Shown: positions 1 to 64,000 of the stretch, in pieces | Position numbering within the stretch: position 1 is the first letter of the stretch | How the letters are laid out: each line of letters opens with the position of its first letter | Assembly: GCA_011800155.1 (NCBI GenBank) | Contig: CM022371.1 | Location: forward strand, 124,001-188,000 | Direction: 5' to 3' | Length of the DNA: 64,000 bases | From: Flammulina velutipes | Lineage: Eukaryota; Basidiomycota; Agaricomycetes; Agaricales; Physalacriaceae | The notes under the pieces: model-generated | Database searches by the model: none | Told to the model about the DNA's origin: nothing | The model's input: only the letters and a program-made list of their open reading frames with translations | Translations under genes and position numbers: made by a program

Positions 1-360
1 TGCGGTCTGAGCGTACTTTGGCGGCGTAGGGATTTTTGTATAATCATATTGGTATCTCGTTGTCTTCTGTCTGTATTGTTATTACCACAATGCAACATTA
101 TGAAGGCGTGGGCTACCTAATTAGCGTGAGTTACACACGGAAAACTCGACTTGACCATGTAGACAAAGTTGTTGATGGAGAGGGTACTGAAGGAGGTATA
201 TGTATCGAGGTTGTCGAACTCTATGCTGTCGAATCCGTTTGTCTTTGCAACCAGTAATCCAGGGGTTGACGATCTCGGCGAGGCGTGTGCGTTTCTCGTC
301 CGTTGTGATGTCGAGGATAAATTCTCTCGGCCAATCTGGATGCTCAACTTTTTCACTGAG
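1..360 (-). pseudogene. GH114 relic, truncated and frameshifted
   Basis: Minus-strand translation matches the middle of the intact GH114 gene at 10876-11723. It shows HPDWPREFILDITTDEKRTR, then NPWITGCKD, then in another frame IEFDNLDTYTSFSTLS. A single extra A near position 246 shifts the frame between the last two blocks. The first exon with the signal peptide is not recognisable upstream of about 360, and the C-terminal third is gone (a stop follows near 118). Family members hydrolyse alpha-1,4-galactosamine-type polymers. This copy cannot encode a working enzyme. It is either a dead duplicate of the downstream gene or the remnant of a once tandem pair. Confidence 0.75.
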
Positions 361-540
361 AAGAAGGTTAGCTGGACCTCAATGCATACCAAAGCATACT
401 CCTGGATACCTGGCATACAATATCACCAAATAGAGGCGCGTTGGCGCTTTTGTACCTCAGACACATTGAGGGACTACCGGGCCAAGATCTCGATTAAATC
501 TAGTGACATGGAAGGACACCTACGCATTTTCTGAGACGGT

Positions 541-3165
541 TTCAGTCAAGTGGAAGCGTGGGAACGTGTGATTAGATTGGCAGCATCCTTACGTCATCTG
601 CTCACCGACATCTTCGACGCCGACGTCGACAACGTCTGGACGACGTTCAACAGCGAGCAAGCAAAAACTAGGTGTCAGTCCGGGAATTCTTCCCAATGAC
701 AACGAGCCGGACTTGTGGTGGAGGCAGACACAAGTGAGCACCGAGATTGACGTCCGGTTTTCATTTTTGTTAATGTTTCCTCAATTAGATGACTACGAAC
801 GACGCGACACCGTAGAGTCACCACAACACACACTGCGGGCGTTCATTCTGCGACGGTGAGCACAACAGGGAGAACAACGAAGGATGACACTAAGCGTGAC
901 GTACAGGACCCGTTGGACGATCTGCCTCGCTTGAAACAATATATTCGCAATTTTCAGCCTCCAAATATCCAGCCAGTCGCTGAGACGCTGCGTATATGTT
1001 GTGTATACGCGGTTTTTGCGCTTACGTTCATGCTCATCATCGAGCAGAGTCACTGAACAATCACTGGGTCGCGAGATTCTTGAAGAGATATGGAAAGGTT
1101 TCCAGACCAACTGTGGTGGCACGAAACACGCCTATAGGGTGCGTTTTGTGCTCTTCTTTCCTTCTTTCCATTGAATAAATTGCAGATACATTTCTTTGGA
1201 CTCATCACCCTCGCGCACGGAATATTGGTGGACTCGTTCAATGTGCTTATTCAATCATTTACTGCCGCCCTCGACGAATTCGGTGTCTCGCTTAATCACG
1301 CAAAACACACTTCACTCTACGCTGGAGAAGGATTGATTCTCGTACGCACTGTCACCTCTATCAATTTCCATTCTAACAATTGGTAGGCTTGATCAGTCCT
1401 CCCTCCTCCCACTGTGTCGTCCATTCTTGCAGTCATAGACACGGTCAACAAGACTCCCGCAAGCGCAAAATCCCTCTCAAACCTATCCCCAAATCATGTA
1501 TTGCGGAGACCAACAAACTCAAGCAAGCGCAAGACAAGCTTTTCCTTCTTGGAGCCCGAAACTCTCAAACTCAGGAAGGAGATTGTCGAAGCACAGTCCG
1601 AGTCAGCTCTTTTGGGACCTCTCCTCGTACTCAATTATCTCTGCAGGATACATCACTATGTAAATCAGTCCAGTGTAAGTGCATACGCCTACACCTGGTC
1701 ACTGCATCTCATCTGGGTTCATAGATTCTTCAAGAAAGTTTTGATTCCCAAGCGCTGTCCTTGAAACTTGCGAAAGAGCACGCTGGAGACCTCCAGGTCA
1801 GTCAGCGTGATTTGGAGGAGCATATTCTGATGTTAAGAAGGATCAACTACTCAAATCGCAAACGACGTCTGCAGTGCGTATTTGTGACTCGTCCCGTTAA
1901 TCCCTTCTGAACCCATGATCAGACCAAGTTGGAACGTGCCATCAGTGAAACTCGTCGCAACGTTGCGGTTCTCGAAGAACAGAAGGCATCTCTTGAACGC
2001 TCATTACTCGAACGCAACACGACTATTGTGAGCATCTCGATGTTCTAGCCGTTTCGGTACTCACAGCGACCCAGGCAAAACTCGAAGAATCATGTAGCGC
2101 AGCTGCTGCCTCTCGTACCGAGCTTCTCGAACAAATCGCGAAATCGGAAGCCAGCTTCAAGAACCAGATAGTCGGGCTCCAGGCCACCTTTACGACGCAA
2201 ATTACCGCTGGAGATAGACGGGCGAAGGAGCAAAAATCTGTTTACGATGCTGCTACGAAAACTCTCCAAGACCAGAAGGCGTCTCTGGATCGGACGATCA
2301 AATCTTTGCAGAACGAGTCCAAGGCCCACCAGGCAGAGATGACGAACCTCAAGGTGGAGATGGCGAGACAGCAGGAGAGCTTCGATCACCGTTTGAAGGC
2401 GGAGAGCGCCTCTGCGGCGGATGCTAAGAAGGCGTTCGTTGGACTTCGCCAAGGAGGCTGAAGTGCTCTTGGCGCAGGCAACTGAGGAATCTCGAGGTCT
2501 GGAGGACAAAGCGTGTTTGGCTGCTGAGGCTGCCGATTCTGCGAAGACCGAGTTGATCACCACCAGCGCCAAGTTGCATGCGATGGAGGCCGAACTTTCT
2601 GACCTTCGTCAGAGGGGAGCACTTTGGCTTCGCGGTATCAGGCTGGAAAGCTGGTCAGCTGCAACTTTGAGGTGCTGTACATTGTGCTGATGAAGACCTC
2701 TAGAATGACGCGGAGAAGACCTTTGTCCAGTCTCTCCTTCAGACGACGCAGGAAATGTACGAGCAGGACGTCGTCAACAAGGAGAACGAACTAAGATCTG
2801 TAAGTGTCCTTTTTCTCGTTTTCGTCAATACAGTGCTGATGATGCTCGGACGTTGATAGAAAGACAGTATGCTCGCAAGTATGCAAAGTATGATAGCTTC
2901 ACTGGAATCTACGCTTGCGAAATGTCTAAAGAAACAAGCGGGCTCGGACAGCGCTCGTCAAACCAAGCCTATGGTCGACCTCAATTTCTGGATGTCGAGC
3001 CGTACTACGAAGGTATTATTATATCATCCTTGCGTTCCGTAACACTCGTAGACACTGACACCGCCGAAAGCTGGACCGCTAGCTCCTACACTGATTCTCG
3101 ATGACGACAATATAGACGAGATCCCTGATGACAACAAACCTCTGTGCGACAACGACCTATCTTGA
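541..3165 (+). pseudogene. coiled-coil protein gene, copy 1 of a duplicated locus, probably broken
   Basis: A multi-exon locus whose 5' part is shared with 11930-12560 and 17262-18720. The best coding stretch (about 1920-2700) is heptad-like and rich in A, K, E, L and Q (for example TKLERAISETRRNVAVLEEQ and AESASAADAKKAF), so a long coiled coil is expected. The final exons read KDSMLASMQSMIASLESTLA and, after an intron at about 3011-3049, a proline/acidic tail ILDDDNIDEIPDDNKPL ending at 3165. At about 2450 the frame slips relative to copy 3: QGG-stop here, but KEAEVLLAQATEESRG continues one frame over. No clear start codon is preserved at the 5' end. No enzymatic motif was found and the function is unknown. 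A gene model that hides the slip in an intron is possible but less likely. Confidence 0.5.
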
Positions 3166-3542
3166 CTCAGTCTCTAGGGAAACGAGAACGAATTTCTTCG
3201 CCGACCTATGAGGAACCTCCGTGTCTGAGTGGTTGTTATTGCTGTTTGTGTAATGTGCTCATCGCGATAGCTAGAAATCTGAAATTCAAAGAAGATTGCG
3301 TCGGATATCGATATGGTGCCTCTATGGTGATGTGTGATGGTCGCCCTTATGGCGGAGGCAAGTTTGAAAGGCAAGGCAAGTATTAAGAAGTGTCGGTAGT
3401 ATTTGTTTCTGGATTGCTTTGTTTCGTTGACTAAGTTTTCTGTGCTCTGTGCTGTGCAATGTACTCGTTCAATTGGATTGACTTCCCACTGGTGATGAAA
3501 ACATTCAATCTGATTGGGCAGCCTTAATACTACTAACTACAG
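3166..3542. other. intergenic, no gene recognised
   Basis: Lies between the stop of the coiled-coil locus and the convergent stop of HNH gene A. Only short shadow reading frames are present. It presumably holds the 3' untranslated regions of the two converging genes. Confidence 0.5.
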
Positions 3543-5160
3543 TCAATGCCATCTTAGCAGTGGGCCACCTGGGTTTATCTTCGTCTGGACAAGGATAGCA
3601 TTCTCCCGGGGATTGGTGCCCGCTCCCGCGACATGCCAGCTTACTGCCGTACGGTAATGACTTTCAAGAAGGGCCTCGCAGGGACCGTCAATCGGTTCAT
3701 GAGACACCTGCTCTGGTTCACCTCCTCGGATGTATGGTGCCTTTGTCGTCGGTGTTCGCCCTTCCATCCACACCTGGGCGTCAAGGTCCTTGTGGAATGG
3801 CCGCGCGCCTCGCTCGAATCGAACCAGGTACCACCGGTTCCCATCCTACAACACAATATCAGTATCCTAATCTAGCACAGCTGATTGCAAGAAACTCGCT
3901 CACCTTTTTGAAGGAGAACTGATACTGGTCAAAGAGTGCATGCAAGTCCGCTCGAAGAACAATACAGTTCTTCACACAGTCCAGAGCTTTCCGTAAACTC
4001 TGGTCAGTCATGAAGTTGATATCAATGTCCAGCTCGTTGTAAATCGGATGCCCCGGAGGAAATGACTCGATAAACTAGTGGAGAAACCATTAGTTGATGC
4101 AATGAGATAGAGCCACAGATATACTTGCCCGGTCAGGTTGTGCAAAGGCTAATGGATAGATATGAGCAACTTCCAGGCCTTCGTATGCGTAGCCTCTGGC
4201 TCGTATTCTGGCGTACTGTTTGGTGACAACACAGCCTCCGTCGCGTAATCGAGCGTCAGATACGGTAGTCTGGTCTCTACTGCGACTGCTCTGCTCAACG
4301 TGAGTACGATCCGTCAATAGACTAACAAGCATGACATACAGAGGTACTACTTCCGCTGCTTCCACTGCTTGCGCTACTGCTGCTACTGCTGCTACTGCTG
4401 CTACTGCCGGTCCCACTCGTCTTTGGACGGCCTCTGTTGTGGACGATAAGTGGTGCAAGTTGACCTGAATGCGCTACATAGGTCTGGTACGACATAGCAC
4501 GATCTATGGAACATGAGACACCAATGATTTCTCATAGACTCTGCGCACCGTGCAAGTTCTTTGGGACCAAGACCACCATATAGTGTCCAGGTTGGAACTG
4601 GCTGATGCCTTGCGCGGAGTAATTCTGGCCTGCGTCATCGACGCGTAACATCCATCCAAGTGTCGACCACGTGTATTGCTCCGGGAGGCCATTAACGCGC
4701 GGGTCATTTGGAAGGCGAAGTATTCGATGGACATGTGTATCCGCTCCTGGAGGTATATCAGGCTTCAGCATGCCAGACAAATAGTATATTGAAGCGTACG
4801 TGGGGAAACATCGAGATAGATATCTTCAAGCCACTTGTATACCTCAAATGAGTCGAAATTTCGAGGGAAGACATCAGTGACAAAGAAGCCTGCCACAGCG
4901 AGTCAGATCGCATAGCTCAAGATGTAGCACAAAAGACTTGTGATGACCTGCGACTATAAGCAATCCTGTCCACGTGCCACTGCCTAAGGATGCCCATAGA
5001 GTGACATTTCGTTGGCTCTCGTTGAAGTGTCGACTCACACCCGCGCCACCGTACGCTCCGGCTCTCTTGTGAATCCTGCAGAAGGTGCCAGCGCGCGAAG
5101 CCATCAACAGATAGACGAAAGGGAAGAGCCGTGCCAGATAACTGCAAGACTTCCAAGTTA
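3543..5160 (-). CDS. HNH_2 endonuclease-like protein A
   Basis: The C-terminal two thirds are clear. An N-terminal exon includes YTWSTLGWMLRVDDAGQNYS and FQPGHYMVVLVP. A poly-serine linker follows, then the nuclease core CVVTKQ...GLEVAHIYPLAFAQPDR, then KNCIVLRADLHALFDQYQFS and a conserved tail YRTAVSWHVAGAG. The AHI histidine, the N of KNCIV and the H of DLHALFD match the H...N...H pattern of HNH_2 (PF13391) proteins common in Agaricomycetes, so metal-dependent DNA cleavage is plausible. The intron after PDR (4075-4128) begins GCAAGT, a GC-AG intron. The exons upstream of about 4785 are uncertain. FVTDVFPRNFDSFEVYKWL near 4840-4890 looks like an earlier exon by comparison with gene C, but I could not join it cleanly. 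It is nearest in sequence to gene C and converges with the coiled-coil locus. Confidence 0.75.
4362..4410. repeat. (GCT)n / poly-serine trinucleotide tract
   Basis: An interrupted run of gct and act/gct triplets. On the minus strand it encodes the serine-rich linker just before the HNH core of gene A. Length variation between strains would be expected. Confidence 0.75.
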
Positions 5161-5528
5161 TAGTCTAGCCATCCATCAGTTTTCTTGAAACCAGGATCGA
5201 AGATTCACCGTAGAGCCCCATCAGGAACAAAGGACACAATCAAGTATGTGTGGTCGTGGGCTCACACCACGCCGCTACAGATCCATCTAAATTTAGTAAT
5301 TTGAAAGGAATCTTGGAGCCGACATACATGTGCGTCCTACTTCATATAATTGGTGTGTACACTGGCAGGTCTGCAGTATAAGGAAACTTGAGAGTGTTAG
5401 ACCGAATCGAGATCGTTCGTGGGAACGGAGATTGTTTGTCTTTGTTGGGTCGCTAATCATCGTTTGTTCAAGTCGTAACTCGAGGTGTTCATCTTGTCTA
5501 CCACCACCACTTGACATAACAATCCACC

Positions 5529-6807
5529 ATGTTTTCTGAAGAATCTGACCCTCCCCCACTGTCTACTCTGTCGCAAAATCTCGGGAGAGACACTTTTATT
5601 TTTTCTAATGCATTTCCAACGGGACTGATCTTTGGTTCGTTTCATTCACCTTGACCTACAGTTCTCATATCTATCAGGCCTAAACCAGAAAGTTACGCGC
5701 GCTAGTAGCAGTGACATTCACCGCTGGGCTCATTTGCGAACGAATGGACCAACTCTCGAATGGCCGAGTACTGCGCCACCGCCAGATTTCTTACTGCGCC
5801 CCGTGAAGTTCTACGCGTTAGGCATATTATCCTACCTTATAAGGCCAAATGGAGATCCCATTCCTGACACGTCGAAGGACCCTCTGGTCGAAGGGCATTA
5901 CGGGTACTTCTTTCCCGGTGAGCGCGCTCCAGTACAACCTTTTTGCGCATATTTCACTCATTATGTTTCCATTCAGATGGGAAGAGGAGAACTCCAGGAG
6001 TTGGTGGCAACAATCCGAATGTGCTGCCTTTCAATGAACTAGAGACTTACTTTCGCGAAAATGATTTCGAATGGATCGAGTTTGAGAAGGTACGCATACG
6101 GGTCTTTTTATTGCTGGATTCCGCACTTATCGTTGTCAGAATGAGGTTCCTACGTGCCTTTCTGACGAAATCCAGAAAATGTGTAAATCCCGTTGCGCCA
6201 TAACAGGAGAGACAGAGGATACTTTCGTCTCGTGGATATTCCCACCGGCCTATGCTCATTTGGTAGGTCTTCATTTCATTCTTTAATTCGTCAGCTATCT
6301 AACTCTGTGACATTGTGCAGGCAGCCAGAGATCCGTCCGAGAGTGGTGAATATCAACCAGATGAATATAGGCACAAAGCCAATCTCTTCGTTGTTCGTAA
6401 AGACGTTTTCGCCGAATACTGGAGAAACGCCTTCTCGTTCGACCCAACGGTCCGTCCTTCCCATCATGACTATTCTGTGACTCAACGTTCAGCAGGACAA
6501 CTATCGAACCGTAGTTTTCCGGGAAATGCCAGTTCCCTTGCGCGCCATCTTACCCGAGTATCTCAATATCGAGGCACTTTTTCCGGACGCGGGGAAGTAT
6601 ATCGCTATGCACTTCAATTACACGCTGGTCGTAAACATTCTATATGGTGATATAGGCCAAGAGTTCACCCATAACCATATTCTAGCAGCCATGGATGAGC
6701 TCGGGGTGGGAATTGGACAGGGAGGTGATGTTTCACGAGTTCCCTATGATGATCCACGATGGGATACATTGCTTGGGAAGGCAATCAGGATTGACTCTGG
6801 AGCTTAG
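5529..6807 (+). CDS. HNH-like protein B, catalytic histidines lost
   Basis: The start is an ATG in a good context (ccaccATG) at 5529, giving MFSEESDPPPLSTLSQNLGR. The ending of exon 1 (DTFIFSNAFPTGLIFG) lines up with that of gene D (RDTFIFSHTTPTRLVIG). Later exons carry SSDIHRWAHL, FLLRPVKFYALGILSYLI, a core CAITGETEDTFVSWIFPPAYAHL and a tail YDDPRWDTLLGKAIR ending at 6807. About six short introns with gt...ag borders are visible, e.g. 5920-5977. The Cys-x-x-(T/S)-G start of the HNH core is kept. The AHI histidine is replaced (VSWI) and the second histidine position reads DVFAEYW. The fold may therefore survive without nuclease activity. The reading frame itself looks intact. Gene D shares the whole layout, so B and D form one subfamily and A and C another. 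Confidence 0.75.
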
Positions 6808-7560
6808 CCATGTAGGGATGAGGTATCTAGCTGAACTACAATTCTATTAGCACGATGTAAGGACACCGTGGTGTATCGAATGGAATCGAAATATTTCGAG
6901 GTAAGTATCACAAGCAAAAACCTTTTACGATATGCCACAAGGTCCCCGCTCCTAATCAAAAATGTAGTCGACGGGGACAATAATGTTGTGTTCTCCATAG
7001 ATTCGGGTAGTCGCCACGCAGTGGTCTATTCCTTTCTCTCGAAAACAATGAAGGCCTTAGATTTCCTCATGTCCGCTGTCACGGGGGCCACACAAAGCTT
7101 TCCCCGTCTGGTGCATGTATCGATTTATTTGATAGGAGAGTCTCGATCTGCGTGATATCCACCAACAATCCGGACAGGTAAACAGCGGTCTGCTCTGATT
7201 CGTCAATCGTTCACAGTCGTCCGCAAACCTCCACGAACCTTACATTCCTTTGTTCTTCTGGGGTCAGGAACACTGCCTCTAGATCCGCTATCAGTATGTC
7301 TACACGAGTAGACGCCACTCCGAAGCAGTCTGCTGATTGCACATGCATTGTTCATGTGTGGATAGTCTGGATCACTGGATGTGGCCTGTGCCACGATAGC
7401 CATGACTGCTCTGATTTTGACCCATGTTAGTCGTGTCCCTCAGACTGAGGTAGATTGATGCAAGATTCACCCCCATCTCGCTGCACTTGCTGAGACTCAA
7501 TTCTGGTGATCATAATTTACAAAGACTCGACGAAACGGAGTGCTTCATTTGAATCACCGT
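6808..7560. other. between HNH genes B and C, no gene recognised
   Basis: Short frames on both strands (for example plus 6868-7155 and minus 7203-7403) show no family motif and no convincing splicing. It may contain the promoter of gene C or a small unrecognised minus-strand gene. Confidence 0.4.
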
Positions 7561-9066
7561 ATGCCTCCCGAAAGATCTCACCGACACTTGCGAGTCTCAT
7601 CTGTTGTGGAACCTCACAACGATCGCAGAAAACACTGGGCTACCAATATACTAGCTTTTGGAGGCTCCTTGGCGTATAGTAACGAAGGTCTACGCAACGT
7701 ACAAATCTGGTCATCGGAAACATGGTACTTCAGCTCGAACTCTATGTCGCTGATGCTCTTGGGCGGTATGAATTCTCTTTGAACTGACTGTCAATCGATA
7801 ATTTGCTGACCCTTATTCTTGTTGTAGGTTTTTATCAGAGTGATCCCAACGATACTTCGCACCATTTCTCAAACGAAGAGATCTACGACATGCTGAATAT
7901 TATCCTTATATCAAAGAGAAATTCGGATACGATGCAAGGTGAGATTTACGGTTCGCGCGTTGGCTGGCATTCAAATCCTCGATATCTTAGGCAATCTACT
8001 TCTTAAGCTTGAAGAAGATCCTCGAACCGCTGCACGTCTTCCGACCACGTCTGAACTCGCGGCTTTACCGCAAGTCTATCGGTCTACGCTTGGTCACCGT
8101 AACTCCCACCAGATTGATCTGGAGGCAGGACATTATCTTCTAGTGGAATACAACTATACAGGTAGGGAGTCCATTAGTTGGGATAATGTCTTGTACTCAC
8201 TTTCATCAGCTAGAGATCGTTATGCCGTTGTGCCCATCAATGAGACCGAGCTCAAAGATCCTAAGGTATTCTCCCGGTCAAGAAAAAGAGATGAAAGCAA
8301 GTTGGTTAGTTGCTCCTCCGTTCCCTATTATCTGTCTGATGACTTCTCAGGCATCCCGAAAGCCTCGCGTTGTAGCAGAAGTGAGGCGGCGAGATGGCAG
8401 GTGCAGGATTTCGGGAGAAGAAGCCCCAATGATGGAAAGAGGATATAATGTTGGAGGTTTGGAGGCCGCCCATATCTATCCCCTGGCATACGCAAGAGAA
8501 GTAAACCATTGCATTCTGTCAGTTTTGAAATTTACTGACTGTGTTATTAGATTTACGAGGACGCCGAATCAATAGCAGAGCGCACCTTCATAGCAACACT
8601 CGGCGAGACAAACAACGCTTACAATATTGATGACGTCAGGAATGCGATCCTGCTTCGTCGTGATGTTCATATTCTCTTTGACGACTACCAGTTCTCTGTC
8701 ATTTCTCGAAGAGTAAGTAAGTCATGTACAATTGTCCAAGCACTTTCATTGATCTGTCTCTAGCGATATGGAGAGAACGGCAGGCCCATTATCTCATGGG
8801 ACGTCGTACGATTCGAAGAAGACGCAGCTGAGTATATTTCAGACGACCCAGCGCCAAGATTACTGGACCCATTGAACTTGTGCGAGGTATCGCCCGTCAG
8901 CATCACATCACGGAGAAACGAGGTCCTGAACCTACCCGTCGTGCCGGTTCAAGACGCTATCTTTCTCAGGATGCATTACCGCACTGCAGTCAGATGGCAT
9001 GTAGCTGGAGCCGGAAGGCAGCCGGCCAGGCGAGCTATTCTCGTACAGGAGAAGGTGATTTGGTGA
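7561..9066 (+). CDS. HNH_2 endonuclease-like protein C
   Basis: Start chosen at ATG 7561 (MPPERSHRHLRVSS). Introns with clean borders join the N-terminal exons: MSLMLLGG to FYQSDPNDTSHHFS, then NSDTMQ to GNLLLKLEEDPR through the phase shift at the 7941-7991 intron. The nuclease core reads RRRDGRCRISGEE, GGLEAAHIYPLAYARE, then after an intron VRNAILLRRDVHILFDDYQF. This preserves the H of AAHI, the N of RNAIL and the H of DVHILFD, the expected catalytic and metal-binding set. The tail YRTAVRWHVAGAGRQP is nearly the same as in gene A. The stop is at 9066. The role of these fungal HNH proteins is not established, and this one appears intact. Confidence 0.8.
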
Positions 9067-9495
9067 CTGTCTATTATGGTTAGATGCCAGTCCGTATGTT
9101 CGAACTTTGTGAATCAGATGTTCCAGACCATTTTGGCGGTTCATTATGTTATACGTCCATTGATGAAACTCCTGTCAGGCGGCTATGGTATTCGGACAAC
9201 GACTGACCGCCACACCGCCTTGAGCCTGTTTGCACATTGCGACGATTTGATTGAAAGACGTGCATGCAACAAGATTTTAGATTTCTTTTGATATACAATT
9301 ATGGGGCACTGCTCTTTCCTGTGACAGGACGATGAAATCCTCCTCTTTTCTCCTTCGAGGTTCTCATTTTTGATTCATGAGCCGGCAATACCCTGCGCCA
9401 TGTATCGAACGGATCGAGGGCGTGGGAATTTTTGTCAACGTTTGATCCCACCTTTGTTCTTGTCCTTGTCCGCTTCCGTCACTGTCAGACTATCC
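9067..9495. other. intergenic between HNH genes C and D
   Basis: Contains the 3' end region of gene C and the upstream region of gene D. No conserved frame was recognised. Confidence 0.5.
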
Positions 9496-10793
9496 ATGGC
9501 GCATACACATGTACTCTCAAAGCTCTCTGTTGCAAAGAGACGTGACACATTCATCTTCTCCCACACAACACCGACCCGCTTGGTCATAGGTAGCTACGCC
9601 CCTTCGTTCGTCTTAACACCATATCTTCACCCTGCTGCCCGTACTAGGTTTCAACCACGAGATCACAACGATCAGTCCCGCCGATATTTACCGCTGGTGC
9701 ACGCTCTCTGATCGTGGCTCATTCAAAACGAACCCCGACGATTTCTACCTATGCCCCGTCAATTTGCAGCCGTATGGCATCCTGCGCTACTATTTGAAAG
9801 AGGCTGGGCCTATCATAGACCCCAAATCTACCGTACCGTTCCCTCCGGGAGATTATGGTTGGTTTCACTACGGTGAGTCTCATTCGGTCATGAACGTGGC
9901 CGTATTGGACGATACTGCTTTTAGATGGCGATAGATCTCTTCCTTCACTGTCAACTGGTCCCAGGATTCTATATACCCTCAACGAGCTCAAGGATGTTCC
10001 GCAGTACAACATTGATGCAGAAAAGAAGGTTCAGACACCTCACCGTACCCAAGTTAACATTCTCATAGCTTTTTAGGACCTCATTCCTAGGGAAATCCAG
10101 TTAACTGTGGCGAAACGCGACTCGGGAAAATGTGTTCTGACACATGCCAGCATTGATGTGGTCTCGACATGGATTCTACGGCCTGGTGCTGCAAACATGG
10201 TTTGTCTCAAATCTTCGTGTAGTGCGTTGTTCTAAACATTAGCCAGGCGATAGATTATGTTGTGCCTGTCGGGGAATTTGACGAACCAAAATGGAGGTTG
10301 TATTCCACAGCCGACAATGTCGTGACAATGACCCGCGAGCTTGCTGCATACTTCCAAGAGAATACCTTTGGTGTCGACGTCGGAGTATGTCACTCTTCAT
10401 TATCCGGAATGGATAACTAAATGGACTAAATTCCTGCAGAACAACCGCAAGATCGTTGTATTCGACGACATGGATTCTGCCGCGTCACTTCTCCCGACCC
10501 ATTTCCCTATGAATGTCGGGAGCGATAGATTCCTATTCGAACATTTTAGGTGGTCGATGCGGGTTCATCTCATGCATGGAGATATCGCCAACGATTACCC
10601 TGTGCATGCCATTGTGGCTGAGCTGGACGAACTGGGTCATGGGGATGATTGGGAGATGGAGGAGGAAGTGCCATTTGAGGATCCGAGGTGGCGGACTCCT
10701 GTGGGGAAAGACCTTTTGCGGTCTCTCACGAGAGACAAGCTGGAGGCGGAGCAAGCAGAAGAAGGCTCTGATTCTTCGTCATCAGATACGTAG
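9496..10793 (+). CDS. HNH-like protein D, catalytic histidines lost
   Basis: Start at ATG 9496 (MAHTHVLSKLSVAKRRD). Intron 1 is 9590-9647 and joins LVIG to FNHEITTISPADIYRW. Following exons carry DDFYLCPVNLQPYGILRYYL, FPPGDYGWFHY, DLIPREIQLTVAKRDSGKC, then VLTHASIDVVSTWILRPGAA in the place of the HNH core, and a tail ending in an acidic/serine run at 10793. The AHI histidine is replaced by TWI, and the second histidine region reads ADNVVTMTRELAAYF: Asn kept, His lost. This is the same pattern as gene B, so the two probably share a non-catalytic ancestor. Donor sites include gtgagt and a weaker gttcag. The frame looks intact with six or seven exons. Confidence 0.75.
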
Positions 10794-10875
10794 GATTCTA
10801 TGCTGTACACTTGTATTATTAGACTGAACAACTTAGCGTCGACAAATATCGACTGGCAATGATATTATTTCAGCG

Positions 10876-11723
10876 CTACTCACAAGTAGCGTATTCATAT
10901 CCGTCTTCACCTCTGGGCACAACATCAACATCCCGGAAAATGACCGAGGCTTCAGTTGCCCGTGCCTCGCACGCATCCTCGAAGGCTTGTCTGTTATACT
11001 CAATCTCCAACACGAGCCTCCCATAAACATCCGTGTACCCATCGCACTCGTCCCATTCCTGACACTCCTCCGCCACGGCAAAGTCGAACCCGATTTCGGT
11101 CTTAGCCCTCTCAGCGACCTCTACGGTATTCTTCTGCCCCGCGGCGAGGCCGAGGGAATGGGCGTGGTCGACGAGGAGCTTGGCGTAGGCGAGGTTCCCG
11201 TCGACGGAGAGGGCATCGAAACGGGTGTAGGTATCAAGGTTGTCGAATTCTACGCCGTTGTAGCCGTTGTCTTTGCACCCGGTGATCCAGGGGTTGACGA
11301 TCCCCGCGAGGCGCGTGCGTTTTTCTGGTGTGGTGGTGTCGAGGATGAATTCTCCGGGCCAATCTGGGTCCTCGACATTTTCGCCGTTAGCGGTTTTGAG
11401 GAGGAGGTCGGCTGGGGGAAGGGATGTTTAGTATGTCACAGTGAGGGTGGAGAGGTGGGATACGTACATTCCCAGGAAGTGTCTCCCGGCTGGGTCTGGA
11501 AAGCGTTGATGTAGCAGATGTTGTATTTGTTGGGTGCGATGTCGGCGGTGTGGTCGCGGGTGACTATTTGCACTCTTGAGTCGGGTGTGTATGCGCCACC
11601 GATTTGATAGTCGAAAATGCCGCCTGCAGGAGGAAGGACAGGCGTAGCGCGTAGATTAACCGCACCGGTGGAGGAGGCGCGAATAAGAAGAAAGGAGAGG
11701 CTGATGAATGAGTGGAAGTGCAT
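10876..11723 (-). CDS. secreted GH114 endo-alpha-1,4-polygalactosaminidase
   Basis: Two exons, 11723-11468 and 11411-10876, joined by a 56-nt intron (GTACGT...CCCCCAG), give about 263 residues. The N-terminus MHFHSFISLSFLLIRASSTG is a secretion signal. The GH114 (PF03537) signatures follow in order: FDYQIGGAYTP, YNICYINAFQTQPGD, DPDWPGEFILD, GVEFDNLDTYTRF, FAVAEECQEW and YGRLVLEIEYN. The family cleaves alpha-1,4-galactosamine polymers of fungal and bacterial extracellular matrices. The acidic residues in GVEFDNLDTY and the AEEC motif typical of the family are present. Length is normal and no break is seen. A broken relative lies at 1-360. Confidence 0.9.
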
Positions 11724-11757
11724 CGTTGAAGGGCGATATGTTTCAGGGTGTTGTTTG

Positions 11758-11767
11758 TTTTTATATA
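11758..11767 (-). promoter_or_regulatory. TATA box of the GH114 gene
   Basis: TATATAAAAA on the minus strand, ending 34 nt upstream of the ATG at 11723. A core promoter is likely here. Confidence 0.5.
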
Positions 11768-11929
11768 GTGAGGTGTTACCTTGGAGATGCACTTTGCATC
11801 ACCGGAAACGAGAACGTGCCAGAACGACTTGAAATGGGGGTGCATATGATAGAGGAGTGAAATCAGTTCCTGTAAGTATGATGACGACGAACTGTATTGA
11901 GAGACCTTGGCGATTGCGTAGCTTGTACG

Positions 11930-12560
11930 TCTGACCGTTGGATACGGAGTACCGGAGGCCAAGATTTGTATGGCGTCTGGCAGCATGAGAGGACGCGTAC
12001 GTACGTGTTGTCTATGTTTCGTCCAGTGGAAGCGTGGGAACTTGTGATTAGATTGGCAAAGGTCTTACGTCATCCACTCATCGACATCTTCGACGTCGAC
12101 GACGACAATGTCCGGACGACGTTCAACAGCGAGCAAGCAAAAACACAGCGTGAAGACGGGAACTTATATGCAAAGCGGCGAGCTGGAATCGTGCTGGAGG
12201 CGGACGACGCAGACACAGAGGTGAGCACCGCCATTGACGTCTAGCTTTCGTTTTTGCTGATGTTTCTTCGTTTAGACGACTATAAGCGACGTGATCCTGT
12301 AGGAGCACTGTAGGACGGACTACGGGCATTGATACTGTGAGAACTGGTGAGCACAACTCGGAGAACAACGACGAATGGCCCTGAGCTCGATGTGCAGGAC
12401 CTGCTGGAAGAGCTGCCTCGCTTGGTACGATATATTCGCGACTTACAGCCTCTGAATGTCCAGTTATGCTGCGTGTAGGGTGCGTACGCCGCATTTTTGC
12501 GCATACATCCGTGCTCATCGTCGAGCAGAATCACCGAGCCACCGTTCAAAATTCACCGTT
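11930..12560 (+). pseudogene. 5' fragment of the duplicated coiled-coil locus, copy 2
   Basis: Closely similar in DNA to about 500-1100 and 17262-17900. It preserves the clearest start of the family: ATG at 12014 giving MFRPVEAWELVIRLAKVLRH and then FDVDDDNVRTTFNSEQAK. It continues through the same intron position and the next exon (the region matching RYIRDLQ) but stops at about 12560. The coiled-coil part present in copies 1 and 3 is absent. It is therefore a truncated duplicate. Function unknown. Confidence 0.6.
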
Positions 12561-13734
12561 CAGAAGAAATTGAGACTTGCGGGCAAGGGTGGAGCTTCTG
12601 CGTCGGTCGCGGTCCTCGTTGAGGCATCCTGCCCATTCGAGGTGTCGACAACGGAGATGATTGTACCAATAATCGTCTGAATCCGATGTTGTCGACGTCG
12701 GGCGTCTGCAGAGCAGTAGCTCGACATGGAAACCTGCGCTCCGATCCTCATCATCCCAACAAATAATCAGCAGAATGCCAATGTAACGTTCAAGAGTTTC
12801 CCTCGTTCCTGCCACTCGAAAACGACACATCCTTCTACGCCATGGATTGCATCCAAACCACGTCGGCGACGTTCGCCGCGTTCTTTTGGGGGAGGAGGGT
12901 GGGACTGAGGACACTCATCGCAGACCTCAGTTGGACGAAAAAGAGCTGGAAGGGATTGCGTTGCAGAGTCGTGACAGTGAGATGTCCGGTCTGTGGTCAG
13001 GTATCGAGAGACGGAGGATCGCAAGGTCAAAGCGTGCGCCAGGAAGAGTTTGGCCTGGAAAAGGTGTGTTCCAAAAGCCTTCCTCTCTATCCCTTCGTTT
13101 ACCGCTCTCCCAGCTACACTAGCCTGAAACTGACCTATGACGAACTCAAAGAGTGTTTCGACGTTTGAAATCTGCTGTGGAGTTCAGCTCCCTTGTTACT
13201 ATAACGAAGCCTTAGTTGTGGGCATTCGCGCCTCTATCCACACCTCGGTACTCTCAGTACTTGTAAATGGCCATTGCATGGGAATTTCAGAACCACTTTT
13301 CGAGAATTATCGTGTCCTTCCGCAAGAACTCGTCGAGCGCATCGGTTCGCTATGTATGACTGATCTTGTGTAAATCATCCTGATGACGGGAGATTGTCGC
13401 TCTTGCCAACGACGAGCACGGCGGCGGATATAGTCATGCTAGATCTTTGATTTGGGAGCCAAGCGCTAAGCGCTCGGTTTTGCTATGTATGTGGCATGCT
13501 TCTTCCTGCGTATTTCAACTCTTGTTCATCACACTGGCTCTAACTCTTTCCTAGCTTATACAATCACTTTCAATGGGAGCCATACAACGACGTCTTTCAG
13601 GTGGTCTCCTCAAGGCGTCTATTTACAGATTCAATTCAACGAAGCGCCAATTCTGACAGCTACAATGAACGCCCGTCCGACGTCGGAGACTGTGGGAAGA
13701 CTCTGCTTGTCTCTCTTCTACCACCACATTCGTC
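12561..13734. other. no gene recognised; weak coding signal
   Basis: Plus-strand pieces such as EEGGTEDTHRRPQLDEKELE (about 12870-12960) and LPQELVERIGSLC (about 13320-13360) look more like protein than chance, but no family could be named and no complete exon chain was built. It may be the remains of one or more genes upstream of the DUF6535 gene. Confidence 0.35.
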
Positions 13735-16700
13735 ATGCCCAGTGATTCTCTGCCGCTGCAAGAGGACGATAGAGCCGCCGCTGGTCCTCCTCATGTTCGT
13801 CTCCCCAATTATCTTGCACAATGGTGAACAAGACCTCACATAAACACAGCCAGGGGTATTGCCGAAGCCTAGTGACACTGCGAAAGCTAGCACCCCGGAG
13901 ACACACAGTTCTAATGCGGAAGGATCAAAGGCTATTGAGATCCAGCAGCAAATGCTGGACGTTTTGAACAGAATGTATCGCGAGATGCAAGGACAGGAGC
14001 ACGAAGAAGGTATGCCAATTTAAGGAATGACTTACGGTACAATGGATTTTGACTTGTGGACAGGTACCAGACGTGGCGTAAGCAGGGGGACATCCAATGC
14101 GCCATTTCGGAAGACATGCTTTGGAATACCCAAGCAGCGTTTCGACCAGGGACAGCAGTCAACTACTGGTAATATCTTTCACTCGGCATACATCCCGCTT
14201 TTTAATATGTTTCGTAGGAAATGAGGACTACGAGCAAATGTTTCCAGAGGATGCTTATGGAGAGGAAGCCGGGCCCAGTGCACGCATCTTCAGGGTGTAC
14301 AACGAGGAAGCTACCGTGTATGACAACGATATGGTTGGGAAAGCAAGTGATTCCTCAGACGTACTACTCGTCTTTGTATGTGTTATTTCGATCCATGCAT
14401 ATGAGCTAATAGTATTTCAGGCCGGTCTCTTTTCTGCGGTTTTGACAACATTCGTTGTCCAGACGTCGCAAGCTCTGGAAACAGATAAACTTGCCATCTC
14501 GAACTCCCTACTGTCGGAGCTCATTCAGCTTCAACGCGCACAGGCCAACGGAACCTCGCTCGAGGACGTCCACAATGCGTTCACAGAGACGACACCGACA
14601 TCCAATGATGTGTGGGTGAACGGACTGTGGTTCACCAGCTTGACGTTGAGCTTGGCAACAGCGCTCTTTGCGGTTCTCACCAAGCAGTGGCTACGCCAAT
14701 ATGTCACCTCAATGTCGGGCACAATTCGGGATCGCAGCCTTATACGCCAGTTTCGTTTTGCTGGTATTAAAAAATGGCACGTCATTGGCATCATTGGTCT
14801 CCTTCCTGTCCTCCTTCATCTTGCTCTCGGTATCTTCCTGGCGGGTCTCATCATCTTTCTCCTCCCTCGCTGTCTTCCTCTGGCTTACATTGTCGGCTCC
14901 ATCACCATCATTATGTATTGCCTGTACTTCATCTCCAACCTTATTCCCATCTTCGATATGCAATGCCCATTCCGAACACCACTCTCTGATATCCTCAATT
15001 TCATGCGCTACTGGTGCAAAGCGGTCTATATCTTCACTCGGACATGCTTTGGACGCTCAATTATCGTTATGCTCCCTAAACCCATGCGCTATCAGTTTCG
15101 AGCGACCTTCACATTTATTTTGGCATGCTTCGAACCTGTCAATGCTAAATGCGAATACATTCGTCATGTGCTCGCACAGGTCCGAAGAGAAATTCCAGTA
15201 ATTTCACTGCCTGTCTTCGAAACACTCAGAGAGCGGGAACATGCCTACGTTCAGGAGAAATCTGTCACTGGAAGCCTTTCGTTGGATGTCATCGCGTGGC
15301 TGATGAAAGCATCGTCCAACCCTTCCGTTCATAGTGTGGCGGTACAAGGAGTGGGGGGACTACCTCCCTCACAGAGGGACAAGGTGAAGAGCTCTATCAA
15401 GCCTTCTCTAAAGTTCATTGAGAAGCTGGTCCGTGAATGTATCGATGAAGGAGACAAAGTCATCTGCCTACCACAATTCACTCGCAGGCTCGAGCGAATC
15501 CTCCGCATGTGTCCCATCATCTTTGCTCGTGACCGCCACCCCGGCATTCGGCGTAGGACGTTCTGGCGCAGCATATACCTCGCATTTCGAGAACTGGGTG
15601 ACACCAAGGGGATGGCATCAGCTTTACCAATGGCATTGCGTGATCCAAATGCCAGGCATGTTGCACTTGTGAGAGAAATACAGGATGGAATTGACGCAGA
15701 CGAGCATTTGGACCTCTTAACACGTCTTATTCGTGATTCCCCCTTGTTGTCGCCCAAAGCCTGGATCAATCTCTTCTTGGAAGTTCCTAGCCGGTCAATA
15801 AGCAAGTTGGACTTATTTGATATCTGTGCGAAAGCGCTTGAAGAGATCTCGGGCTGGAAAGGCCCGACTTGGGATGGAGTGACGAGTTCGGATCCTGTGT
15901 CTGTTTCGATTGCATTGTCGCGAGACCCAGACATTATACTTTGGGTTTTAAGAGAGTACAATCCATTCTTGGACAGCTCTCTAGATGGCCCTTCAAGCTC
16001 CTCCTTACCCCCTCCGGACTCACTACGCTTACGTGCACTGTTGACATTGCACCGTTTCCTCGAAAAGAGTCAAACAACTGCCGTGCAATCATCTTCTGGA
16101 AAGAAGAGGGGCTCATTGCTGCGGCTCTTCGAGTCAACATGGAAGGGCATCTCGTTCGTCATCGAACAGGATCACACCATGAATGATTGTTCTGCCGTTT
16201 TCCAGGCTGCGAACCTTTGCATTGTCGAGTCGTCTTTGTTGATGGGGAACGAATGGATGACCTCTGTCACGGACGAATTGAAAAAGTACGCCGTTGCCGT
16301 TCTTCGATCCTGTCGCATTGCATGTGTTCATGCTGGAAACATATTCGGACATCATGTAGTCTGTGATTGGAGATGGAAGGTTTTGTTGGACCGGGTCACA
16401 GAGGATCTCACATTTGTAAACAGTGGTGAAACTGTCGCTGTTCCCATGTATTCGCTCAGGCTTTGGAGGGCAGCTCTCGACTATGGCGTGCAAGATGCGT
16501 ATTCCCGCTTTGTCAGTGCATATTTCTTAAGGCGCAATGACACCTACTCGACCCAGTCCGTTGTGCGGTCCTTTATTCTGGGCCTCGCTCGCCAACGTCA
16601 ATCTACCCCTTGGAGTCTTTGTCCGTCCCCGAAACCCGAGTGGCTTTTGGAATGTCTCGAATATCTTCATGCCCCGGATAATCTTCTCTCCGCCTGCGAA

Positions 16701-17231
16701 GCATTGGCGAATCACAGAGATGCATCGCCGGAGGATTTCCTTACACTGGCACGACTTGAGCCGGCCAACAATGCCTGGACTTTATGTCGGGAGGAATTAT
16801 GGCAGTGGGATCCAGTTTGGTCCCCTGACTATGACCGCCTTCAGGAAGGACTGGAAGCCCTTGACAGTTTCTTTGAGGTAAGCCACAATTCCAGTCATCT
16901 CATTTTAGACTCTCATAAATTGGATTAGAGTCGACAACATCAAGAATTCCTTTATCGACTTTCTTCAGTCGCAGTACTCTTCTGTATTCCAACACATGCA
17001 GCCGTGGACGCCGGGAACCTGCAAGAAGACACATGTGAGTCCCAGTCAGCTGCAGCTCATGGCCCACTTTCGGGTCTCCAGGACATTTTTGAACAACATC
17101 CAGTATCCCAGGGTTTGGAGGTAGGCACCCCAGAGCTATCAGGACATATACAGCTGTACGACCATGCTGTTCAAGTGGGTGAGCCCGTAGTGAACAGTCA
17201 GCCGGCGGTGACCGGTGACAGTCTAGTTTGA
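13735..17231 (+). CDS. DUF6535 multi-pass membrane protein
   Basis: Start at ATG 13735 (MPSDSLPLQEDDRAAAG). Short introns then lead through a coiled, Gln-rich exon (IEIQQQMLDVLNRMYREM) and GNEDYEQMFPEDAYGEE into the DUF6535 (PF20153) core: DVLLVF joined to AGLFSAVLTTFVVQTSQALE. Four hydrophobic segments follow: AGLFSAVLTTFVVQ, LWFTSLTLSLATALFAVLTK, VIGIIGLLPVLLHLALGIFL and LAYIVGSITIIMYCLYF. A soluble tail of several hundred residues with helical-repeat character continues after them. A last intron (about 16876-16928) leads in frame to a C-terminal exon ending at 17231, for roughly 1,000 residues. DUF6535 proteins are abundant in Agaricomycetes and have no known function. The exon 1 donor (gttcgt) is weak, so the first exon is the least certain part. 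Confidence 0.85.
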
Positions 17232-17261
17232 ACAGAATACATACGGTATGTTAGGATGCAT

Positions 17262-19319
17262 ATAGCTACGTCTGACGAATGTATATGGAGTATCGGAGGC
17301 CAATCTTTAACTGACGTCTGGTGGCACGAAAGGACGCGTACGCATTTGTCAATGTTTCGTCAAGTAGAAGCGTGAGAACTATTGATTAGATTGGCAGAGT
17401 TCTTACGTCATCCGCTCACCGACATCTTTGACGTCGACGACGACAACGTCCGGACGACATTCAACAGCGAGCAAGCAAAACAAAGCGCGAATACGGGAAT
17501 TTCTCTGCCGAACGACAATGAGCTGGTATCGTGGTGGTGGCAGACGACGCAGATACAGAGGTGAGCACCGAGATCGACGTCTAGCTTTCGTTTTTGCTGA
17601 TGTTTCTTCGTTTAGACGACTATGAGCGGCGCGAGCCCGTAGATACACCGTAAGATGGACTGCGGGCATCGATACTGCGACTAGGAGAAGTGGTGAGCAC
17701 GACTTGGAGAACAATGACGGATGGCACCGAACGCGATGTACAGGACCTGGAAGAGCTGCCTCGCTTGGAGCGATATATTCCCGACTTACAGGTTTGTACT
17801 GGAGACGCTGCGGATAGGGTGCGTACGACGCGTTCTTTGCGTATACATTCATACTCATCGTCGAACAGAGTCACAGAACAGCCTTTCAAAATTCCCCCTC
17901 ACGCTGCTCTTCTGCGGTATCACACGACCAGCCAACGGGGGAGACGTCGCTCGGTCGCGAGATCCTTGAAGAAATCTGGAAAGACTTGTCGACCAACTGT
18001 CCTGGCACGAAACGCGTCTACGTGCGCGTTACATGCTCTATTCCCCTTCTTTTCGTTGATTAAATCGCAGATGCGTTTCTTTGGACACCTCTGGCGCACA
18101 TAATCTCTGTGGGCTCGTTCACTGCGCTCATCCGATCATTCACTGTTGTCCTCGATGAATTTGGCGTCTCGCTTGGTCGCGTCAATCTGCGCTGGAGAAG
18201 AATTCATTATCGTAAGTGCTCTAGCCTGTGCCAATTTTCTATGTTAACATTCGTCAGGTTGGCTCGGTCCTTCCTCCTCCCACCGTGTCGTCCATTCCTG
18301 CAGCCATATACTCGTTCAACGAATCTACCGCAAGCGCCAAATGCTTCACCAGCCCGCCCTCCAACCTCTCTGGATCCTCGTCCACCACGCAGACGAAGTA
18401 TGTCCCAACATCCTCATGCTCAACTTGTACTAATCACAGTTGCAGTCTCCCGTACCGAGCTGCTCGGGCTCATCGCGACATTGTAAGCACACTTCAAATG
18501 GGTGGGCTGTGGCCAACGTTCACGGCATCAATCGCCACTGGATGTGGACGGGCGAAATCCGTGTCCGAGTCCAATCACCAGGAGATAACGGACCCATGGC
18601 GGGACAGCGAAAAAGCTTCCATCCCCGTTCCAAGCCAGAAAGCGCGTCGGCTGCAGATGCTAAGACGGCATTCGTTGCACTCCAGCAACTGGCCGAGGAG
18701 GAGGAAAGACTTTTGGCACAGTCGACAAGTAAGTCTTCAGGTCTTTCGACCATGTTACAATATTTATCGTCGTTCTAATCTCTGTCACTCGAGTCGCACA
18801 GTCTATTCTTACAGACAGGGAAGCCATCATCCATCGAAGACGAATGTAGCAACATCTGACGTCGCTGGTGCCAGTTGTGCTCTCCATCGTCCATCTAATC
18901 CCTACTGCCCAACATTGGCTCCAATCGAACGATACCTCTCCCTCCTTCGGCACCTCGTCATCCCAAAGCCAAGTCTGCTGTGACTTTCGTTCTGGCGCGT
19001 GTTCGTGATTCCGATTGCGATCAGATCGTTGACCCTACGGTGTGGGCTGGGTGAACGTGTGGGGCTCGATGGGAAGGGGTTGAAGCTGGAAGACGTAGAG
19101 CTGCAAGGTAAATGGTGTGTTTGGGAGTTGCAGTGGCATGCAATCAAGGGTGCGCTGGACAATGCAAACGACCGTGTGGACCATATGAGGACAAAGGTGA
19201 CGGCGTTATGGAAAGAGGACGACGACGCGCGCGTGCAGGCCAGAGCAGAAGACATGGCTTCTCATATTCGCTGGAGAGCATGCTTGTTCCAATGGGCTAA
19301 TCGAAACAAATTGAAATAA
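17262..19319 (+). pseudogene. coiled-coil protein gene, copy 3 of the duplicated locus
   Basis: Starts with the same block as copies 1 and 2, but the equivalent start codon is followed at once by a stop (MFRQVEA-stop). RLAEFLRHPLTDIFDVDDDN and TFNSEQAKQ remain readable. The region around 18640-18730 keeps AESASAADAKTAFVALQQLA and EEEERLLAQS, in frame where copy 1 has slipped. A last frame (18999-19319) encodes LQGKWCVWELQWHAIKGALD and NDRVDHMRTKVTALWKEDDD, a helical, charged C-terminus ending at 19319. Whether this belongs to the same transcript is inferred from position only. The early stop and mixed frames suggest decay, although a transcript starting further downstream could still be coding. 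Confidence 0.45.
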
Positions 19320-19783
19320 GATCACGGACGCATGCCCACATCACTGCTTTTTTGCACTCTTTCATCGTCTGTGCTACTGCGTGTGAAGTGAAGCTGACAA
19401 TATCAAACACGCTTCCCTATAATCTCATCCTTTTCACGTGACTGATGCGCTTCTCGTTCTTGATGTCACAGCCAGGAGACTGCAAACAGCGCTCAAAGCG
19501 AAGGATTCCTGATCAAGAGCTTGCTTAACATTCTGCGTCAACACAGACATAATTGTTGGCTATTCAATGACAGTTATCAGTACGAGAATGCTCCGACTCG
19601 GACGTGCGAGGCCAATGGAAAGTGAGTTCCTCTCTGGAAGCTCAGCCACCTTTTTGATACCCTTGTGCTTAGATAGCGTCGTGGCGCTTCTCAATATTGC
19701 AGTGTGACTATGCGGGGCTGAAAATGGTAGCATATCCAACACACACATCTCATCGAGCCGTGCGTGTGTTGCCCGAAGGACAG

Positions 19784-19789
19784 TATAAA
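19784..19789 (+). promoter_or_regulatory. TATA box of the S8 protease gene
   Basis: TATAAA lies 35 nt upstream of the ATG at 19825, in a position usual for a fungal core promoter. Confidence 0.5.
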
Positions 19790-19824
19790 GGACCCCTGTC
19801 GTTTCGACGCCAATACCCAACGGA

Positions 19825-22800
19825 ATGAAGCTATCAACACTTTCAAACACTCTTTTACTTTCCCTCTTGGCCAGTCTATGCTCCCCTCTTACTCTCTCCG
19901 ATGTCAAGCGCGTGACGACGCTTCCCACTCTCCCGAACAAATTCATTATTGAAGTCGCTGATGCTTCAAAAATACCCACAAAGCGCGAAGTATCCAATGC
20001 TACAGTACGTATCTGCGTTGAAGGTGATCCCAGAGTCAACTAAATCCCTTGTATCCTCTAGGCTCACGAAAAACTCTACACGTATCTCGAAGAGAGAGGC
20101 ATCGGTTATGTCGTTAACAATGAATTTGACTCAGAGATCTTCGTTGGAGCCTCGGTTACTTTGAGCGTGAGTCAAACTTGCGTCTGCTCCACGAAATTCT
20201 GCTAACATTGCTTTCTTAGTCAGCCGAGGTCTGAGCTGCCATTCTTCGCGAGTTTGAACTCATTTCTCGAGATACAGGATGCCGAAGCAATCAAAGCAAA
20301 CACAGGCATCATGAACATTCGCCCTGTTATCATGTATCCCGGGCCTGCGTATGTTGCCACCCTTCCCTCGGAATAGGATTCTCATGTTACGCTTAGGCCA
20401 ATCAATCTGCGAACTTCAGCTGACGGTGCGGGTACCGTCGCCCAAACCGCACACATCCTCACGGTTAGTTAGCTTGATCTATCCACTGATCATCCACTCA
20501 CCTAACAATTCGCTTAGGGCGTCGATAAACTCCACGGGAAAGGAATCTATGGGGCTGGAATCAAGATTGGGATGTGAGTCGGTCGTCTTCTCGTGTGATA
20601 CCCGCTTACTCAAGACATCCGAAGTATAGACACAGGTGCGTGCATAAGGAGCGCAACCGGGCCCAATGATTGATTGAATGGACGTTTAGGTATTGATTAC
20701 ACGCACCCTGCTCTTGGCGGTGGATTTGGCGAGGGATTCAAGGTCGTTGGAGGCTACGACTTTGTAGGAGATGATTATATAGGTAAGGCAGGTGCAACGA
20801 AGCTCAGCACTGTTGGAGATGACCTCCCTAGGTACCAACGAACCAGTCCCTGATTCTGACCCCCTGGACCAGTGTAGAGGTGAGTTTCTTTCCCGAGCGA
20901 AGGCTACAAATTCATTTGCATTACCAAGGTCATGGAACACATGTCGCGGTACGTACGCGACTGTCTTATCTAACTGGCTGATTTACTGATATTGCACTGT
21001 ATTTTCAGGGCATAATTGGTGCGGATCCGGACAATCCGTACTCGATCAGTGGTGTCGCATATAAGGCATCTCTCACGGCCTATAAGGTATTTGGATGCTC
21101 TGGGTTTGCTTCAGATGACGGTAAGCCGTGCCCAATACATGTTCCCTAGACTAAAGCCCGTCAATCAGTTCTTGTCGACGCACTCATCCGCGGCTACGAA
21201 GATGGACAAGATATTTTGACACTCTCGCTCGTCGGGCAAAGTGGATGGACTGAGGGAACGACATCCGTTCTGGCAAGTAGGATTGCCCAGAAAGGCAAAA
21301 TTGTGACAATAGCAGCTGGAGATGGCGTGAGATGTGTATTGTCTTTCTTAATTTCCTGATGCTCAGACTTTCTTTTTCTAGGGGTTATCTGGTTCATGGT
21401 ATACCTCGTATCCGGCAAACGGTATTGACGTGATATCGGTAGCCAGTCTCGACAAGTACGTATATCACGTACCTTTTCTTTGATGACATGACACGACGAA
21501 CATTCCAGTACCATGATTCTTCTTCAGAACGCCACTGTTGGTGGTGTTGATAGGGATCCTATAACCTATCACAGTCTCACGCCACTCTCTATTTTTGAAC
21601 CATTGCCGATCTATGCTATCTCTAATGATACCACTGTTCTGAACGATGCCTGCCACGAACTGCCAGATACGACACCCGACCTCTCACCTTACCTTGTCAT
21701 AGTTCGTCGTGGTACTTGCACATTTGTAAGATTTTTTTCTTTTCCATTTTATACGCTCCATTCTCATTTGCTATTCAAGGCGACAAAATCGGCCAACATC
21801 GCAGCCAAAGGAGGAATTTATGTATTTGTTTATGAGTAGGTTGCCCCCTACAATTTGACTCGCAGGCCTTTTGATATTTCGACCAGAAATGGCGATGGCT
21901 TCACCCCCATAAATATTGGGATTGTAAACGATAACGCATCCTCGATTCAAGCAGCCGATGGCGAGTTCGTACGTCAGACTCGGATGCACTGATGCATAAA
22001 CTGATTTCTCTGTAAGTAGTTGGTCAAGGCTTTCGCAAGCGGAGCCAACATCACAATCACTTTTCCTCAAGAGGGCGCGTCGACAAACTTTATTGTCCCT
22101 ACAGGTGGATTAATTTCGATGTCCTCAAGGTGTGGTTGCTTTTCATATGCTCTGTACGCTTACTGACAATGGTCAGCTATGGGCCTTCGAACGACTTCTA
22201 CTTCAAGCCGGCTATTGCTGCTCCGGGTGGGCACACACTGTCCACTTTTCCTCTCAACAGATATGGTATGATCTATGTCTACGCCGCAAGATTATGTCCT
22301 TTTCGCTCACATCTTCCAAGGCGTTATATCTAGCACGAGTATGTCAACCGCGTACTTGGCTGGCACCGCAGCCCTACTTTTGTCTGTCAAGGGAACGTCT
22401 CCGGAGGTCGTGTTGGGCGCTCGGAGCCTTTTTCAGAACACCGCGCATATTGTCCCCGTAAGCCATGCCGATGAAGATTCACTTCAGACTGTTACTCAAC
22501 AAGGTGCTGGCTTGGTGAACATATTTGACGCGATCTTCGCAAACACCACAATCTCCCCTGCACAACTTATTATGAACGATACGGCGCACCTAGTTGATAC
22601 GTAAGAGGATGTCTCTTTACGGTGATTTTATTCTAATGAGATTCACTCTAGCTTTACTCTTACTGTTAATAACATTGGAACGGACTCCAAAGGCTACACC
22701 CTCTCGCATGTACCGGCCGGTACAGCTCTTACCGTCGAAAGTGAAAGCATCTTTGTTGCTCCCGGCCCAGTTCCCTTGTCTACAGACTATGCCTCTGTAG

Positions 22801-23580
22801 TCTTTAGCAAAGACTCATTCACACTTGGTGCTGGTGAATCAACTACAGTCACCGTGACTATCATACCTCCCGAAGGCGTCGACGCAACAACGTTCCCTGT
22901 CTACTCGGGATTCATCCAAGCTGTCAGCGGAAGTGAGATAGTGCACGCCACATATCTCGGTCTCGCGGCTTCTCTCTACGACAAACAGGTCATCGATGAT
23001 ACCGATCACTTGTTGGGATTCGTGCTTCCTGCGATAATTAATGCGGATGGTGATGTCCAGGAGGAGCCTACCAACTATACTTTCATCGAGGGAGATTTCC
23101 CGTCTGTTCTTTTCAGGTGCGTATTCGCGCTTGAAGATTTCTTTCACTTAGGTCGTGTTAGATTTGTGTTTGGGACACCGTTGTTTTATCTCGAGCTCGT
23201 TGATGCCGACACAGCCCTCGAGAACGGATTGTTGAAGGGGCGGGAAGTATTGTTCGTTCCCGAGGCAGCATCAATCGCCTCAACGGCCGTGGGCACTATT
23301 GCGTCCTTCCAGTACCGGCCACGAAACACCGAGGTACGTTCCGCCCGAGACTGTGTTGCTCTAACTCATGTATTGTGTTCAGATTACTGGTGGAAACCCA
23401 TATAATCTTTTGGCGTTTGATGAGCCGACGTTTATCAATGGCACGGTTATTCCTAATGGGAGATATAGGATTCTTCTTCGTGTTCTCAAGGTCACTGGAG
23501 ATCCGTCCAAAGAGGAGGATTATGAGAGTTGGCTGAGCGAGATTGTGGGGATTGACGTCCCAGCCGAGCCTGCGGCTTGA
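19825..23580 (+). CDS. secreted subtilisin-like (S8) protease with PA domain
   Basis: ATG at 19825 gives a signal peptide (MKLSTLSNTLLLSLLASLCS) and an inhibitor-type propeptide (PNKFIIEVADASKI...LYTYLEERGIGY). The peptidase follows: IIDTGIDYTHPALGG (catalytic Asp), GHGTHVAGIIG (catalytic His), GKIVTIAAGDGG, a protease-associated insert (DLSPYLVIVRRGTCTFATKS), then YGVISSTSMSTAYLAGTAAL (catalytic Ser). A Fn3-like C-terminal region ends at 23580. Many 45-60 nt introns split it. The Asp lies in an 11-nt exon (20625-20635), and the intron before the Ser block is 22266-22320. Two residues are unusual: the oxyanion Asn of AAGN is Asp, and the Gly before TSM is Ser. The frame looks intact, so it may be an altered-specificity enzyme or a weak one. 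The family is fungal minor extracellular protease type. Confidence 0.85.
20625..20635 (+). other. 11-nt microexon encoding the catalytic Asp region
   Basis: TATAGACACAG, preceded by an intron 20574-20624 and followed by an intron 20636-20689. Only this splice choice restores the motif I-I-D-T-G-I-D-Y across the three exons. Confidence 0.65.
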
Positions 23581-24019
23581 AGCTTAGAGCTTCGAGTTTT
23601 ACTTGGGACTTTTATCACCACGCAGTCTTTTTATATTTGTAGTGGTACGTCTTGGGGGGATCAATACAAACTGTCAAATCAACGAGTATTTCTTGGTCAA
23701 GTACTGGTTGAATTTACGATGGCGATCAGCCGATGGAGGTGGATATTTCTGAGATAGTGGTACACATAGTTTCGAAGCACATATCAGTAGAATTGCCTGG
23801 TGGCAGCCAGATTGTTGAACGTTGAGGCCGGAGGTCTCGGTGCTCGAGGACGCGAGAGTCAGGCGCGTGCCGCCGGCATTTCTCCCTCTTACCATCATGA
23901 GCTCAATCTCAAGAAAACGATCTAATCTGGTTCAACCGGCCTGAGAATAATGCTCAGCAGTACAGGTCAGTCATCTCATCGCAACCAAAGCTTCCATTTT
24001 AATACATTAGTAAAAGGTC
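23581..24019. other. intergenic, no gene recognised
   Basis: 3' flank of the protease gene and unassigned sequence. No supported frame. Confidence 0.5.
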
Positions 24020-25025
24020 AACTGCTTGTTGAAGAATTGCGAACAGTGTGTGTTCACTTGCTCTAATATGCCGAGAACGTTAGTCTATCCTGGAGCATGC
24101 GACAATGAACCTCACCTGCTCACAGTGAACACCGACGCCGCTGCCATTCATACCGATCCCTCCTGCCCCAATTTGAAGAAGACTGTGAACACGGAAGAAG
24201 TGACGCCCCAGCGCCAACCGAGAACCTGCTGCTTTCGCTGTCAGACCCAGTCCTGACCACCCTTGGCGTCGTCTCTTCCTTGCCTTCCACTTTGCGCTTG
24301 CCGGCGTTGGAGGAGCTGACACTGCAAAACACGAACGACGATGCGAGTGACCCCGGATGAAAGGTCCAAAGGATTTCGCGTGTAGATCTTGGCATCGTTA
24401 TTCAATGGATTCAACCTCCCTTTGGGTAAAGATTTGCAAACCCGCGCGTCTTCGTGCACTTCGACGACTACCTCGACATCACTCTCAATGTTTGCCGGAA
24501 CCTGAAGGAATTATGTTCCCTAGTGGACAAAGCCATGCCAGTGGGAGACCCAGCTCCGCATAGGAGAGGACCTCGAGATGCGCGACATCATCGGAGACGT
24601 CGAGTGGTGGCTGTATCATCGGCGCTGTGAGCATTCCACAGGAGATCAAGGATGGGCAAGACGCGCCGTGGATGACCTGGACCTCGAAAAGGTCCCTTTC
24701 GCCAAACACCCTTGGCAAACTTCAGGACGTCTACGTTCATTGTGGAACCTATGCCTTCGACATGCATTTCTTCCCCATCCTTCGTTTCCACCTTTCTCCG
24801 ATCCGGAGTGCGCCCTCTGCCACACGACTTGGCTACTGTTGGGGCCGGCATCGGTTCGCCATCATGCTCTTAGGACTGCGGAGATGGTCATAAGAGGGTC
24901 GTGGGTTTCGCGGCCTCGTGAAAGGAGCAGACCAGTTGCGCAAGCGATGGGGGGTTCTAGAAGAAACTGCTGGAGCGGAACGGGATACTCTCGAAGAAGA
25001 TGTACTGGATCTTAGGCTGATGACG
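24020..25025 (+). pseudogene. decayed leucine-rich (F-box-type) locus
   Basis: Leucine-rich pieces occur in different frames: LSDPVLTTLGVVSSLPSTLR, LPALEELTLQNTNDDASD, VFVHFDDYLDITLNVCRNLK and SLWNLCLRHAFLP, ending with DQLRKRWGVLEETAGAERDT and LRLMTKK before a stop at about 25035. This order resembles the leucine-rich part and C-terminus of the many F-box-like proteins of Agaricomycetes. The frame changes and in-frame stops cannot be explained by normal introns. No F-box itself was seen. Assignment rests on general resemblance only. Confidence 0.35.
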
Positions 25026-25737
25026 AAGAAGTAACTGGGATCGCTGGTTGCCTCTCCCTCGTAATCCGTGTAGCCCACAGCAAAGATAACTCCAATGTGA
25101 TCATCGGAAGACGTCCGGCGATGCAACGAAGTATCGTCTGGTGGCGACGAGAATTGGGTTCTCATTGCTCAAGCATCTCCCCGAGTTCATTTACACGGAA
25201 TCGTCAAAGCCGGGATCGTCTGCAGGCTTTCGTGAATGGGACCGTGTACGTCGACGGACAGCACCTCCATTGAGGACTCCGTCATCCGGGATGAACTTTT
25301 CAATATCGGAAGGCTACGCGATGGCGCCCAGATACTCATAGACGACGTCTGATGTGAGTTTTTCAGTTTGTATTCTTCTTTGCATCCCCTAATCTGATTC
25401 GTAGGCCCTATGATCGTCCAAGTTGAGGCACTCACCACCGTCCGCGGAGTTCTAAACGATATGGAGTCGTTATCTCGAGGCACGGACACCGAAATTTTAC
25501 GCCGCAGCAGCACCCACCTTTCATGGACTTCTCGATCCCAAAGGCGAAGTCCCTGATTGTATCGTACTCGTTCTTTTCTTGTGACCCTCGGACTCTCCAT
25601 ATATTTGATACAATCACTTTTGGTATGGAGCGTCGTTTCTCTCTGTATTTTCTCGTTAAGCAGAGGATACGGGTGATACACGTTACAGTTCCAGAACAAG
25701 GACAAGTAGCATACAAGTAATGGTAGAAAGGATCCTT
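25026..25737. other. no gene recognised; weak plus-strand coding signal
   Basis: Plus-strand pieces SIEDSVIRDELFNIGRLRDG and, across a plausible intron (about 25357-25404), PMIVQVEALTTVRGVLNDME look protein-like. No family was recognised and no start or stop could be assigned. Confidence 0.3.
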
Positions 25738-26216
25738 TCATGTCAATGCCTCAGCATCTGGGTTGATGTACTGCCAGACATTGATATCTTCCAACGCGGG
25801 AGCTGCTTGTTGAACGACCTCCCTAGCATCTTCCTTCTCGAATTCTAACATATGACGCCACTCCGTGTAGAATGAACTCGATGGATCGAGGACGCCCATC
25901 TGGGGGCAGCCACTTGAGAACTACATAAACGGTCACGGGGTTAATGGATGTCACACTGTACATGAGGGGGTTTGAATACCTCTTTCAAGGTTTCCATGTA
26001 CTCTTCCATGATCGGAGTCAGCTCATAGCAGGGTAGGACGGGAAGCTCGTTTGTTGCGTAGGGTTGAGCCTGTGTTCCGATTCTTGGGTACGGTATCACG
26101 GGCTTTTTGCTTGGAGGTGGGTTTGACGCGTGGTGTGAATGTTTTCTCCGTTTCTTGGGTGGCTGGTTGGACTGGGAAGGCTCTGTTGTTTTTGTTGTTT
26201 TTGAGGAGGATGCCAT
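25738..26216 (-). CDS. small basic-to-acidic hypothetical protein
   Basis: Two exons, 26216-25980 and 25920-25738, with a 59-nt intron (GTATTC...TATGTAG) in phase 0, give 139 residues. The N-terminus is low-complexity and basic (MASSSKTTKTTEPSQSNQPP, KKRRKHSHH), suggesting a nuclear signal. The rest is ordered: VLPCYELTPIMEEYMETLKE, MGVLDPSSSFYTEWRHMLEF and a C-terminal VWQYINPDAEALT. Intact frame and clean splice sites support a real gene. I do not recognise the family. The start is the first ATG of the frame. Confidence 0.6.
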
Positions 26217-27489
26217 GGTAGTGTAATCGGAGAATGGAGGAGGTTAGAATCCAATTTGTTGACTCTAGCTCGGTAAGTCACATGTGGGTGGCCATGGCAG
26301 ACAATGGCCACGCTGATTCATTTGCCTTTTGTGATTGGATTGTTCTTTCTAGATCTACCGCGTGGCGAATAATTCTATGGATATATGTAGTCCTATACAC
26401 TTCGGTCGATGCTTGAGAAACATGAATTAGATGTTTGCCGTTGGAGTTGCTGACTGCTTCTATGACTCGAACGCAGCGAGTGGTAAGCGAGTGGCGGGCG
26501 AGCAATAGATATCACGTGCTCGTGGTGAGCCCATTGTCCCAAGATACTCCCCAGTCACGCGTTAAGCGCCTTCCTATGTATCAGGGACCTCGGGAAGCGG
26601 CACGACGAGCCTAGCGATGCACGGGGAGTATTTGCGTCCTCCTTATCGTACACCAACCCCGTCATTATTCCGCTTGTCCCTTCCTTAGCATAATGCATCC
26701 TGCGCCTCGGCTTTCCAACGCTGTTCATTTTTAGTCCGCGCGATAGGCAAGACCGAGACGAGGTCCCACAAACTTGTAGGGTATGTCTTTCACACAGTCA
26801 GTGATGTGTTAAAGGCGAAGGTGGGAAAATGGGACGCGCTGGGTTTGGAAGGCGAGATGATGCCCTCGATGAAGACACTAGATGGTCCCGTTTCGCCCTT
26901 GACTCGTGAACGGCGGGGGTGAGAGTTCGAGGTATGTTAATCGAGGCGGGTTCGTTGTTGTATAATACCCCGCTATCCGTGTCCTCCATGCCCGCTTTGA
27001 AACGAAGCATGGTTTAGGAAGGAGATTTTGAGAAGGAGTTAATATTGCAACGGCTAAAGCGATACGAGCTTCGTTGGGTTTGTTCGTTGTAACTCAGCCT
27101 ACGTCTGTCGTCAGTAATTTTATCTAGGCAACAAGATGTTAGGCGCACTGTTTCCTCTGATACGCGTCCGCGTCGAGCGAGTCAAAGACTGGTATTTTGA
27201 GAATGAGGGTTCGAGGTAACAAAGTAGAAGAAAAATAGGACGTACTCAAACGGATTCAGAATGATCGTGGTAGTGCGCGATCGCTCCTCAGTGTCGGAAC
27301 TTGATGGTGATAAACGAACAAATGCGTTTGCCACTGATGTTTATGCGCGAGGGAGATGGCCTCGGACGTTGAGTTGTGTCCGTAAGTAAGTCCGTTCGTT
27401 GAGCCTGGATGGAGTCCTCAGCAGCGTAGTATGACTTGGACAAGTCGGGATGGTACGATTCAACAAACGCCCTTGGCACGTTCGCAATC
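26217..27489. other. no gene recognised
   Basis: Short frames on both strands lack motifs or splice logic. It may hold promoters of the flanking genes. Confidence 0.4.
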
Positions 27490-28392
27490 AACACATATGC
27501 GAAGGAAGCCTTGAGTGTCGTGATGAAAACGTTCGTTGAGTATGGAAGAATTCTACTGGTGTTCTCCTAGCGGTCCAAGAAATCACCTGGCGGGAGTGAT
27601 GCCACTGTCGTTGGTGTGTCGACCGAAGAAAAAAGGTCTGTTCGATGCGCCTTGGTATCCATACACTATCGTTGTCGATGTGGTCAGCCCGGCTGTTTAT
27701 CAGGTAGCATAAGGGAATCCGCCTGGAATCCGAGAGCAGTGGGTGAAAGCCATGCCTTTGACGAGAGGCGAATTGTGTTTTCACGAGAGCTAACATGTGA
27801 TCATCCATCTCTCGGAGTAGCGAGCTCGAGGCGAGGTTGGTATGTGCGCCAATGATGTCGTGTTGAGATGGAGGAACTGCAGGCGTTGTCGGGATCTCAT
27901 ACTCGCAGGTTCGGTGATGATAGCCGAAAGGATGGGGACAGTGGGTAGATAACGAAGCGCGTGTCCCTCTCCCTGTCTGGAATCGAACAACGCTGATAAA
28001 ATTTTGGCGTCCGACGTTTCTAGGCCCTTCGTTTCTGCGAGCGGCGAAGAATCCGACGCCCCGGAGGTCGATATATGCGCCTGAGGTACTTGCGCGCAAG
28101 GGAACTCGCAGTCCGAGTTGATATCCGGCGTCTTGGATGGGATCGACTTGTACTGGACTGGTGGAACGTGGCGAGGATGGTCAGCTGGCGAGGTATCCAG
28201 TGGCATCGAAAGCACGGATGGGGATGTGATTGTCCTGCAGGTCGATAACCCGCAGAGGATGTTGTTGGAATGAAAAGTTGAGCTGGAATGGAGCGCGGCT
28301 TGGGTAACGATGAATGTGCTGTCGTCTGGGACGCGCGTGAGCTTGTTCGATGGGCCATGGCGTGATATCCGAGATAGTCCGTTCGAAATCAA
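27490..28392 (-). CDS. hypothetical protein, paralogue 1 of a local pair
   Basis: A minus-strand frame of 200 codons (28392-27790) includes NKLTRVPDDSTFIVTQAALH and TFHSNNILCGLSTCRT. It may continue in further exons towards 27490. Its DNA is clearly related to the segment around 29200-29440: the run encoding KLTRVPDDSTFIV there reads KLLRIPDDGAFIV, and the stretch after it also aligns. No known domain was recognised. The conserved pair suggests coding, but exon structure and true ends are unresolved. Confidence 0.35.
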
Positions 28393-28727
28393 CCTAATTT
28401 GGCGAGTCAGAGGAGTTCAAAAAGTGGGAAATGTTGACAAACCACTTCAACACCTCTTGGGTCGGTATTTACTCTCCGATGAATTCGGTGCGGCGTCTAT
28501 TCAGAGTTCGTGTCGTAGTAAGTAGAGTCGTTCGTCACGGTCTTGCGATTCCCAGTCTAGCCCGAATGCTGGCCTTGATAGCTAGTTGTTCAGCGTATCG
28601 TTCACGTTGGGCGCTGTCAAGGTCAGCAGAGATAAGAGGAGAGATCAGGAATGCTCACTTAACGTCGAAGCGCACACCAGACACGTCGGTGTTGGACGTG
28701 TGCCGTCAACTTTGATGTGTTCAATGG
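28393..28727. other. between the paralogous pair; possible small exon
   Basis: A minus-strand stretch about 28545-28620 reads QRERYAEQLAIKASIRARLG after a good 3' splice site (ttgacag). It could be the C-terminal exon of a small protein. No start could be tied to it. Confidence 0.3.
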
Positions 28728-29443
28728 TTAGTTAGCGAGATTGATATCATGGAGGGGACGCACCATGAGTTTGGCGAGATGAGCGGAGCGCGCTGAGTAG
28801 AGGTCGAGATAGTGGTGTAGTCGGATAGCGATGGTATGGAGAAAACGGCGCGAAAAACTGTTGATTTGCTTGGAAACAGAAATAGACGTGTGTTTGCGTT
28901 CCGTTGGCGTCGAGTTGAAAGGCGTATCCCTTGGAGGTCTAAGTATATTGTCATGAGCGAGCATCAGATTTGGTGCGGAAGGAACACGCACTATATATTG
29001 TTTGAGCCAACCATCGAGACTGCCTAATGTCCGTTTCAGCGTCTTCGTTGGCGTTGATTGGTAGATCCGTATAGTGGTATGGGCTTGATACCCCACTGAA
29101 ATGGAGCCTGAGTCGGTGAGCTGCAGCGCAAGGGTACTCGCGATATGGGATGTGATTGTCGTTGAGGGATGATATCGTGGTGCGTGACGAGTTATCGTCA
29201 ATCCAGCGCGAGTGATGTTTCGGGGATGTAATTCTCCCGCGGGTCGAATAGAGTATTGTTGGAATGAATGGTCGAGCTGGAGCACGAGACGACGGAGCGT
29301 GAAGCTGATGCGGTTCGGGAAACGATGAATGCGCCGTCGTCTGGAATGCGCAAGAGCTTGTTCGATGAGCCTTGGCGTAGTCGTCTACGTCGGATGATGG
29401 TGTTACCAAAATGCGCCACCATTATTATATAATCTCCCGCCAC
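28728..29443 (-). CDS. hypothetical protein, paralogue 2 of a local pair
   Basis: Counterpart of the 27490-28392 locus. Minus-strand frames 29443-29198, 29409-28951 and 29285-28728 overlap. The first contains SNKLLRIPDDGAFIVSRTAS, matching paralogue 1. Which frame is used after about 29230 is unclear, so either a short intron or decay must be present. No domain was recognised. Confidence 0.3.
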
Positions 29444-29473
29444 GTGTCCCTAAAAATCCCATCTCCAACATCC

Positions 29474-30030
29474 ATGGCAATGGCCCTCGTAAAGCTCGAG
29501 CCCGACGCTCCACCCGATCTAAGCACGAAAACGAAAAGCGCGACGGCGATAACAGCGGCGCGTCGAGCGAGTGCATGGAGCGTGCATCGATGGCCGATGG
29601 GGCGGTACGTGGTGCAGAAGAGGACGAGGGTGCATTTGCCGTTGTCGTATCTGGCGCGGGAGGGTGTGGTGGTGAGGGTTGTGAAGAGCGGGGAGGATGT
29701 GAACCAGGCGGTGTGGGGGTTTTATGGGGAGGAGAGGAGGGAGGAGGGGGAAAGGGAGGGGGAGAGAGGGGAGAATTATGTGCATAGGGATGGGATTGAT
29801 CAGAGGAGGTGAGAGGGAGAGGTTTTTGTTTGTGGTAGGCGCGCGGTGACTGATTGATGGGTAGACATGAGTATTTGGGCCCGGACCCGCGGGTGGCGGG
29901 GTATATGATGGATTCGGCGGGGGACTTGCATGTAAAGTGGTGGGATGAATTCCTAAAAGATCAGTGGGTCGATGACGGGAAATGGAAGGTGGAGGTTCGG
30001 TGGAACGGGGAGGCGTGGGTTGAAGAATAG
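29474..30030 (+). CDS. hypothetical protein with C-terminal WWDEFLKDQW motif
   Basis: Two exons, 29474-29808 and 29865-30030, are joined by a 56-nt intron (GTGAGA...GGGTAG) restoring frame for 166 residues. The start is the ATG at 29474 (MAMALVKLEPDAPPDLSTKT). The protein has a Lys/Arg-rich middle (RYVVQKRTRVHLPLSYLARE), a highly charged Gly/Glu/Arg stretch from a GA-rich DNA tract, and an ordered end HEYLGPDPRVAGYMMDSAGD followed by HVKWWDEFLKDQWVDDGKW. Clean splicing and a sensible C-terminus argue for a real gene. Function unknown. It converges with the PBDC1 homologue, stops 41 nt apart. Confidence 0.6.
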
Positions 30031-30070
30031 ATCTAGATCGGACGATAGGAACGTAGAAAGCAAGATGAAT

Positions 30071-30758
30071 TTACGACGTAGTAGATGCTGCTGCAGCTTT
30101 CTTAGCTTCCCTTTCCTTCTTCTTGCGTTCCTTCTCCTTCTTCTCTTCCTCCCTGTCCTTTTTGGCGAGCTCGTGCGCGGCGTCGTTCAGCCCCAGGCGA
30201 TTCCGCGCTATTTCGATGGCGTAGAACTGGGGCGGCGCGTTGGTGAGCACGGACAACCCATCGATTGAGGGGGGGATGGAGACGCACCTGTATCCGCGTA
30301 ACGAAGATCGTGTTGGTCTCGCCGTACTCTCCCTTTGCGTCCGTACGAATGAGCGACCCGAAGTTGTAGTCCTTGATTTTCTTTTCGTATCTACCCCCAT
30401 TACGCACGTCAGTCGGGGAGGGAAGATGTACTTATGAAGAACGCACTTTGCCATAAACTCCCGCCAACGCTTCTTCCCCTCTTCTGTCTTCATCATCTCC
30501 TCATCCAGCACGCCCCATTTCGAATCGGGGAACGTCGACAGGATATGTTCGTATATCTCGTCGTCGTGCGCTGTCAGCCGCAGGTTCCGGGGCTCGGCGA
30601 GCGAGAGGAGGTTCCAGTATGTTTGGGCGTGTTCGACGGCTTTTACGGCGAATCTAATGGTTTCCCGTGAGCTTGACAACGCGACGCGGCGGGCAGACGT
30701 ACTGTTTCTCGATCTCGACGAGGTTTTGGGCGTTGTTCGGGTCGAATGTGCTTGTCAT
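30071..30758 (-). CDS. PBDC1: PBDC1 / Ypl225w homologue (eEF1A chaperone family)
   Basis: Four exons. MTSTFDPNNAQNLVEIEKQ (30758-30703) is followed by FAVKAVEHAQTYWNLLSLAE, LRLTAHDDEIYEHILSTFPD, KWGVLDEEMMKTEEGKKRWR, KYEKKIKDYNFGSLIRTDAK, GETNTIFVTRIQFYAIEIAR and a Lys/Glu/Ala-rich tail ending at 30071. This is the full PF04669 domain with its conserved NFGSLIR-type motif. The yeast member Ypl225w assists folding of nascent eEF1A, so a cytosolic housekeeping role is expected. Introns have gt...ag borders and restore the frame exactly. A TATA sequence lies about 40 nt upstream. The gene looks intact. Confidence 0.9.
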
Positions 30759-30799
30759 GGTTGTTGTGGTTGGAAGGCGACGGTGAAACGACGGTGGAG

Positions 30800-30806
30800 T
30801 TATATA
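30800..30806 (-). promoter_or_regulatory. TATA box of the PBDC1 homologue
   Basis: TATATAA on the minus strand, 41 nt upstream of the ATG at 30758. Confidence 0.45.
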
Positions 30807-30829
30807 CGACCCGGGCGGTGGAGGCAGAG

Positions 30830-31878
30830 ACGGAGAGATGTAGATGATGGTCGTCGTCGAGAACGTGGCATTGATTGATCCCTGTCGATCCGGCTTTATC
30901 GGGAAGTAGCGCGTCGCCGGTACTGCACTGTTTTGGAAACGAGCTCGTTGTGGAGTGTTCGCGTGGTAAAAACAGAGTACTTCGTGCTCGCTACTGTACT
31001 GATGCTTGTGTGTCGGTCTGACCAAAAATGAACATAAAGGGGAAAGAGAGGGAATATATTAAAATGGATTTCGGGGAGGCCCAGACTCCTTCCCTGTCTC
31101 CTCGCAGTGTAGAAGATAGAATGAGAATGAGATTGATATATACGCCACGACCGGTCCGAAAGAATGATTGATCTAAACCTTAAACTTGAATTCTACACTG
31201 CGAAGGAGACTGGCGTAACATGCTCGATCACTTTGGCTCTGTTTGGCTGGTTGCGCTCAGTGGCGCTAGCGAGTTCGTCTCTCTTCTTCCTTACACTCAC
31301 CAATGCATCACCCCCACGTACGCTGAAAGCCGTTTACCGTTAAATTATGTCCTCAGACGCTTATCTCCGCTTATAATCAAATTTGCCGCTCTAACCTTTT
31401 CCAACGCAACAACCCTGCTCGTCGTTGTGTTATCCATCGATTACAGATCGTCGAGCATCCTTATCTAGGAATACGAATCTCCCTTGACGGCAATTCCATC
31501 CCCGTTATGTCACCACTTCCAGACCAAACGACAACACCACTTCCTGCTTCGTCTACCTTTGCTGGAGACAAATGCACACATGAAAAATTGGTGGCAAAGA
31601 AGAAGGGCACGCAGCCCCAGATGGCTTCAAAATCAGGCCAGGATGATTCCCAAAGGTGGATTATGCAAGTCCCAAGTTTCCTTCATACAAAACTCCATGT
31701 GGCGGCGGCTGTCGAGGATGCTACTGAAAGTCCTGGTGCGTGGATCTATATTGTCAAAATAATTACCTGCTGATTGAATTACCAAAGAATATAACAAATA
31801 GAGGCTGCGAGGATATAGAGTAGTGCAATCAGAGTATATAGATCTCATCGCATCTTGCATTCAATCTATCATGTCTGT
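30830..31878. other. intergenic; one weak frame
   Basis: Mostly upstream region of PBDC1 and unassigned sequence. A plus frame 31507-31773 (DKCTHEKLVAKKKGTQPQMA) has protein-like composition and could be a 5' exon of the DUF6589 gene downstream. This could not be shown. Confidence 0.35.
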
Positions 31879-32417
31879 TAGGGTTTAAAAGTTAGGTTAG
31901 TCCAACTGGTTAAAATCTGTAACTCAACCTAACTTAACTGCTATCTAACTGTTCAGAATTTTAACTAGTTAGAAATTGTAACTAGTTAAGGTTAGCAGTT
32001 AGACCTTTTCCTGAAAAAGTAACTAACTGGCAAATGACTGGTTATAACTGGTTATAACCTTTTGGAGTTATAACTGACCATAACTGAGTTAAAACAGGTT
32101 AAATAAGTCATAAATTATGATTTTCAATCTAATTTGATTAAGATTCAGTAGTTTTAGAATATTTCTAGCTAGCAATACTAATATATGATGATATACAAGA
32201 CAATAACTAACTGATACTTTACTGCTATGAACTAATCTTATACATTACACTTACTTTGCTTCATATTTGACTAAAATAACTGTTCCCTCAGTAACTGGTT
32301 AGAATTTACGACTAGTTAAGGTTAGAGGTTAGAGCAAATCTGAACTTTTGACTAACTAGTTAAGGTTAGAGCAAAAAGTGGGTCTATAACCCGACTCGAC
32401 CTAACTTTTAAACCCTA
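31879..32417. mobile_element. hAT-like non-autonomous TIR element, family A copy 1
   Basis: Begins TAGGGTTTAAAAGTTAGGTT and ends with the inverted counterpart GACCTAACTTTTAAACCCTA (539 bp). The interior is AT-rich with many TAACTGGTTA/AACTAGTTA subterminal repeats and no coding capacity. It is nearly identical to 60230-60773, which has an 8-bp target duplication. Here the flanks are only loosely similar (ATGTCTGT and ATTGTCTGT). Confidence 0.8.
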
Positions 32418-32546
32418 ACATTGTCTGTTCATACCCCAATGACGAGCATGCTTCCTTGGCTCAATTCAGTCCTTGATATTCTTGACCAGAATAGTGTCTC
32501 TTGCCTTGATATTGTCCGCTTTCTTGTTCGCCATGATCATTACACT

Positions 32547-33261
32547 TAGGGTTTCAAGGTCTGGTTACAAGACTGGTAAAAGACCGATGACCGAACCGGA
32601 CCGAACCGGTCACGTAACCATCATGTCACGTAACCGGTCACTGGTTTGAACCGGTCACGGTTACCTGTTCACACCTTAGATGAGATTTTGAAAGACCGGC
32701 AAAAGACTGGTTAGACCGGTCAGACCCGGGACCAAGCTCAAAGTCCAAAAAAGTTGAAAAGACTCGTGTCTCTGCGAGTTTTTTGATTTTAATAAGTCAG
32801 CATTAGCTTTCTATCACTATTGTCAATAGTAAAAGTTGTTTGTATTCATTAAACACACATTATAAAAAAAACTAGCGGCGTGGGAAAGTTGAAGATAGTC
32901 ATATTCAACTGTGGCCAAGGTAGTAGGTAAGGGTATCTAATGTATATTGAGTCTGTACTAGTAATTCCCTTGTGGCTCAGTTGTTAAAGCACTATAAAAG
33001 TGTCAATACTCCTGAGGTTACTCGTTCAAACCCTGTTAAAGCCAATGGTTTTCACGGTCTGACTGGTTCTGAACCGGTTAAACCGGGCCCGTGGTTTAAC
33101 CGGTCTTGACCACTGTAACTGGATAGAACCGGGACCGGTTTGGCAGTTAGACTGGTCACGGTTCCGGTTCCACACGGTTTCAAAATTTTAAGACCAGTCC
33201 CGGTTAGCGGTCTCGTCATTTTTGACCAAAAAACCGAACCGGACCGGACCTTAAAACCCTA
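32547..33261. mobile_element. hAT-like TIR element with tRNA-like core, sister family
   Basis: Starts TAGGGTTTCAAGGTCTGG and ends GGACCTTAAAACCCTA (715 bp). Both ends are packed with ACCGG/CCGGT subterminal repeats, and the centre is AT-rich. Its ends and length resemble the 717-bp family (TAGGCCTTTAAGGTC...). It sits inside the DUF6589 reading frame. The flanks contain ATTACACT before it and ATTACGCT four bases after it, a likely diverged 8-bp duplication. Confidence 0.75.
32966..33042 (+). ncRNA. tRNA-like sequence inside TIR element
   Basis: Contains TGGCTCAGTTGTTAAAGC, similar to a tRNA D-arm/box A, and GGTTACTCGTTCAAACCC, close to box B/T-arm, spaced as in a tRNA, with TTTT following. 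The acceptor stem is not convincing, so it is tRNA-derived rather than a functional tRNA. Confidence 0.5.
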
Positions 33262-36200
33262 GTAAATTACGCTCAAAACACCGCTCGACATCAACATGCT
33301 ATCATATTGACACCCGATCACTTTATCGATGTTCTACTCGAGGGCGCTGAGGACCGAGTTATAGAAAAGTCGTGTCATGTCGCAAGGGAGGCTTACCGCG
33401 TGGAGATCCTGCGGCTGGTGGATAAGCAAGAGGGCTTCCACTTTGGCGCCACAACGGCCACCCTCGAGCAGTTGGAGAATTTTTGCATTGAGGATCTCTC
33501 CAAACGCATGGGTTCTATCGCTCCAAGACTATGCAACACCCTTGACCTTCTCCTGGATGCAGACCCCAGCCGCCGTCGCCAAAAATCAAAGCAAACTCCA
33601 GCACCCACAATGGATGAGGCGGAGGCGGATACAGACAAAGAACAGGCACCAGGTGATGGCGAGAGCAAGGAAGATGAAAGTGACGATGATCTAGATTGGG
33701 AGGATTGGGATCGAGAGTTTGGCGGAGGTAATGAGGATGAAGGCCTGAACATGACCAGTCGGGAGGCCGGAGATGCGATGGATGTAGACGATGCATCAGT
33801 TACATCACCAATAGAGAAGAGAAACATTGAGGAAATGCCGAAGAAAAAGAAGCGACGGAAGCAGGACCGTGCACGACGAACTGAGGCATTGATGTCCATC
33901 GTGAGCTGTTCTTCATAGTAAAGGTATTCTGCTGATTGTGTTCTAGAAACGGGTCGTCGTTTTGTCAGTTCTAGGGAATAGCACGAATGAGAAGTTCAAT
34001 TCACTTCAGGCTTACCTCGGATTTTTTCTGGAGTCGAAACAGTGCCCTGAAGTCTTTGTTGAGCTTGTGGCGCATATGGGTCTGTCAATCTCGAATGGCA
34101 GCATCCGCAATATGATCAAGTCTCTTCATACGAAGGCCAAGGCTCGGGTACGAAAGCTTCCCCCATCAAATATCACCTACGACAATTTCGACATGGACTT
34201 TCAGCGTGGTCAGCCAACTTTGGAAAATGAAAAATACCACTGGAGCGCTACTGCGGCTACGTTCGTTCCATATCGAGACATCGACTTGAATACCGACCTC
34301 AAGTTTACCAAGGAGCTACGAGCGATGAGTGAATTCAACATTGAACTCGATGCGGACGACCCCAAGATCATCCATCCCCAGTTCAGCCACATTCTTCCCC
34401 CGCCTCCCACGCCAGAGGCACAGACAGAGCACCGCACTATAAAGGATGCTTTCGTCTGGCACCTACACGCCATTCTAATAGAGCACGGCGGGCCAGGCTT
34501 TGCACATTTCCGCAAGGATCTTGGAGAACCGATCACCGTCGAGGTCATTCCGCATACACCTGGCGAACCAGACATTCAGTATCCTGCGTCCGCCATAGAT
34601 GCTGATGAAGGGACATACGAGGGGAATTGGGATGTATTACTTGACCTCTTCGAGCAGTTGGAGATACCAGAGGATCGTCATGAGGAGTTTCTCACACTCA
34701 TCCACGGTGACCTAGGAACGAAGGAGCGTCTCGATGATATGAAGAAGTTCCGCCGAATCGAGTCCACTGTAAAGAACCGCCTCGATTCCATTCTTTTCAT
34801 CCCAGGTCTATTTCATATGAAGATGGCACTGGCGCAAGCATTCTGGAGAATCCATATTTTGCCTCTGGAAGACCGTAACGAGACCTTGGGTGTCTATCAG
34901 TACCTAAACTTTCTTCGTCCAAAAGCTACTGCCGAATTCACCTCAAAGAATGGTCCCTCCTTTCGCTCCATCCATGACACCATCCATCATATCGTTTGGG
35001 CAGACATACTGGACTGCTGGCGGGTGACAGTCAAGGAGACGTATCATCTCGACTCTCTAGATTCGTTCGCCCAGTCTAAACCACAGTGGGAAGACATAGT
35101 AGCCCTATCCGAAGTCATCAGTACTAAGTTCCTGCCGGACTCAACATTTGCGTCTTTGCGCGAGGGCGCCAAGGAGAAACGAGATGCTGTATTCGAGAAC
35201 CTAATGCTTTGTCATCAGCATAGTCTGTTCTACCTCGAGTTCTCCTGTGCGATGAACAGCGGCGACGTTGGACGAATTCTAAAGCTGTTTCCTTTTCTGA
35301 TCGCTATTTTTGCAGCCACAGGCAAGCACAAGTACGCCACTCACATGACAAAGTTTCTGACAGACATGAATCATGTATTTCCGTGTCGGCTGCGCAGCCA
35401 GGCCATTTTACGCAACTGGATGAACGGAAAAGGTGCCGCCGATGTCTGGAGGGCTTTCGATTGGCTGCAGGAATTAAATAATCTCTATACAAAGGTAAGT
35501 GGCGCAATTATCTTGTGATTTTTGATGTTGATCTTACCTCAGGTTATATTTGCTGGAAGCGGACCAAATCGTACGAAACGTCTGATCCTGAAGCGTTCGT
35601 TGCTGCTACAGGTCTACTGGTCAATGCAAAGCACGATTGAAGATAACTTTTATTTAACTCACTGTACTGTCCACCACAGCAAACCCAAGATGACAAAGAC
35701 GCTCTGCCGACTAGGAGATCATATTGCTAGCCTTGACGCACATATATTTCAAGCGGGGAGAACGAGCAGCATCCAGGGTTCAACGCGACAGTGGAATATC
35801 CAAGATTCGGTCACGCAGGGATTCGGGATGCTAGCAGAGAAAGAATCATTATATTTAGGCAACGATATGCAGGATACTGAAGAAGAAGTGATTAATGTCA
35901 TTACAGGTGACGATGTGGGAGCAATTTGATGTACATATAATCTATGTGTTGGTTGAAGGCGCAGCATTCTCATCGTTATCAGCCGTGGATGATCCAGCAG
36001 TTGGTACGACTCTCGATGGATGGAGAGGACAGGCAAGCCAGTTCTCTAAGATAATAAGTCAGTCAAATGTGGGATAGGCTAAAGCAAACGACGTACTTTT
36101 ATGGCCAATCTTATTACACGCTTTACATTTTGGAGGTGCTGCTGGTTTGCGTGTGGGCACTGTCGGTGTCCTGGGAGTAAGATGCCCAGATGTACCGGGA

Positions 36201-37458
36201 ATTGTGTTTGTCCGGTTAACGAGTGGAGTCGACGTGAATGGAGAAGATGCTGGTGCTGGTTTTGGCGGCGGCTCATATGGGCAGAGAGATAAGACGAAGG
36301 AGAGGATTTCTGGTCCTTTTTCTTCTGTGAAGGCCCACTTGATATGCTTGCGTATGTCAGTCATCGTCTTGAGCTTTCCGTAATGGGCTAATCCAACAAT
36401 GCGGCTCAACAGCTCTGATGACATGAAAGTCTGTGGCGCCAGCATTGAGTGCTCTCCGACCTTTGTCACTCTCAAGTTAGCTCTCATCTTTACCAAGGCA
36501 TCTTCGAGAGCTTTCTCCTTTGCTCCAGATGTATACTCCTTCAGGTTGTAGGTCTTCGTGCGCCCAGTGCCCAATCCCACCAGATCAGTTGAGCGTGGCA
36601 TAGGCCAGTGATCAGGATGGCAGAGATCACAGCAGAACTTGAGCGTTTTTGGTGAGCACCGTCGACAGCATGGTTTGCTGATGATGGGTACTAAAAGAAT
36701 TGAGTAGAACAGAGATCTCACTGATGAATCACGTACCAATATCAATGTTCCCCAAATGGATACACTGGACCTTTCTCCGGCACATCACTGGTCGACGTTC
36801 AGCATTGAGGAAGTCGTCCATGGCTATCTCTGTCTTGATCTCATAGCCGTTTACGTCGAAGACCTTCTCCGTTGAAATCTTTGAGCCGCGTGACTTTGTG
36901 AAGACCTCTCCCTTCTTATTCCCCCGAGATTTCTTCTTGGCTGGTCCGGCGACTAATGTCTCTGCCACTGATCTCTTCCTATTGTCGTTCAACCCTCCTA
37001 CCAGAGCTGCCTCTAGCAACTTCTTTGCCTTTTCCTCTCGCTCCTTGCGTTCGAGTTCTGCTTTAGCTCGTTTCGCTGTCTCCTTCTGTGCTAAAATTAC
37101 CTTTTCGTCATCAAAATGGCTGGGCTCTGCGATTATAATGGCTGCTCTGACAAGCTCCAGATCACGGACTGCTCGTCCTGCACGCTGTGCCCACGTCTTG
37201 AGTGATGATGGAACACGATACTGTACGACTTGATAGATATCCGGAATATCAATTCCCTGAATAAAAGATGAGTTAGCTTTTATTATACGGTAAAACAAAA
37301 CATACCATTCCGACGGCATCTGTGGCGCACTCGCCATCAACATCACCGACCTTCAGTGCATGTACCTCGGCACTTCGGAAGTCATCTGTCATTCCAGAAT
37401 GAACTCATTTGACACGATGTTGGAGTTCCTTTCCAAGTCGCTTTCGGAGAACCACGGC

Positions 37459-38175
37459 TAGGCCTTTAAGGTCCGGTCCTATGGACTGCCAAATGACTGC
37501 CAACTGGACCGGACTGGACTGCAAAAAGACCGCCAAGAAAAAAAGACCGGTCGGAAAAAAGACTGGTCCCAGTTGGCAGTCCTGAAGTTGGATGAGAATA
37601 TTTAGAACTGCCAAAAGACCGGTGCGACCAGTCATGGACCGGTCCATAGTCAAACGGACTATCAAAGGGTGTTCAGACATATTTTAGCTAGTTTAGAGTA
37701 CAAAAACATATATTTTAGCTCATATATCAAGTTGAATTGAATAATTACAATGTTTACCCTCTTAAATGAACACTTGAATACATAATTATGAGTTGAAATT
37801 TTAACGATGACATAGTATATTGCATAAAGTTACTATATATAATAAGACACTGTGGTCTAGTGGTTAGAACACCTCAATTTCACCTGTAATAGGTGAGGTC
37901 TTGAGTTCAATCCTTACTAGATGCACATTTTTGTGCACGCGACTCGACCTTGGGATGCGCTGTACAACAGTTGGACCAGTTGGACTGCAGTCCGGACTGG
38001 CCCCCGGTTCAACTGGTCGGACTGGAAAGACCGGACTGCAGTCGCGACGGTCTAATTAAAAGACCGGTCCCGGTTGATGGTCCTTCCAAAAAGAAGAAAA
38101 CGAAGGACTGCCCCAGTTGGCGGTCCTTGAAAAAAAATGAAAAAGACCGGACCGAGACCGGACCTTAAAGGCCTA
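37459..38175 (+). mobile_element. 717-bp hAT-like TIR element with tRNA-like core, copy 1
   Basis: Ends TAGGCCTTTAAGGTCCGGTC and GACCGGACCTTAAAGGCCTA are perfect inverted repeats. Subterminal zones consist of repeated GGTCCGG, GACCGG and GGCAGTCC motifs. It is almost identical, in inverted orientation, to 55167-55883 and related to 62630-63356. No 8-bp duplication flanks this copy (ACCACGGC against GTCTCCGA), consistent with loss of adjacent helicase sequence. Confidence 0.85.
37846..37923 (+). ncRNA. tRNA-like (Glu-type) sequence inside TIR element copy 1
   Basis: TGGTCTAGTGGTTAGAAC matches the box A/D-arm of eukaryotic tRNA-Glu/Asp types. GAGTTCAATCC fits box B/T-loop. CCTCA and TGAGG form a five-pair anticodon-like stem, but the loop is too long for a normal tRNA. 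A T5 run follows at about 37927, suitable as a Pol III terminator. Confidence 0.55.
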
Positions 38176-38503
38176 GTCTCCGAGCTGCTTCAGTGGGGTG
38201 ACTAGAAGAACGACACTGTTCTCGACATAAAGTAGGACAATCCAGAAGGTTAGTGTCTTCCCTGCGCCAGTACCAGCAATAGTGAAGACATCCTTCCCCT
38301 CAAGAATGGTGCGGGCAACGTGGACCTACCAGAGACACAGCCTTATACTGAATGCCTTTTCGACGTCGGCCTGAACTTCTTCGTCCGCATTTGGCATAGT
38401 ATGATGCTGGCGAGCCATGAGGCCTCGAACTTGTCTGATGAAAAAAATGCCATTCGGAACCAGACGACGCAGCCAAACAAATACATCACGCAAGTTATGC
38501 CAG

Positions 38504-38622
38504 TCTCTCAAACAAGTTTGAGAAGAAGAATAAGGTTTAGTGTATCATGTAACATTCACGTGCTACAGTCTGGGCCTTCACGCGCCACATTCAATCTTCT
38601 TCTTCCAAACTTGTTTGAGAGA
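38504..38622. mobile_element. 119-bp miniature TIR element
   Basis: TCTCTCAAACAAGTTTG at the left is the exact inverse of CAAACTTGTTTGAGAGA at the right, flanked on both sides by CAG (a possible 3-bp duplication). Confidence 0.55.
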
Positions 38623-38639
38623 CAGGGAAGGAGTCTGGG

Positions 38640-39587
38640 GGAGGCCTCGGTAGTACGCAACCCAAGAGGTAACCGATCAGGAAATCGGGCACACAGATCT
38701 GCCTCGTGTGAGGTGCTACTAAAATATTATTTCACATGCCCAACTGATCGTGGAATCGAACCTTATCGGCTTCGGGAGGGTGAGCAAATAGATGACTGTC
38801 ATCAATAGAAGTGCGCGCGTCTTTGAAGAAAGGGTAGAAGCGAGGATTGGAAGCAATGATACATTGCTGAATCGTCAGCCTCCGTTAAAATCCGCCCTCG
38901 CGCTGAACCACGTTCAGTCCAGAGCTTCTCAGAAGACTCTTGCAACCGTCTTCACGCGATGACCTGGCGATTGGTGAAGGCTCGCCGACTATGAACGATA
39001 TCTGGTGCTACATGACAGATAACGCGGGAACATCGCTCTCAATCCCGCTCCTCCCATCAAAGGGACCTTAGTACTCGACACATCTCCTCCTCCAACAGAT
39101 TGACCTCCTCCGACCAGCGTGTCTTGCGAGCCAGCACCCTTGACCACTCAATCCGGACACCTAAACATAAGTCAGCTCAATGTAGGTGAAAGACAGCCAA
39201 TAAGTCCTACATTCATGGGCATACTCAGGATCAGACTCCTCTGAACCGCCGTCAGCAGTCCAAATCCATGACATCTTCTGGCGGGTTTCGCCTGGGTTTT
39301 GGTTTTGTCCATCACATATGATAGGCAGAGGGAAGGGTCAGAATCCTCTTGGAGAAGTTTCAGCATGATATTATCGTCTTCCATGTTGTGGATAATGAAC
39401 AGAAAGCAAGCTGGACGTTGAATGCTCACACGACTCGGGGCACGGCTTGATGATGACATCATGTTCTTGGTTTGGAATATTTTGGAACCTCTTCGTTTAT
39501 GGGGGAGGCTCGTACCAAAATTTTGGAAGCACAGCCTTTGATTGATGGAAATCTGGAATTTGGAACACTTCCAGTCTTATGGGAAGT
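38640..39587. other. no gene recognised
   Basis: A minus-strand box B-like motif GGTTCGATTCC (38752-38762) may be part of a short interspersed element. A minus frame 39172-39462 shows no known domain. Confidence 0.35.
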
Positions 39588-40366
39588 CATCCAGTCATTC
39601 AATATCCTGAAAGTTGATTAACCATTAACCGTGACCAGTCAATAAGTGTAACCAGTCACTCGAGACTCAGTTATAACTGGCTATAACTAGTTAAAACTCA
39701 ATGCAGTTATAACCAGTAAATATGCTATCAACCCTATAATTTAGAGGTAAACCAAGGTTAATAAATCTATTGATTTATCTTTTTTATATTCAGATCTATG
39801 TTTTCTGGTCATTCTCTTCATAATACTAGTATACTGTATTCATCTGTAGGAGTGAAACGTAACACGTAACATGGAGGCAGATGAGTTTCCATTTGGAGCG
39901 TTACAACAATGTAACATTGGGCTAGTTTCCAATAATTAAGTGTTACAAAAGGTCACAAAAAGCAAAATACCCATTGTTTTGCCTCACAGTTTCCATTGTA
40001 ACACTCATTTTAGGTTTAGTTTCCTTTCCAAAAATTATTTGCAGCTATGTGGTTACCTGGGGTAGTTTCACTCCTACAGATGAATACAGTATCAGACTTT
40101 ATCAATCATATATATACTATATATGTAAGAAACCTTTGTGTTATAGCTTTTTTTCTCTTTATATATTGAGAGTATCAAGAGTATTGGTTATAACCATTTA
40201 AGACCAGTTATTGACAGTCGCATTAAATTTCTTCAAATACTTTAACCATTAACCTTAACCAGTCATTCACAGTAACCAGTCACTCAGGGTCCGGTTAATG
40301 TTTCCAGTCAGGTCAGGTTAAGTCGCTCTAAAATGACCAGTTAAGTGACTTAACCTTTAAACCCTA
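39588..40366 (-). mobile_element. hAT-like TIR element, family B, truncated, with nested insertion
   Basis: Reverse-oriented relative of 53381-53982. Its right end TTAACCTTTAAACCCTA is intact, while the left end is cut at CATTCAATAT. It is rich in AACCAGTCA and TAACTGG repeats. A second element (39834-40089) is inserted in it. Confidence 0.7.
39834..40089. mobile_element. 256-bp Tc1/mariner-like MITE with perfect TIRs
   Basis: Perfect 25-bp inverted repeats beginning CTGTATTCATCTGTAGGAGT, flanked by TA on each side. The corresponding site of the relative at 53381-53982 lacks it, giving an empty-site comparison. No transposase is encoded. Confidence 0.75.
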
Positions 40367-40764
40367 TACAGTCTCGTACAATTCTGAACTGTTGTAGTAT
40401 CTGGTTCCACCACCAAATACTGTAGTTAATGTTGTGCATCATTCAAGATGACACTTAGACGAGGAGTGGATACTTGAGATGTCGAGATACATCAAAGTTG
40501 AAAGTGAGAATAGTACAGATATTATTGTTGCAACATGACTGGATAGAGATAAGGGAATCATCAGACTTGGGGTAAAATTTTCTTCAAGTATTATTGACAA
40601 ACAGCATTCACTATATATGTCTAATAAGCGTGAGAATTTTAAGCACATTTAATTACCGTAAGGAGGAACTAAAAAGCTTCAAAGGAGGAGAACTGGAAAG
40701 AAAGCCGACATACTGTGCCACATAGTATGTAACATGTCACGAAGTCTAGACCACTGATGTTTGT
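40367..40764. other. no gene recognised
   Basis: AT-rich sequence between the family B element and the viroplasmin-like gene. No supported frame. Confidence 0.4.
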
Positions 40765-41996
40765 GTGCACGCCTCTTTCCCTAATGTGGTATCTGACATT
40801 TTGAAGTGGTCCGGTCAGATTCGGACATACTGGGTTGGTCCTTCCCCTCTCTTTCCGCCAGGCCATATCTCGCAAAACATCTTGGCCGCTTGTGATTGGG
40901 ACATGATGTTTGTTTATCTGCTGGTGGGATGGAAAGAAAGTGCAGCAGATAGTATGCAGCACGAATCCTATCCTTGGACTGTCGGCTGTACATACGATGT
41001 TGTACCACCAATTGATATTGGGCCCATTCACATCTCCACCTCCATCTTCGAGAGCAACAAGAAACCAAGCTTCTATGTTGTTATTTGTGGCCGTGAAGTC
41101 GGTGTCATTCTCGATAGGCATGCATGTTTATTTTACCTTTCCTCTCTCTTATAGTGTTTATCAGTGCAGCTGCGAATACCCTCACAAATGGCATCACCGA
41201 TGGCCCCAAGTTTAAAACGAAAAGCCAGATTCATGCCGTCCAAGAGTTTAATCGTCTGAACGCTCTGGGTGCCGTTAAGATTTGCCTTGTTAGACAATGT
41301 CGTCCGTATGTCCATCTTTTTTTCTTATCTGGTCACTAGCTCACTGCACTCCTACTGGCAGTCAAGTCGTCATCACAGCCAATTGGTGTGTCATTGTTGG
41401 AACATTGACCTTGTTCGCTCAGCATCATCATCTCATACTTCTATAATGCCTCCACCGCCACCTCGGAAAGGTTCCTCTATGTCTGCTGCAACCTGAGGTA
41501 ACTTCATGCTCGTTTCACAAAGGTGTGTAATACAGTTGTTCTCTATATCCTTACTAAAGAGCCAACTTTCATAGACACTCATTTACAGTATCAGATCAAG
41601 CAAGTGATCCTTTGCATCTATCTAGAGAGTAACTTGAGCTGTGACACAAACAAGACTACCTCTTCAGGTCCATAAAGATGGTATGTGCGCACGAATTACA
41701 GTGTAGATATCAGCGACGAAGGTGTCGGGTCATCGAAAGGTAAACATACATACAATATGATAGTAACATAGCATCAATTAAAACATTCTATATAGCCGAA
41801 GATCCTGTCTACATTGTAGCGGAAAATATTGCATATGCGCTCTATATCATTATCGATGAAGATGGTCCAAATAGCCAAGACATACGTCAGTTGGCTGACA
41901 TGTGCACCAACTTGGGAACTCGGCTTCGTTTCCTGGAGTTGCAAAGCAGCCTGAGTAGTTTGATGGAAGCGGATCCTGAAAACAGCAGCTTATAGC
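40765..41996 (+). pseudogene. protein with RNase H1 N-terminal (viroplasmin-like) domain, probably decayed
   Basis: Plus-strand frame 40765-41154 leads into FYVVICGREVGVILDR. After a frame change it continues with TLTNGITDGPKFKTKSQIHA and VQEFNRLNALGAVKICL. Together these match the small Cauli_VI/RNase H1 hybrid-binding fold (Y-V-V-x-x-G-R-x-x-G-V ... G-x-x-F-K-x-F ... A), which binds RNA-DNA hybrids and is common in Agaricomycete repeat-rich proteins. Later pieces (PPPPPRKGSSMSAAT, QLADMCTNLGTRLRFLELQS near 41895-41950) may be its remaining exons. The break at about 41116 has no intron of normal length, so decay is likely. Confidence 0.5.
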
Positions 41997-42159
41997 TTAT
42001 ATGTTTAAAGATGACTTGAGTTATCTTAGCAAACTCGGGTCAACTTGACTGCCTTAAGTTCAGGAGTCTAAGTCTTCACAACTTCAGTTAACATAAAGTA
42101 AATAGCCCTTTCTAGATATAGAATAGATCTGAGTGAGCAGCAACACTAAGCACGTAGCT

Positions 42160-42325
42160 TTAGTAGGTGTGAATGAACGAGAGAAAAGAGCGACAATGAG
42201 GAAGTAACAAGAGCAGTAGTAACAGACAGCGATGGTAAGAAGAGCGAAAAATAAAGTGGCTATAGCACCCAATACAGGTAAGTAAATGATGCTCAAGAGC
42301 AAAGCTCTGTTGCATAAGACACACG
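42160..42325 (+). repeat. repeat family R fragment
   Basis: Contains the shared segment GGCTATAGCACCCAATACAG, GTAAGTAAATGATGCTCAAG and AGCTCTGTTGCAT, also seen at 43640-43700 and, reversed, at 48030-48130 and 50190-50280. Confidence 0.65.
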
Positions 42326-43499
42326 ACCCCCGGAACCCCGGAACCCACTCGCAACATTTGCGCTACCAATGTGGCTGTGTCGTCCCCACCCACTGACACT
42401 ACCATCCATGTCACCGACTCCACCAATGTCATTGCCCAGATCAGTACAGTGGCTAACCTTCTTCGTGGACCTGTAGGGAGAGAATAAGAAGCAGGCAGTC
42501 CCGTGTTTGAGAGATGTTGCTGGGTTGGATTTTGAATGTGCTCCCCTACTGCAACGTTAGGCGGAGCCATACAAAATTTTGCTATATGTTCACCCAATCC
42601 ATTCTCTGTATTATCACTCCATCCCTGTGAGTGTGTTCATCCCTTTGAGCTTCGAATGTCAGCAGTCACCTGCAACCGACAGACACCCTCAATCAGGTGA
42701 GATCAGAGATTTGATGTTGTATGTAAACAGCAGGAGCAATGTGGTAAGTATTGAACACTAAAAGAAAATGTAAGGGCGTATGGCAGCATTTTGACGTGAT
42801 TGTTATGGAAACCTCTCTCTTTCATTCTCATTCATGATCCTCCAGGCCACCAAAGCCATGGGTGGCAGGTGGAAGGCAAGCAACATTGGAGATGTACCTG
42901 CAGAACACTTTTGTGCGACAGTATTGATCATTAACTTGGCTAAACCACACCTCTTCCCCTACCATGGATCGCAAAACTGGATGATCTATGTCTTCCTTGT
43001 CTGACTGGTCTTAACTGGTTATAACCAATACTCTTGATACTCTCAATATAGTTAAGCAGTTAGATAGCAGTTAATTTAGTTAGACTAACCTAACTTTTAA
43101 ACTTTTAAACCCTAGATAGGACATGATAGCAGTACACAATTCAAAGCTTCTATATAACTCGGGATTGAGGAACAAGTTGGATAAGATAAATCACAAAGTG
43201 TGAAGGTTGTCAAGTTATGTCACTTTAAAATGACCAGTTAAGTGATTTAACCTTTAAACCCTATACAGTAAAGAACCTGGACTCGAAAGAACAAGTTGGT
43301 GCCCACAAATATACATCAGAGCTGTCATTTAGTACCTGACTTTCCAGTTGGTCAGCAAATCATGGTACGTCATGTCAGAGCTTTCCCTTTTCCTCTGGCT
43401 CACTTTCTATGAATGGAATTTACAGTCAATAATACTCCTACAACTGCTGAGTCAGTGAGTCCCTCCGTCTTCCTCTGCTTAAGGTCACAAGAGCTAGGT
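42326..43499. repeat. repeat-derived stretch with family B and A end fragments
   Basis: A Thr/Pro-rich frame on the plus strand (about 42320-42490) is not assignable. At 43000-43115 a chimera of internal family B sequence (TCTTAACTGGTTATAACC) and a family A end (AACTTTTAAACCCTA) occurs. At 43215-43263 a family B end (AACCTTTAAACCCTA) lies alone. No gene. Confidence 0.5.
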
Positions 43500-44560
43500 G
43501 TAGGCCAAAACCGGGGCCGAAGCCCCCCATAGAATTGCGGATCGAGAACGGCTATACAAACAGTTGAGATAACTAACAGATAAATAGAAAGGTCATTGTA
43601 TAAATAAGAAGAGGGAAGAGGAGGGTGGGAGAGCGAAAAACAGAGTGGCTATAGCACCCAATACAGGTAAGTGCTCAAGAGTGAAGCTCTGTTGCATACC
43701 TATAGCACCCAATACAGACACAAGAAAAGCAAAGCTTTTCAAAGGCAAGAGAAGCGAACTATGTGGACACAGTGATAAGTGTCAGTTTGCGAGGCAAACT
43801 GGTAGACATACCAGTCAACAGTGAATAGATTATAGGACACTAGAGCGAAGCTCTGTGGACAACAAAGGCAAGTTCACTGCAAACTGGGGCTGTCAGATCG
43901 AGCTAGGATCCAACAAGCAGACTGTGTACTCACCTCAATGCACAAGTGCGGAGCACAAAGGGCAGAAAGGGTGAGCACACAGCAGACCATTGACTACATG
44001 CCTTGGAGCGTCCCCTGGCTGCCACTGCGGACGCAACTGCGCCATGTGCAAGCCAAGGGCCAAGTGCATCTATCAAGATCTAGAATGGGGCCTAGGAGCA
44101 AAAGTGGAGCAAAGGCACAATCTCGACTCGGGATTGCGTGCTGCGCAGTCGCTCTAGGCGCGCCAAGATGCGGATATGTATCCGGCTTATGAATGTGCAA
44201 TGACCGAACGGATAGCTGTAGATCCGGGGCCAGGAACAGGCCGAGAAACCCGAGTGCTCAACTCCGTGAGAGCAGACTTTGCGTTCTAGCGAATGCAGAA
44301 GTGGTCGCAGCGACTAGGGAAAAGTGGTGTCGAGTAGCGCATTAAATGACCGTTCGAATGGTATATAGCACGATAGGGTCGCCAGCGAGCAAAGTAGTGA
44401 AAATAGCGAAAACATCGAAAGTGCTCAACTTTTTGAGAGCAGACTTTGCTTGTTTGCAAGATAGCGAGTGAAGCTATGACCGTGGGCCAAGTGGTATATG
44501 GTAGGGGGCATAGTGAAGGAGGTAGGAGTGCGGTTACGGAACCGTGAGTCGAGGCAGAGA
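43500..44560 (+). repeat. repeat family R, longest copy
   Basis: The most complete member. It begins GTCACAAGAGCTAGGTGTAG, has a TATA-like TGTATAAATAAG at about 43597, then the shared AGCTCTGTTGCAT block, a block with GGTGAGCACACAGCAGACCA, a block with CGTCCCCTGGCTGCCACTGC, and a block with GGATAGCTGTAGATCCGGGG. Parts recur at 45098-45155 (reverse), 46070-46125, 46283-46320, 48722-49035 (reverse), 49604-49815 and 51376-51893. A frame in it (CAMCKPRAKC) hints at a Cys-rich protein. No transposase or polymerase was recognised, and the class is unknown. Confidence 0.65.
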
Positions 44561-44571
44561 CCTTTGAAAAG

Positions 44572-44637
44572 CCTCCTTACCCTTGGAACCCGCCTTTACT
44601 TTGACCTCCTTACCCTCGAAACCTGCCTTTACTTCGA
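44572..44637 (+). repeat. 33-bp tandem duplication
   Basis: Two 33-bp units starting CCTCCTTACCCT. In the frame from 44498 they encode SLLTLGTRLYFD and LLTLETCLYFD. The copy at about 49010 has one unit only. Confidence 0.7.
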
Positions 44638-44799
44638 TCCTTATGAGTTGGTGCTGAATACTCTCCAGAATGCACCTGCCGAACCTGGAAGTTATATGGC
44701 GCAACGACACATTGAAGTAAGCCAAACAATAGTAGACATCAGAACACTTCTTTTCCTCATACCACCACCATCCTATGTCGCCAATGTCCTCTAACTCTC

Positions 44800-47700
44800 T
44801 GTCTTCAAAAATTTAGGACATTGCTCTAGTGATTACTGGTGCAGAGCATTTCGGGTCTAAATTTTCTGACAACACAAAACATGAGAAGCCAGAATTTAAT
44901 TTTGAAAGACTCTCCTTAGGTCTTTTCTTAAAGACAAGTCAGTCTAGGAGAATGAGGAGGATGATAAGTGATTTTGTGTCTATCAAAGATCTACCATCTT
45001 TATAATAATCTCATGTGAGGGTTCCACATTATTGAACAAGAGGGTAATTCAAACTCGGGACTAAACCATTTGGACTTTCCATGAGCTATTAAAGTCTGCT
45101 GCTCACCCTTTCTGCCCTTTGTGCTCTATACTTGTACATTGAGGTGAGTGCACACTGATAACATGTATGGGAACTACACCAAAGCTGGGCATGCAGATTT
45201 GCTCAGGAACATAGGAGACAAGGAGCACTTTGTACTACTGGGTATGTTGTGTGCAAAACCTGTCAATATGGTCTACTTATGACCTTGTCAAGATGCTGCC
45301 TAACGTTTCGAACACTCATGGCCTACAAATGATCTACTCTTTGAGTACCTCTTGGCCCCACCGGACACGTTCACAATCATTTTTTCAAGCTCCCCTGTTT
45401 CTTGCAAGTAACTACAATTTGTGAAGTAATTATTGTCCGTCGTGAATGTCATACTGATATTTCCCCCTCATCTTTCCATCCTTAGTCCTTGATATCATGC
45501 AGTACTTGGTGTGCATTCAATCTGTCTCTCCTTTGCGTTCATTATGACCTTCAGCCAATCTAGCGGTGTCATCCCTGCCGCCATGCTCATTGCTCAAGTG
45601 CCGGATTGCCTCCATGTTGTCGAGAGAGACGAGCCCATTGCAGGAGCTCTGCCACTATCGTGTCCGGTTCTTCTGTAGGGCGGTCACACACATGGAGTTG
45701 AATGACCTATGACAATCTCGATTGTGGCCAAGTGAGAGAGTGAGTTCAGCTACTTGGGCCACTGCTGCAGTACCTGTGATATCAGCATCGTAATCTCAGT
45801 AAAGTGTAGAAACACACAGCATTGTCAGCACTCACATTATCTCAATCAGTGACAGGCATGATATCACTTGTGTAGTAGCATGTTAGCGGTAGGAAGGTAA
45901 GAGTAGTAGGAAAAAGGTGATGGTCCTCGCATGACTATGCTACCTGCCATCGCGGAAGAACAGCTTGTCGTCGGAGCACATAATGAAACATCAGTGTGAA
46001 TGAGATAGCTTGCATTATTGTGGTCAGTGGTGTGGCTGCTGCAGCATCTGAATATTTCAGATGTATGTTGGTGTATCCGGCTTATGAATGTGGAATGACC
46101 AAACAGATAGCTGTAGACCTTAAGCAGAGGACCTACGACTTGGACTTCCCTCTACTCTCTCCCGTCTAGCCACCTGCACAATTCATGGAGCCATTATTCT
46201 TCCAGAATGCCTGTCACCTATCTTCCTCCAGGCTATCGTCCAGGGCATTGATGACAGTGACTGGTATTAGGAGTATTACCCTGAGGTCACAAGAGCTGGG
46301 TGTAGGCTAAAACCGGGGCGGAACTTGACGGACTGTTGTCCGCCCTCTTTTCCCAGCCCCCATTTACTTAGTCTGGTCCTCTTCTATTGCAAAAGTTACT
46401 CAGGTGATCTTAAAAAAAGAGGAAAACCTACCTCAAAGGGATGAGCTACAAAAAGGAGCTCGGGAGGATCAGCAACCCGACTGGCATTAATAGGCCCAGC
46501 CCATTTCCATAGAATATAGGAAATAGTGTCTTGCATACAGCTGAATCACGGAAGAGATAGAGTGTGGGTGTCCTGTTGCTGGGATAGTTCTGAGAGGCAT
46601 GTGTCGTCAATAATTTGCAGCAGCACTTTCATTAAACAAGACTCCTAGAACAAAGTCTTGGTAAGAGAGTCAGTGACTCTCACCTTCAAAGCAGCATTAA
46701 CCTTAGTCTCTTTGTAATTCAGAATCGGAAAGACTTAGAGGTCCTGCAGTACATGCCCAAGAACATCTCTATCTAGCGCATGTTGAGAGGCTTCCTCTGA
46801 TGAGAGAAAGACAAGAATTTTGAGAGCGTTGTAGAGAGCCTCTGGAGTAGGTTTTTCAAGCTGGCAAGTCTTCAGTATGGGGAAAGGAATCAGGATTATG
46901 TCCACATACATGGAATATCCATCATGCAGTCTTAAGTCCAGGCAAGAGAGTAACAAGAACCTTAGCCCAGGCTGAAAATATGTCCTTGAGTGCCACATCA
47001 GGTTTACCAGGGATCAGGAATCGGTACAGAGGCTCATGCTTGTGTTCTTCCTCAAGGATATCTGGTAAATCAAGCTCTTCAAGATGCTGATATGAATCAC
47101 ATGGAACATATTCAGTACGCTGCCGACACTGAGAATAACATGGCTGCTGTCATCTTTCTCTATACACTTCAGTTTCACAATCTTCAGAACAGGCAACAAG
47201 AGTATATGAGGAAGAACCAATGTCGTAGCAAAGTACGTACCATGTTGCTCTCTGTTTCATCTACTCATCAAACCCTAGTCAGCCTGGATAGAGCTTCATC
47301 ATGAAACGAAGGAGAAGGGTATGAAAGGGAGGATTGTAGGTTGAAAAATAAAATTATTTCTAACTATTAGAAAGATAATTGAGGGTGTTGCAGATATAAA
47401 TTATTGTGAAAACATCCAAAGATGAGTTTGAAGCTTTCCAGAGGCCTTTACTTATAGTTCTGTAACTGCACTCCTACCTCCTTTCACTATCCCCACTTGG
47501 CCTGTTGATAAGCAGTGCAAAAGAACACTATCATGCTGATTCTCACACTGTTCAGCAACAGTGTGCCACACTTGTGGATCGACCATTAAATCCATCAAAA
47601 GCAGGCAGTGTCACGAGTCATGATCTTAAGCAGAGCTCGAAGTAAAGGCCAACAATCACGGGAAACACTTGAATTGTCGGAGATTCCATTTTGGGTAATA

Positions 47701-48721
47701 TTACTCAGCGTGTTACACTAGTACCCACTCGACTTCCCTAGTACGCCTCAGCTCTATTTGATATATATATTTGCTTGCTGACCTTCTTTCCTTTTTAGCC
47801 TCTAACTTCAATATTGATGGCATGGACCCATATTTTCTCAAAAATTCTTCCACGACAGCGACAGCACCCTATCCATCCACTCAAGCTTCCTTGTAGAGCT
47901 CAGCATGCTCAACACCAAGTCAGCCCTTCTTACAGAAAACTACCCTGATGCATTCACTGACACACAACAGTTTGTTCAGTGGGGGCACCTTTTGTGTATA
48001 AGACCAGGTCCTTGGCCCAAGGTCAGGTGCTATTGATTGGGTGCTATAGATATGCAACAGATCACTCTTATACATCATTTACTTACCTGTATTGAGTACT
48101 ATAGCCACTCTGTTTTCGCTCTCCTCTTCCCTCTAACGGAGAGCTTCGCTACTGTTGACTGGTATGTTAGTTAGTGTATCAAGCATGTCAAGGCTGGGGT
48201 AAGCTTTTGTTGAATTTCCTTCACAGATACTCATACTTTTAAGATTATTCAATAGAATGTTAACTATCCTTTTTTCTTCAGTTGTCTACTTTCAATGTCT
48301 TATATAGCTCACCATTCACATGCTTGTCAGGAGTACAAGTAATCATACTAATACAAATAGTAATTCAATAAGAACAACTGACTGAATATCATGACAGATC
48401 CATGACTGTATCAGCTCAATTGTCATTCAACTGGCCCACAATCATATAATCAGCAACAACTTGGACAAACATTGGTGGTGCGCTGAACTGCACATTCCTG
48501 TTGTATCTGCATCTGGAGTCAAATAAGAAGTATATTTCTCTATGTACTGCCTCTTATTGTGATCCATCTTTGTAAAAAATAATCAACTGCTCCAAGACTG
48601 GTTGAACTGCTTCCAAAGGTGATTGCTCTTAAAACTAATTAAATAGCCTAATAATATACTAAATTGAGCTTCTTACATGAGAATTACTTCGTATATCTAG
48701 TATATATATATCAACGATCAT
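44800..48721. other. AT-rich, repeat-derived, no gene recognised
   Basis: Holds scattered pieces of repeat family R (45098-45155 reverse; 46070-46125 and 46283-46320 forward; 48030-48180 reverse) in otherwise unassigned sequence. Frames such as minus 46735-46998 and plus 46990-47304 show no known domain and are not bounded by good splice sites. Confidence 0.4.
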
Positions 48722-49060
48722 TTAACGCGCTACTCGACACCACTTTTTCCTAGTCGCTGCAACCACTCCTGCATTCGCTACAACACAAAGTCTGCTCTCA
48801 CGGAGTTGAGCACTCGGGTTTCTCGGCCTGTTCCTGGCCCCGGATCTACAGCTATCCGTTCGGTCATTGAGTTCTGTCCTCACCTTGCCAAACTCATTAC
48901 TCCGGAGTCCCTGTGGTGCCTCATTGTCCAGTATGAGGTAGGGGGCATAATGAAGGAGGTAGGAGTGTGGTTATGGAACCGTGAGTCAAGACAGAGGCCT
49001 CTGAAAAGCCTCCTTACTCTTGGAACCCTTTACTATCTTGCAAACAGCAACTTGGACTTG
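48722..49060 (-). repeat. repeat family R, inverted copy with frame 48806-49195
   Basis: 48722-48866 is the reverse complement of 44200-44345. It then joins, without the intervening family R blocks, a segment matching 44485-44580 in forward orientation (GGCATAATGAAGGAGGTAGG). This indicates rearrangement. The plus frame 48806-49195 crosses the junction. Confidence 0.6.
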
Positions 49061-49603
49061 GTTAGTGACTTTGGATATCCATCTGACAGTGAAGGTGGCA
49101 ACGAGAGAGACGAGAGAGACAATGAAGATGAAGAGGATGTGTTGCCACTGCCCATTTTGCCATCACCATGTTCATTGAAGAGAAAGCTGCAGTAGGAGGT
49201 AGATTGTACATGGGAAAAAAGCAAATGTGGATGCTTACATGTGACTATGGACACGTACAAGATTCTATGTAGGTAGAAGAAATGAATACACACTTTGACT
49301 CAGACAGATGGTCGACTCACAACTAAGAACCTCAGAACGCGGTCTAGTGTTCTATTCACTGTTGACTCAAACTGATGCTTATTGGTGTGTCCACACACTA
49401 AACAAGATAGGACAATAGGACAATCAGATATTTCATATAACAAGATAAAGACGAGAGAAAGAACTGCACAGTACAGTTCAGAAACACACTACACAAATAT
49501 GTAGACATTTCATATTTATGTATCTCTGTGTTCAATAATAACCTCCTAGTTAGGGGTATGAATACAGCTAGACACATCATAAACAGTATGTGTGTATGAG
49601 CTC

Positions 49604-49815
49604 TGACTACATGCCTTGGAGCGTCCCCTGGCTGCCACTGCAGACGCAACTGCGCCATGTGCAAGCCAAGGGCCAAGTGCATCTATCAAGATCCAGAATG
49701 GGGCCTAGGAGCAAAAGTGGAGCAAAGGCACAATCCCGACTCGGGATTGCGTGCTGCGCAGTCGCTCTAAGTGCGCCAAGATGCGGATATGTATCCGGCT
49801 TATGAATGTGCGAGA
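49604..49815 (+). repeat. repeat family R, truncated copy
   Basis: Near-identical to 43994-44195, from GACTACATGCCTTGGAGCGT to GGCTTATGAATGTGC. The minus frame 49607-50152 runs through it from a unique segment (FEDGEFPSLRDFYTPCRATG, RRALRETQWTVFEAKLNALQ) that may be part of a retroelement or host protein. Confidence 0.7.
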
Positions 49816-50189
49816 TTCTGGAAGTGGAGGTAGAAGCGGACGCAAGGAGACGGTCCAGGAAGGCAGTAGAGACCGGTCCAGTGTCCTGCAAAGCATTGAG
49901 CTTGGCTTCAAACACGGTCCACTGAGTTTCACGAAGGGCTCGTCGCACCTCCTCAGTTTGAATGGGCTCCGCGTCGTCTGCAACAGGCTCAGGAGCGATG
50001 GGAGCGTGACACTGGTGGTAGATAGGCCGGATTTGGTCCTGGTAGTCAAGGATTTCTGCATTACTGGCTCCTGTAGCGCGACAAGGGGTGTAGAAATCGC
50101 GCAACGAGGGGAATTCACCATCTTCGAAAAACATGTCCTGTGAGAGCTTCACTTTAAGACTTTAGTCAAAGCTGACATCTACTCCTACA

Positions 50190-50290
50190 GTATGCAACAG
50201 AGCTTCACTCTTGAGCATCATTTACTTACCTGTAATGGGTGCTATAGCTACTCTGTTTTTCGCTCTATCTGCCTGCTCCTTTGTCGCACA
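50190..50290 (-). repeat. repeat family R end fragment, inverted
   Basis: TATGCAACAGAGCTTCACTC to GGGTGCTATAGCTACTCTG is the inverse of the block at 43640-43700. Confidence 0.65.
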
Positions 50291-51375
50291 TCACTCCCAA
50301 ATCTCTCTATGTCTCATGTCTCTGATGATTCATTAGAGCCTTTGGTATTGCCAGCTCATAGTCGACACTCCCAATTGCCACATCCAGTGGCCTCACCAAA
50401 TACCACACTTGCTCCTCCAGGCAAACAAATTGAATCAAAAAGTTGCGCTTGACAGTGGAGAAGGTGTAAAAGTCCAATGAGACGTTGATTTTTGGCTCAA
50501 AAAAGCAGTGAAGATGCTAGAGATGGTCCTGCTCTAAATGAATCAAGCTAATCGAGTTGACTGTTGAGGAGGAAGGACTTATGTCTGGCGTGTACATTAT
50601 TCCTAGTAAGTTTTATGTTTTTATTGCATATGTTGATCTAAATTTCTGCAGTGTTTGATCACAAGGAGCAAACAGTGCTGCTATCATGGTGGCCCGGCAT
50701 TTGAGGTTCGTGCAGACGGGGTTGGGCTGCATCCATTTCTAGGGTCTCAATGCCGAGAAGAGGTATCAAACATAATGGCAGCTCATTGTACCATTTATAT
50801 TCGTATTTTGCCACACTGGGAACACCTCTGAGATGACCTCTAGGTTGTTCCAATGTGTTCTATTATCATTATAGATGATGTATTAGCAGGGAAAGTTGAT
50901 GATGTGTGTACTTTCTTGGGAGACATTATTTAGGGTATATCCCAGGTTTTGACCGCATTTTTCACACTCCAGACCTCATCTAACTCATGATTGGAGCATT
51001 ATCTACATATATCTTCGAATATAAGATGTTCCCAGGTCATGACAAGTTGATAGTGTGGCCCAAAGCTATGTGGTCCAGATTTTTGGCATTTTGATCATAT
51101 TCAAGGGTTCTGTTGACCTATAATCAGTTAAGACCAGTCATTGACAGTCACATTAAATTTCTCTAAATACTTTAACCATTAACCTTAAGCACTGGGTAGT
51201 TCCCTCATAACTCAGACTCATTAAGAGATCTATATCAGTCTGCTTCAGGTCTAAGCTTGATCTGACCTTTGGGGCATTGTATACTTTCAATATATGAAGA
51301 GAAAAAGAGCTATAACACAAAGATTTCTTACATATATAGTATATATATCTGATATACTGGTATTATAAAGAGAAT
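50291..51375. other. no gene; partial family B element near 51117-51360
   Basis: Unassigned sequence. From 51117, CAGTTAAGACCAGTCATTGA and, later, AAAGATTTCTTACATATATA match internal parts of the family B elements, showing a rearranged remnant. Confidence 0.45.
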
Positions 51376-51893
51376 CAACAGTGAATAGAAAGAACACTAG
51401 AGTGAAGCTCTGTGGACAGCAAAGGCAAGTTCACTGCAAACTGGGGCTGTCAGATCGGGTGAGGATCCAACAAGCAGACTGTGCACTCACCTCAATGCAC
51501 AAGTACAGAGCACAAAGGGCAGAAAGGGTGAGCACACAGCAGACCATTAACTACATGCCCTGGAGTGTCATCTAGCTGCCACTGCAGATGCAACTGCACC
51601 ATGTAAAAGCCAAAAACCATCTATCAAGATCTAGAATGGGGCCTAGGATCAAAAGTAGAGCAAAGGTACAATCCCGACTTGGGATTGCGTGCTGCGCAGT
51701 CGCTCTAGGCGCGCCAAGATGCGGATATATATCCGGCTTATGAATGTGCAATGACCGAACGGATAGCTGTAGATCTGGGGCCAGGAACAGGCCGAGAAAA
51801 CCGAGTGCTCAACTCCGTGAGAGCAGACTTTGCGTTGTAGCAAATGCAGTAGTGGTCGCAGCGACTAGGGAAAAGTGGTGTCGAGTAGCTGCG
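51376..51893 (+). repeat. repeat family R copy
   Basis: Matches 43823-44337 almost throughout (ACTAGAGTGAAGCTCTGTGG to AAAAGTGGTGTCGAGTAG). It is diverged in the middle and has small deletions around 51600. Confidence 0.7.
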
Positions 51894-52249
51894 ATAGGTT
51901 GGAAATCATCACCATTGTCCAACCTAATTCATGTTCATAAACACTCGGGATTAGGTTACATCTCAACCTACCTAGGTTGAAATATCAGACCCAATCTTTG
52001 ACTGATTTCAGGTTGATGTTGGTGGGATTAGGTTGATGACTGCCAAATTCTGTAGCGTCGGTTTCATTCAACCCTTCATGCCCTCTAATATAGAATAAAT
52101 GAACATGTATTGATAGAAATAGTACTCAATCAAGTAATGTTTCATCAGCGAGCGCGAGAACAAATCATACTGCCACGTACGACATGTACGTACAATCGAT
52201 CCCACACATTTTCCCTTACTCATTGCCACCATCATCGCTAGCGTCGTCC
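51894..52249. other. no gene recognised
   Basis: Contains repeated TAGGTTGA-type words (about 51894-52060) and the 3' flank of the minus-strand locus that follows. Confidence 0.35.
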
Positions 52250-53080
52250 TCATTGTTGTCCCTATTCACAGGCTGATAGGTCAGCTCAATAATCCGAAGA
52301 ACCCAACAGCAATTTACTTACCTGTTCTCTTTTCCAGCGGCTGCTACACTTGCACGAGTACTCGACATCGAACTTGAACCAACGTGGTTTCCGTATACAT
52401 CTAGATCCATATCCATAGGCACACGGTCATCAGCATCGTCAGCATCAGTACCAGCAGCCTCGTCCGTCATATCATTCCTGTTCTTCCTGGCTTTTTGGCT
52501 CTTTTTGGTGTGTCTATGGGCAGCGAGGACTTCATTGGCCTTCTTGCGACACGATCCTGATGAGGTTCATTTGGCAGCATTGTCGGCAAGATGGGAAAAT
52601 TTTGTCGGGACATCCAATGTACCTTGTGCGTAGTGCAGCTTTCTCTTGTTTCCGAAGTACTGACGTACAATTGCTTCAGTAGCCCAATCATTTGCATAGC
52701 ACGCCATAGCTGGATGCTGGTCGTGAACCTAGGTAACCAGTTTGAATGTGAGTCTATGCGGCCAAGATGAGACTGATACTTACCACCGCATACAGTGTCG
52801 CTTTTTCGGACGAGGGAACATCTCTCCATTCAGCTGTCCATTGGATCCGTGCTTGCATGGCAAGGTCTTTGAGTGCTGAATATGTGTTGAGTTGTGACTC
52901 TAGTCTGAGCTAACACGACATACCTGGAGTGCCTTGTACGTTTCCTTCTACTTCGATGTTTTCGCGAGGCCCATTGCAACTTGGAGACTGAAATGTGTTC
53001 CAGCTTGTCCAGCAACAGCGCACTACAAGAACAGTGCACTACAAGAGTCCGTACGTGGAGATTTATTATTTGTTTCAGCA
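52250..53080 (-). pseudogene. decayed hypothetical protein of a multicopy basidiomycete type
   Basis: Minus-strand exons read MACYANDWATEAIVRQYFGN, KRKLHYAQGTLDVPTKFSHL, then an in-frame TGA after ADNAAK, followed by SGSCRKKANEVLAAHRHTKK, an acidic DEAAGTDADDADDRVPMDMD and a serine-rich end at a splice donor (AACAGGTAAGTA, about 52320). Upstream exons may reach 53080. The pattern of a short conserved AxDWATEAI block followed by a basic and acidic tail is familiar from repeated Agaricomycete hypothetical proteins. Role unknown. The stop and short length suggest a dead copy. Confidence 0.45.
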
Positions 53081-53380
53081 CTCAGTCATCTCCAGCTACG
53101 ACAGATGATCAGCAAGTTCCTACTGGGCAACATGGAGCCTTACCTACTAGCACGACGCCAGCAGCGCCAGGTGCAGCTAATGCCGTTCCAGTGTAGGTTG
53201 CTCAACCAAAGGACGTTGGGCAGCAGGGCGAGCATTCTGCTGCCCGCTAACCATGTCGCTCTCCGCGGCTCTGGGAGGAACAGGATCAGCATCCCTACTC
53301 TGTGTAGGTCGGAGAGATTGCTGGGTTCACAAGGCTGCTGTCTCTTTCTCTACAGCTTTGGCACGTTTCTCTGTCTCATC

Positions 53381-53982
53381 TAGGGTTTAAAGGTTAAGTC
53401 ACTTAACTGGTCATTTTAGAGCGACTTAACCTGACCTGACTGGAAACATTAACCGGACCCTGAGTGACTGGTCACTGTGAATGACTGGTTAAGGTTAATG
53501 GTTAAAGCATTTGGAGAAATTTGATGTGACTGTCAATGACTGGTCTTAACTGGTTATAACCAATACCTTTGGTACTCTCATTATATGAAGAGAAAAAAAG
53601 CTATAACACAAAGATTTCTTACATATATAGTATACATATCATTAATAAAGTCTAATACACTACTATTATAAAGAGAAAGACCAGAAAACATAGACCTGAA
53701 TATGAAAAACATAAATCAATAGATTCATTAATATTGATTTATCTCTAGATTATAGGGTTGATAGCAAATTAACCAGTTATAACCTGTTAATAACTGATTA
53801 TAATTGCATTAAGTTTGAACTGATTATAGCCAGTTATAACTGAGTCTCGAGTGACTGGTTACACTTATTGACTGGTCACGGTTAATGGTTAATCAACTTT
53901 TATGATATTGAATAACTGGTTAAGGTCAGGTTAATCCAAAAAGTGGGTCATTAACCTGACTTAACCTGACCTTTAAACCTTA
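53381..53982 (+). mobile_element. hAT-like TIR element, family B, full length
   Basis: Starts TAGGGTTTAAAGGTTAAGTC and ends GACCTTTAAACCTTA (602 bp). Interior repeats are of TAACTGG, GACTGGTTA and CAGTTATAAC type. No coding capacity. It serves as the empty-site reference for the nested element at 39834-40089. Confidence 0.75.
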
Positions 53983-54436
53983 CAAAAATACAAGGGAAAA
54001 GTGCTGCTCTCTTTTTAGTAATAGTCTCATGTATGTATCTATGTCTTTAAGGTCTGGGACATCTTCCAGCATTAGAATCACATTTGGAATGATATTTTAT
54101 TGTACATATTCTTTCATAAAAGTTCCTCCCAAGTTGCAGCAATCAAAGAGAGTGCCTCGACGAAGTGTGGCGCAATTTTGCGATAAAATGATGTTTCTGC
54201 TGACCTGGGGGCCTAACTGGGTATTAGGTACAATGCCCTAGAGATATATAAGTGACCTCCAAGTGGGTTTAGGTTCCTAGGCTATGAGAGCAAAGTGCTG
54301 CTCCCTTTATGGTGCTTTTTCAACAATGTTCTCTATGTCTCTTAGTCAATTCTTCACTCTTTTACATGATTCTTGTCTATTCAATGTGCATTTTACACAC
54401 TCTTTGCAATATCCAAAGGCTTATTTAAGAACCTAA
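53983..54436. other. no gene recognised
   Basis: AT-rich flank between the family B element and the putative LTR. Only short frames. Confidence 0.4.
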
Positions 54437-54803
54437 TGTGCACACACTGCTTGCTTCTTTATTTTTGACAAGTCTGGAACTGTCAAGGACGGAGTCCGGC
54501 GTGAACCAAACAACCACCCAAGTCGTGATCGGACAGAGGGAGCGATGAGAAAGATAAGCAGATAGAAGTAGATTGAGCGTATGAGAAAGCCTGGCTCGAT
54601 ACAGTACTGGGACGTCCGAGTAGTGCAGAGACGAAGAGGACAAACTAAGGAAATATCTAGAAAGGCCATGCATATATAAGTAGAGAGTCCGTGGCTGCAA
54701 TGAGCCATAATGATGTGCTCATGAGTAATCCAATGATGTAATCCGATGATGTAATCCGGAGCGTGGGAGTAAAGTGGTATGTGCCTAGCAAAACACGTGA
54801 CCA
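54437..54803 (-). repeat. putative 3' LTR of the Ty3/Gypsy element
   Basis: On the minus strand, downstream of the pol stop, a ~367-bp segment begins TGGTCACGTGTTTTGC and ends GTGTGTGCACA. It has a TATA-like TTATATATGCATGG and an AATAAA near its end. No second LTR is in the window, so the boundaries are inferred. Confidence 0.45.
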
Positions 54804-55166
54804 CTTGCCACTATTCCCACGGTGTGGCTGACTGACCCGGTCCAGAGCGGCAAACACGTGAAAGAGGGAGAGTGTGGCGCACCCTCGGGGAGGTCGGGGA
54901 TCGTGATGGAGGAAGTAAAATAGAGGCGATTCGTGACAATACCTCCTCTTTAGGATGTGCTTGCGCCTGGAGCGCAGAAGTACCCGACCAGATGTCTTGC
55001 ATGGTAAGACCGAGGTTACGAATCGTGGGACGGGGTTTTGAAAACGCCTTGGGGTACCGGCGATGGAAGTCCTCTATCAACGCCAACACCTTCTCGTTCG
55101 TCAACGCTGAACTGGGCTCCCATGTGTTCTCTGATTCCGAATAATCTAACCATTTGACCAGATACT

Positions 55167-55883
55167 TAGGCCTTTAAGGTCCGGTCTCGGTCCGGTCTTT
55201 TTCATTTTTTTTCAAGGACCGCCAACTGGGGCAGTCCTTCGTTTTCTTCTTTTTGGAAGGACCATCAACCGGGACCGGTCTTTTAATTAGACCGTCGCGA
55301 CTGCAGTCCGGTCTTTCCAGTCCGACCAGTTGAACCGGGGGCCAGTCCGGACTGCAGTCCAACTGGTCCAACTGTTGTACAGCGCATCCCAAGGTCGAGT
55401 CGCGTGCACAAAAATGTGCATCTAGTAAGGATTGAACTCAAGACCTCACCTATTACAGGTGAAATTGAGGTGTTCTAACCACTAGACCACAGTGTCTTAT
55501 TATATATAGTAACTTTATGCAATATACTATGTCATCGTTAAAATTTCAACTCATAATTATGTATTCAAGTGTTCATTTAAGAGGGTAAACATTGTAATTA
55601 TTCAATTCAACTTGATATATGAGCTAAAATATATGTTTTTGTACTCTAAACTAGCTAAAATATGTCTGAACACCCTTTGATAGTCCGTTTGACTATGGAC
55701 CGGTCCATGACTGGTCGCACCGGTCTTTTGGCAGTCCTAAATATTCTCATCCAACTTCAGGACTGCCAACTGGGACCAGTCTTTTTTCCGACCGGTCTTT
55801 TTTTCTTGGCGGTCTTTTTGCGGTCCGGTCCAGTCCAGTTGGCAGTCATTTGGCAGTCCATAGGACCAGACCTTAAAGGCCTA
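55167..55883 (-). mobile_element. 717-bp hAT-like TIR element with tRNA-like core, copy 2
   Basis: Same length and nearly the same sequence as 37459-38175, in opposite orientation. Its tRNA-like part is at 55419-55497 on the minus strand. It lies in the chromodomain of the Gypsy pol with a perfect 8-bp duplication, the hallmark of hAT-type transposition. Confidence 0.9.
55419..55497 (-). ncRNA. tRNA-like sequence inside TIR element copy 2
   Basis: Same box A-like (TGGTCTAGTGGTTAGAAC) and box B-like (GAGTTCAATCC) motifs as in copy 1, with a T5 run after it. Confidence 0.55.
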
Positions 55884-57688
55884 CAGATACTGCACACCTC
55901 GCTTGTTCCGGGTAGGGCGTGAGTCTAAGATGGCCTCGACATCGTAGTCTTCATCGTCATCTAGAAGCTCGGGTAGCGCACCCGGGAAGTTGGGTCCATG
56001 CGCATTGGTCTCCTTGAATGGGACAAGTAGGGATGCATGGAGTACGGGATGAATGCGCCATTTTGGCGGGAGTTTAAGCCGATAGGTGACTGGGCCGAGA
56101 ACGTCAGTGATTTCAAAGGGACCGTGTCGCTTGTTGGCAAGCTTAGCTTTTGGTCTGGTGGTTTTAAGGTTTTTGCCGTCGAGCAGGACCTTATCGCCAA
56201 CTTTAAACACCACTCCTTTCCTCGTATCATCACCGTTGTTTCTCTTCATCAATTCGGCGGCAGTGGTTAGACTGGCCTGAACCTCCTCGCACAGGAGCTG
56301 CAGGTTCGTAAGGCGGTCTTCAACTGACGGGATCTTCGAAGTCGGGTTGAGTGAGGGGTAGAAGCGGGGTTGGAAACTATGGAGGAGCTCGAAGGGTGAC
56401 TTGCCCGTCGCGGCGTGGACACAGATGTTGTGGGAGAACTCCGCGTATGGGAGGTACTTCACCCAATCATCTTGTCGGTAGTTGCAGAAGACGCGTAAGA
56501 ACTGTTCAAGCTCTTGGTTGAAGCGCTCGGTCTCGCCATCTGTCTGGGGGTGATACGTGGTACTAAGGGCAGAGGTGATACCTAACTTAGCGTGAATAGC
56601 CTGCATGACTTTACTGGCGAACTGGGGTCCCCGGTCAGAGATCATCTTGTCCCAGAGACCGTAGCGTCTGAACATGTTGTCAATGAGAATGTCGACGGTC
56701 CCATCCGAGTCAATAGTTTTCTTGCACGGAGTGACTATGACGGTCTTGGTGAGTCGATCGACGACACAGTGAATGGAGTCGTAGCCGTTAACTTCTGGGA
56801 GGTCGGTGATGAAATCGGTAGTAATCGTGCCAAAAGGACGGTCAGGGATTTCATTGGGGACAAGAGGGACATGGGCGGGGTGATTATTCAGTTTTGTCAG
56901 CTGGCAAGTGGCACAGCCGTCGACATAGTCACGGACGAAGACCGACATGCCCGGCCACCAGAATTCACGACTCAGTAGTTCATAGGTTTTGAATCGTCCG
57001 GGATGGCCTGGCCCTACAAGGTCGTGGTGCATCTTGACGATGTCTTGACGGAGTTCGAGGTCAGCGGGGACATACACCTTGCCACGGAAGAGAACGATTC
57101 CATCTTCGTAATTCCATTCCTGTAGGTTTTTGACCAGCGAACGCGGACCGTTGCGAAGGATAACATCTAACGCACCGACAACCTCAGCGTCCTTCTTTGG
57201 ACATTCTCGAATACGACGTCTCAACTCAGCATCACCGATCGCCACCACCTCTCCTGGTCTAGTTGCTCGAATTCGGAAGAACTTGGGGTCTAGGAGTACA
57301 CGATCGGTGTTGTCGTCCTCGACCCCCTCTTTATGGTCCGCGCGGCGGGATAGTGGGTCACTACGGTTCGAAGTACCAGGTTTGTGCGTCAATGTAAAGT
57401 CAAATCGGGTGAGAAAAAGGGCCCATCGGGCTTGTCGGCGACTCAGCTTTTGCGCATTGGTAAAGTACTCGAGGTTCTTGTGGTCGGTGATGATATCAAC
57501 CGAGTGCGTGGCTCCTTCCAAGTAGTGCCGCCAAGCTTCGAGTGCATGGATAATTGCCAATAGCTCCTTGTCATGGATGTCGTAGTTGCGCTCGGGTCCC
57601 GACAAGGACTTGGACAAAAAGGTGACTGGATGCCACTGTCCGTCCTCGCTGACCTGAGACAGAATGCCTCCGGTGGCGTAGTCTGAGG

Positions 57689-58056
57689 TAGAGACCTCAA
57701 CGAGTTACCCGCGGGTGCACCCCCGGATCCCTGCATGGGTACCCATGGTCACCGGCCACTGCCCCTGCACCCTTGGCCGGACCCTCCACTTTTGACCCGC
57801 GGATCCGGAGGATCCGGGTTTTTTGAGACTCGACCCATGGGTACCCATGAAAATAGGCTTATATAGGCTTAATTAGGCAAGGATCCATGGGTACCCGTGG
57901 TGGGTACCCATGCATTTTACATAAATTCTGTCCCCGCACCCTTGCCGGACCCGGACCCTTTGACCCGCGGATCCAACGGGTCCGAGTCCGGGGGTCCCGG
58001 GCCGACGGATCTACCCGTGGGTACCCATCTGGACTCGGACCTCCATGAGGTCTCTA
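57689..58056. mobile_element. 368-bp hAT-like TIR element, GC-rich
   Basis: TIRs TAGAGACCTCA and TGAGGTCTCTA, with 8-bp duplication GTCTGAGG at 57681-57688 and 58057-58064. The interior is full of GGGTACCCATG and GGATCCG palindromic words and is non-coding. It separates V-D-A-S-D from Y-A-T-G-G in the RT/RNase H junction of the Gypsy pol; removing element plus one duplication restores the frame. Confidence 0.85.
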
Positions 58057-59587
58057 GTCTGAGGCATCTACTTCAACACGATATGGCTTTTCAGCATCGG
58101 GCATGATAAGGACAGGAGACGAGGTGAACGCATCTTTGAGGGCCTCGAAGGCCGTTTGACATTCCGGAGACCATACCCAAGGTTGATCCTTCTTGGTGAG
58201 ATCGAACAGTGGTCGTGCCAACTTGGAGAATCCTTCGATGAACCGTCGATAGAAGTTGCCAAAACCCAAAAAGGACTGCACGTCCTTCACGTGCCGTGGG
58301 GTTGGCCACTGAACTTCGCCGGCGACTTTGACTAGGTCCATGCGGAGAGCGTTGTGAGAGATGATGAGACCTAGGAATTCGATGGACTCAGCTTCGAATA
58401 CACATTTCTCCGGCTTAGCATAAAGATCATGGTCTCGAAGTCGTTTGAGGACCTGACGTACGAGCTCGCGGTGTTCTTCCAGAGTTTCGGTGAAGATCAG
58501 GATATCGTCCATGTAGACGACAACTTTTCCGGAGTCGATAAGATCCTTGAGAATGGTATTCATCATTGCTTGAAACGTGGCGGGGGAATTCATAAGACCA
58601 AAGAACATCACCAGGGGTTCAAACAGGCCACAGTTTGTTTTGAACGCGCCTTTCCACTCGTCTCCCTCCTTTATCCGAACATTATTGTAGCCCCAACATA
58701 GGTCGATCTTGGAGAAGACTTTGGCGCCTTTCAGCTTGTCGATAAGCTCAGGAATGAGCGGCAGCGGGTACTCGTTCTTGACGGTGCCTTTGTTCAGGTC
58801 GCGATAATCCTGTACAGGGCGTAGCTTTCCATTCTTTTTCTTAACAAAGAAGAACGGACTTGCTATTGGGGACTTAGATGGGCGAATATAGCCCTTGGCC
58901 AGGTTTTCGTCGAGAAAGGCGTCGAGTTCCTTCTGTTCTGCAGGCGACAATGGATACATCTTGCAGGGTTTCGGTTCGAAGCCTGGTTTCAGGTCTATGG
59001 CGTGGTCCCAAGGACTGAGGCGTTCTGAAGTGGTTTTGTCGAACACCGTGAGATAGGCATGATAAGGGAAGGGAATGCATTCAGCGAGTGGTCGAGTGTC
59101 GGCTGGCTTTTGGCTAGTCTCAGCAAGCTCTTGGGCTCTGGTAAAACTAGCGCGAACGTGAACGAAAGGACCGTCTGAAGAATGTGGATCGCGCACTGGG
59201 CGGGGATAATCATCCCAGAATAACTCTTCAAATACTTCCTCCTCCCACTCTCTAGGGACTTCTTCTTCATCGTCGTCGTTCTCTGTGAAGAGGACGACAG
59301 GAATTTGTACTCAGGTAAATGCGCGTACTACGCGTCGGCGTCCAGCGACTCGGTGAACAGGTACAGGTTTGAGATTACCCTCTCGATCCTTCCACTGGAC
59401 CTGGTAGTCTTGGTGGTGAGCGCGAGGGTCATGCGGGGTTCGGGTCTGGTTAACGAGTGCAGGTGTGCGTTTAGCATGAGCACGTACATCGGTCACCGGT
59501 GGGTTTTTAAGGGTGCAGGTATCGGGGCATCGAGTGAAGTCAACACGAGTGCCGGCCCAGTCGATCTCGGGGTTGTGTTCCATCAGG

Positions 59588-61580
59588 AAAGGCCTATATA
59601 TCTTATGTTAGCTATAGATAACTTAAAGCTCATAAGGCTAAAAGTTGGTCAAAGCTACTTAGGACAAGGTTCACCACTTAGCTTAACGTAAGTTGAGTAT
59701 AGTAATATGCAAATCTACTTAAGTTATCTCAAGTCATTAGTCATGGTGAACCTTGTCTCTGGCTATCTCTGAAATACCTTAAGAACAACTTTGTAATAAC
59801 TCGTGATTGTCTAGATAATGTTTTAAATAGACTTTAAGAAACTTTCTAAGAGAGTTAAAAGATTCAAATAGTTTCAAAAGATTGCAAAAAGAATATAATA
59901 TTCATCATACTATCAACTAACAAGTACATAATACTACAATCAATACAATAGTAATAGTTTCAAGAAATATCTAAAAGTATCAAGTTAGTCAAGAATCCAA
60001 GAGAAAAGTACAATACACATACCAGAACATTGAACACAGTCAAAAGAGAGCACCCTTAAACAAGAGACAATGATTAGCAAGTATAAGAACAGAAGAAGCA
60101 AGTCCACATACCAAGAGAACATCCAAGACTTGAAGATTTAAAGAGAAAACATGAAGGAAGGAGGCCAAGAGAGGAATGATGGGATCAGAGCTCAGCTCTG
60201 GTTTAAATACCAACATGAAGTCACATGACTAGGGTTTAAAAGTTAGGTTAGTCCAACTGGTTAAAATCTGTAACTCAACCTAACTTAACTGCTATCTAAC
60301 TGTTCGGAATTTTAACTAGTTAGAAATTGTAACTAGTTAAGGTTAGCAGTTAGACCTTTTCCTGAAAAAGTAACTAACTGGCAAATGACTGGTTATAACT
60401 GGTTATAACCTTTTGGGGTTATGACTGACTATAACTGAGTTAAAACAGGTTAAATAAGTCATAAATTATGATTTTCAATCTAATTTGATTAAGATTCAGT
60501 AGTTTTAGAATATTTCTAGCTAGCAATACTAATATATGATGATATACAAGACAATAACTAACTGATACTTTACTGCTATGAACTAATCTTATACATTACA
60601 CTTACTTTGCTTCATATTTGACTAAAATAACTGTTCCCTCAGTAACTGGTTAGAATTTACGACTAGTTAAGGTTAGAGGTTAGAGCAAATCTGAACTTTT
60701 GACTAACTAGTTAAGGTTAGGTTAGAGCAAAAAGTGGGTCTATAACCCGACTCGACCTAACTTTTAAACCCTACACATGACCAGGGCATAGGGTTTGGGT
60801 CCGGAGGTCCGGACCTAAATTGTCTGCCTGTTGGACTTGATCAATTCTTGATTCTTAATTTATAACTGTTCACTCAATAACTCTATGGGACTTGAATGAA
60901 AGGTAGTAGACCTGTATATGGTTGGAAAGCGTTTAATTAGGGCTACAAGACGAGTCTATAATCGTGGAAAAATAAGAGGTGCAGCTTCAGCCATAAATCA
61001 TTCAATCAATTCTCTGTTTCTTGTGTTCAAGCAATAGCACTACTATACTTGACTGGAAGATATAAGTATTATATACTGTCAGAAAGTGTACAATTAGGGC
61101 TACAAAACGCTTATGTAATCATGGGAATTGCAGACACGCACCCCAAGTTATAGCTAAAATACTAATTTGACTCGGATTTCTTAGAGACCTCGTTATCATA
61201 ATCATGTTTCTGAGTTATTCTAATACAAGCTTTGCATACAGTTTATTAAAGGCATATAAAGATAACTCAAGATGATATCAGTCAGCTTGAAGACAGCTCA
61301 AGTTAGTGCATATATCAGCTCTACCTATGAATAACTTAAGTAACCTACAGATACATATGATAACATAATTGTCTTGGGATAACTTGATACAACTTTAGAC
61401 AAGATATATATATATTATATCTTAGCTTGCCTGAAGTTATCTCTATAGAACTTGCAGTTATATTAAGACAGTTGTTAGAATACGAATATTCACAGGTAAC
61501 TTTTTCACTTGAACAGATTTAAGTTACATAGTTTGAAAATATTTAACTTAAGTTAACCAAAGATTATAAGGCCTTTCCAG
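59588..61580. mobile_element. AT-rich segment with short inverted ends, possible ~2-kb element
   Basis: GGAAAGGCCTATATATC at the left faces GATTATAAGGCCTTTCC at the right. It truncates the Gypsy pol on one side. Inside are TAACTTAAGT-type repeats and a local inverted pair (ACAAGGTTCACCA / TGGTGAACCTTGT, about 59670-59756). No target duplication was found and no frame is supported. Confidence 0.35.
60230..60773. mobile_element. hAT-like TIR element, family A copy 2
   Basis: TAGGGTTTAAAAG...CTTTTAAACCCTA, 544 bp, nearly identical to 31879-32417. Perfect 8-bp duplication CACATGAC at 60222-60229 and 60774-60781. Confidence 0.9.
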
Positions 61581-61599
61581 ATGAAGAGAAAGCTAGAGC

Positions 61600-62485
61600 T
61601 GGTGTGAGAGCATGCAGCATACTTGGATAAAAAGCTATATGTTTTAACTACTTGGCTCGAGGATCAGAATAGAGCTGTACATGCAGTTCAGTCTCTCAAC
61701 AAGCAGCCAAAGCAGAGGCTCCTTGCCTACTCAGCAGCTCTAGTGCAGGCTTGCCGGGCTCAGACAGGACCATTTCAGCTGTGCTACAAAGGAATCTACT
61801 CTAGAGAGTCCTAGAAGATTGTGTGGCTGATGGTATTGTTAGGATGCTCGCAGAATAAGATTGAAAGACTTATCCAAAAGTTCACGCAGATTCTCGGTGT
61901 TCATATCGATTGCCAAATGAGCCGTCGCATAGTGAGATGTGCCATCTTAGAAGATGGTGTTACAAGTGATCTACAGATGGGTTACAAGATGACATTAGCA
62001 CAAAGTATGAGTTCTTACGTTGTCTGACATTCAGCTAATCATCCCATTAGACTTGACTATCAGCCAGGACAGCACATCAAACTGACATATCAACTATGAG
62101 GCAAAACATATCAATATGCGTGTTCCCAACTGTGTTTCCCAATTACGTGGCAGGAGAAAAAACTCTTACAGAAACGTTAAAGCACAAGAGTTGCCTCCTT
62201 GGTGTTGACTCTACTGTCGACCACTTGAGCAATGGATCAGTCATGTCTTGGGAGATGAAGATCCACCAATCTGCAGATCTCCTATCCCGCAGTCCTCTCA
62301 GAAAGCAAGCAGGATGTCACAGTTTGGACATGTTTCTGATGTGGCAACAAGCTTCTTGTTTAAACAAGAAGCTTGTTGCACAAACTCTATACGACAAGAA
62401 GAAGAGTGCCGCGCTTTGTGATCTTGGAGTTACTGCAGCGATAGAACAGAATGCGGCTGATATCATCAAGGTGGCTGAGCAGTGA
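61600..62485 (+). pseudogene. relic of a multicopy basidiomycete protein of unknown function
   Basis: Frames 61623-61814, 61821-62027 and 62096-62485 follow one another, separated by stops. They read SAALVQACRAQTGPFQLCYK, KIERLIQKFTQILGVHIDCQ followed by MSRRIVRCAILEDG, then HKSCLLGVDSTVDHLSNGSV and LSRSPLRKQAGCHSLDMFLM. The order (SAALVQA..., a conserved MSRRTV-like block, then a LGVDST block) is one I recall from repeated Agaricomycete proteins that travel with repeats. The stops between frames mark it as dead. No catalytic motif can be named. Confidence 0.45.
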
Positions 62486-62629
62486 TGAGATAAGAAGATC
62501 ACAGATGCTGGAGGATTAGAAGGATGGTCTACACTGTCTCCAGAAGAGAAAAATAGTGCGTGACCTGGTGACGATAGAAGTGATGTACCAGCATCTTAAT
62601 CTAGAAGAATTCAATAAACTGGATGCAAG

Positions 62630-63356
62630 TAGGCCTTTAAGATCCGGTCCTATGGACTGCCAAACGACTACCAACTGGACTGGACTGCAAAAAGACCACT
62701 AAGAAAAAAAGACTGTTTCGAAAAAAGACTGGTCCCAGTTGGCAGTCCTGAGGTTGGATGAGAATATTTAGGACTGTCAAAAGACCAGTGTGACTAGTCG
62801 TGGACCGGTCCATAGTAAAACAGACTACCAAAGGGTGTTCAGACAGATTTTAGCTAGTTTAGAGTACAAAAACATATATTTCAGCTCATATATCAAGTTG
62901 AATTGAATAATCACAATGTTTATCCTCTCAAATGAACACTTGAATACATAATAGTGAGTTGAAATTTTGACAATAACATAGTAGCCTATATATTGCATAA
63001 AGTTCCTATATATAACAAGACACTGTGGTCTAGTGGTTAGAACTTAGAACATCTCAATTTCATCTACATTAGGTGAGGGATTGAGTTCAATCCTTACTAG
63101 ATGTACATTTTTGTGCGCGTGACTCGACCTTGGGACACACTGTGCAACAGTTGGACCAGTTGGACTGCAGTCCGGACCAGCCCCTAGTTCAACCAGTCAA
63201 ACTAGAAAGACCAGACTGCAGTCACGACAGTCTCATTAAAATACCAGTCCTGGTTAATGGTCCTTCCAAAAAGAAGAAAACCAAGGACCACCCTGGTTGG
63301 CGGTCCTTGAAAAAAACATGAAAAAGACCGGATCGAGACTGAACCTTAAAGCCCTA
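62630..63356 (+). mobile_element. hAT-like TIR element with tRNA-like core, copy 3 (diverged)
   Basis: TAGGCCTTTAAGATCCGG at the left and GAACCTTAAAGCCCTA at the right, same internal order as copies 1 and 2 with many transitions. It is an older copy. No clear duplication flanks it. Confidence 0.8.
63019..63103 (+). ncRNA. tRNA-like sequence inside TIR element copy 3
   Basis: Keeps TGGTCTAGTGGTTAGAAC and GAGTTCAATCC despite divergence elsewhere in the element, with a small insertion (TTAGAA) between them. Followed by a T5 run. Confidence 0.5.
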
Positions 63357-64000
63357 TCTATTTTTCACACAGATTCAGTCGACAAAAAAGGTAGAACACA
63401 AGTGGCGCAATCATATAAAAGATGTGTACTGGCAGGTTGGAAAATATGTATGTACTAGCTGTGGATGAGTGTATTCCAGGCGGTCGTTGATCACTGTGCT
63501 GTAGAATATAAACACGTATCAGTTGGCTTCCAGTAAGATTTCGACTATGACACACCAAATCTGAGGCTGACTCACTGTTCAGCTCCCTAAGGAGCATACC
63601 AGGGATAAAAGCATGACACTCAGGAAGATGGCCATTGGCCGAGGGCAACGAAAAAGCTGAGTGCGATGTTGATGCTGTCGACAATGTGGACAGCGTAGAT
63701 GATGGTGGTAGGTAATCAAGCTCATGGTGATCTGCCGCTTGGATGAGCGAAGCTTGAATCTGTAGATGCATTACAAATGCACCAACACACCTTATTTTGA
63801 TAATAGGCCTCAACTTTCATGATTGCATTTGAAGTGCACATTATCCATTCTGAGCAAATGTGTTCAGGATGCAAATAATGTGCAAAATAATGGTACTGTG
63901 AACACCCCCAATATTTCACTTTTCCAGTGTACATAGCTCCTGCCAATGAAATGTAAATAAGGTGTATTGAATGGCTACTGTGAACACCCCTATTCTCACT
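63357..64000 (-). other. minus-strand frames, unassigned
   Basis: Frames 63813-63358 and 63946-63722 overlap. They include SSTLSTLSTASTSHSAFSLP and MAGAMYTGKVKYWGCSQYHY. Serine-rich composition and a possible intron hint at coding, but no family was recognised and the locus runs off the window. Confidence 0.25.

Follow-up and report, generated by a model that had tools for sequence, protein, structure and literature searches.

Promoters for RNA polymerase III (Pol III) inside a mobile element are taken as a mark of SINEs, and a locus at which elements with terminal inverted repeats (TIRs) appear to contain such a promoter raises the question of what the tRNA-like sequence is, how it came to lie there and whether it is kept for a function. 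An earlier note on this DNA had described four elements of this kind in the window, i.e. the whole 64,000-nt stretch that was analyzed (C4:124001–188000), and had suggested either a selected design or repeated capture. The genome searched in this study comprised 38.1 Mb in 23 contigs and is probably that of a basidiomycete, as ORFs in the window encode DUF6535 and DUF6589 domains, which belong to mushroom-forming fungi. Judged from the sequence, the arrangement appears to be real and unusual and is best filed as a variant form of non-autonomous hAT elements. The account that we favor, with a probability of approximately 0.6, is that tRNA sequences were captured independently as filler by non-autonomous hAT elements, spread as cargo of these elements, and were affected by the exchange of modules between families.

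Two related families of non-autonomous hAT elements

All four pairs of coordinates given in the earlier note were correct when checked against the sequence and the genome matches. The four stretches are copies from two related families of non-autonomous hAT transposons, designated family A (approximately 717 bp) and family B (approximately 715 bp). Family A is represented by copy 1 at 37459–38175 on the forward strand (717 bp), by copy 2 at 55167–55883 on the reverse strand (core at 55407–55502), and by a diverged copy 3 at 62630–63356 on the forward strand (core at 63013–63115, with a 7-bp insertion), and family B by one element at 32547–33261 on the forward strand (715 bp). Identity to copy 1 was 99.3% for copy 2 and approximately 88% for copy 3. 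Family A had 42 matches in the genome, two of which were cross-matches of 68–70% to a further family, C, and family B had 31, many of which were short cross-matches.

hAT elements have short TIRs of a TAGG-like type. The TIRs of families A and B are approximately 20 bp long and start with TAGG, and in copy 1 the left TIR (37459–37478, forward strand) pairs with the right TIR (38156–38175, reverse strand) at 20 of 20 positions. The claim that the TIRs are shared was borne out, as the first 20 bases agree at 20, 19, 16 and 17 of 20 positions in the elements starting at 37459, 55167, 62630 and 32547, respectively. The subterminal location of the CCGG-type arrays was likewise confirmed, with 16, 0 and 16 motifs in the left 200 bp, the middle and the right 200 bp of copy 1, 6, 0 and 4 in copy 3, and 20, 1 and 16 in the family B element. 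Among copies with both ends, an 8-bp target duplication was perfect in 16 of 23 family A copies, had one mismatch in two and was absent in five, and it was perfect in three of four family B copies. Among the four copies in the window, the duplication is kept only at 55167, where it is perfect (AGTATCTG); a matching duplication was absent at copy 1, copy 3 and the family B element.

The ends of families A and B are related to each other (left z = 20.6, right z = 10.2), whereas their AT-rich middles are unrelated (z = 0). The shared TIR pattern was found at 176 genomic sites, compared with 8 for a reversed control, and the 100 of the 176 sites that were listed led to at least a subfamily A2 (80% identity to A), families C (approximately 885 bp), D (approximately 953 bp), E (approximately 260 bp) and F (602 bp, L089 4196–4797, with related TIRs and a perfect duplication, CTTATAAC), and the locus L087. 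The L087 locus is a hAT transposase locus, in which the hAT dimerization domain PF05699 (Dimer_Tnp_hAT) was detected with E = 2.6e-8 in one of the four ORF pieces scanned, and the ORF piece with this domain lies approximately 300 bp before a TIR of the shared type. A homology search with one ORF piece of L087 returned 14 relatives with uninformative names. The right TIR region of L087 was 73–77% identical to the ends of family D over approximately 80 bp, and families D and A had only approximately 30 terminal bases in common by blastn. The left boundary of L087 is uncertain, and no matching duplication was found there. The TIRs, the 8-bp duplications and the presence of a hAT transposase locus whose right end is related make non-autonomous hAT transposons the best reading of the elements, in agreement with their earlier description as hAT-like.

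tRNA-derived cores with Pol III-type signals

The family A core contains a tRNA-derived unit at 37846–37925 on the forward strand. Its box A at 37853–37867 on the same strand (TGGTCTAGTGGTTAG; the box A motif TGGTCTAGTGG starts at 37853) has its first 14 bases identical in the host genes for tRNA-Glu(TTC) (L127) and tRNA-Val(TAC) (L128), and its box B at 37903–37913, also on the forward strand (GAGTTCAATCC), is identical in the host tRNA-Ala(CGC) gene (L119). Box B starts 50 bp after the start of box A and is followed on the forward strand by a run of five T residues at 37928–37932, located inside a small hairpin, which may act as a Pol III terminator. In family B the corresponding unit was found at 32966–33044 on the forward strand, with tRNA-Thr(AGT) as the nearest host tRNA; the box scan placed box A at 32973–32983 and box B at 33023–33033, and the sequence has a T4 run at 33049–33052, all three on the forward strand. 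Box A is located at position 395 of 717 in family A and at position 427 of 715 in family B, in the same orientation.

The box A+B scan (maximum score 29, plus strand, 60 dinucleotide shuffles) was carried out on single copies, as was the folding. The proposed boxes rose above shuffled sequence in copy 1 and copy 3, both of which scored 27 (0 of 60 shuffles each). A score of 26 was obtained for the family B element in the window (1 of 60) and for a diverged family B copy, L063 (3 of 60), and the older A2 copies did not score above shuffles (L042, 28 of 60; L043, 51 of 60). The box scan alone says little for family B: a score of 25, matched by 1 of 60 shuffles, was obtained for a family C copy as well. 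The T5 run is intact in all 30 family A copies that reach it, and the family B cores have a T4 or T5 run in an alignment of eight of ten copies. The invariant positions of both boxes are kept in 20 of the 30 family A copies that reach both and are changed in ten, including L042 and L043. An 8-bp stretch that includes most of box B is missing from L043, an A2 copy whose duplication is perfect. Suitably spaced boxes A and B followed by a T-run, the sequence features of a Pol III unit, were found in many copies.

The cores were compared with 32 host tRNA genes (63 tRNA matches were scored from 1373 candidates, approximately half were fetched, and others were added). The 5' half of the family A core resembles tRNA-Glu/Val and its 3' half resembles tRNA-Ala: the family A consensus agrees with tRNA-Ala(CGC) at 23 of 25 bases around the T-arm and box B and with tRNA-Glu(TTC) at 15 of 15 around box A, where TTTCAC of the anticodon region was also aligned. 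The family B consensus could be aligned with tRNA-Thr(AGT) over most of the length of the core. The best scores against the 32 tRNAs were 42 for the family A consensus and 37 for the family B consensus, neither reached by any of 1000 dinucleotide shuffles. Single copies scored lower, with 33 for the family B copy in the window and 34 for copy 3 (3 of 1000 shuffles each). Among 8522 slices of the window, taken from both strands, scores of 38 or more were found only in family A copies 1 and 2, one unrelated place scored 37, and the family B copy did not stand out.

ARAGORN predicted no tRNAs in the window, and Rfam reported none at the gathering level. In the covariance-model tRNA search, the family A core scored 13.6 bits against the complete model, short of the cut-off of 29, and an antisense match to a different family ranked higher. 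The family B core had no Rfam tRNA match, and in 15 loci with A, B or other elements, Rfam tRNA was absent at E values up to 10. A functional tRNA gene was rejected on the basis of these scores. Although tRNA programs reject the cores, their proposed tRNA origin is supported by the comparison with host tRNAs, and by sequence the cores of families A and B are degenerate and appear to be tRNA-derived.

At blastn sensitivity, the family A core is confined to family A (31 of 31 genome matches) and the family B core to family B (10 of 10). The similarity between the two cores (z = 2.7) is below the median of 3.1 for host tRNAs of different amino acids compared with each other (range -1.2 to 12.5), and common descent of the two cores was therefore considered to be unsupported; in this comparison the best host tRNAs gave z = 11 for the family A core and z = 9 for the family B core. 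As the cores are no more alike than two tRNAs, two captures are likely, and families A and B probably had two different tRNA sources. These results agree with the proposals that the sister family has a different tRNA-like sequence at a similar place (tRNA-Thr, as opposed to tRNA-Glu/Val and tRNA-Ala) and that capture was repeated: the two families match different host tRNAs, and between themselves their cores are no more similar than unrelated tRNAs. The tRNAs named here are the nearest among 32 host genes, and the restriction to these 32 counts against the capture account. No host-tRNA-like core was found in the copies of families C, E and F (one each) and D (two) that were compared, with scores of 25–28. 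A candidate tRNA-like core at L087, with a score of 34, was rejected, because slices of the window that lie outside the elements score as high.

The RNA of the family A core, including the terminator hairpin, was predicted to fold into a rod with no cloverleaf (z = -2.9, 0 of 200 shuffles). The z value depended on the hairpin, weakening to -1.5 without it, and the family B cores gave -1.2 and -1.7. In an alignment of 28 of the 30 located family A cores, from which L018 and L019 were omitted as near-identical to L017, 98.7% of pair cells stay paired, a value reached by 8 of 500 shuffles. RNA structure was weighed little, because pairing only just exceeds that of shuffles and a C-to-T change leaves a G-U pair at no cost, and the fold was rejected as proof of function.

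Module exchange and selection as accounts of the conserved core

According to the favored account, hAT transposases would recognize the shared TAGG ends and the CCGGTC subterminal arrays and may move families A and B in trans. Internally deleted elements would form, and two lineages would each incorporate as filler, probably independently, sequence copied from a host tRNA gene, possibly by template switching while an excision gap is repaired. The captured unit would then spread as cargo of the element, and internal modules would be swapped between families. Pol III could make an RNA of approximately 90 nt, predicted to be a rod rather than a cloverleaf; such a transcript is possible because box A, box B and the T-run are still present in many copies.

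The strongest alternative, which we nevertheless consider unlikely, is that the core is kept by selection because the element benefits from TFIIIC binding or from transcription by Pol III; these might, for example, keep the DNA open for the transposase or form a boundary against silencing. A broader form of this explanation, in which a class of non-autonomous DNA transposons repeatedly acquires a tRNA-derived Pol III promoter unit and keeps it under selection because it recruits TFIIIC/Pol III or makes a rod RNA that aids spread, appears more doubtful still. The presence of a Pol III-type unit in two lineages, similarly placed and identically oriented, speaks for selection, as do the rod fold with its terminator hairpin and the high proportion of pairs that stay paired. 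The retention of the T-run in 30 of 30 family A copies counts against the favored account, though most copies are young. The low z values of the family A fold without the hairpin and of the family B folds, the examined C, D, E and F copies without a host-tRNA-like core, the ten of 30 family A copies with a changed invariant box position and the loss of most of box B from L043, which has a perfect duplication, speak against selection.

Conservation of the core was examined in alignments of copies (matches of at least 150 bp and at least 78% identity). The family A alignment had 36 rows, with the omission of L045 (the same left flank as L044, core absent) and L059 (overlapping L046), and the family B alignment had 12 rows, with the omission of L046 (overlapping L059). 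The comparison of A with A2 used 30 young A rows and three A2 rows (L040, L051 and L052 omitted), and that within family B used eight young rows and L063 and L064 (L065 and L066 omitted as apparent duplicates of L064).

Fixed differences between A and A2 were found at 5 of 96 positions in the core and at 127 of 621 in the rest (Fisher p = 0.00018 for all changes, 0.00016 without CpG and 0.00012 for transversions), and the net divergence was 0.018–0.020 in the core, 0.056 at 478–580, and 0.12–0.22 in the left, AT-rich and right-end parts. Taken alone, both contrasts would favor selection on the source elements. Copy-specific changes were no rarer per base in the core: among young family A copies, 20 fell in the core and 84 in the rest, which has 6.4 times more bases (0.785% versus 0.518% per base), so that the core is not protected after insertion. 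The claim that the tRNA-like motifs stay conserved in the diverged copy 3 held for the two boxes, both of which are kept, but not for the core as a whole, which with 92.7% identity was not better kept than the rest (91.7%); its non-CpG divergence was 7.3%, compared with 4.4% in the rest, and it contains the 7-bp insertion.

The stretch between A and A2 that is free of transversions extends from 385 to approximately 576, approximately 100 bp beyond the T-run (470–474), which argues against selection on the tRNA-like unit. Positions 481–576 and 385–480 had five and four non-CpG differences and six and zero CpG changes, respectively. Outside the 385–576 block A and A2 are approximately 20% different, and the stem of A2 in the tree was 0.034 in the block and 0.457 outside. 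A block that is nearly unchanged while the rest differs by approximately 20% is best explained by module exchange. The tree of the block placed A2 beside one young copy with a support of 61, which is weak and leaves the exchange unproven by the tree. The 5' edge of the block (last difference at 382–384) lies within approximately 4 bases of the tRNA-like start at 388; under plain recombination this match would be a coincidence, which counts against exchange and keeps selection in play.

Family B did not repeat the pattern, as differences were found at 11 of 96 positions in the core and 101 of 617 in the rest (p = 0.19 for all changes, 0.053 without CpG and 1.0 for transversions), and its most conserved block was located at 193–336, outside the core. 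Excess conservation of the core was therefore found between A and A2, but it extends approximately 100 bp past the core and was not significant in family B; the suggestion of a selected design thus has the striking A/A2 conservation in its favor and these two results, together with the examined C, D, E and F copies, against it. The conserved blocks at different places in A (385–576) and B (193–336) look like module exchange during repair, which fits the conserved A block better than selection does. The elements are mosaic elsewhere as well, as A 507–712 matches C 676–880.

The mosaic structure extends to families C (L098 217–477) and D (L094 286–546), which have an internal block in common, with 81% identity compared with approximately 70% in the outer parts, and no Rfam match was found at these loci. 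The family B element (window 32757–32852) and family C (571–665) share 96 bp containing a GACTCG...CGAGTT hairpin, in opposite orientation and with 76% identity; in family B this segment falls inside the most conserved block.

Comparison with SINEs and other elements, and genomic surroundings

The idea that each element once received a tRNA-headed SINE and has carried it ever since is improbable. In its favor, tRNA-derived sequence with degenerate boxes followed by a T-run has the look of a SINE head, and fungal SINEs with degenerate boxes and no cloverleaf are on record (PMC5063351). A free copy of either core was not found by blastn in the genome, the unit is followed by subterminal repeats instead of a SINE body or tail, and the absence of direct repeats of more than 6 bp around the core, in the one copy per family that was inspected, gives no sign of a nested SINE; the nested SINE was rejected on the core searches and the flanking-repeat test. 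A chance resemblance to tRNAs is highly improbable and for family A is refuted, because neither consensus core was equaled by any of 1000 shuffles and the base identities to tRNA-Ala and tRNA-Glu are extensive, even though the tRNA programs gave only the sub-threshold family A match, the window copy of family B is inconspicuous and was equaled by 3 of 1000 shuffles, and the box scan put a family C copy at about the level of B.

Families A and B resemble non-autonomous (MITE-like) hAT elements in size, TAGG TIRs, 8-bp duplications, subterminal arrays and a related transposase locus, and differ from the usual ones in carrying a tRNA-derived unit with Pol III-type internal boxes. SINEs have duplications of variable length, a 3' tail and no TIRs, whereas families A and B have TIRs and fixed 8-bp duplications, and their boxes are located mid-element instead of at the 5' end, as in a tRNA-derived SINE head. 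Cassandra is an LTR retroelement with a 5S-type Pol III promoter of 5S rRNA origin in its LTR and is copied through RNA. Like Cassandra, A and B are mobile elements other than SINEs with a Pol III-type promoter; unlike it, they are DNA transposons with a promoter of apparent tRNA origin. In the fungal AfuSINE2, box A and box B are degenerate and derived from host tRNAs, and there is no cloverleaf (PMC5063351). The A and B cores share these properties, but in contrast to the AfuSINE2 SINEs their unit lies in the middle of a DNA transposon that has TIRs and duplications fixed at 8 bp, and it is followed by subterminal repeats. Dada DNA transposons are reported to insert into tRNA genes (PMC8869645); both these and the A and B elements are DNA transposons tied to tRNA genes, but A and B carry the tRNA sequence inside. 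Among the literature matches listed, in a search that mostly covered journals outside subscription, no earlier account of a tRNA-type promoter in a MITE was found.

If related cut-and-paste elements captured tRNA sequences twice in a single genome, the boundary between SINE-like and MITE-like elements would seem to be passable. Families A and B offer a natural experiment on whether a DNA transposon benefits from bound TFIIIC or from transcription by Pol III, and if the core is inert, the families still illustrate the shuffling of modules between hAT elements.

A further family A copy (L018, C4:188007–188723) is located just beyond the window. It has a perfect duplication (AATCCCAG) and sits within a box B-like sequence (GGGTTCAATCCCAG), at the edge of a low-copy inverted-repeat segment that is also found on C7; on its left-flank side no tRNA was detected in the Rfam search. 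This copy and those at 37459–38175 and 55167–55883, all within 27 kb, are 99.3–100% identical to one another, as would be expected from recent local transposition. Elements of families A, B and C are also clustered beside L087 at C1:2416000–2478000, where eight of the 42 family A matches are located, one of them a C cross-match. In the window, ORFs of an LTR retrotransposon (reverse transcriptase, RNase H and integrase) are located at 55881–59310 on the reverse strand, and the family A copy at 55167–55883 adjoins the end of its integrase frame.
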